Shown in pieces: positions 1 through 64,000 of a DNA stretch of 64,000 bases (the stretch's first letter is position 1; each line of letters opens with the position of its first letter). The position numbers and the translations under genes are program-made. The stretch is from the NCBI RefSeq assembly GCF_001262075.1, contig NZ_CP012073.1, forward strand, positions 372,001 to 436,000, in the 5' to 3' direction. The notes under the pieces were generated by a model that was not told where the DNA came from, ran no database searches, and saw only the letters and a list, made by a program, of their open reading frames with translations. This DNA comes from Ottowia sp. oral taxon 894 (lineage in GTDB: Bacteria; Pseudomonadota; Gammaproteobacteria; Burkholderiales; Burkholderiaceae_C).

Positions 1-545
1 TCGACTTCAAGCCCGCCCAGCGCGGCACGTATCGCGTGGCCATCGTCAATGCAGGCGGCCTCACGGCCATTTACAAAGACGGCGAAGGCAAGCCCAGGCG
101 CTGGCGCGGCACGCCCGAAAAATTTGCCGCCGAAGTGCCCGCCGACGCCAAAGACCTGGAAGTCTTTGAATCCAGCCTGCGCGTGGAAACCTTCGTCACC
201 GTCGGCAAGCCCAGCGCCATCACGCCCAGCGGCAAGGGCCTGGAGCTGGCGCCCGTGACCCACCCCAACGACCTGGCCCCGGGCGAGCCGGCCACCTTTG
301 CCATGCACCTGGACGGCCAGCCCGCCGCCGGGCTTGAAATCAAGGCCGTGCGCGGCGGCACCCGCTACCGCGACAAGCTGGAAGAAATCAAAACCACCAC
401 CGACGCCAAGGGCCAGTTCACCCTCACCTTCCCGCAAGCGGGCATGTACTGGATTGACGTGGACGCCGACGACGCCAAAACCACCTTTCCCAAAGCCAAA
501 AAGCGCCGCCTGGCCTACGTGGCCACGGTGGAAGTGCTGCCCTGA
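1..545 (+). CDS. DUF4198 domain protein, C-terminal part (gene starts before the window)
   Basis: The reading frame is open from the first bases (frame starting at base 3: DFKPAQRGTYRVAIVNAGG) to a TGA at 543-545, so the true start lies upstream of the window. About 180 residues are visible. The beta-rich content, the GTYRVAI...GGL segment, the TPxGKGLELxP motif and the final carboxypeptidase-regulatory-like segment (AGLEIKAV...T-DAKGQFTLTFPQAGMYWIDV) fit the C-terminal half of DUF4198 proteins, periplasmic proteins often found near metal or TonB-dependent uptake genes. No partner gene is visible because the upstream side is cut off. The family assignment is fairly secure, and a metal-related role is only inferred from the family. 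Confidence 0.8.
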   Translation, partial: DFKPAQRGTYRVAIVNAGGLTAIYKDGEGKPRRWRGTPEKFAAEVPADAKDLEVFESSLRVETFVTVGKPSAITPSGKGLELAPVTHPNDLAPGEPATFAMHLDGQPAAGLEIKAVRGGTRYRDKLEEIKTTTDAKGQFTLTFPQAGMYWIDVDADDAKTTFPKAKKRRLAYVATVEVLP

Positions 546-567
546 GCGCACGGGCGGCGCCAGCCGG

Positions 568-596
568 TGAGCCTATGAAATAGGCTGTGCTACAAT
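568..596 (+). promoter_or_regulatory. Probable promoter of tRNA-Lys, with an overlapping inverted repeat
   Basis: A good -10 hexamer (TACAAT, 591-596) lies 36 bases before the tRNA. The -35 region at 568-573 (TGAGCC) is poor. A perfect 7-bp inverted repeat, AGCCTAT-gaa-ATAGGCT (570-586), fills the spacer. It could be the end of the upstream gene's transcript or an operator. No T-run follows, so a terminator is less likely. Confidence 0.4.
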
Positions 597-632
597 TCGC
601 CGCTTTCTTGCCCAGGCAAGGAAAAACGGCCA

Positions 633-708
633 GGGTCGTTAGCTCAGCTGGTAGAGCAGCGGACTCTTAATCCGTCGGTCGTAGGTTCGAACCCTACACG
701 ACCCACCA
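633..708 (+). tRNA. tRNA-Lys (anticodon CTT)
   Basis: This is a 76-nt cloverleaf. The acceptor arms GGGTCGT (633-639) and ACGACCC (698-704) pair fully. The D-arm is AGCTCAGCTGGTAGAGC, the anticodon loop is ACTCTTAAT with anticodon CTT, and the T-arm is GTAGGTTCGAACCCTAC. The CCA end is encoded (706-708). It reads AAG codons. A second lysine tRNA (TTT) is near the other end of the window with nearly the same acceptor and D-arm. Confidence 0.97.
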
Positions 709-729
709 TCTGGCCCATTTTTGAAGCAA

Positions 730-760
730 CCCGCTGATTCGTTTGAACAGCGGGTTTTTT
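730..760 (+). terminator. Intrinsic terminator after tRNA-Lys
   Basis: CCCGCTG (730-736) pairs with CAGCGGG (748-754) and is followed by six T. It ends the tRNA-Lys transcript. Confidence 0.85.
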
Positions 761-779
761 ATTGCCCGCCATTTTCGCC

Positions 780-1658
780 ATGCGCCAAGGTCGTCCGCGC
801 CGTTCCCATTATCGACGCCGCCAGTCTCTTTTCCCGGCGGGTTTTTCATTGGCGGTCATGGGGACTATTTTGCTGCTCATGGCATTCATGCTGGGTGGCT
901 CTGGCGTTTTGGCCAGCGCGCGGAAACTGTTTTTGTTTGCGGGATGGCAAATACTAGGGGCAGGCGCGGCCTTGGTGTTTCTGCATGTCTTGCTAAGCAA
1001 AAGAGCGGCATCCGTGCAAAAAGAACATCGGCCCCAGCTTAATCAATCATCCGCCCCGTCCGCAGGAGAAACGGATGAAGACGCGCCGCCCGGCCCGCGC
1101 CCTTCTCAATGGAGCGCCGAAGTTTTTGCACAAATCGAATGGCGCCGGTTTGAAGCCGTTTGCGAAAAACTATTCGTACTAAAGGGCTTTGAAACGCGCT
1201 CCAAACCTTTTGGGCCGGATGATGGCGTGGATATCTGGCTGCATTCTCCCGCCACCCGATTGACGGTGCCCGTGCAATGCAAGCATTGGAAAAGCACACA
1301 AGTGGGCATAAAAGAAGTGCGCGAATTTTTGGGCGTGATGGCGGCCTGTCATATCAAGCGCGGTATTTATGCTACGACATCCCGGTTTTCAGATAAGGCA
1401 CGGCAATTTGCCCGCGCCAATGGCATCAGCGCGCTGGACGGCGGGCGCCTGCTGGCCATGATTCAGGCGCAAACGCCGCAACAGCAGCAGCAATTGCTGG
1501 ACGTGGCATTGCAAGGCGAATACTGGAAGCCGACTTGCGCCAGTTGTGGTCACAAAATGGCGCGGAAAAAAACCGGCAACGTTTTTTCATGGCAATGCAA
1601 ATGCGGCAAAAGCCAACCCATCTTTATTGGCAAAGAAAACGCCGCTGCTGCGGCATGA
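780..1658 (+). CDS. Membrane-anchored Mrr-type restriction endonuclease-like protein with C-terminal zinc ribbon
   Basis: The protein is 292 aa from the ATG at 780; an ATG at 858 (residue 27) is an alternative start. Residues about 22-73 form two hydrophobic segments and so a membrane anchor. Residues about 118-230 match the Mrr catalytic domain: WRRFEAVCEKLF, then DDGVDI (Asp151), PVQCKHW (Gln166-x-Lys168) and the downstream GIYATTSRFS...ALDGGRLLAMI core. The PD-(D/E)XK residues are present, so it is probably an active nuclease. The C-terminus (from about 253) carries CxxC and CxC pairs typical of a topoisomerase-type zinc ribbon. Proteins with this layout are usually annotated simply as restriction endonucleases, and no methylase accompanies it. 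It lies directly downstream of a tRNA gene, a common site of gene acquisition. Role in DNA degradation or defence is inferred. Confidence 0.8.
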   Translation: MRQGRPRRSHYRRRQSLFPAGFSLAVMGTILLLMAFMLGGSGVLASARKLFLFAGWQILGAGAALVFLHVLLSKRAASVQKEHRPQLNQSSAPSAGETDEDAPPGPRPSQWSAEVFAQIEWRRFEAVCEKLFVLKGFETRSKPFGPDDGVDIWLHSPATRLTVPVQCKHWKSTQVGIKEVREFLGVMAACHIKRGIYATTSRFSDKARQFARANGISALDGGRLLAMIQAQTPQQQQQLLDVALQGEYWKPTCASCGHKMARKKTGNVFSWQCKCGKSQPIFIGKENAAAAA

Positions 1659-1667
1659 AAGCCGCCA

Positions 1668-2099
1668 TCAGGCCGGCGGCTTGCCGGGGCGGACCGTGGC
1701 CTTGATTTGCAAGGTGCGCCCGGCTTGAGCATCGCGCACGGCCGTTGTGGCGGGCTGGTTCATCTGCAAGTCCATCTCGAAGCGGCCCCTGGCGCGCCAG
1801 TCCAGCGAGTCGATCTCCCTGAAGGACAGCTCGCCTTGCAGCCTGACGCGGCCGGGGCGGGCGGCGTCGCATTCGGCCATCAGGTCCAGGCGTTCCACGC
1901 GATCGTCCGCTTCTTTCTTGAAGCTGAGCTTGCGGCCGGAGCGGGCTTGCAGCTGGGGCGCGAAAAGCGGCCGGCCGCCATCGGAGATTTCCAGGACGAT
2001 GTCGATGAGTTCACCTTGCGCTTGCTGGGCGGCCGCCAGCGCGGGCAGGCAGGCGATCGGGGCGGCCGCCAGCAGGCGGCAAAAAGAGCGGCGGCGCAT
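1668..2099 (-). CDS. Small exported protein of unknown function
   Basis: The protein is 143 aa. The N-terminus is a clear signal peptide (basic MRRRSFCR, hydrophobic LLAAAPIACLPAL, cleavage near AAAQQA), so it is probably periplasmic. The mature part looks beta-rich, with RGRFEMDLQMNQP and RTLQIKATVRPG segments, and has no motif I recognise. It converges with the Mrr-like gene, with 9 bases between the two stop codons. The family is unknown to me. The signal peptide and the codon use shared with neighbours support a real gene. Confidence 0.6.
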   Translation of the reverse strand: MRRRSFCRLLAAAPIACLPALAAAQQAQGELIDIVLEISDGGRPLFAPQLQARSGRKLSFKKEADDRVERLDLMAECDAARPGRVRLQGELSFREIDSLDWRARGRFEMDLQMNQPATTAVRDAQAGRTLQIKATVRPGKPPA

Positions 2100-2286
2100 G
2101 CGCGATTCCTTTCTCGGCCATTGAAAAGCGCGCCATTGTGCGCAGCCCGCCCGCGCGGTTTTTGCGGTGCGTCAGCAATTGGCGGTTTGGCGGCTGGCAG
2201 GCGCGCCGGTCTGCGCGGCGGCCGTGAGGCGCATGCGAAAATGCCCGCCACTGCTGCGGATGGATTGCGAGATGCAGCAGACGGCA

Positions 2287-2316
2287 GCGGGCCAGCCTCT
2301 CTGGCCCGCCTTTTTT
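2287..2316 (+). terminator. Strong intrinsic terminator 30 bases upstream of fpr
   Basis: A perfect 9-bp stem, GCGGGCCAG (2287-2295) with CTGGCCCGC (2301-2309), is followed by C and six T. No plus-strand gene ends before it, because the preceding gene is on the other strand. It therefore either attenuates fpr or ends a short transcript made from about 2100-2290. Confidence 0.75.
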
Positions 2317-2346
2317 GTTTGTCCGCCTTCTGACTGACTCAACGAA

Positions 2347-3120
2347 ATGGCTGCTTTCAACGACGAAAAAGTCCTCACCGTCCACCACTGGACCGACCGC
2401 CTCTTTTCCTTCACCACCACGCGCAGCCCGGGCCTGCGCTTTTCCAACGGCCATTTCACGATGATTGGCCTGCGCGTGGATGGCAAGCCGCTTTTGCGCG
2501 CCTACTCCATCGTCAGCCCCAACTATGAGGAAACGCTGGAGTTTCTGAGCATCAAGGTGCCCGATGGCCCGCTGACCAGCCGCTTGCAGCACATTCAGCC
2601 GGGCGATACGGTGATCGTCGGCCACAAGCCCACCGGCACGCTGCTGACGGACTATTTGCTGCCGGGCAAGCGCCTGTATCTGTTTGGGACGGGCACGGGG
2701 CTGGCGCCTTTCATGAGCATCATCCGCGACCCTGATGCCTACGAGCGCTACGAGCAAATCGTGCTGGTGCACGGCTGCCGCCTGGTGGCCGAGCTGGCCT
2801 ACCGCGACTACATCACGCACGAGCTGCCGCAGCATGAAATCCTGGGCGAGATGGTGCGCGGCCAGCTCAAGTACTACCCCACCGTCACGCGCGAGCCGTT
2901 CCAGACGCAAGGGCGCATTCCCGATCTGATTGAAAGCGGCCAGATGGCGCGCGACTTGGGCCTGCCCGAACTCAACCCCGCCGAAGACCGCGTGATGCTT
3001 TGCGGCAGCCCGGAAATGCTCAAGTCCCTCAAGGCCGTGCTTGAAAAGCGCGGCTTCAAAGAGGGCAACACCACCCAGCCGGGCGACTACGTGGTCGAGC
3101 GTGCTTTTGTGGAGCAGTAA
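2347..3120 (+). CDS. fpr: Ferredoxin/flavodoxin--NADP+ reductase
   Basis: The protein is 257 aa, the normal length for bacterial Fpr (FPR subclass II). It moves electrons between NADPH and ferredoxin or flavodoxin in the cytoplasm. FAD-binding motif RAYSIVS is at residues 51-57. The NADP-binding region has GTGTGLAPF, and CGSPEM precedes the C-terminus. The end, VVERAFVEQ, has the usual aromatic residue that stacks on the flavin in this subclass. It stands alone, with a strong terminator hairpin just upstream. In related bacteria the enzyme is linked to oxidative stress and Fe-S metabolism; nothing in this sequence tests that. Confidence 0.95.
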   Translation: MAAFNDEKVLTVHHWTDRLFSFTTTRSPGLRFSNGHFTMIGLRVDGKPLLRAYSIVSPNYEETLEFLSIKVPDGPLTSRLQHIQPGDTVIVGHKPTGTLLTDYLLPGKRLYLFGTGTGLAPFMSIIRDPDAYERYEQIVLVHGCRLVAELAYRDYITHELPQHEILGEMVRGQLKYYPTVTREPFQTQGRIPDLIESGQMARDLGLPELNPAEDRVMLCGSPEMLKSLKAVLEKRGFKEGNTTQPGDYVVERAFVEQ

Positions 3121-3202
3121 AAGCCCGCTTAAAGACTGCGGCTCATGGCCCGCGCGTCTGTGCCTGTGCGACGCACCGCGCGGGCAGACGGCATCGAAAA
3201 AG

Positions 3203-3280
3203 AGAGCGAATTCAAGCGGCTGAAAATACCGTTTCGCGCAGTCCCTCCTAGGACATGACGCTATGGATAAAGGAGCAAAA
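3203..3280 (+). repeat. Repeat A, copy 1
   Basis: Starts GAGAGCGAATTCAAG, contains CCGTTTCGCGCAGT and CTAGGACATGA, and ends AAGGAGCAAAA. The layout is the same as the other copies, with near-direct GGAGC repeats at both ends. Confidence 0.75.
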
Positions 3281-3495
3281 TAGCGCCTTGCCGCGCGATG
3301 GCGCCGCCCGTGCCGCTTCTCCGCCTGCGTGCGCGGCCTGCATCTTGCCCTCCGTTCCGAAACCTTTCGCGGCCAAATCAGCTTTTCGTAAGCTGGCTTG
3401 GCCTGCGAAAACCAAAGGACGGTATCGAGCGGCCATGCTCCGGCACGAATTTCAGGGTTCCTGCTTGGCTGATTCCGTGGAGCCATATCAGAAAC

Positions 3496-3573
3496 AGGAG
3501 CAAATCCAGCCCCATTTAAAAGCGGTTTCCCGCTTATTTGGCGGCGATGGTTTGCTATTGAAGCAAGAGCGAA
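3496..3573 (+). repeat. Repeat A, copy 2 (GGCGG variant)
   Basis: Starts AGGAGCAAATCCAG and ends near CAAGAGCGAAT. In the centre the usual CACTAGGAC is replaced by CCCGCTTATTTGGCGG, as in the copies at 51985 and 59392. Confidence 0.65.
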
Positions 3574-3920
3574 TACAAGCTTCTTTTCTTCAGTGCCGCC
3601 CGCTGTCCGCACGCCCTCGCCCGGCTGGCGAAGCGCTGCCGGATGCCCGCATCCGCCTTTCCGTTGGATACACATTGCCATCTTTGAAATCGCTCGCCGC
3701 ACGGGCCTTTTCAATGCTGGAAAAGCTGCTACAGAAACCGCAGCAAACCTGTGGATGGGGAATATTTAGCCCGCTTTCATGCGCCCCGAAACGCATCCGG
3801 GAATGCCACAATCCGCCCCGTTTTTTCCAGCGCTGGCCATCTGTTTTCCGGCTTGTTTTCCGCCATCTCCGCCAGCCTCCGGCGTCTCACGCCTGTGCAG
3901 CCGTCTCTCCCCGGTTTTCC

Positions 3921-3956
3921 CCTCTGCGGCACATGCGCAGAGGATTGTTTTTTCTT
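3921..3956 (+). promoter_or_regulatory. Hairpin with T-rich tail in the nrdJ leader
   Basis: CCTCTGC (3921-3927) pairs with GCAGAGG (3937-3943), followed by ATTGTTTTTT. It ends 18 bases before the nrdJ start codon. It may be an attenuator or the end of an upstream transcript. The T-run does not follow the stem directly. Confidence 0.35.
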
Positions 3957-3973
3957 TCGCTCCTTGCCCGCCC

Positions 3974-6460
3974 ATGAAACATGAAGACATCGCCGCCAGC
4001 CGGCTGGAATTGCCCGTGCAGCCCATCAGCCAGGACGTGCTGGCCGAGAAATACCTCAAGAAAGAGGAAAAAACCGAAGACCAGCTCTTCGCTCGCGTGG
4101 CGCGCGCCTTGGCTTCCGCCGAAAAACCCGCTCTGCGCGCCGAATGGGAAGCCAAATTCCTGGCCAACCTCAAGGCGGGCGCCATTGGCGCGGGGCGCAT
4201 CATGAGTGCGGCGGGCACCGACATTCAGGCCACGCTCATCAACTGCTTCGTGCAGCCCGTGGGCGACGCCATCCAGGGCGTGGCCGACGATGGCTACCCC
4301 GGCATTTACGAAGCCCTGCGCGAAGCGGCCGAAACCATGCGGCGCGGCGGCGGCGTGGGCTATGACTTCTCGCGCATCCGCCCCAGCGGGGCCGAGGTCA
4401 AGGGCACCGCTTCCATCGCTTCCGGCCCGTGCAGCTACATCAACGTGTTTGACCAAAGCTGCGCCACCGTGGAGAGCGCGGGCAGCCGCCGTGGCGCGCA
4501 AATGGGCGTGCTGCGCATCGACCACCCGGACGTGCTCGACTTCATCACCGCCAAGCGCACGCCCGGCCGCTGGAACAATTTCAACGTTTCCGTCGGTGTG
4601 ACCGACGCCTTCATGCAGGCGCTGGAGAAAAACGCCGACTGGGAGCTGGTGCACAAGGCGCGCCCCGGAGCCGCCCTGCGCGAATCCGGCAGCTACCAGC
4701 GGCAAGACGGCCTGTGGGTTTACAAGCGCCTGCCCGCCCGCCAGCTGTGGGACACCATCATGAAGTCCGCCTACGACTTCGCCGAGCCGGGCATCTTGTT
4801 CATCGACGCCATCCGCCGCGACAACAACCTCAACTACTGCGAAACCATCGAGGCCACCAACCCCTGCGGCGAGCAGCCCCTGCCGCCCTACGGCTGCTGC
4901 GACCTGGGCCCCATCATCCTCACCCGCTTCGTGCGCCACGCCTTTGGCGCAGGCGGCGAGCCGGTGTTTGACTTCGACGCCTTTGAAAAAGTCGTCGCCA
5001 CCCAGGTGCGCGCGCTGGACAACGTGCTGGATGTCACCTTCTGGCCGCTGGAGCAGCAGCGCGCCGAAGCCGCCGCCAAGCGCCGCATTGGCGTGGGCTT
5101 CACGGGCCTGGGCAACACGCTGGCCATGCTGCGCCTGCGCTATGACCGCGACGAAGGCCGCCAAATGGCCGCCCGCATCGCCGAAGCCATGCGAAACGCC
5201 GCCTACCGCGCCTCCATCGAATTGGCCAAGGAAAAAGGCGCTTTCCCCCGCTTTGACGCCACCCAGTACCTGGGCCAGGGCACCTTCGCCAGCCGCCTGC
5301 CGCAAGACATTCAGGACGCCATCCGCAAGCACGGCATCCGCAACAGCCACCTGCTGTCCATCGCCCCCACCGGCACCGTCAGCCTGGCCTTTGCCGACAA
5401 CGCTTCCAACGGCATCGAGCCGCCCTTTTCCTGGACCTACACCCGCAAAAAGCGCGAAGCCGACGGCTCCCGCAGCGAATACCAGGTGGAAGACCACGCC
5501 TGGCGCCTCTACAAGGCGCAAGGCGGCGACGTCAGCCACCTGCCCGACTACTTCGTCAATGCCCTGGCCATGACCGCCGAAGAGCACATCGCCATGATGC
5601 AGGCCGTGCAGCCCTTCATAGACACCTCCATCTCCAAAACCGTCAATGTCCCGGCCGACTACCCGTATGACGACTTCAAGGACCTCTACGCCAAAGCCTG
5701 GAAGGCCCGCCTGAAGGGCCTGGCCACCTACCGGCCCAACGCCATCGTCGGCTCCGTGCTTGAAGCCGCCCCAGCCGAAGCGCCCAAACAGGAAAACGCC
5801 GCGCCCGCCAGCCCGCGCCACGGCCATGCGGACGACCCCATGCGCACCGTCATTGAAAAACGCCCCACCGGCGGGCTTCCCGCCGTGGCCGAAAAAATCG
5901 ACTACTGGACCAGCGAAGGCCCGCAGCGCCTCTACCTCATCGTCACCTTCCTGCCCATGCCCACGGCCGACGGCAAAGGCACCGTGGAGCGCGCCATCGA
6001 ATTTTTCATGCCCGTGGGCCAAAACGGCGAATCGCAGCAATGGATCACCGCCACCATGCGCTCGCTCAGCCTGGCCGCGCGCGGCGGCTTTCTGGATCGC
6101 GCGCTGGAAGATTTGCGCAAAGTCACCTGGGACCGTGGCCCCGTGCGCCTGGGCACCTACCAGAAGGCCGACGGCACCCGCGTGCCCCGCTGGCACGACA
6201 GCGAAGTGGCCGCCATCGGCTATGCCATTGAAGACCTCATCGCCCGCCGCGCCCAAGGCTCGCTCTTTGCCGAAGGCGATTTGCCCGCCGCAGAAACCTT
6301 GCAGGCCGCCAAGGACGCGCCGCAAAGCGACGGCGCCCACGCCATCACCCCCGGCATGATGGCCGGCAAGAAATGCACCGAATGCGGCGCCCGCGCCATG
6401 ATCCGCAAAGACGGCTGCGACTACTGCACCCAGTGCGGCTTCGTCGGCAGCTGCGGCTGA
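3974..6460 (+). CDS. nrdJ: Adenosylcobalamin-dependent ribonucleoside-diphosphate reductase (class II)
   Basis: The protein is 828 aa. It reduces ribonucleotides to deoxyribonucleotides using a B12-derived radical, so it needs no separate radical subunit and works with or without oxygen. Cys91 (in TLINCFVQP) is the expected first redox cysteine. NPCGEQP at 295-301 gives Asn295, thiyl-radical Cys297 and Glu299, and PYGCCDLG at about 304-311 supplies the partner cysteine. SIAPTGTVSLAF is the phosphate-binding loop. The C-terminus ends in two CxxC pairs (ECGAR...YCTQCG), typical of this subfamily. I chose the ATG at 3974, which begins MKHEDIAASR; the frame is open further upstream but is non-conserved there. 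It is monocistronic, between a leader hairpin and a terminator. Confidence 0.95.
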   Translation: MKHEDIAASRLELPVQPISQDVLAEKYLKKEEKTEDQLFARVARALASAEKPALRAEWEAKFLANLKAGAIGAGRIMSAAGTDIQATLINCFVQPVGDAIQGVADDGYPGIYEALREAAETMRRGGGVGYDFSRIRPSGAEVKGTASIASGPCSYINVFDQSCATVESAGSRRGAQMGVLRIDHPDVLDFITAKRTPGRWNNFNVSVGVTDAFMQALEKNADWELVHKARPGAALRESGSYQRQDGLWVYKRLPARQLWDTIMKSAYDFAEPGILFIDAIRRDNNLNYCETIEATNPCGEQPLPPYGCCDLGPIILTRFVRHAFGAGGEPVFDFDAFEKVVATQVRALDNVLDVTFWPLEQQRAEAAAKRRIGVGFTGLGNTLAMLRLRYDRDEGRQMAARIAEAMRNAAYRASIELAKEKGAFPRFDATQYLGQGTFASRLPQDIQDAIRKHGIRNSHLLSIAPTGTVSLAFADNASNGIEPPFSWTYTRKKREADGSRSEYQVEDHAWRLYKAQGGDVSHLPDYFVNALAMTAEEHIAMMQAVQPFIDTSISKTVNVPADYPYDDFKDLYAKAWKARLKGLATYRPNAIVGSVLEAAPAEAPKQENAAPASPRHGHADDPMRTVIEKRPTGGLPAVAEKIDYWTSEGPQRLYLIVTFLPMPTADGKGTVERAIEFFMPVGQNGESQQWITATMRSLSLAARGGFLDRALEDLRKVTWDRGPVRLGTYQKADGTRVPRWHDSEVAAIGYAIEDLIARRAQGSLFAEGDLPAAETLQAAKDAPQSDGAHAITPGMMAGKKCTECGARAMIRKDGCDYCTQCGFVGSCG

Positions 6461-6485
6461 CTCCCGCTCCCGCGCTCCCGCAACC

Positions 6486-6511
6486 AAGTCCGGCCCGCGC
6501 CGGACTTTTTT
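6486..6511 (+). terminator. Intrinsic terminator of nrdJ
   Basis: AAGTCCGGC pairs with GCCGGACTT around a CCGC loop, and a T-run follows. Confidence 0.9.
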
Positions 6512-6584
6512 GTGCATGGCTCCCATCGCCCGCAAGTCCTGGCGCAGACTGGATTGGCAGCTATCTTTTTTGAAGCGAGCGGGC

Positions 6585-6625
6585 AAAAAAAAGCCCTTGG
6601 GCCACAACTGACCCAAGGGCTTTTT
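6585..6625 (-). terminator. Terminator of tRNA-Leu (works on both strands)
   Basis: An 11-bp stem, AAGCCCTTGGG (6591-6601) with CCCAAGGGCTT (6612-6622), has A-runs and T-runs on both sides. It lies just past the 3' end of the minus-strand tRNA-Leu. Confidence 0.85.
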
Positions 6626-6629
6626 GCCG

Positions 6630-6716
6630 TGGTGCGCGGAGCCGGACTCGAACCGGCACGCCCTTGCGGGCGTCAGGACCTAAACCTGGTGCGTCTACCA
6701 ATTTCGCCACCCGCGC
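6630..6716 (-). tRNA. tRNA-Leu (anticodon TAG)
   Basis: This is an 87-nt class II tRNA with a long variable arm (ACGCCCGCAAGGGCGT on the minus strand). Acceptor GCGCGGG pairs with TCCGCGC. The anticodon loop is TTTAGGT with anticodon TAG, the T-arm is GCCGGTTCGAGTCCGGC, and CCA is encoded. It reads CUA and probably other CUN codons. Confidence 0.95.
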
Positions 6717-6780
6717 GGTTTGGGGCCGCCGCGAAGCTTGCCGTGAATTGCCATGCAGCCCGCTGCGAAAGAGGCGGATT

Positions 6781-9700
6781 CTACGGGCTTGCGCCCTCTG
6801 GTTCAGCCTTCACGCGGAACCACGCCGCGTACATGGCGGGCAGGGCCAGCAGGGTCAGCGCCGTGGCGACGATGAGGCCGCCCATGATGGCCACGGCCAT
6901 CGGCCCCCAGAACACGCTGCGCGAGAGGGGAATCATGGCCAGCACGGCAGCGGCGGCCGTCAGCGCGATGGGGCGCAGGCGGCCCACGGCGGCTTCCACG
7001 ATGGCGTGGCTGGCGCTCATGCCGTGGCGGCGGTTGAGTTCGATCTGGTCGATGAGGATGACCGAGTTGCGCTGAATCATGCCCATGAGGGCGATGACGC
7101 CCAGCAGGGCCACGAAGCCGAATGGCCGGTTCAGCGCCAGCAGGGCGGCGGCCACGCCCGCGATGCCCAGCGGGCCGGTCAGAAAGACCAGCATGGCGCG
7201 GCTGAACGATTGCAGCTGGAGCATGAGCAGCGTGAAGGTGATGAACAGCATGACGGGCACGCCGGCGGCGATGGAGGCGGAGCCTTTGCTGCTTTCTTCG
7301 GTGGCGCCGGCCACTTCCAGGCGGTAGCCGGGCGTTTGGCTGGCCCAGCGCGCTTGCAGCTCGCGCAGGGCGGGCATCAGTTGCGCCGTGACGGTGGCGC
7401 CTTCCATGCCCCGGGCCACGTCGCCTTGCACGGTGATGGCGTATTCGCGCTTGTCGCGCCACATCACGCCCGGCTCCCAGGCCAGCACGGGCGTGGCGAT
7501 TTGCGCCAGCGGAATGGCTTTGCCGCTGGCGGTGGCCACGTAAGCGCCGGCCAGGCTGTCGAGCGCGCCGCGTTCGCTGGCGGGCTGGCGCAAGGTGATA
7601 TCGATGAGCTTGTCGCCCTCGCGGTACTGGCCCACGGCCGCGCCGTTTTGCATGACGTGCAGCGCTTGCGCGATGGACTGGCTGGATACGCCCAGCGCGC
7701 GCGCCTTGGCCTGGTCAATTTGCAGGCGCAGCGTTTTGATGGACTCGTTCCAGTTGTCGTTCACGTCGCGCATGTGCGCGTTGGCGCGCAGGGCGGCCTT
7801 GACTTCGTTGGCGTAGGCGCGCAGCTGCTGCGGATCAGGCCCGATCACGCGGAACTGCACCGGGTAATCCACGGGCGGCCCGCTGGACAGGAGCTTGACG
7901 CGCGCGCGCGCTTCCGGAAATTCCTGCGCCAGCAGGGCGGGCAGGCTGCCGAGCAGGTGATTGCGCGCGGCCATGTCCTGCGACAGCACGATGAGCTGCG
8001 CCACGTTGCTCTGCGGCATGATTTGGTTCAGCGGCAGGTAAAAGCGCGGCACGCCCGAGCCAATCCACACGCTCACGCTGGCAGCGCCCGGCGCTTGCCG
8101 GATGCGCTTTTCCACGCGCGTGGCCACGTCTTCAGTGGCCGCGAAGCTGGCGCCTTCGGGCAGCCAGAGCGACACCAGGATTTCGGGGCGCGTGGAGTCG
8201 GGGAAAAACTGCTGCTGCACCCGCCCCATGCCCGCCATGCCCAGCGCAAACACCAGCGCCGTGGCGCCAATGGTCAGCCAGCGCCGCCGCACGCACCAGG
8301 CCACCAGGCGGCGAAAGGCCATGTAAAAAGGCGTGTTGAAATTGTCGTGCAGCTCGCCGGTATTTTCAGCCGCATTTTCATGGCTATTTTCAAGAGTGTT
8401 TTCGCGGCGGTTTTCAATGGCATTTTCCCGCGCATGCGCCACGTGCGGCGGCGTTTTCAAAAGCCACGTGCCCAAAAGCGGAACGAAAATCACCGAAGCC
8501 ACCCAGCTGGCCAATAGCGCAATCACCGTCACGGCAAATATGGCAAAGGTGTATTCGCCCACCGTTGATTTGGCAATGCCGATGGGCAGAAAACCCGTGG
8601 CGGTAATCAGCGTGCCCGTGAGCATGGGCATGGCCGTCAATTCGTAGGCAAATGTGGCGGCGCGCAGGCGGTCATAACCTTCTTCCATTTTGCGCACCAT
8701 CATTTCAACGGCAATGATGGCGTCGTCCACCAGCAGCCCCAGCGCGATGATGAGCGAGCCGAGCGACACCTTGTGCAGCCCGATGCCCCAGTAATACATG
8801 AGCAGAAAAGTGATGGCCAGCACCGCCGGAATGGTGATGCCCACCACCAGGCCGGGGCGCGAGTCCAGCACCCAGCGCCGCCGCAAGGGATGGGGGCCGC
8901 CGGGGCGCTTGTGCAGGCCCAGCGAGAGAAAGCTCACGCCCAGCACCACGGCCACGGCCTCCACCAACACCCGCACGAATTCATTGACCGAGCCGGCCAC
9001 CACGGCGGGCTGGTCCTGCACCTGCTGGAGCGTCATGCCGGCGGGCAGCGTGCTTTCGATGCGGGCCGCCGCCTCTTTCAGCGCCTTGCCCAGGGCGATG
9101 ATGTCGCCGCCCTTGGCCATCGACACGCCCAGCGCAATCACTTCGTTGCCATCGTGGCGCACCTTCACCTGCGGCGGCTCCACATAGCCGCGCCGCACCT
9201 GGGCGATGTCTTGCAGGCGCAGCTGCCGCCCCGAAGGGCCGCGAATGGGCATGTCGCGCAGCGCCTGCACCGAGCCGAAAGCGCCGCTCACGCGCACGGG
9301 CGCCACTTCCAGCGCCGTTTCCACGCTGCCGGCTGAAACCACGGCGTTTTGCTGCCCCAGCTGCGCCAGCACGGCGTTCATGTCCAGCCCCAGCTCGGCC
9401 AGGCGCTTTTGCGAAACCTCGATATAAATCTTTTCGTCTTGCGCGCCGAAAATCTCCACTTTTGCCACGTCTTTCACGCGCAAAAGCTCCCGGCGCACAT
9501 CATCGGCGATGGTTTTCATTTCAGCCTGCGAAAATCCGCCGCCGGATTGAAGCGCGTAAATCACGCCATAGACATCGCCAAAATCATCATTGAAATACGG
9601 GCCGATCACGCCCTGGGGCAGCGTGGCGCGCATGTCGCCTATTTTCTTGCGCACCGTGTACCAGATTTGCGGCACGTCACGCGCGGGCGAATATTCCTTG

Positions 9701-10020
9701 AGCTGGAAGGTAATGGTGGTTTCGCCCGGCTTGGAATAGCTGACGATTTTGTCGGCATAAGGCACTTCCTGCAAAGCACGCTCGAGCTTGTCGGTCACCT
9801 GCTCGGCCAATTGCTGCGCGCTGGCGCCCGGCCACCAGGCGCGCACCACCATCGCGCGGAAGGTAAAGGGCGGGTCTTCATCCTGCCCCAGCTGAAAGTA
9901 GGCGGCCGCGCCCAGCAGCATGAACGCCACCATCAGATAGCGCACCAGCGGCGCGTGCGCCAGCGCCCAGCGCGAAAGATTGAAACGGCTGCCGCCCGCA
10001 TTCACCTCACTGGCCTGCAT
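6781..10020 (-). CDS. RND efflux pump inner-membrane permease (AcrB/HAE1-like)
   Basis: The protein is 1079 aa from the ATG at 10020, preceded by AGAGGAAT; the frame is open upstream but has no better start. It is a proton-driven drug or small-molecule exporter with 12 membrane helices and two large periplasmic loops. The intramembrane proton-relay segment ALGLLVDDAIIAVEMM has the paired aspartates, and the second half repeats the fold (MGMIQRNSVILIDQIE). Its partner adaptor gene lies upstream on the same strand, and no outer-membrane channel gene is nearby. Two oddities are present. Residues about 529-553 hold a six-unit ENxx tetrapeptide repeat in the cytoplasmic loop between the two halves. 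A second stretch before the proton-relay helix (RPGGPHPLRRRWVLDSRPG) is also unusual. The substrate cannot be read from the sequence. Confidence 0.9.
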   Translation of the reverse strand: MQASEVNAGGSRFNLSRWALAHAPLVRYLMVAFMLLGAAAYFQLGQDEDPPFTFRAMVVRAWWPGASAQQLAEQVTDKLERALQEVPYADKIVSYSKPGETTITFQLKEYSPARDVPQIWYTVRKKIGDMRATLPQGVIGPYFNDDFGDVYGVIYALQSGGGFSQAEMKTIADDVRRELLRVKDVAKVEIFGAQDEKIYIEVSQKRLAELGLDMNAVLAQLGQQNAVVSAGSVETALEVAPVRVSGAFGSVQALRDMPIRGPSGRQLRLQDIAQVRRGYVEPPQVKVRHDGNEVIALGVSMAKGGDIIALGKALKEAAARIESTLPAGMTLQQVQDQPAVVAGSVNEFVRVLVEAVAVVLGVSFLSLGLHKRPGGPHPLRRRWVLDSRPGLVVGITIPAVLAITFLLMYYWGIGLHKVSLGSLIIALGLLVDDAIIAVEMMVRKMEEGYDRLRAATFAYELTAMPMLTGTLITATGFLPIGIAKSTVGEYTFAIFAVTVIALLASWVASVIFVPLLGTWLLKTPPHVAHARENAIENRRENTLENSHENAAENTGELHDNFNTPFYMAFRRLVAWCVRRRWLTIGATALVFALGMAGMGRVQQQFFPDSTRPEILVSLWLPEGASFAATEDVATRVEKRIRQAPGAASVSVWIGSGVPRFYLPLNQIMPQSNVAQLIVLSQDMAARNHLLGSLPALLAQEFPEARARVKLLSSGPPVDYPVQFRVIGPDPQQLRAYANEVKAALRANAHMRDVNDNWNESIKTLRLQIDQAKARALGVSSQSIAQALHVMQNGAAVGQYREGDKLIDITLRQPASERGALDSLAGAYVATASGKAIPLAQIATPVLAWEPGVMWRDKREYAITVQGDVARGMEGATVTAQLMPALRELQARWASQTPGYRLEVAGATEESSKGSASIAAGVPVMLFITFTLLMLQLQSFSRAMLVFLTGPLGIAGVAAALLALNRPFGFVALLGVIALMGMIQRNSVILIDQIELNRRHGMSASHAIVEAAVGRLRPIALTAAAAVLAMIPLSRSVFWGPMAVAIMGGLIVATALTLLALPAMYAAWFRVKAEPEGASP
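8362..8433 (-). repeat. Six-unit 12-bp tandem repeat inside the RND permease gene
   Basis: On the plus strand (A/G)TTTTC recurs every 12 bases at 8362, 8374, 8386, 8398, 8410 and 8422. It encodes Glu-Asn plus two variable residues six times. The 6-bp core is fixed and the other 6 bases vary. Confidence 0.9.
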
Positions 10021-10200
10021 CAATATTCCTCTTCTTTTCAATTGCGGCGGCGGCGTCATGAGCCGCCGGATGGGCATGCCCGCCCGGATGATTCATTTCA
10101 AGCTCCAGCCGCCCGGCAAGGCTTTCTTTTTCTTCATGGCGTTTTTTGTGACGCAATCCATTTTTCAATGACGTTCAATGACGGCGCGGTGCGCGTTTGA

Positions 10201-10366
10201 AAGGTTGTCCAAAGTCTGCCCGTGGCTGCGGCCAGTGCGGACATGGCGGTCTCAAGGCGCTGTGCGGCGTTGCAAATCCTTGCCGGGCCACAAAAGCAGT
10301 CTGCGCCTTGCAGCCCATTTCGAACCGCACTTTCGCCCCTTGCGGCCAGACTTTGAACAGGTTCTG
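10201..10366 (+). repeat. Repeat B, copy 1
   Basis: Contains the family core GCGGCGTTGCAAATCC, then GCCGGGCCACAA, then GCCTTGCAGCCCAT, and ends TTTGAACAGGTTCTG. The left end is more diverged (AAGGTTGTCCAAAGTCTG). Confidence 0.75.
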
Positions 10367-10385
10367 AGAAGAAGAGGGCTTGTTT

Positions 10386-10462
10386 TCGCTCCTCTATTCA
10401 TAGCATGAGGTCCTAGTGGAAATTGCGCGAGCGGCGTTTTCAATCGCATGAATTCGCTCCTG
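10386..10462 (-). repeat. Repeat A, copy 3
   Basis: Read on the minus strand it starts AGGAGCGAATTCATG, contains CACTAGGACCTCATGC and ends AGGAGCGAAA. Confidence 0.85.
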
Positions 10463-10528
10463 TTTCTGAAGCAGGCGCATGATCTGGCGTGCCTGAGCGG
10501 CGTTGCCGGGCGGTGTTGCTGAGCCGTG

Positions 10529-11704
10529 TCATGGAGCGGTGGCGCTGTCCGGGCTGCCGGATGGCGGCGCGTCTTGGGCTTGCGCCGTTTCGGCAGCTTC
10601 AGCGGCTTCGGCGGCGGCCCGGGGCTTGTAGATGCTGACCTTCTGGCCCGGCTGGAGGGCGTGCACGCCGCTGGTGACGATTTGCATGCCCTCTTGCAGG
10701 CCGCCGCTAATCAGCACGCTATCGCCTTGTACGCCGCCCACTTGCACATTCAGCTGCTCAACGGCGCTGCTGGCCGGGTCATAGCGCCAGACGGCGGATT
10801 GGCCGTCAGCGGCCTGCCATAGGGCGCTGCCCGGCAGGCTCAGGGCGGCGGCGCCCGCCTGGGCGGCGCTTTCCGGCATGACGTAGGCGGTGGCGCCCAG
10901 CGGGGCGCTGGCAGCGGCCTGGCCTTGCAGGGCGGCCTTGACGGTATAGGTGCGGGTGGCAGGGTCGGGGCTGGCGGCGATCTCGCGGATGCGGGCGGGC
11001 AGCTTCTCATCGCTGGCCCACAGGCGCACGGTGGCGTTTTGCCCAGCCGCCAGGCGCTGCGCCTGGCCTTCAGGCACGGCAAAGGCAATGTCGCGCGCGC
11101 CGTCGCGCGCCAGGCGCACGACGGGCGCGCCTGCGGCCACCACCTGGCCCGCTTCGGCATCCACGCCGGTGACAACGCCATCGGCATCGGCCAGCAAATG
11201 GGTGTAGCCCGCCTGATTGCCCTGGGCGGCCAGCTGCGCGCGCGCCTGCTTGAGCGCCGATTCAGCCGATTGCAGCGCCGTGGCGCGCCGGTCCAGCTCC
11301 GCGCTGCTGATGAAGCCTTTGTCGCGCAGGGCGGAAAAGCGCTCCAGATCCGTGGCGGCCAGATCGCGCTGGGCCTGCGCGGCGGCCGTCTGGGCGCGCG
11401 CCGCATCGGCGGCAAGCTGGTAGTCGCGCGCATCCAGCCGGGCCAGAAGCTGGCCTTTTTTCACATGCTGGCCTGGCTCCACGGCGCGTTCGATGATCTT
11501 GCCCGCCACGCGAAAACCCAGGCGCGATTCCACTTCGGCCCGCACTTCGCCCGCATATTCGGGCTGGCTGGCAGCCGGGGCGGCGGCCACGGTCATCAGC
11601 TTGACGGCGCGCACAGGCGCGGGCGCGGCGGGATGCTTGCCGCAGGCGGCCAGCGCCAAGGCGGCGGCCAGGGCGGCGGCGGTGGCAAAGCAGTGGCGTT
11701 GCAT
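10529..11704 (-). CDS. RND efflux periplasmic adaptor lipoprotein (membrane fusion protein)
   Basis: The protein is 391 aa. It starts with a lipoprotein signal (AAALAAALALAACGK; lipobox LAAC, Cys21). It links an RND permease to an outer-membrane channel. The layout is that of the HlyD/MexA family: a biotinyl-lipoyl half (VESRLGFRVAGKIIERAVEPGQ), a helical hairpin at about 95-165 rich in Ala, Gln and Arg, the second lipoyl half (ADADGVVTGVDAEAGQVV), then beta-barrel and membrane-proximal domains. The tail after about 370 is an Ala/Glu low-complexity extension. The permease gene follows on the same strand but 508 bases away, with two repeats between, so co-transcription is uncertain. Confidence 0.9.
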   Translation of the reverse strand: MQRHCFATAAALAAALALAACGKHPAAPAPVRAVKLMTVAAAPAASQPEYAGEVRAEVESRLGFRVAGKIIERAVEPGQHVKKGQLLARLDARDYQLAADAARAQTAAAQAQRDLAATDLERFSALRDKGFISSAELDRRATALQSAESALKQARAQLAAQGNQAGYTHLLADADGVVTGVDAEAGQVVAAGAPVVRLARDGARDIAFAVPEGQAQRLAAGQNATVRLWASDEKLPARIREIAASPDPATRTYTVKAALQGQAAASAPLGATAYVMPESAAQAGAAALSLPGSALWQAADGQSAVWRYDPASSAVEQLNVQVGGVQGDSVLISGGLQEGMQIVTSGVHALQPGQKVSIYKPRAAAEAAEAAETAQAQDAPPSGSPDSATAP

Positions 11705-12014
11705 GGAGACGCTCCTTGAAAAGTGAAGCCGTCGGCGCGCTAAAAATGCGCGCCCAGCTCAAATGCCAATGCAAAACGGCCCCAGCAGCGGGGCCGTTTC
11801 AGGCGGATGGCGGCATTTTAGAAATGCCGGAGCGCGCCTTGCGGCTTCAGGCGGCAGCAAGGCGCCGCACGCCTTGCAAGCGCCCTGCCAGAGCCAGTGC
11901 GGACCCGGGCGTGGATGTTGCAAATCTTCACTGGCTCACGAGACCCGTCTGCGGTTTGCTGCCCCGGTTTGCACTTTCGCCCCTCATGGCCAGGGCCAGA
12001 CCATGAACAGGTTT
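11705..12014. other. 310-base interval between the symporter and adaptor genes
   Basis: Contains repeat B copy 2 and, beyond it, the apparent terminator of the symporter gene. No ORF with coding character. Confidence 0.6.
11773..11799 (-). terminator. Terminator downstream of the SSS symporter gene
   Basis: AAACGGCCCC and GGGGCCGTTT pair around AGCAGC, and the minus strand continues TTTTG. It is about 215 bases from the symporter stop codon, separated by repeat B copy 2. Confidence 0.75.
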
Positions 12015-12015
12015 T
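11880..12015 (+). repeat. Repeat B, copy 2 (left part diverged)
   Basis: Recognisable by GTTGCAAATCTTC, GTCTGCGGTTTGC, GCACTTTCGCCCCTCA and the end CCATGAACAGGTTTT. Its right edge touches the stop codon of the symporter gene. Confidence 0.65.
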
Positions 12016-13463
12016 CACGCGGGGCTGCCGCGATACTGCGGCGCGTATTCCTTCTGGTTGGGCAGCCATTGCGGGGCGAGCGAGCCGAACACCATGCCGA
12101 TGACAGCGGCCAGCAAGCCCGCGAGCTGCTGCGGAAAAGCGGCCCGGAGCATGGGGCTGGCCACAAACAGCAGCCACACGCCCAGCCCCATCGCCACCGC
12201 CAGCATGGCCCCTTGCGTGGAAGCGCGCCGCCAGTAGATGCCAAACACCAGCGGCACGAACGCGCCCACCAGCGGAATCTGGTAGGCGCCCGAAACCAGG
12301 TCATAGATGGACGAGCCTTCCATCGTGATGGCGTAGGTGAGCACGCAGATGGTGAAGATCAGCACGCTGGCGCGCATGGCCTTGAGCGTGTGCGCGTCGC
12401 TCATGCCGGGGCGCAGGTTGCGCAAGATGTTTTCCACAAAGGTGGTGGAAGGCGCCAGCAGCGTGGCCGAGGCCGTGGACATGATGGCCGACAGCAGCGC
12501 GCCGAAAAAGGCCACTTGCAAAGTGATGGGCATGTGGCTCATCACCAGCGTGGGCAGCAGCTTTTGCGGATCGTCGGCCAGCACCTGGGCGGCGTTGGGC
12601 ACCACCAGCAGGCCCGCCATCACGATGAACATGGGCACGAAGGCGAACACGAGATACAGAAGGCCGCCCGCGATGGGGCCGCGCCGCGCCGTCTGCACGC
12701 TGTTGGATGACATCACGCGCTGGAACACGTCCTGCTGCGGAATGGAGCCGAGCATCATCGTGATGGCCGCTGCCACGAAAAACAGCCACTCCTTGGCGCC
12801 GCCCGTGGGGAAGAAACGGAATTTGCCCTCGCTGGCCGTGAACTCGAGCACGCGCTGCGCGCCGCCTGCCAGGCCGGCGGCGTACCAGGCAATGGCCATC
12901 AGGCCCAGCACGATGACGATCATCTGCACAAAGTCCGTCAGCGCCACCGACCACATGCCGCCGTACAGCGTGTACAGCAGCACCACCGCCGTGCCCAGCG
13001 CCATGCCCCAGGTCAGTGAAATCGAGCCGTGGCTGAGCATGTTGAACACCAGCCCCAACGCCGTGATCTGCGCGCCCACCCAGCCCAGGTAGCTGAAGAT
13101 GACCATCAGCGAGCACACCACCTCCACCACGCGCCCGTAGCGCTGGCGGTAGTAGTCGCCAATGGTGATGATGTTCAGCTCATACAGCTTGCGCGCGAAA
13201 AACAGGCCCACCAGCACCAGGCACAGGCTGGAGCCAATAGGCTCTTCCACCACGCCGCCCAGCCCGTTGGCCATGAACTGCGCGGGCGCGCCCATGACGG
13301 TTTCGGAGCCGAACCAGGTCGCAAAAGTCGTGGCGATGACCACGGCTATGGGCAGGCTGCGCCCGGCCACCGCGTAATCGGCCGTGTTGTGCACGCGCCG
13401 CGCCGCATACAGCCCCACGCCAATTGAAGCCAGTAAATACAGGACGATAAAGCCCACGAGCAT
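12015..13463 (-). CDS. Sodium:solute symporter family protein
   Basis: The protein is 482 aa from the ATG at 13463, with AAAGG 10 bases upstream. It has about 12-13 hydrophobic segments. The start, MLVGFIVLYLLASIGVGLYAA, then DYAVAGRSLP and WFGSETVMGAPAQF are typical of the SSS family of Na+-coupled carriers for small organic solutes such as proline, pantothenate or acetate. The substrate is not deducible from the sequence. The gene is alone. The TGA stop lies exactly where repeat B copy 2 begins (GCG TGA AAACCTG on the coding strand), so the repeat may have supplied the stop and trimmed or changed the last residues. Confidence 0.85.
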   Translation of the reverse strand: MLVGFIVLYLLASIGVGLYAARRVHNTADYAVAGRSLPIAVVIATTFATWFGSETVMGAPAQFMANGLGGVVEEPIGSSLCLVLVGLFFARKLYELNIITIGDYYRQRYGRVVEVVCSLMVIFSYLGWVGAQITALGLVFNMLSHGSISLTWGMALGTAVVLLYTLYGGMWSVALTDFVQMIVIVLGLMAIAWYAAGLAGGAQRVLEFTASEGKFRFFPTGGAKEWLFFVAAAITMMLGSIPQQDVFQRVMSSNSVQTARRGPIAGGLLYLVFAFVPMFIVMAGLLVVPNAAQVLADDPQKLLPTLVMSHMPITLQVAFFGALLSAIMSTASATLLAPSTTFVENILRNLRPGMSDAHTLKAMRASVLIFTICVLTYAITMEGSSIYDLVSGAYQIPLVGAFVPLVFGIYWRRASTQGAMLAVAMGLGVWLLFVASPMLRAAFPQQLAGLLAAVIGMVFGSLAPQWLPNQKEYAPQYRGSPA

Positions 13464-13560
13464 CGTGCAGCCTTTCAGGGTCAGGTGGTTGAAAAAAGGC
13501 GCGATTATTACCAGTGAACCCCGTCTTTTTTCAGAGGTTCGCAAATGAAAAAACAGGCAA

Positions 13561-13584
13561 GAAAAAACCGGCCCGCAGGCCGGT
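13561..13584 (-). terminator. Terminator of the SWIB gene
   Basis: ACCGGCC and GGCCGGT pair around CGCA, with a T-run on the minus strand. It lies 28 bases after the stop codon. Confidence 0.9.
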
Positions 13585-13611
13585 CTGACAGTGACCGTTG
13601 AAGCCGGTCAG

Positions 13612-13914
13612 TCAAGACAGGTGGCCACTGATGAGCTTGGTCATCTCGAACATGGAAACCTGGGGCTTCTTGAAGATTTCCTTGAGCTTGGCATCCGCGT
13701 TGATGTTGCGCTTGTTGGCGGCGTCTTGCAGCTTGTGCGCCTTGATGTATTCCCACACTTTTTTCGTCACCTCGGTGCGGGGCATGGGCTTGCTGCCGAT
13801 GATGGCGGCCAGCTGCGGGCTGGGGGTCAGGGGCTTCATGAAGCCGCTGTTGGCGGCGGGAGCCTTCTTGGCGGCCGCAGGGGCCTTAGCAGTTGCTTTT
13901 TTTGCAGTTGCCAT
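13612..13914 (-). CDS. SWIB/MDM2 domain protein
   Basis: The protein is 100 aa from the ATG at 13914, with AAGGA upstream. The N-terminal 25 residues are Lys/Ala-rich (ATAKKATAKAPAAAKK), like the tails of histone-like and DNA-binding proteins. The rest is a SWIB domain: FMKPLTPSPQLAAIIG, MPRTEVTKKVWEYIKAHKLQD and the NINADAKLKEIF segment. Similar short SWIB proteins are common in proteobacteria and chlamydiae and may bind DNA or help compact the nucleoid, but their function is not settled. It is monocistronic with its own terminator. Confidence 0.9.
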   Translation of the reverse strand: MATAKKATAKAPAAAKKAPAANSGFMKPLTPSPQLAAIIGSKPMPRTEVTKKVWEYIKAHKLQDAANKRNINADAKLKEIFKKPQVSMFEMTKLISGHLS

Positions 13915-14220
13915 GATGGTTGATCCTTGGAAATAAATGTCCAGAACAAAAAAAAGCAGCCCTGATGCGCAGCGCCCCAAGGCGGCTGGCCGCGATGCTA
14001 CTGGATAAGCAGAGCTGCGCAAGCGCGTGAAACGCCTTTTCGAGCTTCCGTACCCCGTTTTCTTACAAACTGGCACGCCTGTATTGACTTTGCGTTCCCC
14101 TTTTCATTCACGCCGCAACAGTCGTTTCAGGATTTGGAGCCGCCAATTGCAGGCAAAAGCACAAGAAAAAGCCGCCCGGAGGCGGCTTCAAACGGGGTCT
14201 CGGGCGCTCTGAACAGGTTC
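13915..14220. other. 306-base interval between SWIB and glutaredoxin-like genes
   Basis: Contains the terminator of the glutaredoxin-like gene, a short repeat B end fragment (14205-14222) and presumably the SWIB promoter. I could not place a convincing -35/-10 pair. Confidence 0.5.
14166..14188 (-). terminator. Terminator of the glutaredoxin-like gene
   Basis: AAGCCGCC pairs with GGCGGCTT around CGGA, and the minus strand continues TTTTTC. Confidence 0.85.
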
Positions 14221-14222
14221 TC
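14205..14222 (-). repeat. Repeat B end fragment overlapping a stop codon
   Basis: Plus-strand CTGAACAGGTTCTCA matches the end of repeat B, but no internal part of the element is present. It overlaps the TGA stop of the glutaredoxin-like gene. Confidence 0.4.
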
Positions 14223-14874
14223 AGAAACGAATGCCCGCCGGATTGTCAGCCGATGGGCCAGGAGGAGTGACGCTGGGCGGCTGGTAGCCGCTGGCATCTG
14301 GTGCGCTGTCTTCCGTTTTTTGAGGCGTTGCGGGCGCGATCTTGATGGGTGACAGCGCGGCCGGTGCAGGGCGCTTGTAGCTGGATGGCAGCTGGGAGGT
14401 TTTGGGGTAGCCAGCCGCGTCCAGATACTGGCCCCACTGCACATCTGAATAGCCCGCCAGGCGCTGGCCGCCAATGGTGAGGGCGGGCAAAGTCGTATCG
14501 CCGCCCGTGAGCTTTTTCAGCGCAGCAATGTCGTTGTTGGTGGCGATGGTTTTTTCGGCGTAGGGAATGCCGCGCTGGTTCAGGTAGCTGCGGCCCTCGT
14601 CGCAAGGAGCGCAGTCTGTGCTTGTGTAGAGAGTGACAGGGTATTTCTGCGCCACCTGGTTCAGCTCGTATGGCAGACCGTTGGGAGCTGTGGCGGGCAC
14701 GGGGCTGCCGCCGCTGCGCTGGGCCGTAACGGGCTGGCTGGCATTGACGGGTGGTTTGTCTGAAAAGGTGACGCGCCCATCAGGGCCGACCACGCGATAA
14801 ACCTGCGCTTGCGCGGCGCCTGCAAGCAGAGTCAGGGCAGCCACGGGCAGAAGCAGTGAGCGAGCGGATTTCAT
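14221..14874 (-). CDS. Exported DUF4124 and glutaredoxin-like domain protein
   Basis: The protein is 217 aa. The signal peptide is MKSARSLLLPVAALTLLAGAAQA. The mature protein starts with a short DUF4124-like beta motif (VYRVVGPDGRVTFSDKPP). It then has a glutaredoxin fold at about residues 78-150: VTLYTSTDCAPCDEG with the CxxC pair, IPYAEKTI, TTLPALTIGGQRLAGYSD (with the cis-Pro TLP). A proline-rich tail follows. It probably works in periplasmic thiol-disulfide exchange; that is inferred from the fold and signal peptide. It lies just downstream of prlC on the same strand, 31 bases from the peptidase stop, and has its own terminator. Confidence 0.85.
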   Translation of the reverse strand: MKSARSLLLPVAALTLLAGAAQAQVYRVVGPDGRVTFSDKPPVNASQPVTAQRSGGSPVPATAPNGLPYELNQVAQKYPVTLYTSTDCAPCDEGRSYLNQRGIPYAEKTIATNNDIAALKKLTGGDTTLPALTIGGQRLAGYSDVQWGQYLDAAGYPKTSQLPSSYKRPAPAALSPIKIAPATPQKTEDSAPDASGYQPPSVTPPGPSADNPAGIRF

Positions 14875-14905
14875 TGGTCTGTTTTCTCCTAGTGAGTGGC
14901 ACACT

Positions 14906-16942
14906 TTAGGCCATGCCTTGGTGGCGCAGGAGCGCATCCAGGCTGGGTTCACGGCCCCGGAAAGCTTTGAATGACTCCATGGCGGGGCGGCTGCCGCCAG
15001 CCTCCAGAATGGCCTGGCGGTATTTTCGTCCGGTTTCCAGGCTGTGCTGGCCGTCAGGCGTGACGGTTTCCTCAAAAGCAGCGTATGCGTCGGCGGCCAG
15101 CACTTCAGCCCACTTGTAGCTGTAGTAACCGGCCGCGTAGCCGCCCGCGAAGATGTGGCTGAAGGTGTGCGCCATGCGGCCCCAGGCCGGCGGGTGCAGC
15201 ACGGCCACTTCCTGCCGCACGGCCAGCAAAAGGGCCTGCACGTCTTTCACCGGCTCCCTGGCGGTGTGCAGCAGCATGTCGAACAGGGCGAATTCGATTT
15301 GCCTCAGGGTTTGCATGCCGCTTTGGAAGTTGCGCGCGGCCAGCATCTTGTCGAACAGCTCGCGCGGCAGCGGCTCGCCCGTGTCCACGTGGGCGGTCAT
15401 GTGTTGCAGCACGTTCCATTCCCAGCAGAAGTTCTCCATGAACTGGCTGGGCAGCTCCACCGCGTCCCACTCCACGCCGCTGATGCCGGAAACATCGCGC
15501 TCGTCCACCTGCGTGAGCATGTGGTGCAGGCCGTGACCGAATTCGTGAAAGAGCGTGGTCGCGTCATCATGCGTGAGCAAGGCGGGCTTGCCGTCCACGC
15601 CTTCGGCGAAGTTGCACACAAGATAGGCCACGGGCGTTTGCAGCCGGCCGGTGTCGGGGCGCAGCCAGCGCGAGCGCGCGTCATCCATCCACGCGCCGCC
15701 GCGCTTGCCGGGGCGCGCGGCAGGGTCCAGATAGAACTGGCCCAGCAATTGACCATTGCGCTCGATGCGGTAGAAACTCACGCCGCTGTGCCACACGGGC
15801 GCCTGATCGGGGCGGATGCTGATTTCAAACAGCGTCTCGGCAATGCGAAACAGCCCCGCCAGCACCTTGGGCAGCGTGAAATAAGACTTGACTTGCTGCT
15901 CACTGAAGGCGTAACGCGCCTCGCGCAGGCGCTCGCTCAGGTAAGTCCAGTCCCAGGGTTGCGGATCGTCCAGCCCCAGCTCCTTGCGGGCGTAGTCGCG
16001 CAAGTCCTGCACATCGCGTTCGGCGTAGGGGCGCGCCTTGGCTGCCAGCTCGCGCAAAAAACGCACCACTTCTTCGGGCGATTCAGCCATCTTGGGCACC
16101 AGCGAGACAGCGCCAAAGTCCGGGTAGCCCAGCAGCTGCGCTTCTTCATGCCGCAGCGCCAATATCTCCTGCATGATGGCCGTGTTGTCAAAACGGCGGG
16201 CATCGCCCTCGGCCTGGTCGGAAGCGCGCGTGGCATAGGCGCGATACAGGCGCTCGCGCAGTGCGGAGCTGACAGCAAACTGCATCACCGGCAGATAGCA
16301 GGGCAGCTTGAGTGTGAGCTTGTAGCCGCTTTGCCCCTCGGCTTCGGCGGCGGCGCGCGTGGCGGCTTTCACATCGTCAGGCACACCGGCCATTTCTTCG
16401 GCGCTGGCGTAATACGCGAAAGCGTCGGTGGCGTCCAGCGCGTTTTCGCTGAATTTCTGCGTCAGCTCGGCGCTGCGCTCCTGAATTTCAGCAAAGCGCT
16501 TCTTGGCCTCGCCGTGCAACTCCGCGCCGCCCAGCACAAAACCGCGCAAGGCATTTTTCAGCGCCTGGCGTTGCTCGTCATTGAGCGCGCTGGCGTCGAT
16601 AGCCTTGTATTTGGCATACAGGCGCTCGTCGCAGCCCAGGCGCGTGTAGAACTCGGCAATTTTGGGCAAAGCCGCGTTATAGGCGGCGCGCAGCTGGGGC
16701 GTGTCAGCCACGGCGTTCAGGTGGCTGACCACGCCCCAGGCCAGAGACAGCCGCTCGGTCGCCACATCCAGCGTGGCCGAAAGCGCCTGCCAGCTGGCGG
16801 CAAAGCCAGGCGCCGTCACCTCCTCCAGCGCAGCGCGCGCCTTGGCCAGCAGCGCGTCAATGGCCGGGGCCACATGCTCGGGACGAATCAAATCAAAGCG
16901 TGGAAGAGGGGAAAGATTGAACAGGGGGTTTTCAGCAGTCAT
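14906..16942 (-). CDS. prlC: Oligopeptidase A (M3 family metallopeptidase)
   Basis: The protein is 678 aa, the normal length. It is a cytoplasmic zinc peptidase that degrades short peptides, including signal-peptide fragments. The zinc motif is in TLFHEFGHGLHHML (HEFGH, with the third ligand Glu expected about 25 residues on, in GVEWDAVELPSQFMEN). The start NPLFNLSPLPRFDLIRPEHV and the C-terminal FSHIFAGGYAAGYYSYKWAEVL are typical of the family. No oddities were seen. Confidence 0.95.
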   Translation of the reverse strand: MTAENPLFNLSPLPRFDLIRPEHVAPAIDALLAKARAALEEVTAPGFAASWQALSATLDVATERLSLAWGVVSHLNAVADTPQLRAAYNAALPKIAEFYTRLGCDERLYAKYKAIDASALNDEQRQALKNALRGFVLGGAELHGEAKKRFAEIQERSAELTQKFSENALDATDAFAYYASAEEMAGVPDDVKAATRAAAEAEGQSGYKLTLKLPCYLPVMQFAVSSALRERLYRAYATRASDQAEGDARRFDNTAIMQEILALRHEEAQLLGYPDFGAVSLVPKMAESPEEVVRFLRELAAKARPYAERDVQDLRDYARKELGLDDPQPWDWTYLSERLREARYAFSEQQVKSYFTLPKVLAGLFRIAETLFEISIRPDQAPVWHSGVSFYRIERNGQLLGQFYLDPAARPGKRGGAWMDDARSRWLRPDTGRLQTPVAYLVCNFAEGVDGKPALLTHDDATTLFHEFGHGLHHMLTQVDERDVSGISGVEWDAVELPSQFMENFCWEWNVLQHMTAHVDTGEPLPRELFDKMLAARNFQSGMQTLRQIEFALFDMLLHTAREPVKDVQALLLAVRQEVAVLHPPAWGRMAHTFSHIFAGGYAAGYYSYKWAEVLAADAYAAFEETVTPDGQHSLETGRKYRQAILEAGGSRPAMESFKAFRGREPSLDALLRHQGMA

Positions 16943-17330
16943 GGCGCGGGCAAATGGGGCGAGGGAATAAAAAAATCAAGCGGCGGCAAACAAGGCAATG
17001 GGTGGAAAGGACGTGAATCAATCCAATCTGCCGCCAGGCTGTGACTGAGCGTATATCCAGACGTGCATTCAGAAAAAGCGTGCACTGAACGGCATGGAAA
17101 CAAAAGCCGCCCGGCTCCTGCGAACGCCATACAGGCCTGGGCGGTCATGATATTCGCCTGCATGAGCTTGTATGAATATGAAAGACCTGAAAACACCGCT
17201 GGCCGGAAATATCCCTTCATGGCATGCCAGCCATGCGCCTGCGGCGGCCGGGTTTGTGCAAGCGCGCCGGATTTGCGGCAGATTCGCCGCTACAGTCAGT
17301 CCTTTCCATCGTTTGCAAAGGACAAGCCGG
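16943..17330. other. 388-base interval without a recognised gene
   Basis: Between the divergent prlC and the small membrane protein gene. It must hold both promoters. No repeat A or B copy and no convincing ORF were seen. Confidence 0.5.
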
Positions 17331-17585
17331 ATGCTGTGGGATCTCATCGTTGCCGTAATCGTGGGTTTTATCGTGGGGCTGATAGCGCGGGCGCTCATGC
17401 CGGGCAATCAGAGCATGGGTTTTTTCGCGACGGCGCTGCTGGGCATGGCCGGGTCTGTACTGGCCAGCTATGGCGGCGGTGCGCTGGGGCTGTACCCGGC
17501 AGGCTCGCGCATGGGCTGGGGCGCTTCCATCATTGGCGCGCTCATCGCCTTGTTCATCTATAACCAAATAGCCAAAAAGCAGTGA
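17331..17585 (+). CDS. GlsB/YeaQ/YmgE family small membrane protein
   Basis: The protein is 84 aa from the ATG at 17331, with AAAGGA upstream. Three hydrophobic segments are joined by glycine-rich turns: LIVAVIVGFIVGLIARALMPG, then GFFATALLGMAGSVLASYGG, then MGWGASIIGALIALFIYNQIA. The pattern and length are those of the transglycosylase-associated (YeaQ/YmgE/GlsB) family, often induced by stress. It is an inner-membrane protein, and its molecular role is not known. It is followed 50 bases later by a small basic protein gene on the same strand. Confidence 0.9.
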   Translation: MLWDLIVAVIVGFIVGLIARALMPGNQSMGFFATALLGMAGSVLASYGGGALGLYPAGSRMGWGASIIGALIALFIYNQIAKKQ

Positions 17586-17635
17586 CAATATCCGGTTTTT
17601 CCAATCCCGCCGTTACTTGAAAGGAACTTCACATC

Positions 17636-17794
17636 ATGGGCAACAAACTCGTTACCGAAGCCGATCGCAAAGCCACCAAGCCGTTGCCTGGCGCGCCTGC
17701 GCCCCGCTTGGGCGGCGGCCAGCGCAAAAGCCTGGAGCGCGGCGCTCACACGCGCAGCAAGAAAAACGCTGGCAAGCGCCCGCATCAAGGTTGA
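17636..17794 (+). CDS. Small basic protein (52 aa), unknown function
   Basis: The ATG at 17636 follows a strong ribosome-binding site (GAAAGGAA, 9 bases upstream), and the frame ends with TGA at 17792-17794. The product begins MGNKLVTEADRKATKPLPG and is rich in Lys, Arg, Gly and Pro, with no hydrophobic segment and a strongly positive charge. A perfect terminator follows 19 bases later, so gene, ribosome-binding site and terminator form one consistent unit. It may be co-transcribed with the upstream YeaQ-like gene. The family is not recognised; an RNA- or DNA-binding role would be a guess. Confidence 0.6.
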   Translation: MGNKLVTEADRKATKPLPGAPAPRLGGGQRKSLERGAHTRSKKNAGKRPHQG

Positions 17795-17813
17795 ACGGCT
17801 TTTGCCAGCCATG

Positions 17814-17843
17814 AAAAAAGCGCCTCATTGAAGGCGCTTTTTT
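17814..17843 (+). terminator. Terminator after the 52-aa protein gene
   Basis: AAAAAGCGCCT pairs with AGGCGCTTTTTT around CATTGA. The symmetry allows use on both strands. Confidence 0.9.
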
Positions 17844-18085
17844 CATGGTCATGCCGCTTTGACGAAAAGCCTGCCTGCCTTGGAAAAGCCTGCCTGCCTT
17901 GTCTGAATCGCGGCAAACCCAATCCGCGCCCAGGCTGCATGCCCGTTTGCCCTTGGACTGGTGCTGCCGTTTCCTGCTCCATCAGCTGCTCATGGCTTGG
18001 CTGCAAACGGCAAAAAACGAATTGGGTTGGTTGAAAAATGAGCGCGGCATGAACGATAAAACTATGCTGATTGGACGGCATTTTT

Positions 18086-18163
18086 AGCTCCTTAATTCAT
18101 AGCATGATGTCCTAGTCAAAAATGCGCCAGTCGGTATTTTGACCCCCTTGAATTCGCTCCTGT
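18086..18163 (-). repeat. Repeat A, copy 4
   Basis: Minus strand: AGGAGCGAATTCAAGGGGG, then ACTAGGACATCATGCTATG, ending AAGGAGCTAAA. Confidence 0.9.
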
Positions 18164-18285
18164 TTTTGTTAGTCCCTGGCAAGCGAAAGATGAACCAGAA
18201 GCCCCCTTCGCCCGCCAGCCGCCCTGTGTTTCGATGTAGCCGCTTCGGCGCCTGCCCATCGGGCGGACGAAGAGCTGACAGGCTT

Positions 18286-19476
18286 TCAGGCCAGCTTGCG
18301 CGCCGCTTCCTGCGCCGTGCGGCGCGCGCTGGCGTCCAGCGCGAGCAGGGCGGGCAGATCGGGCGCGGGGTGGCAAGCGGCGGCTTCCAGCGTGGACTGG
18401 ATGACGGCGTGAATCTGGTCAAAGCGGATGCGGCCTTGCAAGAAGGCTTCAACGGCCACTTCATTGGCGGCGTTGAAGATGGCGCAGGCGCCTTCAGGCG
18501 CGCGCAGCACTTGCCAGACAAGGGCCAGGGACGGAAAGCGCGCGGGGTGGCCGTGGCTTTGCATGTCTTCAAAGGTCAGGCCCTGCAAGGCGCCAAAGTC
18601 CAGCGCGGGCGAGCCGGATGCCATGCGCTGCGGCCAGGCCAGGCCGTAGGCGATGGGCACGCGCATGTCGGGCGTGCCCAGCTGGGCGACGATGGAGCCG
18701 TCCAGATACTGAACCATGGAGTGGATGACGCTTTGCGGGTGAATGAGGGCGGAAAGTTTTTCAGGCGGCATGCCAAAGAGCCAGTGCGCTTCGATGATTT
18801 CCAGCGCCTTGTTCACCATGGTGGCCGAGTCCACGGAAATTTTGCGGCCCATGCGCCAGTTGGGATGGGCGCAAGCCTGTTCGGGCGTGACGCTGCGCAG
18901 CCGGGCCGGTTCCCAGGTGCGAAAGGGGCCGCCTGAAGCGGTGAGGATGATGCGCTCGACACGCTGGCCCCAGGTGGCGGGGTCTTCGGGCAAGGACTGG
19001 AAGATGGCGGAGTGCTCGCTGTCGATGGGCAGCAGCGTGGCGCCGCCTTCGCGCACGGCGCGCATGAACAGGCTGCCGCCGACGACCAGCGCCTCTTTGT
19101 TGGCCAGCAGCAGGCGCTTGCCCGCGCGGGCGGCGGCCAGGCAGGGCGCCAGGCCCGCCGCGCCGACGATGGCGGCCATGACGGTGTCCACCTCTGCGCT
19201 GGACGCGATGTTTTCAATGGCTGCCGGTGCGGTATCCACGCGGGTTTCAAGCCCTTTTTGCCTGATTTTTTCGGCCAGTTGCGCGGCATGGGGGGCGCTG
19301 GCCATGGCTGCCACGCGGGGGCGGAAGCGCTCGCACTGCGCCAGCAGCTTGTCCACCTGCGTGGCGGCCGTGAGCGCGACGACTTCAATGCGGTCAGGGT
19401 GGCGCGCGGCCACATCCAGCGTGCTGGCGCCAATGGAGCCTGTGGAGCCAAGCACGGCCAGGCGTTGTTTTTTCAT
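18286..19476 (-). CDS. dxr: 1-deoxy-D-xylulose 5-phosphate reductoisomerase
   Basis: The protein is 396 aa, full length. It makes 2-C-methyl-D-erythritol 4-phosphate from DXP with NADPH, the committed step of the MEP isoprenoid pathway. NADPH-binding [13 protein letters not shown] is at the N-terminus. [13 protein letters not shown], the [13 protein letters not shown] metal-site segment and the [10 protein letters not shown] loop are all present. It is the last gene of the uppS-cdsA-dxr run, 6 bases after cdsA. In many relatives rseP and bamA follow, but here a gene-free stretch with a repeat A copy follows instead. Confidence 0.97.
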
Positions 19477-19482
19477 GGGATG

Positions 19483-20321
19483 TCAGTCCATCAGCCCGGC
19501 CAGCGCCAGCGCCAGGGGCAGCGTGGGCAGCAGGGCGTCTATGCGGTCGAGCACGCCGCCGTGGCCGGGCAGCAGGCCGCTGGAGTCTTTCATGCCGGCG
19601 CTGCGCTTGACCAGGGACTCGGCCAGATCGCCCACCACGCTCATGCCCGCCAGCAGCAGCACACCCAGCGCCAGCCACAGCGGCCCGGCCTGGTGCAGGC
19701 GGGCAAACAGGCTGGGGCGGGCCGCGTCATCCAGCCACGCCCAGCCAGCGGCCAGCAGCAGCACGCCCGCCATGCCGCCCCACACGCCTTCCCAGCTTTT
19801 GCCGGGGCTGATGTTGCGGGCCAGCTTCGCGCCGTGCGTGAGGCGCCCGCTCAAGGCGCGGCCAGCGAAATAGGCGCCAATATCGGCCGTCCAAACGAGC
19901 GCCAGCACGGAAAGCAGAAAGTTCACGCCCATGCCGTGCGCTTGCGCCATGGCCAGCCAGGCGGCCGTCAGCACTGCCAGCCCTGCGCACCAGCGCGCAA
20001 TCAGCGGCACGCGCGGCCAGCCCGCCACGCCACGGCGCAGCAGCCACGCGCCGCCGGCGATCCACAGCGCGCCCACGCCCAGCCACAAGGCGGGAAGGGG
20101 GCGCGCCACCGCGCCGCCCAGCCACAGCCCGGCGCAAAGCGCCGCGCACAGCAGCCCCGTGGCAAGGGCCGGCGCGCCAGCCAGGCCGTTGAGCCGCGCC
20201 CATTCCCAGGCCGCAGCGGCAATCAGCGCCAGCGTCAGCGCCAGAAAAGGCGCGGCCACGGGCGCGAAAAGGGCGGGCAGAAATACGGCCAGCAGCACCA
20301 AGGCGGTGATGACGCGCTGCT

Positions 20322-20328
<7 letters not shown>
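19483..20328 (-). CDS. cdsA: Phosphatidate cytidylyltransferase
   Basis: The protein is 281 aa with about eight membrane helices. It makes CDP-diacylglycerol from phosphatidate and CTP, feeding all phospholipid synthesis. The family signature lies near the C-terminus: SLVKRSAGMKDSSGLLPGHGGVLDRIDALL. Its start overlaps the end of uppS by 7 bases, suggesting translational coupling. Confidence 0.96.
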
Positions 20329-21059
<731 letters not shown>

Positions 21060-21176
21060 GGGTGGCGGAAAGCCAAACGGGCGGGCAGCGCGCTGGCAAG
21101 CGGCAATAAGCGTCGAGAGATGACGGAAACGGGGCCAGACGGGAAAGAGCAGGCGCGCAAAGCCTGCCCAGCCCGC

Positions 21177-21737
21177 TCAAACAGCCATCACGTCTTTTTC
21201 CTTTTCGGCCACCAGCGCGTCAATCTCGGCAATGTGCTTGTCGGTGAGCTTCTGGATGTCGGCCTCGGCGCGCTTTTGGTCGTCTTCGGAGGCTTCCTTG
21301 TCCTTGACGAGCTTTTTCACGGCTTCATTGGCATCGCGCCGGAGGTTGCGGATGGCGATCTTGGCGCTTTCGCCTTCATGGCGCACCAGCTTGGTCATTT
21401 CCTTGCGGCGCTCTTCGCTCATGGGCGGCATGGGCACGCGGATCAGATCGCCCATGCTGGCGGGGTTCAGGCCCAGGTCGCTTTCGCGGATGGCCTTTTC
21501 GATTTTTGCGGCCATGTTCTTTTCCCACGGCTGCACGCTGATGGTGCGCGAGTCCAGCAGCGAGACGTTGGCCACCTGCGACAAGGGCACGTGGCTGCCG
21601 TAGTACTCCACATGAATGGTGTCCAGCAAGGCCGGATTGGCGCGGCCCGTGCGGATTTTCGTGAGGTTGTTCTTGAAGGCGGCGATGGACTGGTCCATCT
21701 TGGCCTGGAGGTTTTTCTTGATGTCTGCAATCGTCAT
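21177..21737 (-). CDS. frr: Ribosome recycling factor
   Basis: The protein is 186 aa, standard length. It splits post-termination ribosomes together with EF-G. Family segments include [51 protein letters not shown] and the C-terminal helix with [21 protein letters not shown]. It lies 11 bases after pyrH. Confidence 0.97.
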
Positions 21738-21748
21738 GTTCGGCTCCT

Positions 21749-22471
21749 TCAGACGTGAACGAGGGTTCCTTCATCCGCGCCCATGACCACGGCCTTGAGG
21801 GCGCCCGGCTTGAAGATGGAAAACACCTTGATCGGCAGTTTCTGGTCGCGGCACAAGGCGAAAGCCGTGGCATCCATGATGCCCAGGTTTTTCGTCATGG
21901 CCTCGTCAAAGCTCAGGCGCGCGTAGCGCGTGGCCTGGGCATCTTTGCGGGGATCGGCGGAATAAACGCCATCCACCTTGGTGGCCTTGAGCACCAGCTC
22001 CGCGCCGATTTCGGCGCCGCGCAGGGCCGCCGCCGTGTCAGTGGTGAAAAAGGGATTGCCCGTGCCAGCGGCGAACACCACGGCCTTGCCTTCTTCCAGA
22101 TACTGGAGCGCCTTGGGGCGCACGTAAGGCTCCACCACCTGATCAATGCTGATGGCGCTCATCACGCGCGCCGTCAGCCCGGTTTTGTTCATGGCGTCGG
22201 CCAGCGCCAGCGCGTTCATCACGGTGGCCAGCATGCCCATGTAATCGGCCGTGGCGCGATCCATGCCCACGGCGCCGCCAGCCATGCCGCGAAAGATGTT
22301 GCCGCCGCCAATCACCACCGCCACTTGCACGCCCATGCGCGCGACTTCGGCAATCTCTCCCACGATGCGCCCGATGACGGCCTGGTTGATGCCAAAGGCG
22401 TCGTCTCCCATCAGCGCCTCGCCGGAAAGCTTGATCAGAATGCGCTTGTGGGCAGGGGTGTCGTGTGGCAT
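21749..22471 (-). CDS. pyrH: Uridylate kinase
   Basis: The protein is 240 aa from the ATG at 22471 ([19 protein letters not shown]); the open frame upstream is not conserved. It phosphorylates UMP to UDP and belongs to the amino-acid kinase fold. LKLSGEAL-type start, [10 protein letters not shown] and the [12 protein letters not shown] nucleotide-binding segment are present. Order rpsB-tsf-pyrH-frr is the usual bacterial one. Confidence 0.97.
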
Positions 22472-22578
22472 GAAGAGGCTCTCTCGTGTGCTTGTTGTGG
22501 GCGGAACGCATGGGCGGCAGGCAGTGTGTTCAGGCCCGGGCGGCCCGCCTGCCAAGGCAGCCACCCGGCCAGGCCGGC

Positions 22579-23469
22579 TCAGCTCTTGCCTTGCGCAGCA
22601 GCCACTTGCGCGGCCACTTCGGCGGCGAAGTCGTCTTGCTTTTTCTCGATGCCTTCGCCCACCACATACAGGGTGAAACCCGTCACCTTGGTGTTTTTCT
22701 CTTTGAGCATCTGCTCGACCGTCTGCTTGTCGTTCTTGACGAAAGGCTGGCTGAACAGCGCCACTTCCTTGAGGTACTTCTGCACCGAGCCTTCCACCAT
22801 CTTGGCGGCGATGTCGGCAGGCTTGCCCGATTCCTGCGCCTTGGCCAGGGCCACGCTGCGCTCGCGCTCGATCAGTTCGGCGGGCACGTCGGCGCTGGTC
22901 AGCGCCACGGGCTTCATGGCGGCCACGTGCATGGCCACGTCGCGCGCGGCCACTTCGTCGCCTTCGTATTCCACCAGCACGCCAATGCGCGTGCCGTGCA
23001 CGTAGCTGGTGACTTTGCCGCCCGCCTTGCGCACCAGGCGGCGGAAGCTCATGTTTTCGCCAATCTTGCCGATCAGGCCCACGCGCACATCTTCCAGCGT
23101 GGGACCAAAGCCGTCTTGCTCATAGGGCAGCGCACCCAGCGCGGCCACGTCAGCGGGGTTTTTCTCGGCAGTCAGCCGGGCAGCGGCGTTAGCCATGGCC
23201 GCAAAGCTGTCGTTCTTGGTCACGAAATCGGTTTCGCAATTGACTTCGACCATCGCGCCCACGCCGTTTCCGATGAAAGCGGCCACCACGCCTTCCGCCG
23301 TGATGCGGCTGGCCGCCTTGCCAGCCTTGGTGCCGAGCTTGACGCGCAGCAGCTCTTCGGCTTTGGCCATGTCGCCGTCCGCTTCGGTCAGCGCCTTCTT
23401 GCATTCCATCATGGGCGCGTCGGTCTTGGCGCGCAGGTCAGCCACCATTTTTGCGGTAATTGCAGCCAT
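22579..23469 (-). CDS. tsf: Elongation factor Ts
   Basis: The protein is 296 aa. It is the nucleotide-exchange factor for EF-Tu. The N-terminal UBA-like domain has [19 protein letters not shown] with the family TxAPMM motif. It is followed by [16 protein letters not shown], a signature of the core domain. It lies 117 bases after rpsB with a terminator hairpin in the gap, which may set the rpsB:tsf ratio. Confidence 0.97.
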
Positions 23470-23506
23470 TTCTTGATTTCTCCGTTGATTCGTTCAGATT
23501 CAATTC

Positions 23507-23533
23507 ACAAAAAAGGGGCTGCCAAGCCCCTTT
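23507..23533 (-). terminator. Hairpin terminator between rpsB and tsf
   Basis: AAAGGGGCT and AGCCCCTTT pair around GCCA, and the minus strand runs into six T. Since tsf must still be expressed, read-through or a tsf promoter is expected. Confidence 0.8.
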
Positions 23534-23586
23534 GCAAGCGCCCAGGCGCTTCGCGTCACGCAAAAGCGCAGGCGGGCGCGGCTTCA

Positions 23587-24339
23587 TCAGGCAGCGGCTT
23601 CGTCTTTCACTTCAACGAATTCGTCGCCGTTGTCAGCCACGGCTTTCAGCACTTCGTCCACGGCGTTGGCCTTGCCTTCCAGAATGGCGTCGGCGATGCC
23701 GCGCGCGTACAGCGTCACGGCCTTGGCCGAGTCGTCGTTGCCGGGGATGACGTAATCGATGCCTTCCGGGCTGTGGTTGGAGTCCACCACGCCAATGAGC
23801 GGAATGCCCAGCTTGCGCGCTTCGGCCACGGCAATCTTGTGGTAGCCCACGTCAATCACGAAGATGGCGTCAGGCAGCGCGGTCATGTCCTGAATGCCGC
23901 CAATGTCGCGCTCCAGCTTTTCCAGCTCGCGGGCGAACAGGAGCTGCTCTTTCTTGCTCATGTTGTCCAGCCCCGCTTCCTGCTGCGCCTGCATGTCTTT
24001 GAGGCGCTTGATGGACGTTTTGACGGTTTTGAAGTTGGTCAGCATACCGCCCAGCCAGCGCTGTTCAACGTAGGGCATGCCGGCGCGGCGGGCTTCTTCA
24101 GCCACGATGTCGCGCGCCTGGCGCTTGGTGCCGACAAACAAAATGGTGCCCCGGTTGGCGGCCATTTGGCGCGCGAATTTCTGCGCTTCCTGGAACATCG
24201 GCAGCGACTTTTCCAGGTTGATGATGTGAATCTTGTTGCGATGGCCGAAGATGAAAGGGGCCATCTTGGGGTTCCAGAAGCGCGTCTGGTGTCCGAAGTG
24301 GACGCCGGCTTCCAGCATTTCACGCATGGTGACGGACAT
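23587..24339 (-). CDS. rpsB: 30S ribosomal protein S2
   Basis: The protein is 250 aa from the ATG at 24339 ([19 protein letters not shown]). S2 signatures include the [15 protein letters not shown] start, [24 protein letters not shown] and the [18 protein letters not shown] segment. It is first in the rpsB-to-dxr series. A TACAAT-like -10 occurs on the minus strand at 24469-24474, about 130 bases upstream, with a weak -35. Confidence 0.98.
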
Positions 24340-24525
24340 GTGTTTTTCCTGAAGGTTGGGTCTTGAAACCCCGGCCCCTTGCCGCGCGTTGTTGGGGTTA
24401 TGCGCGGCACCTTGGGCGGGCCGGGTCGGAATTTGTCTTGCCCTTGGCAGACTGGGCAAAACTTGCGGATTGTAGCTTTTCCGCCGGATGGCGGCCTTCG
24501 CCTTTTCTCGCTTCAGAGGCCGTGG

Positions 24526-25731
24526 TCAGGCCGCCGAATCCGGCGCTGAATCCGCTGGCGCTTCCTTTTCGCCCTCTTGCGGCTGTGCCTCAGCCTGCGG
24601 CGCGCCGCCGTCCGCTGCGGCTTGCGGGTCTTCGTCCTCCTGCGCCGCATCTGCGCCAGAGTCTTCCTCGTGGTCGGCAAGCACGCGGCCATTGGCGTGC
24701 CTGAACAGCGCCCAGGCGGCCATGAACAGGGCGGCAATCACCGGCCCGGCCACAAAACCCGACAGGCCAAAGAGCGAGAGGCCGCCAATCGTCGTCAGCA
24801 AAATCAGATAGTCAGGCAGCTTGGTGTCCTTGCCCACCAGCACCGGGCGCAGCGCGTTGTCGATCATGCCGATCACCAGCATGCCCCAAGCCGCCAGCCC
24901 CGCGCCCTGCCACACCGACCCGGTGGCCAGCAGATAGATGGCCACCGGCCCCCACACCAGGCTGGCGCCCACGGCGGGCAGCAGCGAGAGCACCGCCATC
25001 ACCACGCCCCACAGCACGGCTCCGTGCACGCCCAGCGCCCAGAAAGCCAGCCCGCCCAGCATGCCCTGCACCACGGCCACCACCACGTTGCCCTTGACCG
25101 TGGCGCGCCCCACGGTGGCGAACTTGCGCATGAGATAGCGCGTTTGCGCGCGCGACATGGGCACCGTGTCGCTGATCAGCGCCGCCAGCTGCCGCCCGTC
25201 GCGCAGAAAAAAGAACATCAGATAGAGCATGATGGCCACGTTCACCGCCAGCATCAGCGCGTTCTGCCCCAGCGCCAGCGCCCGCCCGGTCAGCATCTGC
25301 CCGGCCTTGATGAAGCCGTCAGAGAAGCGGTCCATCACGCTTTGCACGTCCACCAGGTCCAGCCGCTTCATCACGTCGGTCAGCCACTTGGGCAGCGCCG
25401 CCATGATCTGCTGCGCGTAGGCGCGGAAATCAATCTGCCCGTCGCGCATGCGCTCTACCAGCGCCGCCGCTTCGTTCACCAGCGCGCCAATCAGCAGCGT
25501 GGCAGGCAGCACCACGATCAGCAAGAAAGCCAGCAGCGTCAGCAGCGCCGCCGCATTGCGCCGCCCTTTCAGGCGGCGGCACAGCGCGTCAAACAGCGGG
25601 TGAAACAAAATGGCCATCAACACCGCCCAGAACACCGCGCCCCACAGCGGCGCCAGCACCCACAAAAAGGCAATGGAAACAGCCGCCAGCAGCAGCAGGA
25701 AAACGGTGCGTTGCAGTTGTGGGGTGTTCAT
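24526..25731 (-). CDS. AI-2E family transporter (PerM-like permease)
   Basis: The protein is 401 aa from the ATG at 25731; the frame upstream runs through a short tandem repeat and is not conserved. About eight hydrophobic helices are present, with the family segment FPLFDALCRRLKGRRNAAALLTLL and the C-terminal pore-like stretch ALSLLPAVGASLVWGPVAIYLL...LLTTIGGLSLFGLSGFVAGPVIAAL. Members export small molecules such as the AI-2 signal or act in Na+/H+ exchange; the substrate here is unknown. The last 60 residues are an acidic, Ala/Glu/Asp-rich cytoplasmic tail. Confidence 0.88.
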   Translation of the reverse strand: MNTPQLQRTVFLLLLAAVSIAFLWVLAPLWGAVFWAVLMAILFHPLFDALCRRLKGRRNAAALLTLLAFLLIVVLPATLLIGALVNEAAALVERMRDGQIDFRAYAQQIMAALPKWLTDVMKRLDLVDVQSVMDRFSDGFIKAGQMLTGRALALGQNALMLAVNVAIMLYLMFFFLRDGRQLAALISDTVPMSRAQTRYLMRKFATVGRATVKGNVVVAVVQGMLGGLAFWALGVHGAVLWGVVMAVLSLLPAVGASLVWGPVAIYLLATGSVWQGAGLAAWGMLVIGMIDNALRPVLVGKDTKLPDYLILLTTIGGLSLFGLSGFVAGPVIAALFMAAWALFRHANGRVLADHEEDSGADAAQEDEDPQAAADGGAPQAEAQPQEGEKEAPADSAPDSAA

Positions 25732-26050
25732 GGCGCGCGCACTATAGCCAACCAGAGAGCCAACCAGGGAGCCAACCGTGAACCGGCCAGCGCCCGCCGC
25801 GCGCGGCAGCAAAAAACGCCGCGCGCGAGCGGCTCATGGAGCCAGCCTGGCCCATCTCAGCGCCTGTTTGCCATCTGTCCGCAGGCGCAGGCCGCGCATG
25901 GGCAAGGCTGAACGTTCAGCCGCTTTTTCGCTCCGCTATCCATAGCATGATGTCCTAGTGAAAACTGCGCTGAACGGTATTTTTACCCACCTGAATTTGC
26001 TCCTGTTTTCGTGAACAAATTCTGATGCCGTCTGGCAGGCTGGCCTTTCC
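25732..26050. other. 319-base interval between the PerM-like gene and the NERD-helicase gene
   Basis: Holds three 12-base units with core GAGCCAACC (about 25746-25780) and repeat A copy 5. No gene. Confidence 0.5.
25928..26006 (-). repeat. Repeat A, copy 5
   Basis: Minus strand: AGGAGCAAATTCAGG, then CACTAGGACATCATGCTATG, ending GCGGAGCGAAA. Confidence 0.88.
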
Positions 26051-27967
26051 TCACCCGCTCTGCCGCGCGGGCAGCAGGCCGGGCAGGCGCTCCAGCGCCT
26101 GCTGCACGCGGCTGACGGCGGGCGAATCGCCTGCGCACGAGAGGGTGAGCTGCTCGGTGGCGCGGGTCATGGCCACATACAGCAGGCGCCACTCGTCTTC
26201 TTCGGCGGCGGCCTGGGCGGGCAGCAGGTCCAGCCGCATGAGAAAGACGTGCGGAAATTCCAGCCCTTTGGCGGCGTGCATGGTCAGCAGCTTCACGCTG
26301 GAGGCGTTCCAGTCCAGCTGGTTTTTCTTCTGCGCGCCGCCGCTGGCATGGCTGCTGGCCGAACCACTGACAGAACCGCTGACATAGACCTCGGCCTCGA
26401 TGCCGCGCTGGCGCAGGGCCGTTTTCAGCAGCTCCCAGTTGCGTTTTTCGCGGCAGAGCACGGCGATGTCTTGCGCGGGCACGCCGCTTTGCACCAGCTC
26501 GTGTATGCGCGCGGCCAGCCCTTGCGCTTCTTCACGGCCCGTGGCAAAGCGCAGCAGATGGGGCAGCGGGCCGCGCCGCCCGGCGCTGCCGGGGTGTATG
26601 CAGGGCATGCGCGTGTCGCTTTCGTCGGCTTCATCCAGCAAGTCGTCCGCGCAGAGCATGGACAGGGCCAATATTTCCGCCGTGTTGCGGTAGTTGAGCC
26701 GCAGGATGCTGGTGCGTCGGCCCTGGGCTTTGATGCCCATCTTGATAAAGCTGGGCAGGCGCTTGCCGCTGCGCCGGTAGATGGCCTGCGCATCGTCATA
26801 AAGCACCAGCAGCGACTGCGCTTCGTCGGGCAGCTGGGCCGCCATGCGCAGCCAGGCGGCTTCAAAGTCGTGCGCTTCGTCAATCAGCACGGCGGCGTAG
26901 GCGCCCTTGGGCACCTGGCCTTTGTGCATGCCCTGCTCCACGGCATCAACCAGGGCGGCCAGGTCCGCTTCCTTGTTGGCCTGCCGCTTGGGGCGCGGCA
27001 GGCGGCAGTCATTGAGCATGCGGCTGCACCAGCCGTGAAATGTGCTGACTTGCACTTGCTCGGGCGTGATGCCGCGCGCGGCCAGCTGGTGCTCAATGCG
27101 CCCGGCCAGCGGGCGGTTGTAGCAAAGCACGAGGATGGGGCGGCCCGTGGTGTTGCGCTGCGCCAGGTGCTGCGCGCGAAAGATGAGGATCATGGTCTTG
27201 CCCGATCCGGCCACGCCGTGAATCACGCGGTGGCCTTCGCCCAGCGAGCGGGCCGCTTGCTCCTGGTTCAGGTCCATCACCTGCATCAGGTCAGGAATGG
27301 CGAACTGGCCCGCCGCTTCAACGGCGGCCTTTTGTGCGGCAGACCAATTGGTGACGCGCACTTCGGGAAAGATCAGCCAGCGCACGCGCTCTTGCTGCCT
27401 GGCGCTCAGGCGCGCGGCAAAGCCTTTGTCCAGCAGGCTCCAGAGGCGCTCGCAAAAGGCGGCGGGCGGCACGCTGTCGGCCAAATCGGGCCGAAACAGC
27501 GTGTGGCTGGCGGGGAAGATGTCTTGCAGCTTCGCCGCCGCCGCGTCGTCTTCTGTCATCCGGCTCATCACCGCGCCCCAGCCAAAGGGCACGGCGCAAT
27601 GGCCCGCGTAAGGGCCGCTGGCCTGCTTCAGCTGCGCATCGCGCTGAATCGGACTCATGGCCTGCAAAACGCACTCGTGCGCTTGCTGCATGGGATGCGG
27701 GCTGTTGCCGTCTTGCAAGGTAATGCGTGAGAGATTGGCCTTGCGGATGCTGCCCGGCTTCCAGTGCTTGACTTCCAGCACCAGCAGGCCGCGTTCGGGG
27801 TGGAAGATGACGAAATCGGGCTGCCTTTGCAGCGGCCCCACGGGAATGTCGTGCCACACCACGCATTCATCGGGCAGGCAGCGCTTGAGCTGCTCCATCA
27901 CCAGGCGCTCGCCGGAGTTCTCGCAGGCATCGTGGATACGGGAATAGGTCTGGGGGAAAACGGCCAT
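26051..27967 (-). CDS. NERD-nuclease/UvrD-like helicase fusion
   Basis: The protein is 638 aa from the ATG at 27967. Residues about 10-130 form a NERD (nuclease-related) domain with PDFVIFHPERGLLVLEVKHW: the Asp and the Glu-x-Lys of a PD-(D/E)XK nuclease are present. The rest is a superfamily 1 helicase: GVAGSGKT (Walker A, about 260), VLIDEAHD (Walker B), LLTMHAAKGLEFPHVF (motif V) and LLYVAMTRATE (motif VI). A short Ser/Gly/Ala linker (SGSVSGSASSHASGG) interrupts the helicase. Such proteins are probably DNA-repair or DNA-processing enzymes, and some occur in defence loci. Here it stands alone, so its role stays open. The upstream DNA is AT-richer than the surroundings. Confidence 0.88.
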   Translation of the reverse strand: MAVFPQTYSRIHDACENSGERLVMEQLKRCLPDECVVWHDIPVGPLQRQPDFVIFHPERGLLVLEVKHWKPGSIRKANLSRITLQDGNSPHPMQQAHECVLQAMSPIQRDAQLKQASGPYAGHCAVPFGWGAVMSRMTEDDAAAAKLQDIFPASHTLFRPDLADSVPPAAFCERLWSLLDKGFAARLSARQQERVRWLIFPEVRVTNWSAAQKAAVEAAGQFAIPDLMQVMDLNQEQAARSLGEGHRVIHGVAGSGKTMILIFRAQHLAQRNTTGRPILVLCYNRPLAGRIEHQLAARGITPEQVQVSTFHGWCSRMLNDCRLPRPKRQANKEADLAALVDAVEQGMHKGQVPKGAYAAVLIDEAHDFEAAWLRMAAQLPDEAQSLLVLYDDAQAIYRRSGKRLPSFIKMGIKAQGRRTSILRLNYRNTAEILALSMLCADDLLDEADESDTRMPCIHPGSAGRRGPLPHLLRFATGREEAQGLAARIHELVQSGVPAQDIAVLCREKRNWELLKTALRQRGIEAEVYVSGSVSGSASSHASGGAQKKNQLDWNASSVKLLTMHAAKGLEFPHVFLMRLDLLPAQAAAEEDEWRLLYVAMTRATEQLTLSCAGDSPAVSRVQQALERLPGLLPARQSG

Positions 27968-28027
27968 CTGTAAATGATACACATGGATAGTTACATGATG
28001 CACACGTCATCGACTTCCGTTTTTCGC

Positions 28028-28095
28028 ATTAAATCCGCCTCAGGTCCTAGTGAAATCAGCGCAGGCCGCTATCAAAATAAAAGCGTTCTGCAACC
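28028..28095 (-). repeat. Repeat A, degenerate copy (copy 6)
   Basis: Only the centre is clear (AGGTCCTAGTGAAATCAGCGCAG on the plus strand in short pieces). The GGAGC ends are mutated. It sits in the 254-base divergent gap before the SulP gene. Confidence 0.4.
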
Positions 28096-28221
28096 AAATG
28101 CGTGTATCTTTTTGCCTTTTGCGGCCTCTTGTGTTCCGTAGCGCCCGCCTGCCCTGCGTCAAGCGGCGCGCTCCGGCGCTGCCGGACAATTGCCCGTTTC
28201 GCCATTTCGCAACCCGCCGTC

Positions 28222-29934
28222 ATGAGCTTTGCCCTGCCCCGCTTTCGCCCCCGCCTGCTTGACGCCCTGAAGGGCTACAACCGCGCGCGCCTTTCAAAAG
28301 ACGTGGGCGCGGGGCTGACGGTGGGCGTGGTAGCGCTGCCGCTGGCCATGGCCTTTGCCATTGCGTCGGGGCTCAAGCCCGAAGCGGGGCTGTTCACGGC
28401 CATCATTGCCGGCTTCATCGTGGCGGCGCTGGGCGGCAGCCGGGTGCAAATTGGCGGGCCGGCGGGGGCGTTCATCGTCATCGTCTATGGCATCGTGGAG
28501 CGCTACGGCGTGGGCAACCTCATCATCGCCACGGCCATGTCGGGTGTTTTTCTGTTCCTGATGGGGCTGCTGCGGCTGGGCACGCTGGTGCGCTTCATCC
28601 CGGTGGCCGTCATCATCGGCTTTACCAACGGCATCGCGGTGCTGGTGGCGCTGTCGCAAGTCAAGGACTTTCTGGGCCTGCGCATCGCCAAGATGCCGGG
28701 CGACTTTTTCGGCATCGTCAGCACGCTGTGGACGCATCTGGACACTTTCAACGGCTGGGCGCTGGCGGTGGCGGCGGCTTCGCTGGCCGTCATCGTGCTT
28801 TGGCAGCACGGCGGCGGCTGGCTCAAAACGGCGCGCGTGCCCGTCATCGGCCCCATCCTGCCCTTTGGCAGCAAGCTCTCCAGCGTGCCAGGCTCCATCG
28901 TGGCGCTGACGCTGGCTACGGCGGCGGTGGCCGCTTTTGATCTGCCGGTGGAAACCATCGGCACCCGCTTTGGCGGCATACCGGCGGCGCTGCCTGCCTT
29001 CGCGCTGCCTGATTTCAGCTGGGGCACGGCGCGCTACATGCTCATGCCCGCCATCACGCTGGCGCTGCTCGGCTCCATCGAATCGCTGCTGTGCGCGCGC
29101 GTGGCCGACGGCATGATTGACGACCGCCACAACCCCAATCAGGAGCTGATGGCGCAGGGCATCGCCAACTTCGTCACGCCCTTTTTCGGCGGCATGCCCG
29201 CCACCGGCACCATCGCCCGCACGGTGACCAACGTGAAAAGCGGCGCCACCAGCCCCGTGGCGGGCATGGTGCACGCGCTGGCGCTGCTGGCCGTCATCCT
29301 CGTGGCCGCGCCGCTGGCTTCTTCCATTCCGCTGGCCACGCTGGCGGCCATTCTCATGTTCGTGGCCTGGAACATGGGCGAGTGGCGCGAATTCGCCCGC
29401 CTGCGCAGCTACCGCATGCCCTACCGCGTGACGCTGCTGACCGTCTTCTTGCTCACCGTGGTGTTTGATTTGACGGTGGCCGTCGAATTCGGCATTGCCG
29501 CCGCGTGCCTGACCTTCATCTACCGCATCTCCAGCCTCTCGCGCGCCGAACAGCTGGACGCCGCCACCACCCCGCGCCTGGCCGGGCATGAAGGGCAGCT
29601 GCAAGTCTGGCGGCTGTATGGCGCGCTGTTTTTCGGCGCCACCAAAGTGCTGGAGAACATGGAAGACCGCCTGCCCGCGCGCGCGCTCGTGCTGGACCTC
29701 AAAAACGTCATCTACGTGGACTCCACCGGCGCCGAAGCGCTGGTGCACCTGGCCCGCGCCTGCTCGCGGCGCGGCGTGCGCCTGATCGTCAGCGGCCTGA
29801 TGCACCAGCCGCTGGACATTGCCCGCCGCACCGGCTTTGCGGCCCAGGTTCAGCAGCAGGGCGAAGACTGCCTGCAACCGGATGTGGGCCGCGCCCTGGA
29901 TGAGGCGCTGGCCAAGCTGGCGCAGCAGGCTTGA
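28222..29934 (+). CDS. SulP family anion transporter with STAS domain
   Basis: The protein is 570 aa from the ATG at 28222 (MSFALPRFRPRLL). The membrane domain has GLTVGVVALPLAMAFAIASG, IGGPAGAFIVIVYGIV and the signature ADGMIDDRHNPNQELMAQGIANFVTPFFGG with PATG following. A C-terminal STAS domain lies at about 455-560, with RALVLDLKNVIYVDSTGAEAL. SulP proteins carry sulfate, bicarbonate or other anions, and the substrate is not readable here. The gene is alone and divergent from the helicase gene. Confidence 0.93.
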   Translation: MSFALPRFRPRLLDALKGYNRARLSKDVGAGLTVGVVALPLAMAFAIASGLKPEAGLFTAIIAGFIVAALGGSRVQIGGPAGAFIVIVYGIVERYGVGNLIIATAMSGVFLFLMGLLRLGTLVRFIPVAVIIGFTNGIAVLVALSQVKDFLGLRIAKMPGDFFGIVSTLWTHLDTFNGWALAVAAASLAVIVLWQHGGGWLKTARVPVIGPILPFGSKLSSVPGSIVALTLATAAVAAFDLPVETIGTRFGGIPAALPAFALPDFSWGTARYMLMPAITLALLGSIESLLCARVADGMIDDRHNPNQELMAQGIANFVTPFFGGMPATGTIARTVTNVKSGATSPVAGMVHALALLAVILVAAPLASSIPLATLAAILMFVAWNMGEWREFARLRSYRMPYRVTLLTVFLLTVVFDLTVAVEFGIAAACLTFIYRISSLSRAEQLDAATTPRLAGHEGQLQVWRLYGALFFGATKVLENMEDRLPARALVLDLKNVIYVDSTGAEALVHLARACSRRGVRLIVSGLMHQPLDIARRTGFAAQVQQQGEDCLQPDVGRALDEALAKLAQQA

Positions 29935-29967
29935 GGCCCCGCGCCGCAGGCCCCTGCCGTCCGCGCT

Positions 29968-30579
29968 CTATTGCGTTCTATCGCGCTCCGCCGCCTCCTG
30001 CTGCGCGGCCAGCAGCCTGGCGATGGCTTGCGGGTAAATCAAGTGCTCTTGCGTGAGCACGCGGGCGGCCAGGGTTTCAGCCGTGTCGTCCGGCAAAACA
30101 GGCACGGCGGCCTGCGCCAGGATTTGGCCGTGATCGAGCTGCGCCGTAACCTGGTGCACCGTGGCCCCGGCCACTTTGCAGCCCTCATCCAGCGCGCGCT
30201 GATGCGTGTGCAGCCCGGCAAATGCCGGCAGCAGGCTGGGGTGAATGTTGAGCAGCCGCCCCGCGTAGCGGGCCACGAAACCGGGCGTGAGAACGCGCAT
30301 GAAGCCAGCCAGCGCCACCAGCGCGGGCTGGTGTGCGTCCACCGCCTGCGCCAGCGCGGCGTCAAAGGCCTCGCGGCTGGCATGCGCCGTGTGATCGACC
30401 ACGGCAGTGGCAATGCCCTGCTCGCGCGCGAACAGCAGGCCCTTGGCGTCAGGCCGGTTGCTGATGACGGCGGCCACGCGCGCGCCCAGCCGCTCGCTCC
30501 ATTTCTGCTGCCGCGCCGCCTGCACGATGGCCGCCATGTTGCTGCCCGTGCCCGAAATCAGAATGACGATGTTCTTCAT
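29968..30579 (-). CDS. purN: Phosphoribosylglycinamide formyltransferase
   Basis: The protein is 203 aa. It formylates GAR with 10-formyl-tetrahydrofolate in purine synthesis. It starts KNIVILISGTGSNMAAIV (phosphate-binding GTGSN). The active-site stretch LLNIHPSLLPAFAGLHTHQRAL has Asn and His, with the catalytic Asp expected in the QLDHGQIL segment. It converges with the SulP gene, 33 bases apart. Confidence 0.96.
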   Translation of the reverse strand: MKNIVILISGTGSNMAAIVQAARQQKWSERLGARVAAVISNRPDAKGLLFAREQGIATAVVDHTAHASREAFDAALAQAVDAHQPALVALAGFMRVLTPGFVARYAGRLLNIHPSLLPAFAGLHTHQRALDEGCKVAGATVHQVTAQLDHGQILAQAAVPVLPDDTAETLAARVLTQEHLIYPQAIARLLAAQQEAAERDRTQ

Positions 30580-30668
30580 GGGCGGAATTATCCGGACTGC
30601 CCCTGGCGCGCAAAGAAAGCAGCGGAAAGCACGGAGCCGCCATGCAGAGCCGGACGGCAGGCTTCTTT

Positions 30669-30745
30669 AGCTCCTGATTCAATAGCATGATGTCCTAGTG
30701 GAATAAGAGCGGGCGCCGATTTCGACCCTCTTCAATTCGCTCCTT
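30669..30745 (-). repeat. Repeat A, copy 7
   Basis: Minus strand: AGGAGCGAATTGAAGAGGG, then CACTAGGACATCATGCTATTG, ending AGGAGCTAAA. It lies between purN and trmL. Confidence 0.85.
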
Positions 30746-30873
30746 CTTTTGAAGATATGACGCCGCGCCAGACCAAGGCCGTCATGCCCCTTCGCGCCCT
30801 CCGCTCCTTTCACCCAGCATGCCCCGGGAACCTGCTCATGAGCAGGGCCTGAACAGGCGCTTTGAGCAGCTTC

Positions 30874-31335
30874 TCAGGCAAAGCCGCACTGCCGCCAGGC
30901 TTCAAAAACCGTAACGGCCACGGCGTTGGAGAGATTGAGACTGCGCTGGCCCGCACGCATGGGCAGGCGCAAGCGCTGGGCCGGCGCGAAGGCGGCGAGC
31001 AGATCAGGCGGCAGGCCGCGCGTTTCCGCGCCGAAAACAAGACAGTCGCCCGGCGCAAAAGCGTTGTCGTGCGCCAGGCGCTCGCCGCGCGTGGTCAGTG
31101 CAAAGCACCGCGCGGGATCAGGCTGGCGGGCGGCGAGAAAAGCGCGCCAATCCGCATGCCGGCGCACGTCGGCCCACTCGTGGTAATCCAGCCCGGCGCG
31201 GCGCAGCAGGCGGTCGTTCATGGAAAAGCCCAGCGGCTCAATGAGATGCAGCGTGCAGCCCGTATTGGCCGCCAGGCGGATGACGTTGCCGGTGTTGGGC
31301 GGAATTTCGGGTTCAACCAAAACGATGTGAAACAT
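30874..31335 (-). CDS. trmL: tRNA (cytidine(34)-2'-O)-methyltransferase
   Basis: The protein is 153 aa from the ATG at 31335; the open frame upstream runs through repeat A copy 8. It is a SPOUT methyltransferase that 2'-O-methylates the wobble base of two leucine tRNAs. Family motifs are MFHIVLVEPEIPPNTGNVIRLAA, HLIEPLGF, LVFGAETRGLP and the knot end PMRAGQRSLNLSNAVAVTVFEAWRQ. The length is normal for TrmL. Confidence 0.95.
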   Translation of the reverse strand: MFHIVLVEPEIPPNTGNVIRLAANTGCTLHLIEPLGFSMNDRLLRRAGLDYHEWADVRRHADWRAFLAARQPDPARCFALTTRGERLAHDNAFAPGDCLVFGAETRGLPPDLLAAFAPAQRLRLPMRAGQRSLNLSNAVAVTVFEAWRQCGFA

Positions 31336-31421
31336 GGCGCGAATTGTCCGCGCGCCGCCTGTCCGCAAGAGCAGCCAGCAGACCTGATTGAACGCGCAGG
31401 GCTGGACAATCAAGAATGATT

Positions 31422-31499
31422 CGCTCCTCAATCCATAGCACGGTGTCCTAGTAGAAACTGCGCGAAACGGCATTTCATACCCCTTGAATCTGCTCCTCT
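31422..31499 (-). repeat. Repeat A, copy 8
   Basis: Minus strand: AGGAGCAGATTCAAGGGG, then CTACTAGGACACCGTGCTATG, ending AGGAGCGAA. Confidence 0.87.
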
Positions 31500-31553
31500 T
31501 TTCGAGGCTTACGACGATGGCGCGGGGCAGTTGAATGCCCCTGCCCAGCCATG

Positions 31554-31580
31554 AAAAAGCCGCCCGGGAGGGCGGCTTTT
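31554..31580 (-). terminator. Terminator of rpoH
   Basis: GCCGCCC and GGGCGGC pair around GGGA, with a T-run on the minus strand. It lies 28 bases after the rpoH stop. Confidence 0.9.
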
Positions 31581-31607
31581 CTTCAGGCAGCGGATAGGGG
31601 ATGGGCT

Positions 31608-32597
31608 TCAGGCGTATTCGGCCAGCGCCTTGCGCATTTTTTTCATGGCGGCCACTTCGATCTGGCGGATGCGCTCGGCGCTGACGCCGTATTCGGCGGC
31701 CAGTTCATGCAGCGTCATGCCGCCGCTGCCGTCATCGCGCACGTTCAGCCAGCGTTCGCTGACGATGCGGCGGCTGCGCTCGTCCAGGCTTTGCAAGGCG
31801 GTGGCAATGCCTTCGGTGGCCAGGCGGTCGCGCTGGGCGGCTTCAATCATGGCGGCAGGCTCATGACTGGCGTCAGACAGCCAGGAGATGGGGCCGAAGG
31901 CGTGGTCGCCGTCATCGGCGGGCGCGGGGTCCAGCAGCACATCGCCGCCAGCCATGCGCGCTTCCATCTCGCGCACTTCTTCGGGCTTGACCTTGAGTTC
32001 TTCGGCCACGGTGAGCACCTGCGCCTGCGTGAGCGTGTCGCGCGGGGTGATGTCGGACTGGGCGTCTTCGGCGCGCAGCTCGTGCTTCATGGAGCGCAGG
32101 TTGAAAAAGAGCTTGCGCTGCGCCTTGGTGGTGGCGAGCTTGACGACGCGCCAGTTCTTGAGGATGTATTCGTGGATTTCGGCCTTGATCCAGTGCAGTG
32201 CGTAGCTGACCAGGCGCACGCCCTGATCAGGGTCGAAGCGCTTGACGGCCTTCATCAGCCCCACATTGCCTTCCTGTATCAAATCGCCATGCGGCAGGCC
32301 GTAGCCCAGATACTGGCGCGAGACGGAAACCACCAGCCGCAGGTGTGAAAGCACCAGGCGGCCCGCCGCCTCCAGGCTGCCGCTGCTGCGCAGCTCGCGC
32401 GCGGCTTGCTGCTCTTCTTCTTGCGTGAGCAGGGGCAGGCGATTGACGGCGGTGATGTAGGCATCCAGATTGCCCAGCGAGGGCACCACGGCCCACGGAT
32501 TGGCCACGGCAACGGCGGTGGATGCTTGGGCGGCAGGGGCGGAAGCCGGCATGGAAACAGGGGCAGAAGCAGGCAATGCTGTGGTTTTCTCGGTCAT
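31608..32597 (-). CDS. rpoH: RNA polymerase heat-shock sigma factor (sigma-32)
   Basis: The protein is 329 aa from the ATG at 32597. It directs transcription of heat-shock genes. Region 1.2/2 has NRLPLLTQEEEQ and LVLSHLRLVVSVSRQYLGYGLPHGDLIQEGNVGLMKAVKRFDPDQGVRLVSYALHWIKAEI. The RpoH-box signature QRKLFFNLR is present. Region 4 helix-turn-helix is at the end (LHELAAEYGVSAERIRQIE). The first 40 residues are an Ala/Pro/Ser-rich extension absent from short family members. The leader carries a CIRCE element, so HrcA control of this sigma factor is likely. It is divergent from aceE. Confidence 0.97.
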   Translation of the reverse strand: MTEKTTALPASAPVSMPASAPAAQASTAVAVANPWAVVPSLGNLDAYITAVNRLPLLTQEEEQQAARELRSSGSLEAAGRLVLSHLRLVVSVSRQYLGYGLPHGDLIQEGNVGLMKAVKRFDPDQGVRLVSYALHWIKAEIHEYILKNWRVVKLATTKAQRKLFFNLRSMKHELRAEDAQSDITPRDTLTQAQVLTVAEELKVKPEEVREMEARMAGGDVLLDPAPADDGDHAFGPISWLSDASHEPAAMIEAAQRDRLATEGIATALQSLDERSRRIVSERWLNVRDDGSGGMTLHELAAEYGVSAERIRQIEVAAMKKMRKALAEYA

Positions 32598-32610
32598 ATT
32601 GGCAAAAATG

Positions 32611-32637
32611 TTAGCACTCCCTTTGGAAGAGTGCCAA
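32611..32637 (-). promoter_or_regulatory. CIRCE element (HrcA operator) upstream of rpoH
   Basis: TTAGCACTC (32611-32619), nine bases, then GAGTGCCAA (32629-32637). This matches the CIRCE consensus TTAGCACTC-N9-GAGTGCTAA at 17 of 18 arm positions. It lies 13 bases upstream of the rpoH start codon, in the leader or promoter. Confidence 0.9.
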
Positions 32638-32821
32638 AAGGGAAGTTCAACCTTGGTTGTGCAAAGGTTTGTAAAACGCGCGGTCCGCTCTTGATTCATC
32701 TCCGTTTGCCCCGTTTGTTTGATGGCGGCAGGGGTATTTCGCTGTGCGATGATTACTCACTATGCCTCGCAGGCCAGCAGGCCACATATCGTTTGTTACG
32801 ACCCTTGCAGGAGATGCCTTC

Positions 32822-35545
32822 ATGTCAGAAAACCCGAAAAACCTTTCCGGCGCCCCCATCGTGGATACGGATGAGCAGGAAACAAAAGAGTGGCTGGATG
32901 CGCTGTCCGCCGTGATTGACCGCGAAGGCGCAGAACGCGCGCATTTTTTGATTGAGGAAATGCTGGAACACGCGCGCCAGCACAGCATTGATCTGCCGTT
33001 TTCGGCCACCACGGGCTACGTGAACACCATTGAGCCGGATCAGGAAGCGCGTTGCCCCGGCAATATCGAGATCGAAAAGCGCCTGCGCGCCTACATGCGC
33101 TGGAACGCAATGGTGATGGTGGTGCGCGCCAATCGCCTGCATCCGGCTGACGGGGGCGATTTGGGCGGCCACATTGGCTCTTTTGCCTCGCTTGCTTCCA
33201 TGCTGGGCGCGGGTTTCAACCATTTCTGGCACGCCGAAAGTGAAGGGCATGGCGGCGATCTGGTTTATTTGCAGGGCCATAGCTCGCCCGGCATTTACGC
33301 CCGCGCATTTCTGGAAGGGCGCATCACCGAAGAGCAGCTGAACAACTTCCGCCAGGAAACGGGCGGCAAAGGGCTTTCTAGTTATCCGCACCCCAAGCTG
33401 ATGCCGGAGTTCTGGCAATTTCCCACCGTGAGCATGGGGCTGGGGCCGCTGATGGCCATTTATGAAGCGCGCTTTCTGAAATATCTGCACGCGCGCGGCA
33501 TCGCCAATACGGAAAACCGCAAGGTCTGGGCCTTTCTGGGCGACGGCGAGATGGACGAGCCGGAAAGCCTGGGCGCCATCGGCATGGCCGCGCGCGAGGG
33601 GCTGGACAACCTCATCTTCGTCATCAACTGCAACCTGCAACGGCTGGATGGCCCGGTGCGCGGCAACGGCAAGATCATCCAGGAGCTGGAGGGCGACTTC
33701 CGGGGCGCGGGCTGGAATGTCATCAAGCTCATCTGGGGCAAGGGCTGGGACGATCTGCTGGCGCGCGATAAAAGCGGCAAGCTGCGCCAGCTGATGATGG
33801 AAACGCTGGACGGCGAATACCAGGTCTACAAAGCCAAGGACGGCGCTTACGTGCGCGAGCATTTCTTTGGCAAATACCCCGAAACCGCCAAGCTGGTGGA
33901 GCACATGAGCGACGAGGAAATCTGGAGCCTGCGCCGTGGCGGCCACGAGCCGAGCAAGGTGTATGCCGCCTTCCATGCCGCGCAGCACCACAAAGGCCAG
34001 CCTACCGTGCTGCTGGTGAAAACCATCAAGGGCTACGGCATGGGCAAGTACGGCGAAGGCAAGAACACCATCCACCAAACCAAGAAGCTTGACGATGAAG
34101 GCGTGCGCTACATGCGCGACCGCTTCAGCATCCCCGTGCCCGACAGCGAGCTGCCCAAGCTGCCCTACTACAAGCCAGCGGACGACACGCCCGAAATGCG
34201 CTATTTGCACGAGCGCCGCAAAGCCCTGGGTGGCTACCTGCCGCACCGCCGCACCAAGGCCGACGAGCAGTTCACCGTGCCTGCGCTGGAAACGTTCAAG
34301 GCCGTGCTGGAGCCTACGGCGGAAGGCCGCGAAATCAGCACCACGCAGGCCTACGTGCGCTTTCTGACCCAGCTGCTGCGCGATCAGGCGCTGGGGCCGC
34401 GCGTGGTACCCATCGTGGTGGATGAATCGCGCACATTCGGCATGGAAGGGCTGTTCCGCCAGATCGGCATCTACAACCCCAAGGGCCAGCTCTACACGCC
34501 GGTGGACCGCGACCAGGTCATGTACTACAAGGAAGACAAGGCCGGGCAGATTCTTCAGGAAGGCATCAACGAAGCGGGCGGCATGGCCAGCTGGATTGCC
34601 GCCGCCACGAGCTACAGCACCTCGAACCGGATCATGATTCCGTTCTACGTGTACTACTCCATGTTCGGCTTTCAGCGCTTTGGCGATTTGGCCTGGGCGG
34701 CGGGCGACATGCAGGCGCGCGGCTTCTTGCTGGGCGGCACTTCGGGCCGCACCACGCTCAACGGCGAAGGCTTGCAGCACGAAGACGGCCACAGCCAGGT
34801 GCAGGCGGCGCTCATTCCCAACTGCGTTTGCTACGACCCCACTTTCGCGCATGAAGTGGGCGTAATCCTGCACCACGGCCTCAAGCGCATGGTGGAAAAG
34901 CAGGACAACGTCTTCTACTACATCACCCTGCTGAACGAGAACTACGCCATGCCCGGCCTGAAGGCAGGCACTGAAGAGCAAATCATCAAGGGCATGTACC
35001 TGTGCAGCCCCGGCGCACAAGCGCCCGTGCAGCGCGTGCAGCTGCTGGGCAGCGGCTCCATCCTGCGCGAAAGCCTGGCCGCCCAGGCCCTGCTGGCGCA
35101 AGACTGGGGCATTGCTGCCGATGTGTGGAGCTGCCCCAGCTTTACCGAGCTGGCCCGCGACGGCCAGGACTGCGAGCGCTGGAACATGCTGCATCCCACG
35201 GAAGCGCCGCGCGTGCCCTTTGTCGCGCAGCAGCTGGGCCGACATGAAGGGCCGGTGGTCGCCTCCACCGACTACGTGCGCAGCTACGTCGAACCCATCC
35301 GTCCTTTCATCCCGAAAAACGGCGATGGCTCGGCGCGCAGCTTCAAGGTGCTGGGCACCGATGGTTTTGGCCGCAGCGACTTCCGCTTCCGCCTGCGCGA
35401 GCACTTCGAGATCGACCGCCATTACATCGTCGTGGCGGCCCTCAAGGCCCTGTCGGAAGAAGGCAAGCTGCCCGCCAGCAAGGTCGCCCAGGCCATTGCC
35501 AAGTACGGCATCAAGGCCGACAAAGTCAATCCCCTGCATGCCTGA
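32822..35545 (+). CDS. aceE: Pyruvate dehydrogenase E1 component (homodimeric)
   Basis: The protein is 907 aa from the ATG at 32822 (MSENPKNLSG), preceded by GGAG 11 bases back. It decarboxylates pyruvate with thiamine diphosphate and passes the acetyl group to E2. The ThDP motif starts GDGEMDEPES, with NLIFVINCNLQRLDGPV completing it. GHSSPGIYARAFLEGR and the YSMFGFQRFGDLAWAAGDMQARGF segment are typical of the alpha-2 E1 type. It is first in the aceE-aceF-...-lpdA cluster, with aceF 29 bases downstream. Confidence 0.98.
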   Translation: MSENPKNLSGAPIVDTDEQETKEWLDALSAVIDREGAERAHFLIEEMLEHARQHSIDLPFSATTGYVNTIEPDQEARCPGNIEIEKRLRAYMRWNAMVMVVRANRLHPADGGDLGGHIGSFASLASMLGAGFNHFWHAESEGHGGDLVYLQGHSSPGIYARAFLEGRITEEQLNNFRQETGGKGLSSYPHPKLMPEFWQFPTVSMGLGPLMAIYEARFLKYLHARGIANTENRKVWAFLGDGEMDEPESLGAIGMAAREGLDNLIFVINCNLQRLDGPVRGNGKIIQELEGDFRGAGWNVIKLIWGKGWDDLLARDKSGKLRQLMMETLDGEYQVYKAKDGAYVREHFFGKYPETAKLVEHMSDEEIWSLRRGGHEPSKVYAAFHAAQHHKGQPTVLLVKTIKGYGMGKYGEGKNTIHQTKKLDDEGVRYMRDRFSIPVPDSELPKLPYYKPADDTPEMRYLHERRKALGGYLPHRRTKADEQFTVPALETFKAVLEPTAEGREISTTQAYVRFLTQLLRDQALGPRVVPIVVDESRTFGMEGLFRQIGIYNPKGQLYTPVDRDQVMYYKEDKAGQILQEGINEAGGMASWIAAATSYSTSNRIMIPFYVYYSMFGFQRFGDLAWAAGDMQARGFLLGGTSGRTTLNGEGLQHEDGHSQVQAALIPNCVCYDPTFAHEVGVILHHGLKRMVEKQDNVFYYITLLNENYAMPGLKAGTEEQIIKGMYLCSPGAQAPVQRVQLLGSGSILRESLAAQALLAQDWGIAADVWSCPSFTELARDGQDCERWNMLHPTEAPRVPFVAQQLGRHEGPVVASTDYVRSYVEPIRPFIPKNGDGSARSFKVLGTDGFGRSDFRFRLREHFEIDRHYIVVAALKALSEEGKLPASKVAQAIAKYGIKADKVNPLHA

Positions 35546-35574
35546 CCCGACGCACCCAGAGAGGACAACCCCAA

Positions 35575-36906
35575 ATGGCACAAATTGAAATCAAGGTTCC
35601 AGACATTGGCGACTTCAAGGACGTCGGCGTGATCGAGCTGCTGGCCAAGCCCGGCGACGCTGTGCAGGCTGACCAGAGCCTGATCACCGTGGAAAGCGAC
35701 AAGGCTTCAATGGAAATTCCTTCCAGCCATGCTGGCGTGCTCAAGGAATTCAAAGTGAAGCTGGGCGACAAAGTGAGCGAAGGCAGCGTGATCGCCATTG
35801 TGGAAGCCGCCGCAGAAGCAGCGGCTCCCGCGCCCGCCGCAGCCGCACCGAAAGAAGAGCCAAAAACGGCCCCAGCGCCCGCCAGCCAAGCGCCAGCCGC
35901 TATCAAAACGGAAGCGCCAGCCGCTCCTGCCCCGGCAGCCGCCGCGCTGGACAACACGCGCCCGGCCATCAACCAGCCCCAGGGCCTGCCCCACGCCAGC
36001 CCCAGCGTGCGCAAATTTGCGCGCGAACTGGGCGTGCCGCTGGCCGAAGTGCAGGGCAGCGGCCCCAAAGGCCGCATCACGCAGGAAGACGTGCAGAAAT
36101 TCACCCAGGCCATCATGTCCGGCAACCTGCAAACGCAGGCGCAGGCCGCGCGCGGCGGCATGGGCGGCGCAGGGCTTGATTTGCTGCCCTGGCCCAAGGT
36201 GGACTTCGCCAAGTTCGGCCCTATCGAGCGCAAGGAGCTTTCGCGCATCAAGAAAATCAGCGGCGCGAACCTGGCGCGCAACTGGGTGATGATTCCCCAC
36301 GTCACCAACAACGACGAGGCCGACATCACCGAGCTGGAATCCTTCCGCGTGCGCACCAACAAGGAAAACGAAAAGAGCGGCATCAAAGTCACCATGCTCG
36401 CCTTCGTCATCAAGGCCGTGGTAGCCGCGCTGAAGAAATACCCTGACTTCAACGCCAGCCTTGACGGCGACGCGCTGGTTTACAAGCAGTATTTCCACAT
36501 CGGTTTTGCCGCCGACACGCCCAACGGCCTGGTCGTGCCCGTGCTCAAAAATGCCGACCAGAAAGGCATCCTGCAAATCAGCCAGGAAATGGGCGAGCTG
36601 GCCCAAAAAGCGCGCGAAGGCAAGCTGGGCAGCGCCGACATGCAAGGCGGCTGCTTCACCATCAGCAGCCTGGGCGGCATTGGCGGCACGCACTTCACGC
36701 CCATCATCAACGCGCCTGAAGTGGCCATCCTGGGCCTGTCGCGCAGCAGCCTCAAGCCCGTGTGGGACGGCAAGCAGTTCGCGCCGCGCCTGACGCTGCC
36801 GCTGTCGCTCAGCTATGACCACCGCGTCATCGACGGCGCGGCGGCCGCGCGTTTTAATGCCTACCTCAGCCAGGTGCTGGCGGATTACCGCCGCATCCTG
36901 CTTTGA
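35575..36906 (+). CDS. aceF: Pyruvate dehydrogenase E2, dihydrolipoyl acetyltransferase
   Basis: The protein is 443 aa. It is the core of the complex that moves acetyl groups to CoA. It has one lipoyl domain (residues 1-80; lipoyl Lys43 in ESDKASMEIP), an Ala/Pro/Glu hinge, a peripheral-subunit-binding domain (about 140-177; ASPSVRKFARELGV...GRITQEDV), a second hinge, and the catalytic domain ending LSLSYDHRVIDGAAAARF (active His and Asp). Its lipoyl domain is nearly the same as that of the downstream E3. The single lipoyl domain is shorter than the three-domain enterobacterial E2. Confidence 0.97.
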   Translation: MAQIEIKVPDIGDFKDVGVIELLAKPGDAVQADQSLITVESDKASMEIPSSHAGVLKEFKVKLGDKVSEGSVIAIVEAAAEAAAPAPAAAAPKEEPKTAPAPASQAPAAIKTEAPAAPAPAAAALDNTRPAINQPQGLPHASPSVRKFARELGVPLAEVQGSGPKGRITQEDVQKFTQAIMSGNLQTQAQAARGGMGGAGLDLLPWPKVDFAKFGPIERKELSRIKKISGANLARNWVMIPHVTNNDEADITELESFRVRTNKENEKSGIKVTMLAFVIKAVVAALKKYPDFNASLDGDALVYKQYFHIGFAADTPNGLVVPVLKNADQKGILQISQEMGELAQKAREGKLGSADMQGGCFTISSLGGIGGTHFTPIINAPEVAILGLSRSSLKPVWDGKQFAPRLTLPLSLSYDHRVIDGAAAARFNAYLSQVLADYRRILL

Positions 36907-36952
36907 TACGTTTCTGGCCGGAAAAGCCATTTCGGAAACCATTTGAAAACCG

Positions 36953-36979
36953 AATGCCCGGCCGCTCGCCGGGCATTTT
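36953..36979 (+). terminator. Terminator after aceF
   Basis: GCCCGGC and GCCGGGC pair around CGCTC, then ATTTT. The U-tract is modest, so it may be partial and let some transcripts reach lpdA. Confidence 0.75.
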
Positions 36980-37002
36980 GTTCAGCCAGACAAGGAGGCG
37001 GC

Positions 37003-37716
37003 ATGACATTTCCCTATCCGGTTCATCATGTTCCTGGCGCGCAGGCGCTGGAAAAACGGGCGCAATTGCAGCAAGAAAATGGTGGCTTTGCCGTCATTTT
37101 GGGCGACGATGAAAGCCTGGAACGCATTCAGGAAAATTTTGAATTCCACAGCAAAAAATCTCCGCAAGAGCTGATTGCGCAAGCCCTTGAAATCGATGCG
37201 CTGGAATGGTTTGCCAGCCAGCAGGCCGATATGGATGCTGACGCCGAAGAATGGCTGGACGTGGGCGCCGCCAGCATCAGCGCCCCGCATGGCGCAGAAC
37301 CGCCCGAATGGCCCGCATCGCCCGAAGAAGCGCACGGCGAAATTCGCAGCCACCGCAACATCCTGACGGGCCGCTTTCTCGACACGGCCGCCCTGGCTTG
37401 CATACCCGCGCAAGAAAACTGGCAAATTCCCTGCTACCTGAAACTGGGCGGGTGGAATGCATGCCCCCTGCCTGCCGAAATGGCCGCCATTTGCAAATTC
37501 TGGCAAGAGCGCCATGGCGCGCAAATCGTCTGCGCCACGGCTGACGTGCTGGAAATGCAAGTGGCCCGCCCGCCCCAAACCAAAGAAGAAGCCCTGGAGC
37601 TGGCGCAGCAGCAATATCTGTTTTGCAACGATATCGTTGATCAGGGCGTGGGCGATGTTGAATCGCTGGCGAAAACTCTGCTGTATTCCCCCGTCTGGTA
37701 TTTCTGGTGGGATTGA
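37003..37716 (+). CDS. DUF4253 domain protein
   Basis: The protein is 237 aa from the ATG at 37003, with AAGGAGG upstream. The C-terminal half (about 140-237) carries the DUF4253 pattern: HGAQIVCATADVLEMQVARPPQTKEEALELAQQQYLFCNDIV, ending in WYFWWD. The function of the family is not known. The N-terminal part is acidic with no known motif. It lies in the pyruvate dehydrogenase cluster after the aceF terminator and before the racemase-like gene. It has somewhat lower GC than the flanks and is probably an insertion that is not part of the complex. Confidence 0.8.
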   Translation: MTFPYPVHHVPGAQALEKRAQLQQENGGFAVILGDDESLERIQENFEFHSKKSPQELIAQALEIDALEWFASQQADMDADAEEWLDVGAASISAPHGAEPPEWPASPEEAHGEIRSHRNILTGRFLDTAALACIPAQENWQIPCYLKLGGWNACPLPAEMAAICKFWQERHGAQIVCATADVLEMQVARPPQTKEEALELAQQQYLFCNDIVDQGVGDVESLAKTLLYSPVWYFWWD

Positions 37717-37774
37717 TTCCAGCGTAAATCGCCATTCGCTTTTTTAAATTCTCTTTTCATTCATTCCAGGCCCC

Positions 37775-38782
37775 ATGCCCCGCGCCACTGTCAGGCCCCC
37801 TGATACAGATCACCCAAGCGCCGCTTCGCACGCTCTGGCGCAATGGCGGGAACTGCGCGCGCCCGTGGGCGTGTTCGACGCGGGCATTGGCAGCTACGCG
37901 GTGGCCCGGCTCATCCAGCAGCGCTACCCGTGGCAGGACGTGATCTACCTGGCCGATCGCGCCAGCTTCCCCTATGGCGGCAAAACCCATGCCGAACTGG
38001 GGCGCGTGGTGGGCGCGGCCATTGCCCGCCTGGCAGACTGGGGGGCGCGCGCCGTGGTGTTGGCTTCCAACGCGCCTTCCGTCATGGTGCTGCAAGAGTT
38101 GCAAGCCTTCAGCCCCGTGCCCGTGCTCGGCGTCTATCCGCCAGTGCGGCAGGCGCTGGCGCTCTCGCGCAGCGGCGAAGTGGCGCTGATGGGCGTGGCC
38201 TCGCTGGTCAGCAGTCCGCAAATTGCAGCCTACGTGCAGCGCGAAGCGGCGGGCCGCGCCGTGCGCGTTGTCAATGCCTCGGCCCTGGTGGCCTTGGTGG
38301 AAAGCGGCGCGTTCCTGAGCGATGCGGCCGGCACGCAAACCCAGGTTCATGCCTTCATGCAGGCGCTGCTGCGGCAGCACCCCGGCGTGGATGTGTGCAC
38401 GCTTTCCTCCACCCATCTGCCCTGGCTGCGCGCTTTTTTCGAGCAGGCCGCGCCGCAAGTGCAGTTTCTGGACCCGGCGCAATCCGTCGTGGAGCGCCTG
38501 GCCGCGCTGCTGCCGCAAGACCGCCCGGCCGATGGCCGCCCGGGCCGCCTTGTCTGCATGGCGACCGAATCGCCCGCCTGCCCGCTTGCGGGCCTGACCG
38601 AGACATTCGCGCGCCTGGGCGTGGCGCTCACGCCGCACCTGACTGCCTCGCCCCTGCCCGTGCCGCCCGGCCTTCAGGCCCTGTGGCCCGCTGCTGCGGC
38701 AGACGCCGCCAGCCGCACGGCCCAGCCTTCCTCCCCTTTTCATCCCTTCGCAAGACAGGAGACTCCCCGTGTCCACCATTGA
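37775..38782 (+). CDS. Glutamate racemase-like protein lacking both catalytic cysteines
   Basis: The protein is 335 aa. It has the Asp/Glu racemase (MurI-like) fold: VGVFDAGIGSYAVARLI (Asp35), IYLADRASFPYGGKTHAEL, VPVLGVYPPVRQAL and ALMGVASLVSS. In MurI the two acid-base cysteines lie in ACNTAS and GCTHYP. Here these read ASNAPS (Ser98) and SSTHLP (Ser212), so both cysteines are replaced by serine. The codons are TCC and TCC, so this is not a reading error of one base. The rest of the domain is well kept, so it is probably not decaying but a non-racemase or regulatory homologue. Its end overlaps the start of lpdA by 14 bases, suggesting coupled translation with E3. A 30-residue N-terminal extension and a Pro/Ala-rich tail are also unusual. 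Confidence 0.82.
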   Translation: MPRATVRPPDTDHPSAASHALAQWRELRAPVGVFDAGIGSYAVARLIQQRYPWQDVIYLADRASFPYGGKTHAELGRVVGAAIARLADWGARAVVLASNAPSVMVLQELQAFSPVPVLGVYPPVRQALALSRSGEVALMGVASLVSSPQIAAYVQREAAGRAVRVVNASALVALVESGAFLSDAAGTQTQVHAFMQALLRQHPGVDVCTLSSTHLPWLRAFFEQAAPQVQFLDPAQSVVERLAALLPQDRPADGRPGRLVCMATESPACPLAGLTETFARLGVALTPHLTASPLPVPPGLQALWPAAAADAASRTAQPSSPFHPFARQETPRVHH

Positions 38783-40592
38783 AATCAAGGTTCCCGACAT
38801 TGGCGACTTCAAAGACGTCGCCATCATCGAAGTGCTCGTCAAGCCCGGCGACACCGTGCGCCAGGAGCAGTCGCTGGTCACGGTTGAATCCGACAAGGCC
38901 AGCATGGAAATTCCCACCAGCCACGCCGGCGTGGTGAAAGAAATGCGCGTGAAGCTGGGCGACAAAGTCAGCGAAGGCTCCGTGCTGCTCACGCTGGAAA
39001 CCAGTGAGGCCGCCGCCACGCCCGCTGCCCCGGCTGCGGCGTCTTCGCCCGCGCCCGCCGCCCCCACGCCGCCCAAGGCTTCCGCCGCCCCGGCTGCAGC
39101 GTCCGCTGCCATGCCCCCTGCCAGCAGCCTGCCCGCTGACATCGAATGCGACGTGCTCGTGCTCGGCGCAGGCCCCGGCGGCTACAGCGCTGCCTTCCGC
39201 GCGGCCGATCTGGGCCTGTCCGTCGTTCTTGTCGAGCGCTACGCCACCCTGGGCGGCGTATGCCTGAACGTAGGCTGCATCCCCTCCAAAGCCCTGCTGC
39301 ACGTGGCCGCCGTCATCGACGAAGCACGCCATCTCGAAGCCGCTGGCGTGCGCTTCGGCGCGCCCCAGGTCAATCTGGACCAGCTGCGCGCCCACAAGGA
39401 AAAAGTCGTCGCCAAACTCACCGGCGGCCTGGCCGCCATGGCCAAAATGCGCAAAGTCACCCTCGTGCGCGGCATCGGCGCGTTTGCAGACGCCTACACC
39501 CTGCACGTGCAGGAAACCGGCGGCAGCGGCCAGCAGCCCGCTGGCGGCACAAAAGCCGTGCGCTTCAAGCGCTGCATCATCGCCGCCGGCAGCCAGGCCG
39601 TGCACCTGCCCTTCATGCCCGACGACCCCCGCGTGGTGGACTCCACCGGCGCACTGGCGCTCAAAAGCGTGCCCAAACGCATGCTCATCGTCGGCGGCGG
39701 CATCATCGGCCTCGAAATGGGCACCGTCTACAGCACCCTGGGCGCGCGGCTTGACGTGGTGGAAATGCAAGACGGCCTCATGCAAGGCGCCGACCGCGAC
39801 CTCGTCAAAGTCTGGCAAAAGCTCAACCAGCCGCGCTTTGACCGCATCCTGCTGCAAACCAAAACCGTGGGCGCCGAAGCCACGCCCGACGGCATCAAAG
39901 TCCGGTTTGAAGGGCTGGACGGCGCCCGCAGCGAAGGCGTCTATGACCTCGTGCTCCAGGCCGTAGGCCGCACGCCCAACGGCAAGAAAATCGCCGCCGA
40001 CAAAGCCGGCGTGGCCGTCACCGAACGCGGCTTCATCGAAGTCGATGCCCAGATGCGCACCAACGCGCCCCACATCTTCGCCATTGGCGACATCGTCGGC
40101 CAGCCCATGCTCGCCCACAAGGCCGTGCACGAAGCGCACGTGGCCGCCGAAGTCATCGCAGGCGAACTCAAGGGCGACGAAGCCCTGGCCCGCAGCGCCT
40201 TCACCGCCCGCGTCATCCCCAGCGTGGCCTACACCGACCCCGAAGTGGCCTGGGTCGGCCTGACCGAAGAGCAGGCCAAGGCGCAGGGCGTCAAAGTCAA
40301 AAAGGGCCTCTTCCCCTGGACAGCCTCCGGCCGCGCCATCGCCAATGGCCGCGACGAGGGCTTTACCAAGCTCCTGTTTGACGAAGCCAGCCACCGCATC
40401 GTCGGCGGCGGCATCGTCGGCACCCACGCGGGCGACATGATTGGCGAAATCGCCCTGGCCATTGAAATGGGCGCCGACGCCATCGACATCGGCCAAACCA
40501 TCCACCCCCACCCCACCCTGGGCGAAAGCCTGGGCATGGCCGCCGAAGTGGCCCACGGCAGCTGCACCGACCTGCCCCCGCAGCGCAAGTAA
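38769..40592 (+). CDS. lpdA: Dihydrolipoyl dehydrogenase (E3) with N-terminal lipoyl domain
   Basis: The protein is 607 aa from a GTG at 38769 with AGGAG upstream. It reoxidises lipoamide with NAD+ for the 2-oxoacid dehydrogenase complexes. Residues 1-80 are a lipoyl domain (Lys43 in ESDKASMEIP), then an Ala/Pro hinge, then the flavoprotein: FAD-binding VLGAGPGGYSAAFRAADLG, redox pair in GGVCLNVGCIPSK (Cys165, Cys170), NAD-binding IVGGGIIGLEMG, and the C-terminal HPHPTLGES with the catalytic His. An E3 with its own lipoyl domain occurs in several beta-proteobacteria and Neisseria. The GTG start and 14-base overlap tie it to the racemase-like gene. Confidence 0.97.
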   Translation: MSTIEIKVPDIGDFKDVAIIEVLVKPGDTVRQEQSLVTVESDKASMEIPTSHAGVVKEMRVKLGDKVSEGSVLLTLETSEAAATPAAPAAASSPAPAAPTPPKASAAPAAASAAMPPASSLPADIECDVLVLGAGPGGYSAAFRAADLGLSVVLVERYATLGGVCLNVGCIPSKALLHVAAVIDEARHLEAAGVRFGAPQVNLDQLRAHKEKVVAKLTGGLAAMAKMRKVTLVRGIGAFADAYTLHVQETGGSGQQPAGGTKAVRFKRCIIAAGSQAVHLPFMPDDPRVVDSTGALALKSVPKRMLIVGGGIIGLEMGTVYSTLGARLDVVEMQDGLMQGADRDLVKVWQKLNQPRFDRILLQTKTVGAEATPDGIKVRFEGLDGARSEGVYDLVLQAVGRTPNGKKIAADKAGVAVTERGFIEVDAQMRTNAPHIFAIGDIVGQPMLAHKAVHEAHVAAEVIAGELKGDEALARSAFTARVIPSVAYTDPEVAWVGLTEEQAKAQGVKVKKGLFPWTASGRAIANGRDEGFTKLLFDEASHRIVGGGIVGTHAGDMIGEIALAIEMGADAIDIGQTIHPHPTLGESLGMAAEVAHGSCTDLPPQRK

Positions 40593-40757
40593 GAGGCTGT
40601 TCGCTATCTGTTGATGGCGCGAAAAGCATGGACCCGGACCTTCCTGCTGCATTGCAAATGCCTCGTCCGGGTCACAAGATCCATCTGTGATTTGCGCCTG
40701 GCCGCCCAACCTGATCTGCCCACTCGCCCCGTGCGGTCAGATCATGAACAGGCTCTG
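40593..40757 (+). repeat. Repeat B, copy 3
   Basis: Starts GAGGCTGTTC, contains GCATTGCAAATGCC and ATTTGCGCCTGGCC, and ends ATGAACAGGCTCTG. The dut start codon is 5 bases beyond its right end, so the dut leader is made of this element. Confidence 0.8.
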
Positions 40758-40761
40758 AAAA

Positions 40762-41208
40762 ATGAAAATCGACATCCGCATTCTTGACGGGCGCCTGCGC
40801 GCGCAAATGCCCGCCTACGCCACGCCGGGCAGCGCCGGGCTGGACTTGCGCGCCTGCATCGACGCGCCGCTCACCCTGGCGCCTGGCGCCTGGCAGCTGG
40901 TGCCCACCGGCATGGCCATGCACCTGGCCGATCCGGGCTACGCCGCGCTCATCCTGCCGCGCTCGGGGCTGGGGCACAAGCACGGCATCGTCATGGGCAA
41001 CCTCGTGGGCCTGATTGACAGCGACTACCAGGGCCAGCTCATGGTCAGCGCCTGGAACCGCAGCGCCACGCCTTTCACCATCGAACCCATGGAGCGCATC
41101 GCGCAAATGGTCATCGTCCCCGTGGTGCAGGCCACGTTCAACGTGGTCGATGCTTTTGCCGCCAGCGAGCGCGGCGAAGGCGGCTATGGCTCCACGGGTC
41201 TGAAATAA
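40762..41208 (+). CDS. dut: dUTP diphosphatase
   Basis: The protein is 148 aa, the normal length for the trimeric enzyme. It hydrolyses dUTP to dUMP and so keeps uracil out of DNA and feeds thymidylate synthesis. The five motifs are in order: [42 protein letters not shown] and the C-terminal [10 protein letters not shown]. The start has no clear ribosome-binding site because repeat B copy 3 ends directly before it. Confidence 0.97.
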
Positions 41209-41311
41209 GCTGCATTGCTTGTTACAGCGCCACGCGCTGCCGCTGTCAGCGCCAGGAAGTCATCCGGCGTTAGTCTCGCCGTCACTTCGTTTTTTCACCA
41301 GGAGAGTTCAC

Positions 41312-41818
41312 ATGAACATCAAAAAAACCGCATCCCTGACGCTGGGCCTGGCCGCCGCGCTCACCCTCGCGGCCTGCCAAAGCAACCCCAACTACGGCTA
41401 CTACCCGCAGCAGCCCTATCCGCAGCCGGGCTACGGCCAGTACCAGCAGCCGGGTTACCAGCAGCAGGCCTACTCCCAGTTTGGCCGCGTGGCGGGTGTG
41501 GACCTCATCCGCCGTGGCAGCAGCGGCAGCGATGGGACCGTGGGCGCTGTGGCTGGCGGCGTTGTGGGCGGCGCGCTGGGCCACCAGATTGGCGGCGGGC
41601 GCGGCCGCACGGCGGCCACCGTCGCGGGCGCCGTGGGCGGCGCGCTGATTGGCCGCGTGCTGGAGCAAAACCTGAGCGGCGGCGGCTATGACCGCGATGT
41701 GTACCGCGTGACGGTGCATCTGGAAAACGGCGGCTCCCGCACATTTGACTACGCCGAGCCGCCCAACGTGCGCGTGGGCGACCGCGTGCGCGTTGAAGGC
41801 AACCAGCTCTACCGCTGA
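41312..41818 (+). CDS. Glycine-zipper outer-membrane lipoprotein (SlyB/17-kDa antigen type)
   Basis: The protein is 168 aa from the ATG at 41312, with CAGGAG upstream. The lipoprotein signal ends in LTLAACQSN (Cys22). A Tyr/Pro/Gln-rich linker follows (YYPQQPYPQPGYGQYQQ). A glycine zipper then spans about 75-115, in GAVAGGVVGGALGHQIGGG and AGAVGGALIGRVLEQ. The end, RVTVHLENGGSRTFDYAEPPNVRVGDRVRV, is a small beta domain. Family members sit in the outer membrane and support envelope integrity. It has its own terminator. Confidence 0.88.
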   Translation: MNIKKTASLTLGLAAALTLAACQSNPNYGYYPQQPYPQPGYGQYQQPGYQQQAYSQFGRVAGVDLIRRGSSGSDGTVGAVAGGVVGGALGHQIGGGRGRTAATVAGAVGGALIGRVLEQNLSGGGYDRDVYRVTVHLENGGSRTFDYAEPPNVRVGDRVRVEGNQLYR

Positions 41819-41841
41819 TGGCGCTTTGCCGCCAGCTCACG

Positions 41842-41871
41842 AAAACGGCGCTTCATGGCGCCGTTTTTTTT
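41842..41871 (+). terminator. Terminator of the glycine-zipper lipoprotein gene
   Basis: ACGGCGC and GCGCCGT pair around TTCATG and are followed by eight T. Confidence 0.9.
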
Positions 41872-41967
41872 GCCCTGATTTTTTGAAGCCGCCCGCTTTC
41901 AGCGCCATTGCGCGCCACGCAAAAAGCGGTTGCCCGCTGCCCTGCCCTGCCGGATTGCATCAGAAAC

Positions 41968-42044
41968 AGGAGCAAATATAAAGGGCATGAAATACCGCCT
42001 CGCGCAGGTTCCACTAGGACATCATGCTATTGATACAGGAGCGA
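41968..42044 (+). repeat. Repeat A, copy 9
   Basis: AGGAGCAAATATAAAGGG, then CGCGCAGGTTCCACTAGGAC and ATCATGCTATTG, ending CAGGAGCGA. The two GGAGC are 69 bases apart. Confidence 0.88.
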
Positions 42045-42246
42045 GTTGCAGCCAATTCCCTCTTGCGTCATGGCCACGCAGGCCGCCCGCTGTCTCGTGT
42101 GGACGCTTCGCCCATTGAAAAGGCGGGGGCAGGAATGAATAAACAGGCTGATTCACACAGGCGCGCGCCTTCTTCCCCACTCCGCCTTGCCTTGCCCTGC
42201 CCTCTCACAGTCAGGCCACGAACAGGGGCCGGAAAGCATCAAAAGA

Positions 42247-42324
42247 AGGAGCAAATTCAATGGGGTCGAAATTTCGTTCTGCACAGTTTCTACTAGGACC
42301 CAATGCTATGAATCAAGGAGCGAA
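42247..42324 (+). repeat. Repeat A, copy 10
   Basis: AGGAGCAAATTCAATGGGG, then CAGTTTCTACTAGGACC, ATGCTATGAATC, ending AAGGAGCGAAA. The two GGAGC are 69 bases apart. Confidence 0.9.
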
Positions 42325-42468
42325 ATGGCCTATCCGCCAGCCGCCCATCTGGCGCTTATGCCCGCCACGGCCCGGCTCGCTTTTTCTGCTGCAAGCCGCG
42401 AGTAGGCCTGAAAAGCGGCGGACAGCTTGATGGGCGTGCGGAAGGCGCAGCGCAGCCATACACGCATG

Positions 42469-42493
42469 AAAAGCCGCCCATCCGGCGGCTTTT
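42469..42493 (-). terminator. Terminator of accD
   Basis: AAAAGCCGCC and GGCGGCTTTT pair around CATCC. It lies about 30 bases after the accD stop. Confidence 0.9.
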
Positions 42494-42523
42494 CGTTGGT
42501 TTGGGCGTGGGGCGCAGGCCCGG

Positions 42524-43396
42524 TCAGCCCACGGCTTCGGCGGGCTGGCGCTGGAGCATGGCGAGGATGTGGGCAATTTTTTCGCGCAGTTCGCGGCGGT
42601 CGCAAATGAAATCGACGGCGCCTTTTTCTTGCAGGAATTCGGCGCGCTGAAAGCCTTCGGGGAGCTTGACGCGCACGGTGTTTTCAATGACGCGCGGGCC
42701 GGCAAAGCCGATAAGCGCCTTCGGTTCGGCAATCACCACGTCGCCCATGAAGGCAAAGCCGGCGGAGACGCCGCCCATCGTGGGGTCGGTGAGCACGCTG
42801 ATGTAGGGCAGGCCCGCTTGCGCCAGGCGGGTGAGGGCGGCATTGGTTTTGGCCATTTGCATCAGGCTGAACAGGCCTTCTTGCATGCGCGCGCCGCCGG
42901 TGGCGGCAAAGCTGATGAAGGGGGTTTTGCGCTCGATGGCCGCTTGCACGCCGCGCACGAAGCGCTCGCCCACCACGCTGCCCATGCTGCCGCCCATGAA
43001 GTTGAATTCAAACGCGGCGGCCACCACGGGCATGCCCAGCACGGCGCCGCTCATGACCACGAGCGCGTCGCTCTCGCCCGTGGCTTGCGCGGCTTCTTTC
43101 AGGCGCTCGGGGTATTTGCGGCTGTCGCGGAACTTCAGGGCGTCGGTGGGCGTGATGTCCTGGCCGATTTCATGGCGCTCGCCTTCATCCAGAAACAGGC
43201 CCAGGCGGATGCGCGCAGCCACGCGGTTGTGGTGGCTGCAATGGGGGCAGACGAACTGGTTTTGCTCCAGATCGGTTTTGTAGAGCACCGTGCTGCACGA
43301 AGGGCATTTGAGCCACAGCCCTTCAGGAATTTGATGGCGCGCGGCGGTGTCGGTTTTGCGGATTTTGGGGGGCAGTATTTTTTCAAGCCAGGACAT
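42524..43396 (-). CDS. accD: Acetyl-CoA carboxylase carboxyltransferase, beta subunit
   Basis: The protein is 290 aa. With AccA it transfers carboxyl from biotin to acetyl-CoA, making malonyl-CoA for fatty-acid synthesis. The N-terminal zinc ribbon has [15 protein letters not shown] and CPHCSHHNR (four Cys). The crotonase-like body has [16 protein letters not shown] and [22 protein letters not shown]. It lies 3 bases after trpA; trpA-accD adjacency is usual in beta-proteobacteria. Confidence 0.97.
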
Positions 43397-43399
43397 GTT

Positions 43400-44236
43400 T
43401 CAAGCTCTTTGCGTCGGTTGAGGTTCAATGCCATCGAGCGCCGCGCGGATTTCGCGCATGAAGCCGGCGGCGGCCTGGAGCCGATTGTCGGGCGCGGCGC
43501 TTTCCACCAGCTGAATCAGCCGCGAGCCAATCACCACCGCATCGGCCACGCTGCCAATGGCGCGCGCCGTTTCGGCATCACGTATGCCAAAGCCCACGCC
43601 CACGGGCACATGCACATGGCGGCGAATGCGCGGCACGGCCGCCTGCACCTGCGCGACATCCAGGCTGGCCGCGCCCGTCACGCCCTTGAGCGACACGTAA
43701 TACACATAGCCGCTGGCCAGGCGCGCCACTTGCGCCATGCGCTCGTCTGTGCTGGTGGGCGCAAGCAAAAAGATGAGGTCCAGCCCCGCGCTTTTGAGCG
43801 CGGCGGCAAAGTCGGCGCATTCCTCGGGCGGGTAATCGACGATGAGCAGGCCATCCACGCCCGCCGCCGCCGCATCGCGAATGAACGCGCCCGCGCCGCG
43901 CCGCTGGTCATAGCGCTCCACGGGGTTGGCATAGCCCATCAGCACCACGGGCGTTTTGCCGCCCTGCTGGCGGAAGGTTTTCACCATCTCCAGCACCTGC
44001 GCCAGCCCCGTGCCGCCCGCCAGCGCCAGCTCGCCCGCGCGCTGAATCACGGGGCCGTCGGCGTTGGGGTCTGAAAACGGCACGCCCAGCTCGATCACGT
44101 CAGCCCCGGCATCAGCCAGCGCGTGCATCAGCGCAGGCGTGATGCCCGCTTCGGGAAAGCCCGCCATCACATAGGGAATCAGCGCCTTGCGGCCTTGTTG
44201 CTTGAGATGTTCAAAAGTGGATTGGATGCGGCTCAT
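43400..44236 (-). CDS. trpA: Tryptophan synthase alpha chain
   Basis: The protein is 278 aa. It splits indole-3-glycerol phosphate to indole for the beta subunit. Catalytic Glu is in [21 protein letters not shown], and catalytic Asp in [23 protein letters not shown] and GFGIRDAET are phosphate-binding segments. Normally trpA follows trpB directly. Here a 2.9-kb restriction-modification gene lies between them, 68 bases upstream. Confidence 0.97.
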
Positions 44237-44304
44237 GGCTTGGGAAAAAAGAAGGCAAAGGAATGAATGCGGCGCAAAAAATGGGGCAGAAGAAAGCGGC
44301 GCGA

Positions 44305-47181
44305 TCAGGATGAGGCCGCGCCACGGCGGCGGCGAGGCGCTGGCGCAGCGGCCAGCAAGCCGGTTTGCCGCTGGTAGAGGGAAAAGAGAAAGGCCACGCG
44401 GGCAGCATCGCCCGCATAGGTTTTGGGGCCGCCAGCCAGTTGGTAGGCCTTGTCCACTGCCGCGTCGAGCTTTTGATGGGCTTTGAGCAGGCCAGCGGGC
44501 ATGGTCAAAGGGTCATACAAATCGGCCAGGCTGCTGCCCGGATGGGCGGCGCGGGCGTCCAGCACGGCCTGCGCTGCTGCTTCGATGGCGGCTTGCGCTT
44601 TGTGCACTTGCGCGTCAGACGCCTTGGCCTGTTCTGCGGCAGGTGTGAAGGGCCAAGGGTAGTTGTTGTAGACGATGGCGGCGGAATAGCGAAAGTCGCT
44701 TTTCAAACGGCCACAGACCGCACGCACCCAAGCGTTGTGCATGGTGCTGGAGAGGATGCCGAAGTGGAAAAGGGTGGCACCCGTTGATATGAGAGCTGAA
44801 TCGCTTGTTAAGGTCTTTGGATCAATAAACCCTATGGGAACAAAGTGCCTTCTCTCTGATGACACACGTGGGAAAAGCAAATAGTCAGTGCCTGGCATGT
44901 TTTCCACATGAAACCGTGTGGGTATGGCCGCCAGTTTTTGAGTAGGCGGACTTTTGCTGGCCTGGCGAAACGCCTTGACAGCCTGCACGCGCTTCATGGC
45001 TTCGGGCATGGCGCGCAGCTCGGCAGGCGGGGTGTCACCCAGCCACAGGCACCAGCGCTCATAGCCATTCAGGAATTCGTCTGCGCCCAGCCAGCGGCGA
45101 AACCACTTGGCGCTGGCCGGTTCAAGGGCGATGAAAGCATCGCGCTCTTGGGTGCTGAAAAGGTAGTTGCCGTCGTCGATGGGTTTGTTGCCAATGCCGA
45201 TTTCCGGCACATCCCCGATCGGCTTGCTGCGCCGGGGCAAAACCACGTTGGGCGCGTCTACCAGGTAGGGGTTGATGTTGCTGGAGGGCTGGGCGTGCGG
45301 CTCGCCTTTGATGTCTTCGTATTCATAAATGACTTTGCCCGGCCGGTCTTGCAGGCCAAAACCGATGATGACGCAGTGCACGGCGGCTTTGCCGCGCGCT
45401 TCATTGCTCCAGGCGAAGGTGCGGTGGGCAAAGTGAATGTGCACGCCCTGGGCCAGCAGCCAGCCCCACAAAGCGCCTACCTGCTCGCCCTGGGTGATGC
45501 TGTTGGTCGAGACGAAGGCGCAGCGCGCGGGCGCTGGCGGCAGCGCTGATGGCGGCATTGCAGCGCTGAGCGCGGGGTCTTGCGGCTGGCTCAGGTAGCG
45601 GGCGGCCTTGACGTACCAGGCGGCCACCAAGTCCAGCAGGCCCGCGTTGTCGATGCCGGCAAACACGGCGCGCGTGTCGCAGCGCTGGCTGTCACTCATG
45701 AACTTGGCGCCCACAAAGGGCGGATTGCCCAGCACGTAGCTGCACCGGCTGGCGGGCAGCACGTCATCCCAGTTCAGCGTGAGGGCGTTGCCGTGCACGA
45801 TGCGGGGGCTGGCCACCAGCGGAATGCGGGCAAAGTACAGGCCGAATTCCTCGCTGGCGCGCAGGTTCATCTGGTGGTCCATCAGCCACATGGCCACTTG
45901 GGCGATCTGGGCGGGAAATTCTTCAATTTCGATGCCGTAGAACTGGTCCACATTGACGCCGATGAGCTGGTGCACGTCCACGCTTTGCTGGCCGGCATGG
46001 CCCGACAAGGCGGCGGCGGCGCGCAGCACATCCAGCTCCAGCAGGCGCAATTCGCGGTAGCTGATGACAAGAAAGTTGCCGCAGCCGCAGGCGGGGTCGA
46101 AAAAGCTCAGCGTGCGCAGCTTTTTATGAAACTCAAACAGCTTGTTGCGCTGGCGTTTGACTTTTTCAAACTCGGCGCGCAATTCATCCAGAAACAGCGG
46201 TCGAATGAGCTTGAGGATGTTTTCTTCCGATGTGTAGTGCGCGCCCAGGTGGCGGCGGGCCTTTTCGTCCATGATGGACTGAAACAGGCTGCCAAAGATG
46301 GCGGGGCTGATGGCTGACCAGTCCAGCGCGCAAGCCTTGAGCAGCGCCGCGCGGGTGTCTGCATCAAAGTCGGCAATGGGCAGGCTTTCAGCGAACAGGC
46401 GGCCATTGACATAGGGAAAAGCGGCCAGTTGCTCGTCCAGGTTCTTGCTGCGCTGGCCTTCGGGCGTGTCAAGCACCTGAAACAGTTGCGCCAGGCGGGG
46501 GCCGAGATCGCTGCCGTCTTCGGAGGTGCGCTCTTCAATAAAGGCGCGGAAAGCCTGCGCGGGCTGGAAGATGGCCGTGTCGTCGGCAAACAGGCAAAAC
46601 AGCAGGCGCACGAGCAGCACTTCCAGCGGGTGGCCCGCGTAGCCCGCGCTTTTGAGCGCGTCATGCAGCTCGCCCATGCGTTCGGCCGCTTTGATATTGA
46701 CCGGGTTTTGCGGCTCGATTCGCTGGGGCTTGTAGCCCGCAATAAAGCCAAACAGGCGCACGTGCTTGTGCAAATCGGCCAGGGCAAATTCGGTGTAGCG
46801 GCCGGGCTGGCAATCCGTCAGGTCGTAGACACGAAAGCGGGCAAAGTCGCTGACGATGATGATCTGGGGCAAATCCCGCTCGGAAATGCCAGCCAGATAG
46901 TCAGTGGCCTGGGCATAGGCTTTGTCCAGGTCTTTGCCGCGCGATTTCTGTTCCACCAGCAGCATGCCGGGCCAGAACAGATCAACGAAGCCAGCGCCGC
47001 CGCCGTGCTTTTTGACATTCAACTCAAACGTGAAAACACGCTTGTTGGTAATGCCAAAGCAGTCGAAAAACTCAATCCAGAAAGGCTTGGCTTCCGAATC
47101 TTCATTGGCGGCGTCAGCCCAGCGGCGGCTGAAATTCAGCACGCGGGATTTGATTTCGTTCCAGGATAAAGGAGCCGGCAT
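44305..47181 (-). CDS. Single-chain restriction-modification enzyme (MmeI-like, type IIL)
   Basis: The protein is 958 aa. The N-terminus holds a nuclease motif: Asp67 in FVDLFWPG and LLVEQKS with Glu77-x-Lys79, the spacing known from MmeI. A helical spacer (about 160-320) follows, then an adenine methyltransferase: [10 protein letters not shown] (motif I, 361-370) and LGNPPFVG (motif IV, 484-491). A target-recognition region (about 550-850) and a helical tail complete it. One protein both cuts and methylates, so no separate methylase is needed. It starts 4 bases after the trpB stop, has no promoter gap, and so is probably co-transcribed and perhaps translationally coupled. The recognition sequence cannot be read from the protein by eye. 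It appears intact. Confidence 0.88.
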
Positions 47182-47185
47182 GGTG

Positions 47186-48463
47186 TTATTGACCTTGCGG
47201 CCCTTGGGTCCCGTTGCCCGCCCCTTTCACCACATGCCCGCGCATGGAGGGGCGGTCGTAGAAATCAACGCCGTCGAGATCGGCCACGGTGCCTATGTCT
47301 TTGTCGCCACGGCCCGAGAGGCAAACCAGAATGGATTGGTCGGGCCGCATGGCGGGCGCGATTTTCATGGCGTGGGCAAAGGCATGGCTGGATTCCAGCG
47401 CGGGAATAATGCCTTCCGTGCGGCACAGGTGGTGAAAAGCGGCCAGCGCTTCAGTATCCGTAATGCCCACATATTCGGCGCGGCCCGTGTCTTTCAGCCA
47501 GGCGTGTTCGGGGCCGACGCCGGGATAATCCAGCCCGGCGCTGATGCTGTGGGTTTCAATAATCTGCCCGTCGTCATTTTGCAGCACGTAGGTGCGGTTG
47601 CCGTGCAGCACGCCGGGGCTGCCGCGCTCCAGGCTGGCGGCGTGCTGGCCGCTGTCCAGCCCGCGCCCGGCGGCTTCCACGCCGATCAAACGGGTTTTTT
47701 CAAAAGGAATATAGGGGTGGAATATGCCTATTGCGTTGCTGCCGCCGCCCACGCAGGCAATGACGGCGTCGGGCTGTTTTTCAGCGCCCAGCATTTTGGG
47801 CATTTGCGTCAGGCATTCTTTGCCAATCACGCTTTGAAAATCGCGCACCATCATCGGATAAGGGTGCGGCCCGGCCACGGTGCCGATGATGTAGAAGGTG
47901 TTGTCCACATTTGCCACCCAGTCGCGCATGGCTTCGTTGAGCGCGTCTTTCAGGGTTTTGCTGCCGCTTTCCACGGGCGTGACGGTCGCGCCCAGCAGTT
48001 TCATGCGGTAAACGTTGGGCGACTGGCGCTTGACGTCTTCCGCGCCCATGTACACCACGCATTGCAGGCCGTAGCGCGCGCAGATGGTGGCGGTGGCCAC
48101 GCCGTGCTGGCCTGCGCCGGTTTCGGCAATGATGCGCGGCTTGCCCATGCGCCGCGCCAGCATGGCCTGGCCGATGACGTTGTTGATTTTGTGCGCGCCG
48201 GTGTGGTTCAAATCTTCGCGCTTCAAGTAAATCTGCGCGCCGCCCAGTTCGCGGCTGGTGCGCGCCGCGTGATAAACGGGCGAGGGCCGGCCCACATAAT
48301 GCGCCAGTTCGTTTTGGAATTCGGCCAGAAAATCCGGGTCATTCTGGTATTTGGCGTAGGCGTTTTTCAGCTCGTTGATGGCATAAGTCAGCGTTTCGCT
48401 GATAAAGCAGCCGCCATAGGGGCCGAAATGGCCGTTGGCATCGGGTTGGGAATTTGAAATCAT
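47186..48463 (-). CDS. trpB: Tryptophan synthase beta chain
   Basis: The protein is 425 aa from the ATG at 48463. It joins indole and serine to tryptophan with [19 protein letters not shown] has the PLP lysine. [13 protein letters not shown] and [11 protein letters not shown] bind PLP phosphate. The start [21 protein letters not shown] is typical; the open frame upstream includes a terminator hairpin and is not coding. It lies directly upstream of the restriction-modification gene. Confidence 0.97.
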
Positions 48464-48550
48464 GGCAGGAAAATGTTTTCTGGAAAATGTTTTCAGGGCC
48501 TGCCCGAATGATGGGCGCTTTGGTTTGGCGCGCAGGCAGGGCCGGGAATG

Positions 48551-48577
48551 AAAAAGCCAGACGGGTTTTATCTGGCT
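48551..48577 (-). terminator. Terminator-like hairpin between trpF and trpB
   Basis: AGCCAGA and TCTGGCT pair around a 9-base loop, and the minus strand runs into five T. It lies in the 155-base gap, so trpB probably has its own promoter or relies on read-through. Confidence 0.7.
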
Positions 48578-48618
48578 GCCAGGTTGGGTCAGGCGCGGGG
48601 CGTGTCGGCCAAGGTGCA

Positions 48619-49326
48619 TCAGGCATCAGCCTGGCGCACGGCGGCCACGAAAGCAGCCATTTTTTCTGCGCTTTTGATGCCCTTGAGGGGCTGCCCCTCT
48701 GGCCCCGTGGCTTCCACGCCGGAAGACACATCGACGGCCAGAGACAGCCCGCGCTGGCGCAGTTCAGCAATGCCATCGCCCACGTTTGCAGGCGTCAATC
48801 CACCACTCAAGACGAGGTGAGCGGCAACGTTTGTTGGCAGGCGTGACCAATTGAATGACTTTCCGCCGCCGCCATAACCGGCGACGTGCGCATCAAGAAG
48901 AAGGGCTTGGGCCGATGCGTAATCGGCGGCAAATTTTAACAAGTCGAAACCAGCCGCCCCGCACGCCGCAATATCGCCGGGAATGTCATTGGGAATGCGC
49001 GCGGCGCGCCAGTAAGGCCGCCCGCACGCCTGGGCGATGGCGGCGCATTCGGCGGGCGTTTCATCGCCATGAAATTGCAGCGTGGCGCCGGGCACGAGCG
49101 CGCTGGCGGCCTGCGCGCTGGCGGCGGTTTCATTCACGAACAGCAGCACGGGCGTGACCAATGGCGGCAGCCGCCGCGCCAGCGCCGCCGCCCGCGCAGG
49201 CGTGACGTGGCGCGGGCTTTTGGGGTAGAGCACAAAGCCGATGGCATCCGCGCCAACGGCCACGGCGGCGTCCACATCTTGCTCGCGCGTGAGGCCGCAG
49301 ATTTTGATTCGGGTGCGTGGTTTCAT
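48619..49326 (-). CDS. trpF: Phosphoribosylanthranilate isomerase
   Basis: The protein is 235 aa from the ATG at 49326 ([18 protein letters not shown]). It isomerises PRA in tryptophan synthesis and is a TIM barrel. The catalytic Cys is in IKICGLTR, and the catalytic Asp is in [33 protein letters not shown] and [10 protein letters not shown] are standard, and the end holds [14 protein letters not shown]. It sits in the usual truA-trpF-trpB order, but with the interrupted PLD gene and repeats between truA and trpF. Confidence 0.95.
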
Positions 49327-49771
49327 GTTTTCAGGGCGGGTTTCATGGTTCTTTCCGGTTTGGCAGTGATTAAGCAGCCCGGAATGAAAAAAATCGCTCC
49401 CAGGCCATATCGCAAAGGCGGGCATCCGGCTTTCGCTTGCGCTGCATCGCAAGCGCCTGGGCCGCAATGCCCCTCAGAAAAACCGGTGATGCGCGGGTAT
49501 TTTCCTGCGGTTTCAAACGAAGCTGCCAGCGCGAGGCAGCGCCCGCCCCGCAGGGACTGGCCTTGTGCCGCCAGCCAGAGCACATTAAAAACAGGAGCGA
49601 ATTTGAGAGGACGAAACCCCGCTTCGCGCTCTTTCCACTAGGACCTATTGCTATGAATAGAGGAGCGAAAATCTGCCTATTCCTCCGCCTTGCTCCGCCC
49701 GGCGAGGGTTCGCCGCACGCCGCACCCGGAGCCACGCTTTTTGCGCCCACAGACGAACTTTGGGCAGGTTT
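49327..49771. other. 445-base interval between trpF and the PLD-family gene
   Basis: Contains repeat A copy 11 and a short repeat B end fragment (about 49735-49775). No gene. Confidence 0.55.
49592..49670 (+). repeat. Repeat A, copy 11
   Basis: AGGAGCGAATTTGAGAGG, then TTTCCACTAGGACCTATTGC, ending AGAGGAGCGAAA. Confidence 0.88.
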
Positions 49772-49775
49772 TCAA
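49735..49775 (-). repeat. Repeat B end fragment
   Basis: TTTTTGCGCCCACAGACGA and TTGGGCAGGTTTTC resemble the last 40 bases of repeat B (compare 60420-60459). The rest of the element is not seen. Confidence 0.4.
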
Positions 49776-50655
49776 AGCACGAGATCTTCCGGCCACAGGA
49801 AATAGGCGCCAAAGCGGCCCGTTTTGAATTGCCCGCCTGCTTTTTTGCCTTGTTCGGTCAAAAAGTGTTTGTCGTCGCGCCATTCCAGATAGCCCGCAGC
49901 GGTCAGTTTTTCGAGCATGGGTTCTGTTTTCATTTTGTGTTTCTGGGCCAGCTTGGAGGTGGTCAGCAGGCCGCTGGCGTTTTCGGATTTTTCATCGTCT
50001 TCATGATGGGCAGCGGCCTTGGGCGCGGGGTGCGCGTCTTTTTCCACGACTTCAAGGGAAATGCGCACTTCTTCGCTGATGCGAATCAGGCGTTGGGCTT
50101 CTTCATAGGCATCCTGATAAAGCTGGTGATCATTCTGCCGTTCAATGAATATGCCCATTTCATTGTTGTTAATCTGGCTGAAGCTGTATAAATTGAGGCT
50201 GCCGATGATGCAGGCGTTTTCGCTCAGGTAGCACTTGGCATGGAGATTATTGCAATAGCTGGTGCGCACGTATTTGAGATTGCGCAGCCATTTGACTTCT
50301 TCGGGGTGCAAATCGGCTTTGCCGTAAATGATGCGGACGTCGATTTTGAGCCTGTCTTTGTCTTCCAGCAGTTCGCGAATCCGGTCATTGAGTTTCAGAT
50401 AGGGGCTGATGATGATGAGGCGATCCCGCGCGCCCTTGATGATTTCTTCAAGGTGGTAATTAATTCCACTAGTATTGAGAACCTGTTCACAATCTGTCCG
50501 TGGGTGCGAAAAGCGCGGAATCGGGCGCTCTGCGGCGTTGCAAATCCTCGCCGGGCCACAAGGCCCGCCTGCGGTTTGCGCCTTGCAGCCCATCCCGATC
50601 CACACTTTCGCCCCTCACGGCCAGATCATGAACAGGTTCTGAGGAATTTAGCCAT
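49772..50655 (-). pseudogene. PLD-family protein gene interrupted by repeat B
   Basis: The body codes for a phospholipase-D-like protein: HAKCYLSENACIIGSLNLYSFS has the HxK...GSxN signature, in a single copy; the end is GRFGAYFLWPEDLVL. The natural start lies at 50655: codons for MAKFL (50655-50641) are followed at once by repeat B (about 161 bases), and the frame resumes at 50476 with NTSGINYHLEE. From MAKFL translation meets a TGA 12 bases into the repeat. A fused frame can instead begin inside the repeat at 50605 (277 aa, GTG start), adding about 45 repeat-coded residues. The normal protein may thus be lost or made with a different N-terminus. Single-HKD proteins of this kind may cut nucleic acid or lipid; the role is not known. 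Confidence 0.85.
50477..50643 (+). repeat. Repeat B, copy 4, inside the PLD-family gene
   Basis: The best-preserved copy. Ends are GAACCTGTTCA and TGAACAGGTTC, roughly 45 bases at each end are inverted repeats of each other, and the centre is GGGCCACAAGGCCC. On the coding strand of the host gene TCA is present on both sides, consistent with a 3-bp target duplication. Confidence 0.92.
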
Positions 50656-50667
50656 GATTTCTCCTTG

Positions 50668-51468
50668 TCAGTGGCGTGAAAATGCTTGGGGCAGCCATTC
50701 AAAGGCCGCCGTTTTTTCAGGCAATTGCCATTCGGGGGCGTATCGCGGGCCGAGAAAGTAAAGGCCGTCTGGCGCGAAGGTGGGCGCGGCGGCGTCGCGG
50801 CTGCGGGCGGCGATGACTTGCTGCATCCACTGCGGCGGGCGCTGGCCCTGGCCGATGGCGACCAGGCAGCCCATGATGTTGCGAATCATGTGGTGCAAAA
50901 AGGCGTTGGCCTCGAAGTCAAAACGCCAGTAGGGGCCGCAGCGGGCCACGCTGGCGCGGGTGAGCGTTTTGACGGGGCTGAGCGCCTGGCAGGCGGCGGC
51001 GCGAAAGGAAGTGAAATCGTGCTCGCCCAGCAGATGGCTGGCCGCTTGCTGCATGGCCGCGCCATCCAGCGGGCGAAAGCTCCAGCCCGCGCGGCCCGCT
51101 TCCAGGCTGGGGCGCACGGGCGATTCCAGCAGGATGTAGGCGTAGCGGCGCGCCAGGGCGCTGGCACGGGCGTGGAAGGTTTCGGGCACTTCGCGCGCCC
51201 ATTGCACGGCGATGTCAGGCGGCAGAAAGCGATTGACGCCGCGCACCCACGAAAAGAGTTCGCGCCGCAAGGGCGTGTCGAAATGCACGACCTGCATGAG
51301 GCCGTGCACGCCCGCATCCGTGCGGCCCGCGCACAAGGTGGCGATGGGCGTGGTGGCAAAAGCAGCGAGGGCGGCTTCCAGCCGGTCTTGCACGGTCTGG
51401 CCCGAAGGCTGGCTTTGCCAGCCCTGATAGGCCGCGCCAAGGTAGGAAATGCCCAGGGCCAGTCTCAT
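50668..51468 (-). CDS. truA: tRNA pseudouridine(38-40) synthase
   Basis: The protein is 266 aa. It makes pseudouridine at positions 38-40 of many tRNAs. The catalytic Asp51 is in CAGRTDAGVHG. LGISYLGAAYQGWQSQ starts the fold and FLHHMIRNIMGCLVAIGQG is the second-domain signature. It lies in the expected place after fimV on the same strand, but more than 700 bases of repeats and spacer separate the two. Confidence 0.96.
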   Translation of the reverse strand: MRLALGISYLGAAYQGWQSQPSGQTVQDRLEAALAAFATTPIATLCAGRTDAGVHGLMQVVHFDTPLRRELFSWVRGVNRFLPPDIAVQWAREVPETFHARASALARRYAYILLESPVRPSLEAGRAGWSFRPLDGAAMQQAASHLLGEHDFTSFRAAACQALSPVKTLTRASVARCGPYWRFDFEANAFLHHMIRNIMGCLVAIGQGQRPPQWMQQVIAARSRDAAAPTFAPDGLYFLGPRYAPEWQLPEKTAAFEWLPQAFSRH

Positions 51469-51588
51469 GGGGTGTGGAAGTGCGGGAGGCGGAAATGCGA
51501 GGCGCGGCAGTCAGGGGCAGACCTTGCAAAGCCTGCGCGCGAAGGCGGGCAAAGGAGGCTTTGCGCGCGCAGAAGATGGCGCGGCGCT

Positions 51589-51757
51589 GAGCGCCTGTTC
51601 ATGACCTGGCCGTGAGAGGCGAAAGCTCGCGCATCGGGATGGACTGCAAGGCGCAAACCGCAGACGGGCCTTGCGGCCCGGCGAGGATCTGCAAGGCCCA
51701 CGGGCGCCCAGCGCCGCGCCTTCTGCACCCACGCGCAGATTGCAAACAGGTTCTGAG
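51589..51757 (-). repeat. Repeat B, copy 5
   Basis: GAGCGCCTGTTCATGACC at the left and GCAAACAGGTTCTGAG at the right. The core (TGCAAGGCGCAAACCGC) is reversed relative to copies 1-4. Confidence 0.85.
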
Positions 51758-51984
51758 GCCAGGCTTGCCGGTTGGTCCGCCCTTGTCTGGCCGCGCGGGC
51801 CGTTGGCGCATGGATGACCGGCGCCCTCATGTTTGCCGCCGCAAGGCAGGCTGGAGTGCAATGCTGCATGGGCCGCCTTTTGCCGCGCGGATGCGTGCCT
51901 TGCGTTGGGATGCCTTGAATCTGTCTGGCGGGCAGAAGCTGCCGCGTCATCAAGGCACATGGCTTGGCATTTCGGAGCAGATTC

Positions 51985-52062
51985 TTGCTCCTTGATTCAT
52001 AGCATGATGTCCCCGCCAACTGGGCGGAGAAGCCGTTTTCAGGGCGTCTGAATTTGCTCTTA
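51985..52062 (-). repeat. Repeat A, copy 12 (GGCGG variant)
   Basis: Plus strand: GCTCCTTGATTCATAGCATGA, then CCCCGCCAACTGGGCGG in place of the CTAG centre, ending GAATTTGCTCTTATT. Confidence 0.75.
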
Positions 52063-52114
52063 TTTTTGCGGCTCGCAACCGGTCTGCCGTTGCGGGTGTT
52101 CTGAAAGAGGAAAT

Positions 52115-52150
52115 GAAAACGGCGTGCCATTTGGGGAAAAACGGCACGCC
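52115..52150 (-). terminator. Terminator of fimV
   Basis: GGCGTGCC (52121-52128) pairs with GGCACGCC (52143-52150), and a T-run follows on the minus strand. Confidence 0.8.
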
Positions 52151-52185
52151 TGAGAAAAGCCCGGAAGCTGAAAAGGGCGGAAGGG

Positions 52186-54715
52186 TTAGCTGATTTCGTG
52201 CAGGAAGCGCTCCGCGCGAATCTTGAGCGCGCCGGTGGCTTCGGCCACAACTTCCTTGGCCATGAGACGCGCGCCTTCCGTGTCGCCAATGGAATGGAAC
52301 TCCTGGGCGAGCGCCAGCTTGGTGGCCAGCGGGTCGTCGTCTGCGTCTTCAGGCTGCTCGGTGTTCAGCTCGGCACCGCGCGAGTCGGGGTCGAGCGAGA
52401 GCGCGTCGATGTCGAACTCGATCATGCCGGAGCTGGGCGAGGAGGCCGCAGCCGCAGGCTTTTCTTTCTCCTTGGGAGCCGGGGGGGTGATGCTGTCAAG
52501 GTCCACGTCAAGGTCGAAATCAATCGTGGAGTCCAGCGCGGGCGCTACGGATGAAGGGCCTTGCGCGGCAAAGGCTGCGGAAAGCTCCTCTTTCTTGGCT
52601 TGCGTGGAGCTGACGGCTGGGGCCGGCGCCGCAGAAGCTGCGGGCTGCGGGCTGGCCTGCGCCGTTACCTGCGGCTCGGTGTCGGCGCCATAGTTGCTGG
52701 CAGCGGCGGCAGGCGCAGCGGCGGATTTGGCGCCTGGCTTGCCGCCCGGCTTGTACAGGCCGTTGCCGGGGTCCACTTCGTTGCCCAGAACGCAGATGGC
52801 GTCCCAGTCGCTGCCGCGCCCATTGGTCAGCGGATAGGCTTGCGTGGCAATGTCTTCCAGCGCGGCGGCGTCGCGCCGCTTGGCATAGATTTCAGCCAGC
52901 TTGCGATGCACGGAAACCCGGGTGGGATGTGTCAGCAGGGCTTCTTTCAGGATTTCTTCGGCCTGCATGTCGCGGCCATAGGCCAGATAGACGTCGGCCT
53001 CGGCCACGGGATCTACATCGCCCGCTGCGTCAAGCTGGCTGGGCGAATAGGCCATGGAGGTCTGGCCGGACATGGCGGATGAGTCGCTGTTGCGGCTGTC
53101 TGTTCTGCTGCCGCTGCTGTGGAAGAAGGAGTCAGGTTGCAGCCGGCTTTCGCTCAACCCGCTATCGAGCGGCGCCGCCTTTTTTTTTGACTGCCTGATT
53201 TTGTAGAAGCCAAGGCCCGCCAGCAGGGCAAGCAGACCGATGCCGATGCCCGGAATGAGAGGTTCCTGAAGCAGCGAATCAAGCATGGAAGGCTCTTCGG
53301 CCACAACTGGCGCAGGCGGCGTGACCGGCGCCGGAGGCTGCTCTGGCGGGGGGGGGCGGGGGCGCAGGCGGCTCGGCAGGCGTTGTTTCCGCTGCTGGCG
53401 GCGCAGGCGGTTCGGCCACTGGCGAGGCGGGCGGCGCTTCTGGCGTGGCGGCCACAGGCGGAGGCGGAACTGGCGTGGCAGGCGGCTGCTGGGGTTCAAC
53501 TGCGGCGGGAGCAGGCGGCGGCGCAGCAGGCGGCGTTGACTCAACCACAGGCGCAGTGGCGGGCACATTGATTTGAGGCGCGGCGGATGGCGCGGCTGGC
53601 TCGCCGCCGCCCGGCGCAGCCGCAGTGCCTGCCGCAGCGGTTTGCAGTTGCTTGAGCTGGTCGATATTGCGTTTCAGCTCCGCTTCGCGCTCGTTGTTTT
53701 CGCGCGCCTGGCGGTTCTGCGCGATGCGTTCTTCAGCCTGGGCGCGCGTCTTGCCACGTGTCAGGATCAGGTTGTCGCCGCTGGACTGGCGGGGCTGGGC
53801 CTCTTGCACGTGGGCTTGCACGGCACCGCTGTCGCTGCGGCCAGCAGACGCCGTTGCCGTGCGGGGCGCGTGGCTGGCAAGGCCGGAGCGGTAAGCATGG
53901 AAATCCCGGCTCTGGGCCACCACGGCGCGGCGCGCGGCGCTGCGGGTGATGGCGCTGGCCTGCTCTTCAGTAGGCAGCGTGACGACAGCGCCCGCCTTGA
54001 GCAGATTGACATTGCCCCGGATGAAAGCATGCGGATTGGCGCGCTGCAAAGCCACCAGCATCTGATCAAGGGAGATGCCTTGGGGCGTGATGGAGGCAAC
54101 CAGGCCATAAGCCGTATCGCCACGGCGGACGGTGACGGTCTCGCCGTCACCCGAAGCGGCGGCGGTCCTGGAAGAGCGGTTGGCTTTGGAAGGGCGGGCC
54201 GATGTCACCTGCTCAGCTACAGCAGGCTTGGCCCCTCCATTTTTTGAGGCTGACGTCTGGGCCTGATTGGCTTCTGCCGTCTGGCGCTTGCCGGGGTCTG
54301 CCGGGTCAATCAGCATGGTGTAGTCGCGCACCACTCGGCCGTTGGACCAGGAGCTTTCAATGACGATGCCCAGGAACGGCTCGTTCACGGGGCGCGTGCC
54401 AACCAGGCGCAGGTAAGACTGGCCGTTTTTGCGTTGATGCAGGGTGACGCGCACGCCCACGACAGCCGGGTTGTATTCCACGCCAGCAGCCTGGAAGGCC
54501 TGGGGCGAGGCCAACGTGGCTTGCAGCGTTTTGGCCTCGGCTTCCGAGATTTGGGGCACTTCGATTTCGGCGCGCAGCGGCTCGCCCAAGTGAGAGTGCA
54601 CCGTGACGGCGCCCAGCGCGAAGGCGCTGACATCAAGACTCAGACCTGCCAGCGCCAGCGTGGCGGCTGCGGCCAGTGTTTTTTGTTTCCACGGTGTCAT
54701 GTTCAGTTTGTGCAT
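52186..54715 (-). pseudogene. fimV: FimV-like polar landmark protein, frameshifted at a homopolymer
   Basis: Two overlapping frames make one FimV. The first (54715 to the shift) has a signal peptide, SHLGEPLRAEIEV with the FimV N-terminal domain, a LysM-type segment (TVRRGDTAYGLVASITPQGISLDQMLVALQRANPHAF) and a long Pro/Ala linker. The second (to 52186) has the transmembrane helix GIGIGLLALLAGLGFYKI, an acidic cytoplasmic region and a final TPR-like/FimV C-terminal domain (DDDPLATKLALAQEFHSIGDTEGARLMAKEVV). They meet at a run of nine C on the coding strand (53348-53356), then a G and five more C. Removing one C gives one 842-aa protein. FimV organises the cell pole and type IV pilus or twitching machinery. 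The shift is either a sequencing error in the run or a real phase switch. Confidence 0.9.
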
Positions 54716-54958
54716 GTTGTCGGAATTTGTCGTCGGAATTCCGCTCGCGCGGCTTCAGTCGTTCTGTTTTTTGCGTGCCCAACCCTTCGGGACCGCGAAG
54801 GGAATTAACCATAGCATCATCATTTGTGCCTGACAAGGCGAGACACGCGGTAACGTTATCTAACAAACCATATGCGCAAAAATGCACATGTTCTTGTTGT
54901 GGTCTGGCAACGTAACGTTTCCCGGCCTGCCATCAGCCAGGCTGGTGCGTGAAGGTGC

Positions 54959-56095
54959 TTATTGCTCCAGCAGGATGCGCAGCATGCGGCGCAGCGGTTC
55001 GGCGGCGCCCCACAGCAGCTGGTCGCCAATGGTGAAAGCGCCCAGGTACTGCGGCCCCATGTTCATTTTGCGGATGCGGCCCACGGGGATTTGCAGCGTG
55101 CCGGTCACGGCCACGGGCGTCAGATCCTTCAGGGTGGCTTCGCGTGTGTTGGGCACCACTTTCACCCACTCGTTATCGGCGGCGATCATGGCTTCAACGT
55201 CGGCCAGCGGCACATCCTTTTTCAGCTTGAAGGTCAGCGCCTGGCTGTGGCAGCGCATGGCGCCCACGCGCACGCAAAAACCGTCCACAGGCACGGCGGG
55301 CGAGCCAAAGCCTTCGCCCTGCCCCAGGATCTTGTTGGTTTCGGCCATGCCCTTCCACTCTTCGCGCGAGTAGCCGTCGCCCAGGTCCTTGTCGATCCAT
55401 GGAATCAGGCTGCCGCCCAGCGGCACGCCGAAGTGGACGGTTTCCTTCTCGCTCAGGCTGCGCTGTTTGCTGATGACCATGCGGTCGATTTCCAGGATGG
55501 CGCTCTTGGGGTCGGCCAGCAAATCGCGCACTTCGGCGTGCAGCGCGCCAAACTGCGTCAGCAGCTCGCGCATGTGCTGCGCGCCGCCGCCGCTGGCAGC
55601 CTGGTAGGTTTGCGTATTCATCCATTCGACCAGCCCGGCCTTGAAGAGCGCGCCCACGCCCATCAGCATGCAGCTGACGGTGCAGTTGCCGCCGATCCAG
55701 TTTTTGCCGCCTTTGGCCAGGGCGCTCTGGATGACGGGCATGTTCACCGGGTCCAGCACGATGACGGCATCGCTTTTCATGCGCAAGGCGCTGGCGGCGT
55801 CAATCCAGTGGCCTTGCCAGCCCGCGCCGCGCAGTTTGGGGAAGATTTCGTTGGTGTAGTCGCCGCCCTGGCAAGTCAGGATGATGTCGCACTGCTTCAG
55901 TGCCTCGATGTCGCGCGCGTCTTTCAGCGTTTTCTCGTTTTTTGCCTGGGCGGGAGCCGTGCCGCCTGCGTTGCTCGTGGAGAAGAAAACAGGCTCGATC
56001 AGCTTGAAATCGCCTTCCGCCTGCATGCGGTCCATCAACACGGAGCCGACCATGCCGCGCCAGCCGACCAAGCCAACAACGTTACCGATTTTCAT
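54959..56095 (-). CDS. asd: Aspartate-semialdehyde dehydrogenase
   Basis: The protein is 378 aa. It reduces aspartyl phosphate to aspartate semialdehyde, the branch point to lysine/diaminopimelate, threonine and methionine. NADP-binding [13 protein letters not shown] is at the start. The active Cys is in GGNCTVSCM (Cys138). It is the longer, gamma/beta-proteobacterial form. asd followed by fimV is the expected order. Confidence 0.97.
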
Positions 56096-56238
56096 ATTTG
56101 CTGCGCCTTTCCCTTCAGATGAAACAAGCGGCCCTTGCCAATGGCGGCGCGGGCCAAGCGGCGGATTCTAGGGCGTGCAATTTGGCCGCCTAGCGGCAGC
56201 GGGCGCTATCCTGCAACGCTTTGACTCTTTTTTCAGCC

Positions 56239-56745
56239 ATGTTTTTACTTGCCAGCCGCTTTCCCAAAATTCTCAAAACCGCCCTGGCGTCCGCTCTTTT
56301 GGCCGCCGCGCTGCCTGCTGCGGCCAGCGGCGAGAAGATCGGCGCTGTCAGCACGGCCTTCAAGCTGATCGGCCCCAATCACAAAATCGTGGTGGAAGCG
56401 TATGACGACCCGCTCGTGCAGGGCGTGACCTGCTACGTGGCGCGCGCCCGCACGGGCGGCCTCAAAGGCGCCGTGGGCGTGGCGGAAGATCGCGCCGAGG
56501 CTTCCATTGCCTGCCGCCAGGTTGGCCCGGTTGTTTTCAAAAAGCCGCTTGAAACGCAGGATGAAGTGTTTTCCGAGCGCATGTCCATTCTTTTCAAGCG
56601 CCTGCGCGTGGTGCGCATGGTGGATGTGCAGCGCAATGTGCTCATCTACCTCACGTATTCCGACAAACTGATTGACGGCTCGCCGCAAAACAGCGTGGCC
56701 GCCGTGCCCATAGACCGCAGCACGCCCATTCCCGTCAGGCAATAA
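56239..56745 (+). CDS. creA: CreA family protein
   Basis: The protein is 168 aa from the ATG at 56239. A signal peptide (LKTALASALLAAALPAAASG) points to the periplasm. GEKIGAVSTAFKLIGPNHKIVVEAYDDPLVQGVTCYVARARTGG and the DRAEASIACRQVGP segment are the CreA family core. The function is not known. It is divergent from asd and converges with tex. Confidence 0.93.
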   Translation: MFLLASRFPKILKTALASALLAAALPAAASGEKIGAVSTAFKLIGPNHKIVVEAYDDPLVQGVTCYVARARTGGLKGAVGVAEDRAEASIACRQVGPVVFKKPLETQDEVFSERMSILFKRLRVVRMVDVQRNVLIYLTYSDKLIDGSPQNSVAAVPIDRSTPIPVRQ

Positions 56746-56775
56746 GCTAGGCAAGCCTTGGGCATTCTGTTATTT

Positions 56776-56853
56776 CGCTCCTTTTCCAATTGCACGATGT
56801 CCTAGTGGAAAGGGCGCGAAACGGCATTTTGACCCCCTTGAATTCGCTCCCGT
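56776..56853 (-). repeat. Repeat A, copy 13
   Basis: Minus strand: GGGAGCGAATTCAAGGGGG, CCGTTTCGCGCCCTTTCC, ACTAGGACATCGTGC, ending AAGGAGCGAAA. It sits between the convergent creA and tex. Confidence 0.92.
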
Positions 56854-56959
56854 TATTGATGTCATCTGGCAAGCCGTGAGCAGGCCATCAATTCCAGAAG
56901 CGCCGAAGGCCGCTTGCGCACCGTGAATGGCAAGGCGGCTGCTTTGCGCCTGGGCCTGG

Positions 56960-59332
56960 CTAGCGGGTTTGCAGACCCTTGAGCTTTTCAAAGGCGGAAG
57001 CCATCGCGGTGCTGGGCGCTTGCGGCGCGCGGCCGCCCGGCTTGTTGCCGCGCGGCGGCGGGGCGTAGCGGTTTTCGCGCGGTTCGCTTTTGCCGTGCCT
57101 GCCCGTTTTGCCGGTGGCGGCGTCCAGCTTCATGCTCAGGCTGATGCGCTTGCGCGGCACATCCACTTCCAGCACTTTCACTTTCACGATCTGGCCGGTT
57201 TTGACGATTTCGCGCGCGTCGGACACAAAGCGGTTGGCCAGCTGGCTGACGTGGATGAGGCCGTCCTGGTGCACGCCCAGATCGACGAAAGCGCCAAAGG
57301 CGGCCACGTTGCTGACGGTGCCTTCGAGCACCATGCCTTCTTTCAGGTCGGCAATATCGTTCACGCCTTCGTTGAAGCGCGCCACCTGAAAGCCGGGGCG
57401 CGGGTCGCGGCCGGGTTTTTCCAGCTCGGCGAGGATGTCGCGCACGGTGATAGGGCCAAATTGCGGCGTGGCAAATTGTTCGGGCTTGAGTGTTTTGAGC
57501 ACTTCGGCGCGGCCCATGAGCTGGTCAATGGGCTTGCCGGTGCGGGCGATGATTTGCTCTACCACGGGGTAGGTTTCGGGGTGCACGCCGGTCATGTCCA
57601 GCGGGTTGTCGCCGCCGCGTATGCGCAAAAAGCCCGCGCTTTGCTCGAAGGTTTTGGGGCCTAGGCCCGTTACTTTGAGCAGCTGCTGGCGGTTGCCGAA
57701 TGCGCCGTTTTGCTCGCGCCAGCGCACGATGGATTTGGCCACGGCGCCTGAAAGGCCCGAGACGCGCGCCAGCAGCGGCGCGCTGGCGGTGTTCAGGTCC
57801 ACGCCCACGCCGTTCACGCAGTCTTCCACCACGGCATCGAGCGCGCGGGCCAGCTCGCTTTGGTTCACGTCGTGCTGGTATTGGCCCACGCCGATGCTTT
57901 TCGGGTCAATCTTGACGAGTTCGGCCAGCGGGTCTTGCAGGCGGCGGGCAATGCTGGCGGCGCCGCGCAGGCTCACGTCCACATCGGGCAGCTCCTGGCT
58001 GGCGTATTCGCTGGCGGAGTAAACGGATGCGCCCGCTTCGCTGATGACGACTTTTTCAATGGCGGGCAGGGTGATGCCGGGCTGGCTGGCGGCCATTTTG
58101 TGCATGTATTGGATGAGGTCGCCCGCCAGTTTGTCGGTCTCGCGGCTGGCCGTGCCGTTGCCAATGGCAATGAGCTGCACGCCGTGCTGCGCAATCAGGC
58201 GCGCCAGGGTGTGGATGCTGCCGTCCCAGTCGCGGCGCGGCTCGTGGGGGTAGATGGTGGCGGTTTCCAGCAGCTTGCCGGTGGCGTCCACCACGGCCAC
58301 TTTCACGCCGGTGCGAATGCCGGGGTCCAGCCCCATGACGGCCCTGGCCCCGGCGGGGGCGGCCAGCAGCAGATCGCGCAGGTTGTCGGCAAAAACCTTG
58401 ATGGCGACTTTTTCAGCTTCTTCGCGCAGGCGGGCGAACAGGTCGCGCTCGGTAGAGAGGCTGAGCTTGACGCGCCAGGCCCAGGCCACGCATTTGCGCA
58501 GCAAATCATCCGCCGGGCGGCCCTGGTGACGCCAGCCCAGGTGCAGGGCGATGCGGCCTTCGGCCAGGCTCGTTTTGCCGTCTTCGGCCAAAGGGGCGAT
58601 GAGGCGGGCCTCCAGCATTTCAAGCTGCCGCCCGCGAAAGACGGCCAGCGCGCGGTGGCTGGGCACGCGGCTCATGGGTTCGGCGTAGTCGAAATAGTCG
58701 CGGAACTTGGCCACTTCGGGGTCGGCCTCGTTCTTGCCGGCGGCCAGCTGGCTTTGCAACTGGCCTTCTTGCCAGAGCCATTCGCGCAGGCTTTGCACGA
58801 GGGCGGCGTCTTCGGCCCAGCGCTCGGCCAGGATGTCGCGCACGCCATCGAGCACGGCGGCCACGGTGGTGAAGTCTTCGCCGCCTTCGCCTTTTTCAGC
58901 CTTCACAAAAGGCTGGGCGGCCTGCGCGGGGTCCAGCGAAGGGTCGGCCCAAAGCTGGTCGGCCAGCGGCTCCATGCCGAATTCACGCGCAATCTGCGCC
59001 TTGGTGCGCCTTTTGGGCTTGTAGGGCAGATACAAATCTTCCAGCTCCTGCTTGGTGGGCGCGGCTTCGATGGCGGCGCGCAAACCGGGCGTGAGCTTGC
59101 CTTGCTCCTCAATGCTTTTGAGGATGGCGGCGCGGCGCTCGTGCAGCTCGCGCAAATAGCCCAGGCGCATTTGCAGCTCGCGCAGCTGGGCATCGTCCAG
59201 CCCGCCCGTGGCTTCCTTGCGGTAGCGGGCGATGAAGGGCACGGTGGCGCCGCCATCCAGCAAGTCAATGGCGGTCTGCACCTGCGGCGGGCGTACGCCG
59301 AGTTCGGCGGCAATCTGAAGGGCAATGGGCAT
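56960..59332 (-). CDS. tex: Tex family RNA-binding transcription accessory protein
   Basis: The protein is 790 aa from the ATG at 59332; an ATG at 59362 is possible but has no ribosome-binding site. The Tex N-terminal region ([23 protein letters not shown]), the YqgF-like nuclease-fold domain ([18 protein letters not shown]), helix-hairpin-helix ([24 protein letters not shown]) and a C-terminal S1 domain ([38 protein letters not shown]) are in order. It has a basic, Gly/Pro tail. It is thought to act in transcription and RNA metabolism. It stands alone. Confidence 0.96.
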
Positions 59333-59391
59333 GGCAGTCGGGGAAGAAAAAGCGTGTGGCATGGGCGAAGGCTTTGTGTGCCGCTTCAAAA

Positions 59392-59470
59392 AAGGAGCAA
59401 ATTCAGATACGTTGAAAATGCGTTTCCCGCCCATTTGGCGGGGAGATATTGCTATCAATCAAGGAGCTGA
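59392..59470 (+). repeat. Repeat A, copy 14 (GGCGG variant)
   Basis: AAGGAGCAAATTCAGATACG, then TTTCCCGCCCATTTGGCGGG in place of the CTAG centre, then ATTGCTATCAATC, ending AAGGAGCTG. Confidence 0.82.
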
Positions 59471-59533
59471 AAAAGGCTTGACTCAAACCCTCTTCCATGC
59501 ACGCAAGCAGTGAAACAGTGGGGCCGGAAACGG

Positions 59534-59568
59534 AAAACCCCTCATGCGCCAGAAGGCGGCATGAGGGG
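59534..59568 (-). terminator. Terminator of the Ala-rich lipoprotein gene
   Basis: A 10-bp stem, CCCCTCATGC (59538-59547) with GCATGAGGGG (59559-59568), is followed by TTTT on the minus strand. Confidence 0.82.
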
Positions 59569-59609
59569 CGTGGAGTGTGGCAGAAGGCGTTCAGCGCGCC
59601 TTGCTCACC

Positions 59610-60113
59610 TTACTTGCCGCCTGGGCCAAAAGCGCCTTGAGCGGCTTCCTTGGCAGCGCCTGCGGCCTCGGCGGCTTTTTGCGCTGCGTCATCAGCGGCT
59701 TGTTTGGCGGCATCCATGCCCTCGCTGGCGGCATTTTTGGCGTCTTGCACAGCTTGACCAGTGGCCTGGGCGGCGTCATGAGCCATTTCCTTGGCTTCAT
59801 TCATGGCGTCATGGGCAGCTTCTTTGGCGTCTTGGGCGGCGTTCTTGGCATCTTGCGCGGCCTGGCTGGCGGCCTGGGCGGCTTCGTTGGCGGCGTCCTT
59901 GGCGGCTTCGCCTACGGCCTTGCCCATGTTGGTGGCGGCATCGCCCATTTGCTTGGCAGCCTCGCCCACGCTGGGCGCCTGGCTGGCTTGTTCCTGCTTG
60001 ACAGCGTCTGCGGCAGAACCAGTGGCAGGCGCTTCATTCTTGCCGCAGGCGGCCAGCATGGCGGCAGCGGCCAGGGCCGCCAGAACGAGAGATTTATCGA
60101 AGGACTTGTTCAT
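59610..60113 (-). CDS. Alanine-rich repeat lipoprotein
   Basis: The protein is 167 aa from the ATG at 60113, with GGAGG upstream. Signal and lipobox LAACGKNE (Cys23). Residues about 48-160 are a repeat of Ala, Asp, Lys and Glu with a helix period (AAQDAKNAAQDAKEAAHDAM), resembling LEA-type or apolipoprotein-type helices, low in hydrophobic bulk. It is predicted to be a long amphipathic helix anchored by lipid to the membrane. The function is not known. The repeat may also invite copy-number change. Confidence 0.75.
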   Translation of the reverse strand: MNKSFDKSLVLAALAAAAMLAACGKNEAPATGSAADAVKQEQASQAPSVGEAAKQMGDAATNMGKAVGEAAKDAANEAAQAASQAAQDAKNAAQDAKEAAHDAMNEAKEMAHDAAQATGQAVQDAKNAASEGMDAAKQAADDAAQKAAEAAGAAKEAAQGAFGPGGK

Positions 60114-60456
60114 TTTGTGAACCTCCATGAGTCACGAATATTGAAAACATGAGGCCAAGGCGGGCTGTGCCTCTGGCGCCATGACCGCCTGAGCCAAATC
60201 AAAATTCGCGCAGGCAAGTGAAGAAAATTATAGGAACGCCCTTGATTGCAGCGCCTTTTTGGGGTAGCAAAATGTGTCACTTGGGCGTGCCGCTAAAGCC
60301 TGTCCGCATTCCGGCCGTGAAGGGCAAAAGTGCAAATCGGGTTGGGCTGCAAGGCGTAAACCACAGGCAGCTGTTGCGACCTGGCGAAGATTTGCAAGAA
60401 CCACGAGCGTTCAAGCCCGTGTTTTTCGCGCCCACGAACGGATTGTGAACAGGCTC
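60114..60456. other. 343-base interval between two minus-strand genes
   Basis: Contains repeat B copy 6, whose right end directly abuts the stop codon of the next gene. No ORF of its own. Confidence 0.55.
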
Positions 60457-60459
60457 TTA
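60294..60459 (-). repeat. Repeat B, copy 6
   Basis: TAAAGCCTGTCCGCATTCCGG at the left, core GGGCTGCAAGGCG, right end ATTGTGAACAGGCTCTTA. It overlaps the TAA stop of the hypothetical gene at 60457. Confidence 0.82.
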
Positions 60460-60987
60460 CAAACCCAGCACGGATGCCGGAAAAGCAGGCATGCTGCGGC
60501 CCAGCCATTCGTCCAGTTCTGCGCGCAGCGTGGTGCGGCGATCGGCCTCGTGGCCTGCCACGCACACGCTATGCAGGGGAGAAAAGCGGCGCAGCGCCCA
60601 GGCGGGCGTCCAGAGCACGCCGGGCAGGTCGGCCGCGTGCGCGGCGCAGCAGGCGCGCGCTTCGATCTTGTGGCTCCACAAGCGCCGCCATTGCACGAAA
60701 AGCGGGTGCAGGCGCTGCACTTCGTCATAGCAGCTGGCCAGCAGCAGCAACTGGCCGTGACCGCGCAGCGCCCAGGCTTGCAGGGCATCGGCCACGGCGC
60801 GCTCGCCCAAGGGCCAGTCGGCAAAGTCGGGGTCGCAGAAGATGAGCTGGCTGAACTGCGCAGGCGCAGCGGCGGCATGGGCGATGGCATCTCGCACTGC
60901 CTGCCGGAAGGCTTCGCGCCCTTGCAGGGAGCCTTGCGGCAGTGCAGGCAGACTGGTGGCAGCTTCGCTTGGCATGGCGCGGGGCAT
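60457..60987 (-). CDS. Conserved hypothetical protein next to slyD
   Basis: The protein is 176 aa from the ATG at 60987; a downstream ATG at 60975 is possible. No signal or membrane helix. It has an Asp-rich FCDPDFADWPLGERAV motif, a repetitive hydrophobic LLLLASCYDEV strand and WSHKIEARAC. I do not recognise the family. It is divergent from slyD by 28 bases, so the two share a promoter region. The stop codon lies within the end of repeat B copy 6 (TTG TAA GAGCC), so the last residues could be altered from the ancestral form. Confidence 0.72.
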   Translation of the reverse strand: MPRAMPSEAATSLPALPQGSLQGREAFRQAVRDAIAHAAAAPAQFSQLIFCDPDFADWPLGERAVADALQAWALRGHGQLLLLASCYDEVQRLHPLFVQWRRLWSHKIEARACCAAHAADLPGVLWTPAWALRRFSPLHSVCVAGHEADRRTTLRAELDEWLGRSMPAFPASVLGL

Positions 60988-61015
60988 TCGTAAGGGGTGA
61001 TGAGACAATTCTCAC

Positions 61016-61579
61016 ATGGACATTACCCCTCAATGCGTCGTGGCGCTGACCTGGACGCTCAAAGACACCCTTGGCGAAGTGCTGGATGAGCTGGACAGCC
61101 CCGTCGAATTTCTCGTAGGCGGCACGGATCTGCTGCCCCGCATCGAACAAGCCCTGCAAGGCCACGCCAAAGGCGCGCGCCTGCAACTCAGCCTGGAGCC
61201 GCAAGACGCTTTTGGCGACTTTGACGAACGGCTCATCTTTTTGCAGCCGCGCGCGCTGTTCCCGCAAGGGCTGGAAGAGGGCATGCTGGTTGAAGCCAGC
61301 GCCCTGCCGCCAGGCGCCGCCGCCATGCCCGCTGACCGCATCTACACCGTAACCGACATCTACCCCGACCACGTGGTGCTTGACGGCAATCACCCCTTGG
61401 CCGGCATAGGCCTGCGGCTGGATTTGCGTGTGCACGACGTGCGCGAAGCCACGGCAGACGAAGTGGGCCATGGCAGTGCTGGCGCTAGCTTTTTCCGCGC
61501 GCAACCAGCGCCCCGCCCTGACCACGGCCATGCCCACAGCCACTCGCCCAACGGCTGCGGATGCAGCCACCAGCACTGA
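61016..61579 (+). CDS. slyD: FKBP-type peptidyl-prolyl isomerase (SlyD-like)
   Basis: The protein is 187 aa. It is a folding helper and metal-handling protein. The FKBP domain has WTLKDTLGEVLDELDSPVEFLVGG, IEQALQGHAKGARLQLSLEP and DAFGDFDERLIF, with the insert-in-flap IF domain between. The His-rich C-terminal tail (DHGHAHSHSPNGCGCSHQH) should bind Ni or Zn ions, as in SlyD. The start is MDITPQCVVALTW. Confidence 0.93.
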   Translation: MDITPQCVVALTWTLKDTLGEVLDELDSPVEFLVGGTDLLPRIEQALQGHAKGARLQLSLEPQDAFGDFDERLIFLQPRALFPQGLEEGMLVEASALPPGAAAMPADRIYTVTDIYPDHVVLDGNHPLAGIGLRLDLRVHDVREATADEVGHGSAGASFFRAQPAPRPDHGHAHSHSPNGCGCSHQH

Positions 61580-61599
61580 AAGCAGGCAGCCTGCTTTTC
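61579..61599 (+). terminator. Terminator of slyD
   Basis: AAGCAGG pairs with CCTGCTT around CAG, then TTCT. The short T-run makes it a moderate call. Confidence 0.6.
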
Positions 61600-61689
61600 T
61601 GAATGAAACGCTGCGGGACAGACCGCATCAGCACTTGCGGGCAATCTGAACGCCAGCGCAAAAAAGAAACTGCCAAAACTCGGCCGGCT

Positions 61690-62019
61690 TCAGCCCCTTA
61701 GCCGCGTGCGGCGGGGCAACAAGCTTTTGGGCAGCAGGCCATCGAACATGTGGGACAGCTCGGACATGCGCTGGTGCGCCACACGCTCGCCATGCAGATC
61801 AGCCAGAGCGGCCATGAGTTCGCCACGGGCGTACCACAGGGCTTGCGCGTCTTTGGAATGAAAGACGCGGCGCACGACAAGGGGATATTTGCGTGCGCCC
61901 TCATCACCCAGGGTATCCAGCATGGCTGCGCGGATGCGTTCGAGCTGCTCAACCACGCGCTCGGCATCATTGCCGCCAAAGCCCAGCCGCGAAAAGATAT
62001 GTTTTGAAAACCAGCTCAT
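61690..62019 (-). CDS. Conserved hypothetical protein (109 aa)
   Basis: The protein is 109 aa, basic, with start MSWFSKHIFSRLGFGGNDAERVVEQLERIRAAML. It is alpha-helical, with no membrane segment and no motif I know. It may be an uncharacterised cytoplasmic protein. It faces slyD, convergent. The codon use matches the neighbours. Confidence 0.65.
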   Translation of the reverse strand: MSWFSKHIFSRLGFGGNDAERVVEQLERIRAAMLDTLGDEGARKYPLVVRRVFHSKDAQALWYARGELMAALADLHGERVAHQRMSELSHMFDGLLPKSLLPRRTRLRG

Positions 62020-62427
62020 GTGTTCATGTGTTGGAACTGCTTTGGCAAAAGAGAGCTTCCAAAAACAGCGCGCCCGTCTTCACAAGCTCTGGGCGCGCCT
62101 CAAGCGCAGAAAGCCTCAAGTCACGAATTGTGACGTATCTATGACATCAAAGCGTAGCCAAATGTCTAAAAAAAGCGAAAAACGTGAACGTTCCCTCAAT
62201 CTTCACGCTTTGAGCCGGGCTGGATGGCGCAGTGACGCCACGGAAAAAGCTGCTTTGCCTTGCCAGAAGGCAACCCTGGTTAGGCTTTGCAGAAGCCGCG
62301 CGCTTTTCGCGCTTGATTCATGCGGCGTTTTCACGCGGCGCTGTTTGCCAGGCGATGCGCTGCCCGCGCGCCGCATCGCATGATTCGGGCCCTGGCAAGC
62401 GGCACAAGCCTGAGCCGCTTTGCGCCT
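62020..62427. other. 408-base interval without a recognised gene
   Basis: Between the 109-aa gene start and the thiS stop. Locally AT-richer (around 62100-62200) and free of clear repeat A or B copies. It probably holds the 109-aa gene's promoter. No RNA structure was recognised. Confidence 0.45.
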
Positions 62428-62646
62428 TCAGCCGCCGACAATGGGCTGAAACAGCATGACCTGATCGCCTTCGCGCAACTGCAAGCTGGCGCGTGCGCTG
62501 CGCGGCACAAATTGCGCATTGACGGCCGTGGCAATGCCTTCGGGTGCATGGCCCAGGGCCTGTACCAAGGCTGCCAGCGTGGAGCCGGCAGGCACGCGGT
62601 GCGGCTGGCCATCAAGCAAAAGGGTGATTTCGGCAGATGAGGACAT
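62428..62646 (-). CDS. thiS: Sulfur carrier protein ThiS
   Basis: The protein is 72 aa from the ATG at 62646; the open frame upstream runs through the tRNA and is not coding. It has a ubiquitin-like fold: ITLLLDGQPHRVPAGSTLAALV, AVNAQFVPRSA and the C-terminal VMLFQPIVGG. The final Gly-Gly is the point adenylated and then thiocarboxylated to give sulfur for the thiazole ring of thiamin. It is a bit longer than usual. No thiG or other thiamin gene is adjacent. Confidence 0.88.
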   Translation of the reverse strand: MSSSAEITLLLDGQPHRVPAGSTLAALVQALGHAPEGIATAVNAQFVPRSARASLQLREGDQVMLFQPIVGG

Positions 62647-62673
62647 GGCAAAACAGCGCCGGATCAAGGCAAA

Positions 62674-62709
62674 GAAAAAGCGCCTGACGCTTTTGGGCTT
62701 CAGGCGCTT
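62674..62709 (-). terminator. Terminator of tRNA-Lys(TTT)
   Basis: AGCGCCTGA (62679-62687) and TCAGGCGCT (62700-62708) pair, and the minus strand continues into five T. Confidence 0.88.
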
Positions 62710-62717
62710 CATGTCTG

Positions 62718-62793
62718 TGGTGGGTCGTGCAGGATTCGAACCTGCGACCAACGGATTAAAAGTCCGCTGCTCTACCGGCTGAGCTAACGACCC
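62718..62793 (-). tRNA. tRNA-Lys (anticodon TTT)
   Basis: This is a 76-nt cloverleaf. On the minus strand acceptor GGGTCGT pairs with ACGACCC, the D-arm is AGCTCAGCCGGTAGAGC, the anticodon loop is ACTTTTAAT, the T-arm is GCAGGTTCGAATCCTGC, and CCA is encoded. It reads AAA and AAG. It lies between tcdA and thiS on the same strand. Confidence 0.97.
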
Positions 62794-62847
62794 GCCCGCT
62801 TCCGCTTCATTGCTGGAAAGCGAAGCGGCGGATTCTAGCACGGCCTT

Positions 62848-63660
62848 TCAAGTATGCGGATGCTGAAGCGCCCGGCCTTGCGCCAGCCGCTCCAGCATCC
62901 AGCCTGCGGCCACCAGGCCGAAGGTCGCGGTCACCGTCACGGCGGAGCCGTAGCCGTGGCAATTCAGATTGCGGTCGTGGCCTGGCTGCGGGCCGCAGGC
63001 CGCAGGCCTTGTCACTGCTTCGCGGCTGAAGACCACGTGCAGGCCGCTGCGCGCCTGCCGGTCTTTGCCGTCTTTACCGCCCTTGGTCATGCTGCCCGTT
63101 TGCCGCAGGCGGGCGCGCAGGGCGGCCATCAGCGGGTCGTGCGTGACTTCGGCCAGATCGGCAATTTCCACGCGCTCGCCCTGGCGCTTGCCGCCAGCCG
63201 CGCCACAAGTGATGAAGAGCGCGCGTGTTTTCAGCGCCCAGGCCGCCAGCGCCTGTTTGGCATGCACCTGGTCGCAGGCGTCAATCACGCCGTCCACGGC
63301 GGCGGGCAGCAAGGCCGGCCAGTTGCCGGGGGCCGCAAAGTCTTCCACGCAATGCACCTCGCAGCCGGGGTGTATGAGCGCGATGCGCTGGCGCATAGCC
63401 TCCACTTTGGGCTGGCCCAGCGTGCTGGTGAGGGCGTGAATCTGGCGGTTGACGTTGGACTCGGCCACGTTGTCCAGATCAACCAGCGTGATGGCGCCCA
63501 CGCCGCTGCGCGCCAGCGCTTCCGCCGCCCATGAGCCAACGCCGCCAATGCCTACCACGGCCACGCGCGCCGCGCGAATGCGGGCTGCGCCTTCCGCGCC
63601 GTAAAGCCGCGCCAGGCCGCCAAAGCGGCGTTCCAGATCAGGGGAGTGCTGCTGCGTCAT
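62848..63660 (-). CDS. tcdA: tRNA threonylcarbamoyladenosine dehydratase
   Basis: The protein is 270 aa from the ATG at 63660 (MTQQHSPDLERRFGG); the ATG at 63678 would add six residues. It is an E1-like ATP-dependent enzyme that cyclises t6A37 to ct6A in tRNAs for ANN codons. RFGGLARLYG, the nucleotide loop VAVVGIGGVGSWAAEAL, the RQIHA segment and VIDACDQVHAK are present. The neighbouring tRNA-Lys is one of its expected substrates, although adjacency need not mean functional linkage. Active-site Cys of the family is expected near FITCGAAGG. Confidence 0.94.
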   Translation of the reverse strand: MTQQHSPDLERRFGGLARLYGAEGAARIRAARVAVVGIGGVGSWAAEALARSGVGAITLVDLDNVAESNVNRQIHALTSTLGQPKVEAMRQRIALIHPGCEVHCVEDFAAPGNWPALLPAAVDGVIDACDQVHAKQALAAWALKTRALFITCGAAGGKRQGERVEIADLAEVTHDPLMAALRARLRQTGSMTKGGKDGKDRQARSGLHVVFSREAVTRPAACGPQPGHDRNLNCHGYGSAVTVTATFGLVAAGWMLERLAQGRALQHPHT

Positions 63661-63760
63661 GGAGCAGGATGATCGCATGCTCCATGCGGCAGACGGCGGG
63701 CAGAAATGGCAGGCAGCAGCAATGGACGGAGCGGCCTCCGCTTGCTGATTTGCATTGAAA

Positions 63761-63838
63761 ACAGGAGCGGAATAAAGGGGGGCAAAATGCCGTCTTGCGC
63801 AATATCCACTAGGACCTAATGCTACGTTTTCAATAGCT
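63761..63838 (+). repeat. Repeat A, copy 15 (right end decayed)
   Basis: ACAGGAGCGGAATAAAGGGG, then AATATCCACTAGGACC and TAATGCTAC, but the closing GGAGC is absent (TTTTCAATAGCTAT instead). Confidence 0.75.
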
Positions 63839-63841
63839 ATA

Positions 63842-64000
63842 TTATGGTAGAGGGCCAAGGCAGCCCCAACCGTACACCGCCTCAATGCACTGCCCCTGCA
63901 CGCTCAGCTGCTGCAAGCACCGGGCATACAGAGCGGCGTGCGGCCACCCAGCGCCTTTCTCTGACGAGCATTGATCTCATCGGCCACGGCATCGAGCTGC
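63842..64000 (-). pseudogene. IS30-family transposase remnant, 3' end (runs off the window)
   Basis: On the minus strand from the window edge the frame reads QLDAVADEINARQRKALGGRTP, close to the C-terminal end of IS30-type transposases (typical: LNARPRKTLGWRTP). The frame then breaks. The next frame continues AALYARCLQQLSVQGQ and ends at a TAA at 63842-63844. So a one-base shift lies near the RTP codons, and the Trp of GWRTP is changed to Gly. The transposase is probably inactive; the rest is outside the window. Confidence 0.7.

Follow-up and report, generated by a model that had tools for sequence, protein, structure and literature searches.

The window, a 64,000-nucleotide stretch of the genome of Ottowia sp. 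oral taxon 894, contains a 161-nt non-autonomous element that has inserted close to the start of a PLD-like gene. On balance, the element is read here as a type II MITE mobilized by an IS5-type transposase, and as one member of a superfamily in which a constant folding core is joined to interchangeable ends. What is unusual is this modular superfamily, rather than the PLD insertion itself.

The element and its insertion site

The features of the insertion site, all on the minus strand, are as follows.

50641..50655, minus strand: original codons 1–5 (MAKFL) with AAGGAG upstream; today a 9-codon reading frame that stops at a TGA (50626)
50640..50642, minus strand: upstream TCA copy of the target duplication (reads TGA on the plus strand)
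50479..50639, minus strand: non-autonomous element (type II MITE), 161 nt, with IS5-like ends GAACCTGTTCA...TGAACAGGTTC
50602..50639, minus strand: left arm, 38 nt, end and spacer stem, mostly complementary to the right arm
50603..50605, minus strand: GTG within the element, in frame with the PLD part, GAGG 7 nt upstream
50515..50601, minus strand: conserved bulged-hairpin core, 87 nt, matching model R1 (see below) at 94.5 bits; common to order and class
50479..50514, minus strand: right arm, 36 nt, mostly complementary to the left arm
50476..50478, minus strand: downstream TCA copy of the target duplication (reads TGA on the plus strand)
49772..50476, minus strand: PLD-like gene from codon 6 to the stop, open; PF13091

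The element (50479-50639) has TCA at either side and splits codons 1–5 from the remainder of the gene, giving the order AAGGAG-AAATC-ATG-GCT-AAA-TTC-CTC, element, AAT-ACT-AGT (NTS...). The fifth codon, CTC, closes at 50641 and NTSGINYHLEE restarts at 50476. The original prediction of an exact join between codons 5 and 6, a 3-bp target duplication (TCA at 50640-50642 and 50476-50478) and inverted ends is borne out, the ends being a perfect 11-nt pair. It had also allowed that the PLD consensus might lack MAKFL at this point, which is not the case. Codons 6 onward were searched against genome contigs, and in the 71 relatives matched the five residues preceding the homologous position are MAKFL in 51, VAKFL in 4 and LAKFL in 3, with MSKFL, MADFL, MAEFL, MARFL and KVKFL found once each and 8 not assessable. 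[M/V/L]AKFL therefore stands immediately before the homologous residue in 58 of the 63 assessable relatives, the VAKFL and LAKFL variants being alternative starts. The site is a well-proven, ordinary MITE insertion.

The net gain at the site is 164 nt (element plus TCA duplication), which equals 3n+2. The natural PLD start is thus lost twice over, through the TGA inside the element that had been pointed out before (50628-50626) and also through a frameshift that had been overlooked. From the GTG at 50605 a frame of 277 aa runs on into the PLD part; an ATG at 50593 is likewise in frame, and both starts lie within the hairpin stem. The chimaeric start proposed at this GTG is accordingly possible rather than demonstrated. 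No promoter or terminator was found around the insertion site.

The PLD-like remainder matches PF13091 (E=1.4e-11) and falls far short of the NCBIfam DrmC model (22.8 bits, cut-off 133); in PADLOC it best matches PDC-S69 (E=6e-14, C-terminal part), with DrmC models next (E=8e-7 at best). At 64 positions that are near-invariant in 54 full-length relatives the window protein deviates once (I for L; leave-one-out range 0–8) so that, judged by its sequence and apart from its lost start, it shows no sign of decay. The recent movement claimed for the element is in part upheld: target duplication and ends are both preserved and the interrupted gene is undecayed, but the nearest scored copy is merely 93% identical. 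No same-species empty site was found in 60 genomes (own included, mostly members of its genus, family or order) searched with the PLD protein; own genome aside, just two of these matched it, both partially.

The assignment as a small, non-coding, non-autonomous element of type II, as predicted in outline, is based on the perfect ends with mostly complementary arms, the TCA duplication, and ends, but not interior, that are common to autonomous IS. The IS concerned are one with similar ends in another genome of the genus (G013) and two with the same ends as the MITEs of their own genomes (G073 and G213). The interior in common with an IS that would mark a type I MITE (simple IS deletion derivative) was not seen. 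The whole element folds far better than its shuffles (z about -10), the hairpin reaching -106 kcal/mol. A known RNA family is rejected as its identity, as no Rfam match reached gathering at the element, in the window or in nine relatives. Matches that did were confined to three tRNAs elsewhere in the window and, in the relatives, a tRNA lying outside the element; the best match at the window element (13.1 bits) is sub-threshold, as are the remaining hairpin matches in the relatives. A phage origin was likewise rejected, a phage match having been looked for and none found. Exact patterns do occur in two viral contigs, and the core is present in four plasmid records.

Copies and partner transposases

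The window element gives 46 matches in its own genome, four of which are places already matched on the opposite strand, so there are at least 42 distinct copies; with 40 of 234 candidates scored, the closest is 93% identical. The half-end GAACCTGTTCA, with one mismatch at most, occurs 244 times as opposed to 18 for a reversed control. This repetition is far beyond chance. Further, more decayed copies within the window are seen at 51633-51754, 60299-60457, 10256-10368, 11904-12013 and 40667-40763, and at G000:C1:1444233-1448644 four copies lie less than 4.5 kb apart in total (93, 83, 85 and 90% identical). Thirty own-genome copies were fetched, of which 21 have both ends readable. Five of these 21, window copy included, have identical flanking 3-mers (TCA, TCA, TGA, TTT, TCA), and five of 21 have TNA on both flanks.

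Another repeat family is dispersed through the window, its copies about 100 nt long and lying in either orientation, at 49589-49671, 3191-3279, 18083-18184, 25926-26027, 30666-30767, 31419-31520, 41948-42044, 42234-42324, 56773-56874 and 10383-10465 (the 49609 copy reads CACTAGGACCTATTGCTATGAATAGAGGAGC).

The IS in G013, a genome of the same genus, is an IS5-type element of about 847 bp with ends GA[AG]CCTGTCTACGATCT. The TNA triplets either side of it are identical at all four copies fetched (TTA, TTA, TAA, TCA); there is a fifth copy besides these four. The partner search in the own genome returned 14 matches to PF01609, all checked for ends, and 24 to PF13340, 20 of them checked. Among these 14 and 20 loci there is no intact autonomous partner with element-like ends, and none of the 20 PF13340 loci has paired ends. 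Paired ends are present only at locus L125 (AGAACGTGTTCA...TGAACACGTTCT, TTA/TTA), where the transposase is incomplete. In place of the full-length transposon with the same ends that was to be looked for in this genome, the loci checked yielded a single degenerate transposase copy, the ends of which are similar. Positions 341-1989 of L125 are a composite IS remnant, the left end of which is an inverted copy of the transposase gene's right end, with an unrelated 181-aa frame in between. What is shown directly is the ends, the TSD and the exact join of the window element and, in another genome of the genus, an IS that has similar ends and follows the same TSD rule. The family is IS5-mobilized in type; a working partner was not found in the own genome.

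Distribution of the core

Matches to the element occur in 21 of 29 genomes of the genus (own included) and often cover only query positions of about 37-126, because in the alignment the middle is conserved and the ends are not. The same core is found between quite different ends, such as AGGCGACGCTGAATAAG (G023), GGGAACCTCTGCATAAG (G016), GAACGTGTTCAC (G002) and, in a Cupriavidus plasmid element, GGACCCTCTGCACGAATC.

A model (R1) was built from 22 cores and used for genome searches. Counting the own genome in both cases, it detects the core in 95 of the 300 genomes searched from the order and in 53 of the 274 from the class, which represent 56 of 135 and 46 of 222 genera, respectively. Most genomes (205 of 300 and 221 of 274) have no match at threshold. 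The core is also present in seven of 28 named genomes: Neisseria sicca, Alysiella crassa, Aromatoleum toluclasticum, Thiohalocapsa halophila, two Comamonas MAGs and one Burkholderiales MAG. None of the six genomes tried from Acinetobacter and Pandoraea (three each) has it. The own genome has at least 65 core matches at E<=0.01 (150 of 4900 candidates scored); such copy numbers are lower bounds since matches were only partly scored per genome. All six of the class-search loci examined (L358-L363) have the core and inverted ends at a usual length.

On contig 47 of G022 two core elements (L121, 1405-1667 and 2561-2830) lie within a dense tRNA array, in which ARAGORN finds 12 tRNA genes. By our own reading at least the first of them seems to split a tRNA-like gene close to the anticodon loop.

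Structure of the core and geometry of the elements

The core, read from the best 80 of 110 matches (78 different sequences), has the form GCaAGGCGcaAanCGCaG-[variable stem]-GCgAGgntTtGCAACGccGC. Its invariant sequence is located at the bulges and in one short stem, while the tip and the other stems vary with pairing kept. In a MAFFT alignment of the 22 cores, made without structure, 94.1% of cells are paired in the RNAalifold consensus of that same alignment as opposed to 31.9-37.2% in slid controls, and double changes occur at 14 of 23 pairs compared with 5.1 in shuffles.

The geometry was followed in a convenience sample of 65 core-bearing elements, several of them from related genomes (66 before L260, with too little flank, was left out). 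Inverted ends were sought without model R1. A strong pair (score>=28) is present in 54 of the 65 elements and at 6 of 171 decoy positions, leaving 11 elements without strong ends; at a cut-off of 24 the figures are 54 and 18, and at 36 they are 43 and 0. The 54 elements fall mostly into two length classes, of 160-182 nt (32 elements) and 265-292 nt (17), with five aberrant lengths of 190, 193, 195, 363 and 367 nt. The left arm measures 35-45 nt in 48 of the 54, and the core is usually about 39 nt away from an element end. Of the 17 long forms, 13 have a detected second core in the opposite orientation, each core then lying 35-43 nt from its end with 17-29 nt between the two; of the other four, one has a partial second match and three have none. 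Within this convenience sample each end therefore usually lies some 39 nt from a core, in short forms with one core (about 165 nt) as in long forms (about 268 nt) that mostly carry two inverted ones.

End types and partner IS

Single-linkage clustering divides the strong-end elements into 16 end clusters, the largest of which chains together 29 IS5-like ends, so that some ends counted as different may be related. Another cluster contains CTAGTGTACTG-type ends, which we take to be IS630-like. Among ten genome/end combinations with PF01609 loci, only two (G073 and G213) have an IS whose paired ends match; G002 has a single matching end and the other seven have none. The G073 IS is 1170 bp long and has identical flanks at each of three copies (TTAG, TGAG, CTAG). 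That of G213 is 857 bp long and has CTAG either side at two of four copies. Both have an open transposase frame and the same ends as the MITEs of their own genome, the similarity being confined to about 18-21 nt. The core was not found in 14 IS loci (E<=0.1 sought; best E 0.13).

Strand asymmetry in the arms

A foldback that matters in single-stranded form is expected to have arm mismatches of the G.T rather than the A.C kind on the strand concerned. The five elements of aberrant length were left out of this comparison (54 to 49), as was L304, the arms of which are the same as another's, leaving 31 one-core elements and 17 long forms. On the core strand the one-core elements have 79 G.T and 25 A.C mismatches (p=1e-7); taken singly, 22 favour G.T and four A.C, with five ties. 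The long forms have 16 and 25, respectively (p=0.21), the strand being largely arbitrary here as most carry a core on either one. Grouped into 17 end types, drawn by eye from the end sequence and not from a phylogeny, G.T is favoured in 12 and A.C in three, with two ties (p=0.035).

In the core alignment of 22, by our own count and with the dominant T.G pair left out, the two mismatches are about equal (G.T 13, A.C 10), and hence the strand signal rests on the arms. A count on the model-fitted alignment, 109 against 19 with a single pair contributing 55 of the 109, was judged biased and discarded. The G.T excess in the arms points to a selected single-stranded fold and is the best evidence for RNA or single-stranded DNA as the selected form. 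By eye, the left arm of several unrelated end types has one or two unpaired A residues about 12-15 nt ahead of the core (for example at 50615 in the window).

Interpretation

In the mechanism that we propose, a presumed IS5-type transposase recognizing GAACCTGTTCA-like ends would move the element in trans, duplicating 3 bp (TNA). Insertion would cut the PLD coding region off from its start codon and ribosome site, add a stop and a frameshift, and leave the PLD message with a highly stable hairpin at its 5' end. The PLD gene is probably silenced, or weakly expressed via re-initiation at GTG 50605. We read the core strand as folding in single-stranded form under selection. Most likely a host factor binds the folded element, be it RNA or single-stranded DNA, and would either make insertions tolerable through RNA processing or assist transposition by whatever resident transposase recognizes the arms. 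The occurrence of the hairpin core in elements with very different ends suggests a reusable mobile module. Its modularity, covariation and near-constant geometry are demonstrated for the convenience sample; function and mechanism are inferred.

A more ordinary history would be that of an IS5 relative which lost internal sequence and multiplied in this genome, the core reflecting mere shared ancestry and having no function. The IS5-like ends, the TNA duplication and the many decayed copies would all fit, but the same-end IS have only their ends in common with the MITEs and lack the core, which is itself conserved with covariation while the ends differ, CTAGTGTACTG types included. Element geometry and strand asymmetry also count against this history, and we regard it as unlikely. 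The core could instead act as a site at the DNA level, a cruciform or protein-binding palindrome that aids synapsis or target choice, the single-stranded form being irrelevant. Such a role would agree with the nearly constant distance of about 39 nt from core to end in short and long forms, the inverted cores of the long forms, and the near equality of G.T and A.C within the core alignment. Strand-biased arm mismatches in the one-core forms are unexpected from double-stranded selection alone, and the proposal is held to be rather unlikely.

At the PLD locus itself, the insertion might have been exapted, the gene being functional with a new element-derived N-terminus that starts at GTG 50605 or ATG 50593. 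Both the 277-aa open frame, with GAGG 7 nt ahead of the GTG, and the 63 undecayed positions of 64 are compatible with this. Yet both starts are buried in the stem of the -106 kcal/mol hairpin and an undecayed gene is equally expected from a young insertion, which makes exaptation improbable. That the arrangement is an assembly artefact, or an old repeat unrelated to the PLD gene, is scarcely credible given the exact join with its TSD, the one-contig genome and the N-terminus of the relatives; no point in its support was found.

The preferred reading, a type II MITE with a constant folding core and interchangeable ends, can be extended to a proteobacteria-wide, transposase-agnostic superfamily. 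A single-strand hairpin would here be re-fitted with the ends of resident IS (IS5-type, IS630-like and others), its core about 39 nt from each, and a host-facing function would aid its spread. This extension is put forward tentatively, as somewhat less probable than not.

Relation to known elements

Correia elements (NEMIS) of Neisseria are MITEs with inverted repeats and a conserved core that is bound or cleaved by RNase III; their target duplication is TA and they are confined to one genus. They thus have other ends and another TSD than the present elements, in which one core occurs under many end types. IS5-family IS (PF01609) resemble the MITEs at the ends, the window element having ends and a TSD similar to those of the G013 IS, and the G073 and G213 IS matching their own MITEs. 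Unlike the MITEs, they encode a transposase and are without the core.

Type II MITEs are defined as shorter than 500 bp and non-coding, with inverted ends, a TSD and a stable foldback (PMC10969869). The present elements agree with that description in size, inverted ends, TSD, lack of coding and foldback, as well as in ends common to IS around an unrelated interior (PMC10969869). They depart from it in an interior that is conserved across many genera while the ends change, in having two length classes, and in being mostly GC-rich and not AT-rich.

The BRE (Beta-proteobacterial repeat element) was described in 2011 as a dispersed repeat of about 90 bp with signs of past mobility, in Bordetella, Polaromonas, Delftia, Acidovorax, Comamonadaceae, Azoarcus and others; its average GC content is 69% in Bordetella, and transcripts were seen at one locus (PMC3110155). 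The stretch of BRE conserved across genera matches the 87-nt core in size, and hosts and GC content fit. In the accessible sections BRE is partly in tandem arrays and is described without terminal repeats or TSD (PMC3110155). As the ends differ, a cross-genus comparison would reveal the core alone. By description only, then, we guess that the 87-nt core is probably BRE. The limits, ends, structure and spread past Betaproteobacteria reported here go beyond the BRE account as far as it could be consulted. Among the papers found only PMC3110155 was relevant to BRE. The core sequence strings were not found in the papers searched, nor was any account of one core in MITEs with different ends, in a literature coverage that most subscription papers lie outside.

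The finding bears on the origin of type II MITEs and the persistence of their interiors, questions that become testable with elements of differing ends and mostly two lengths around a core whose sequence and structure are conserved in many genera. Should BRE prove identical to the core, that unexplained repeat would be tied to transposition. Annotators would gain a means of recognizing such elements regardless of their ends and, if the transposase-agnostic reading is true, the identity of the parasite would be the hairpin and not the ends.
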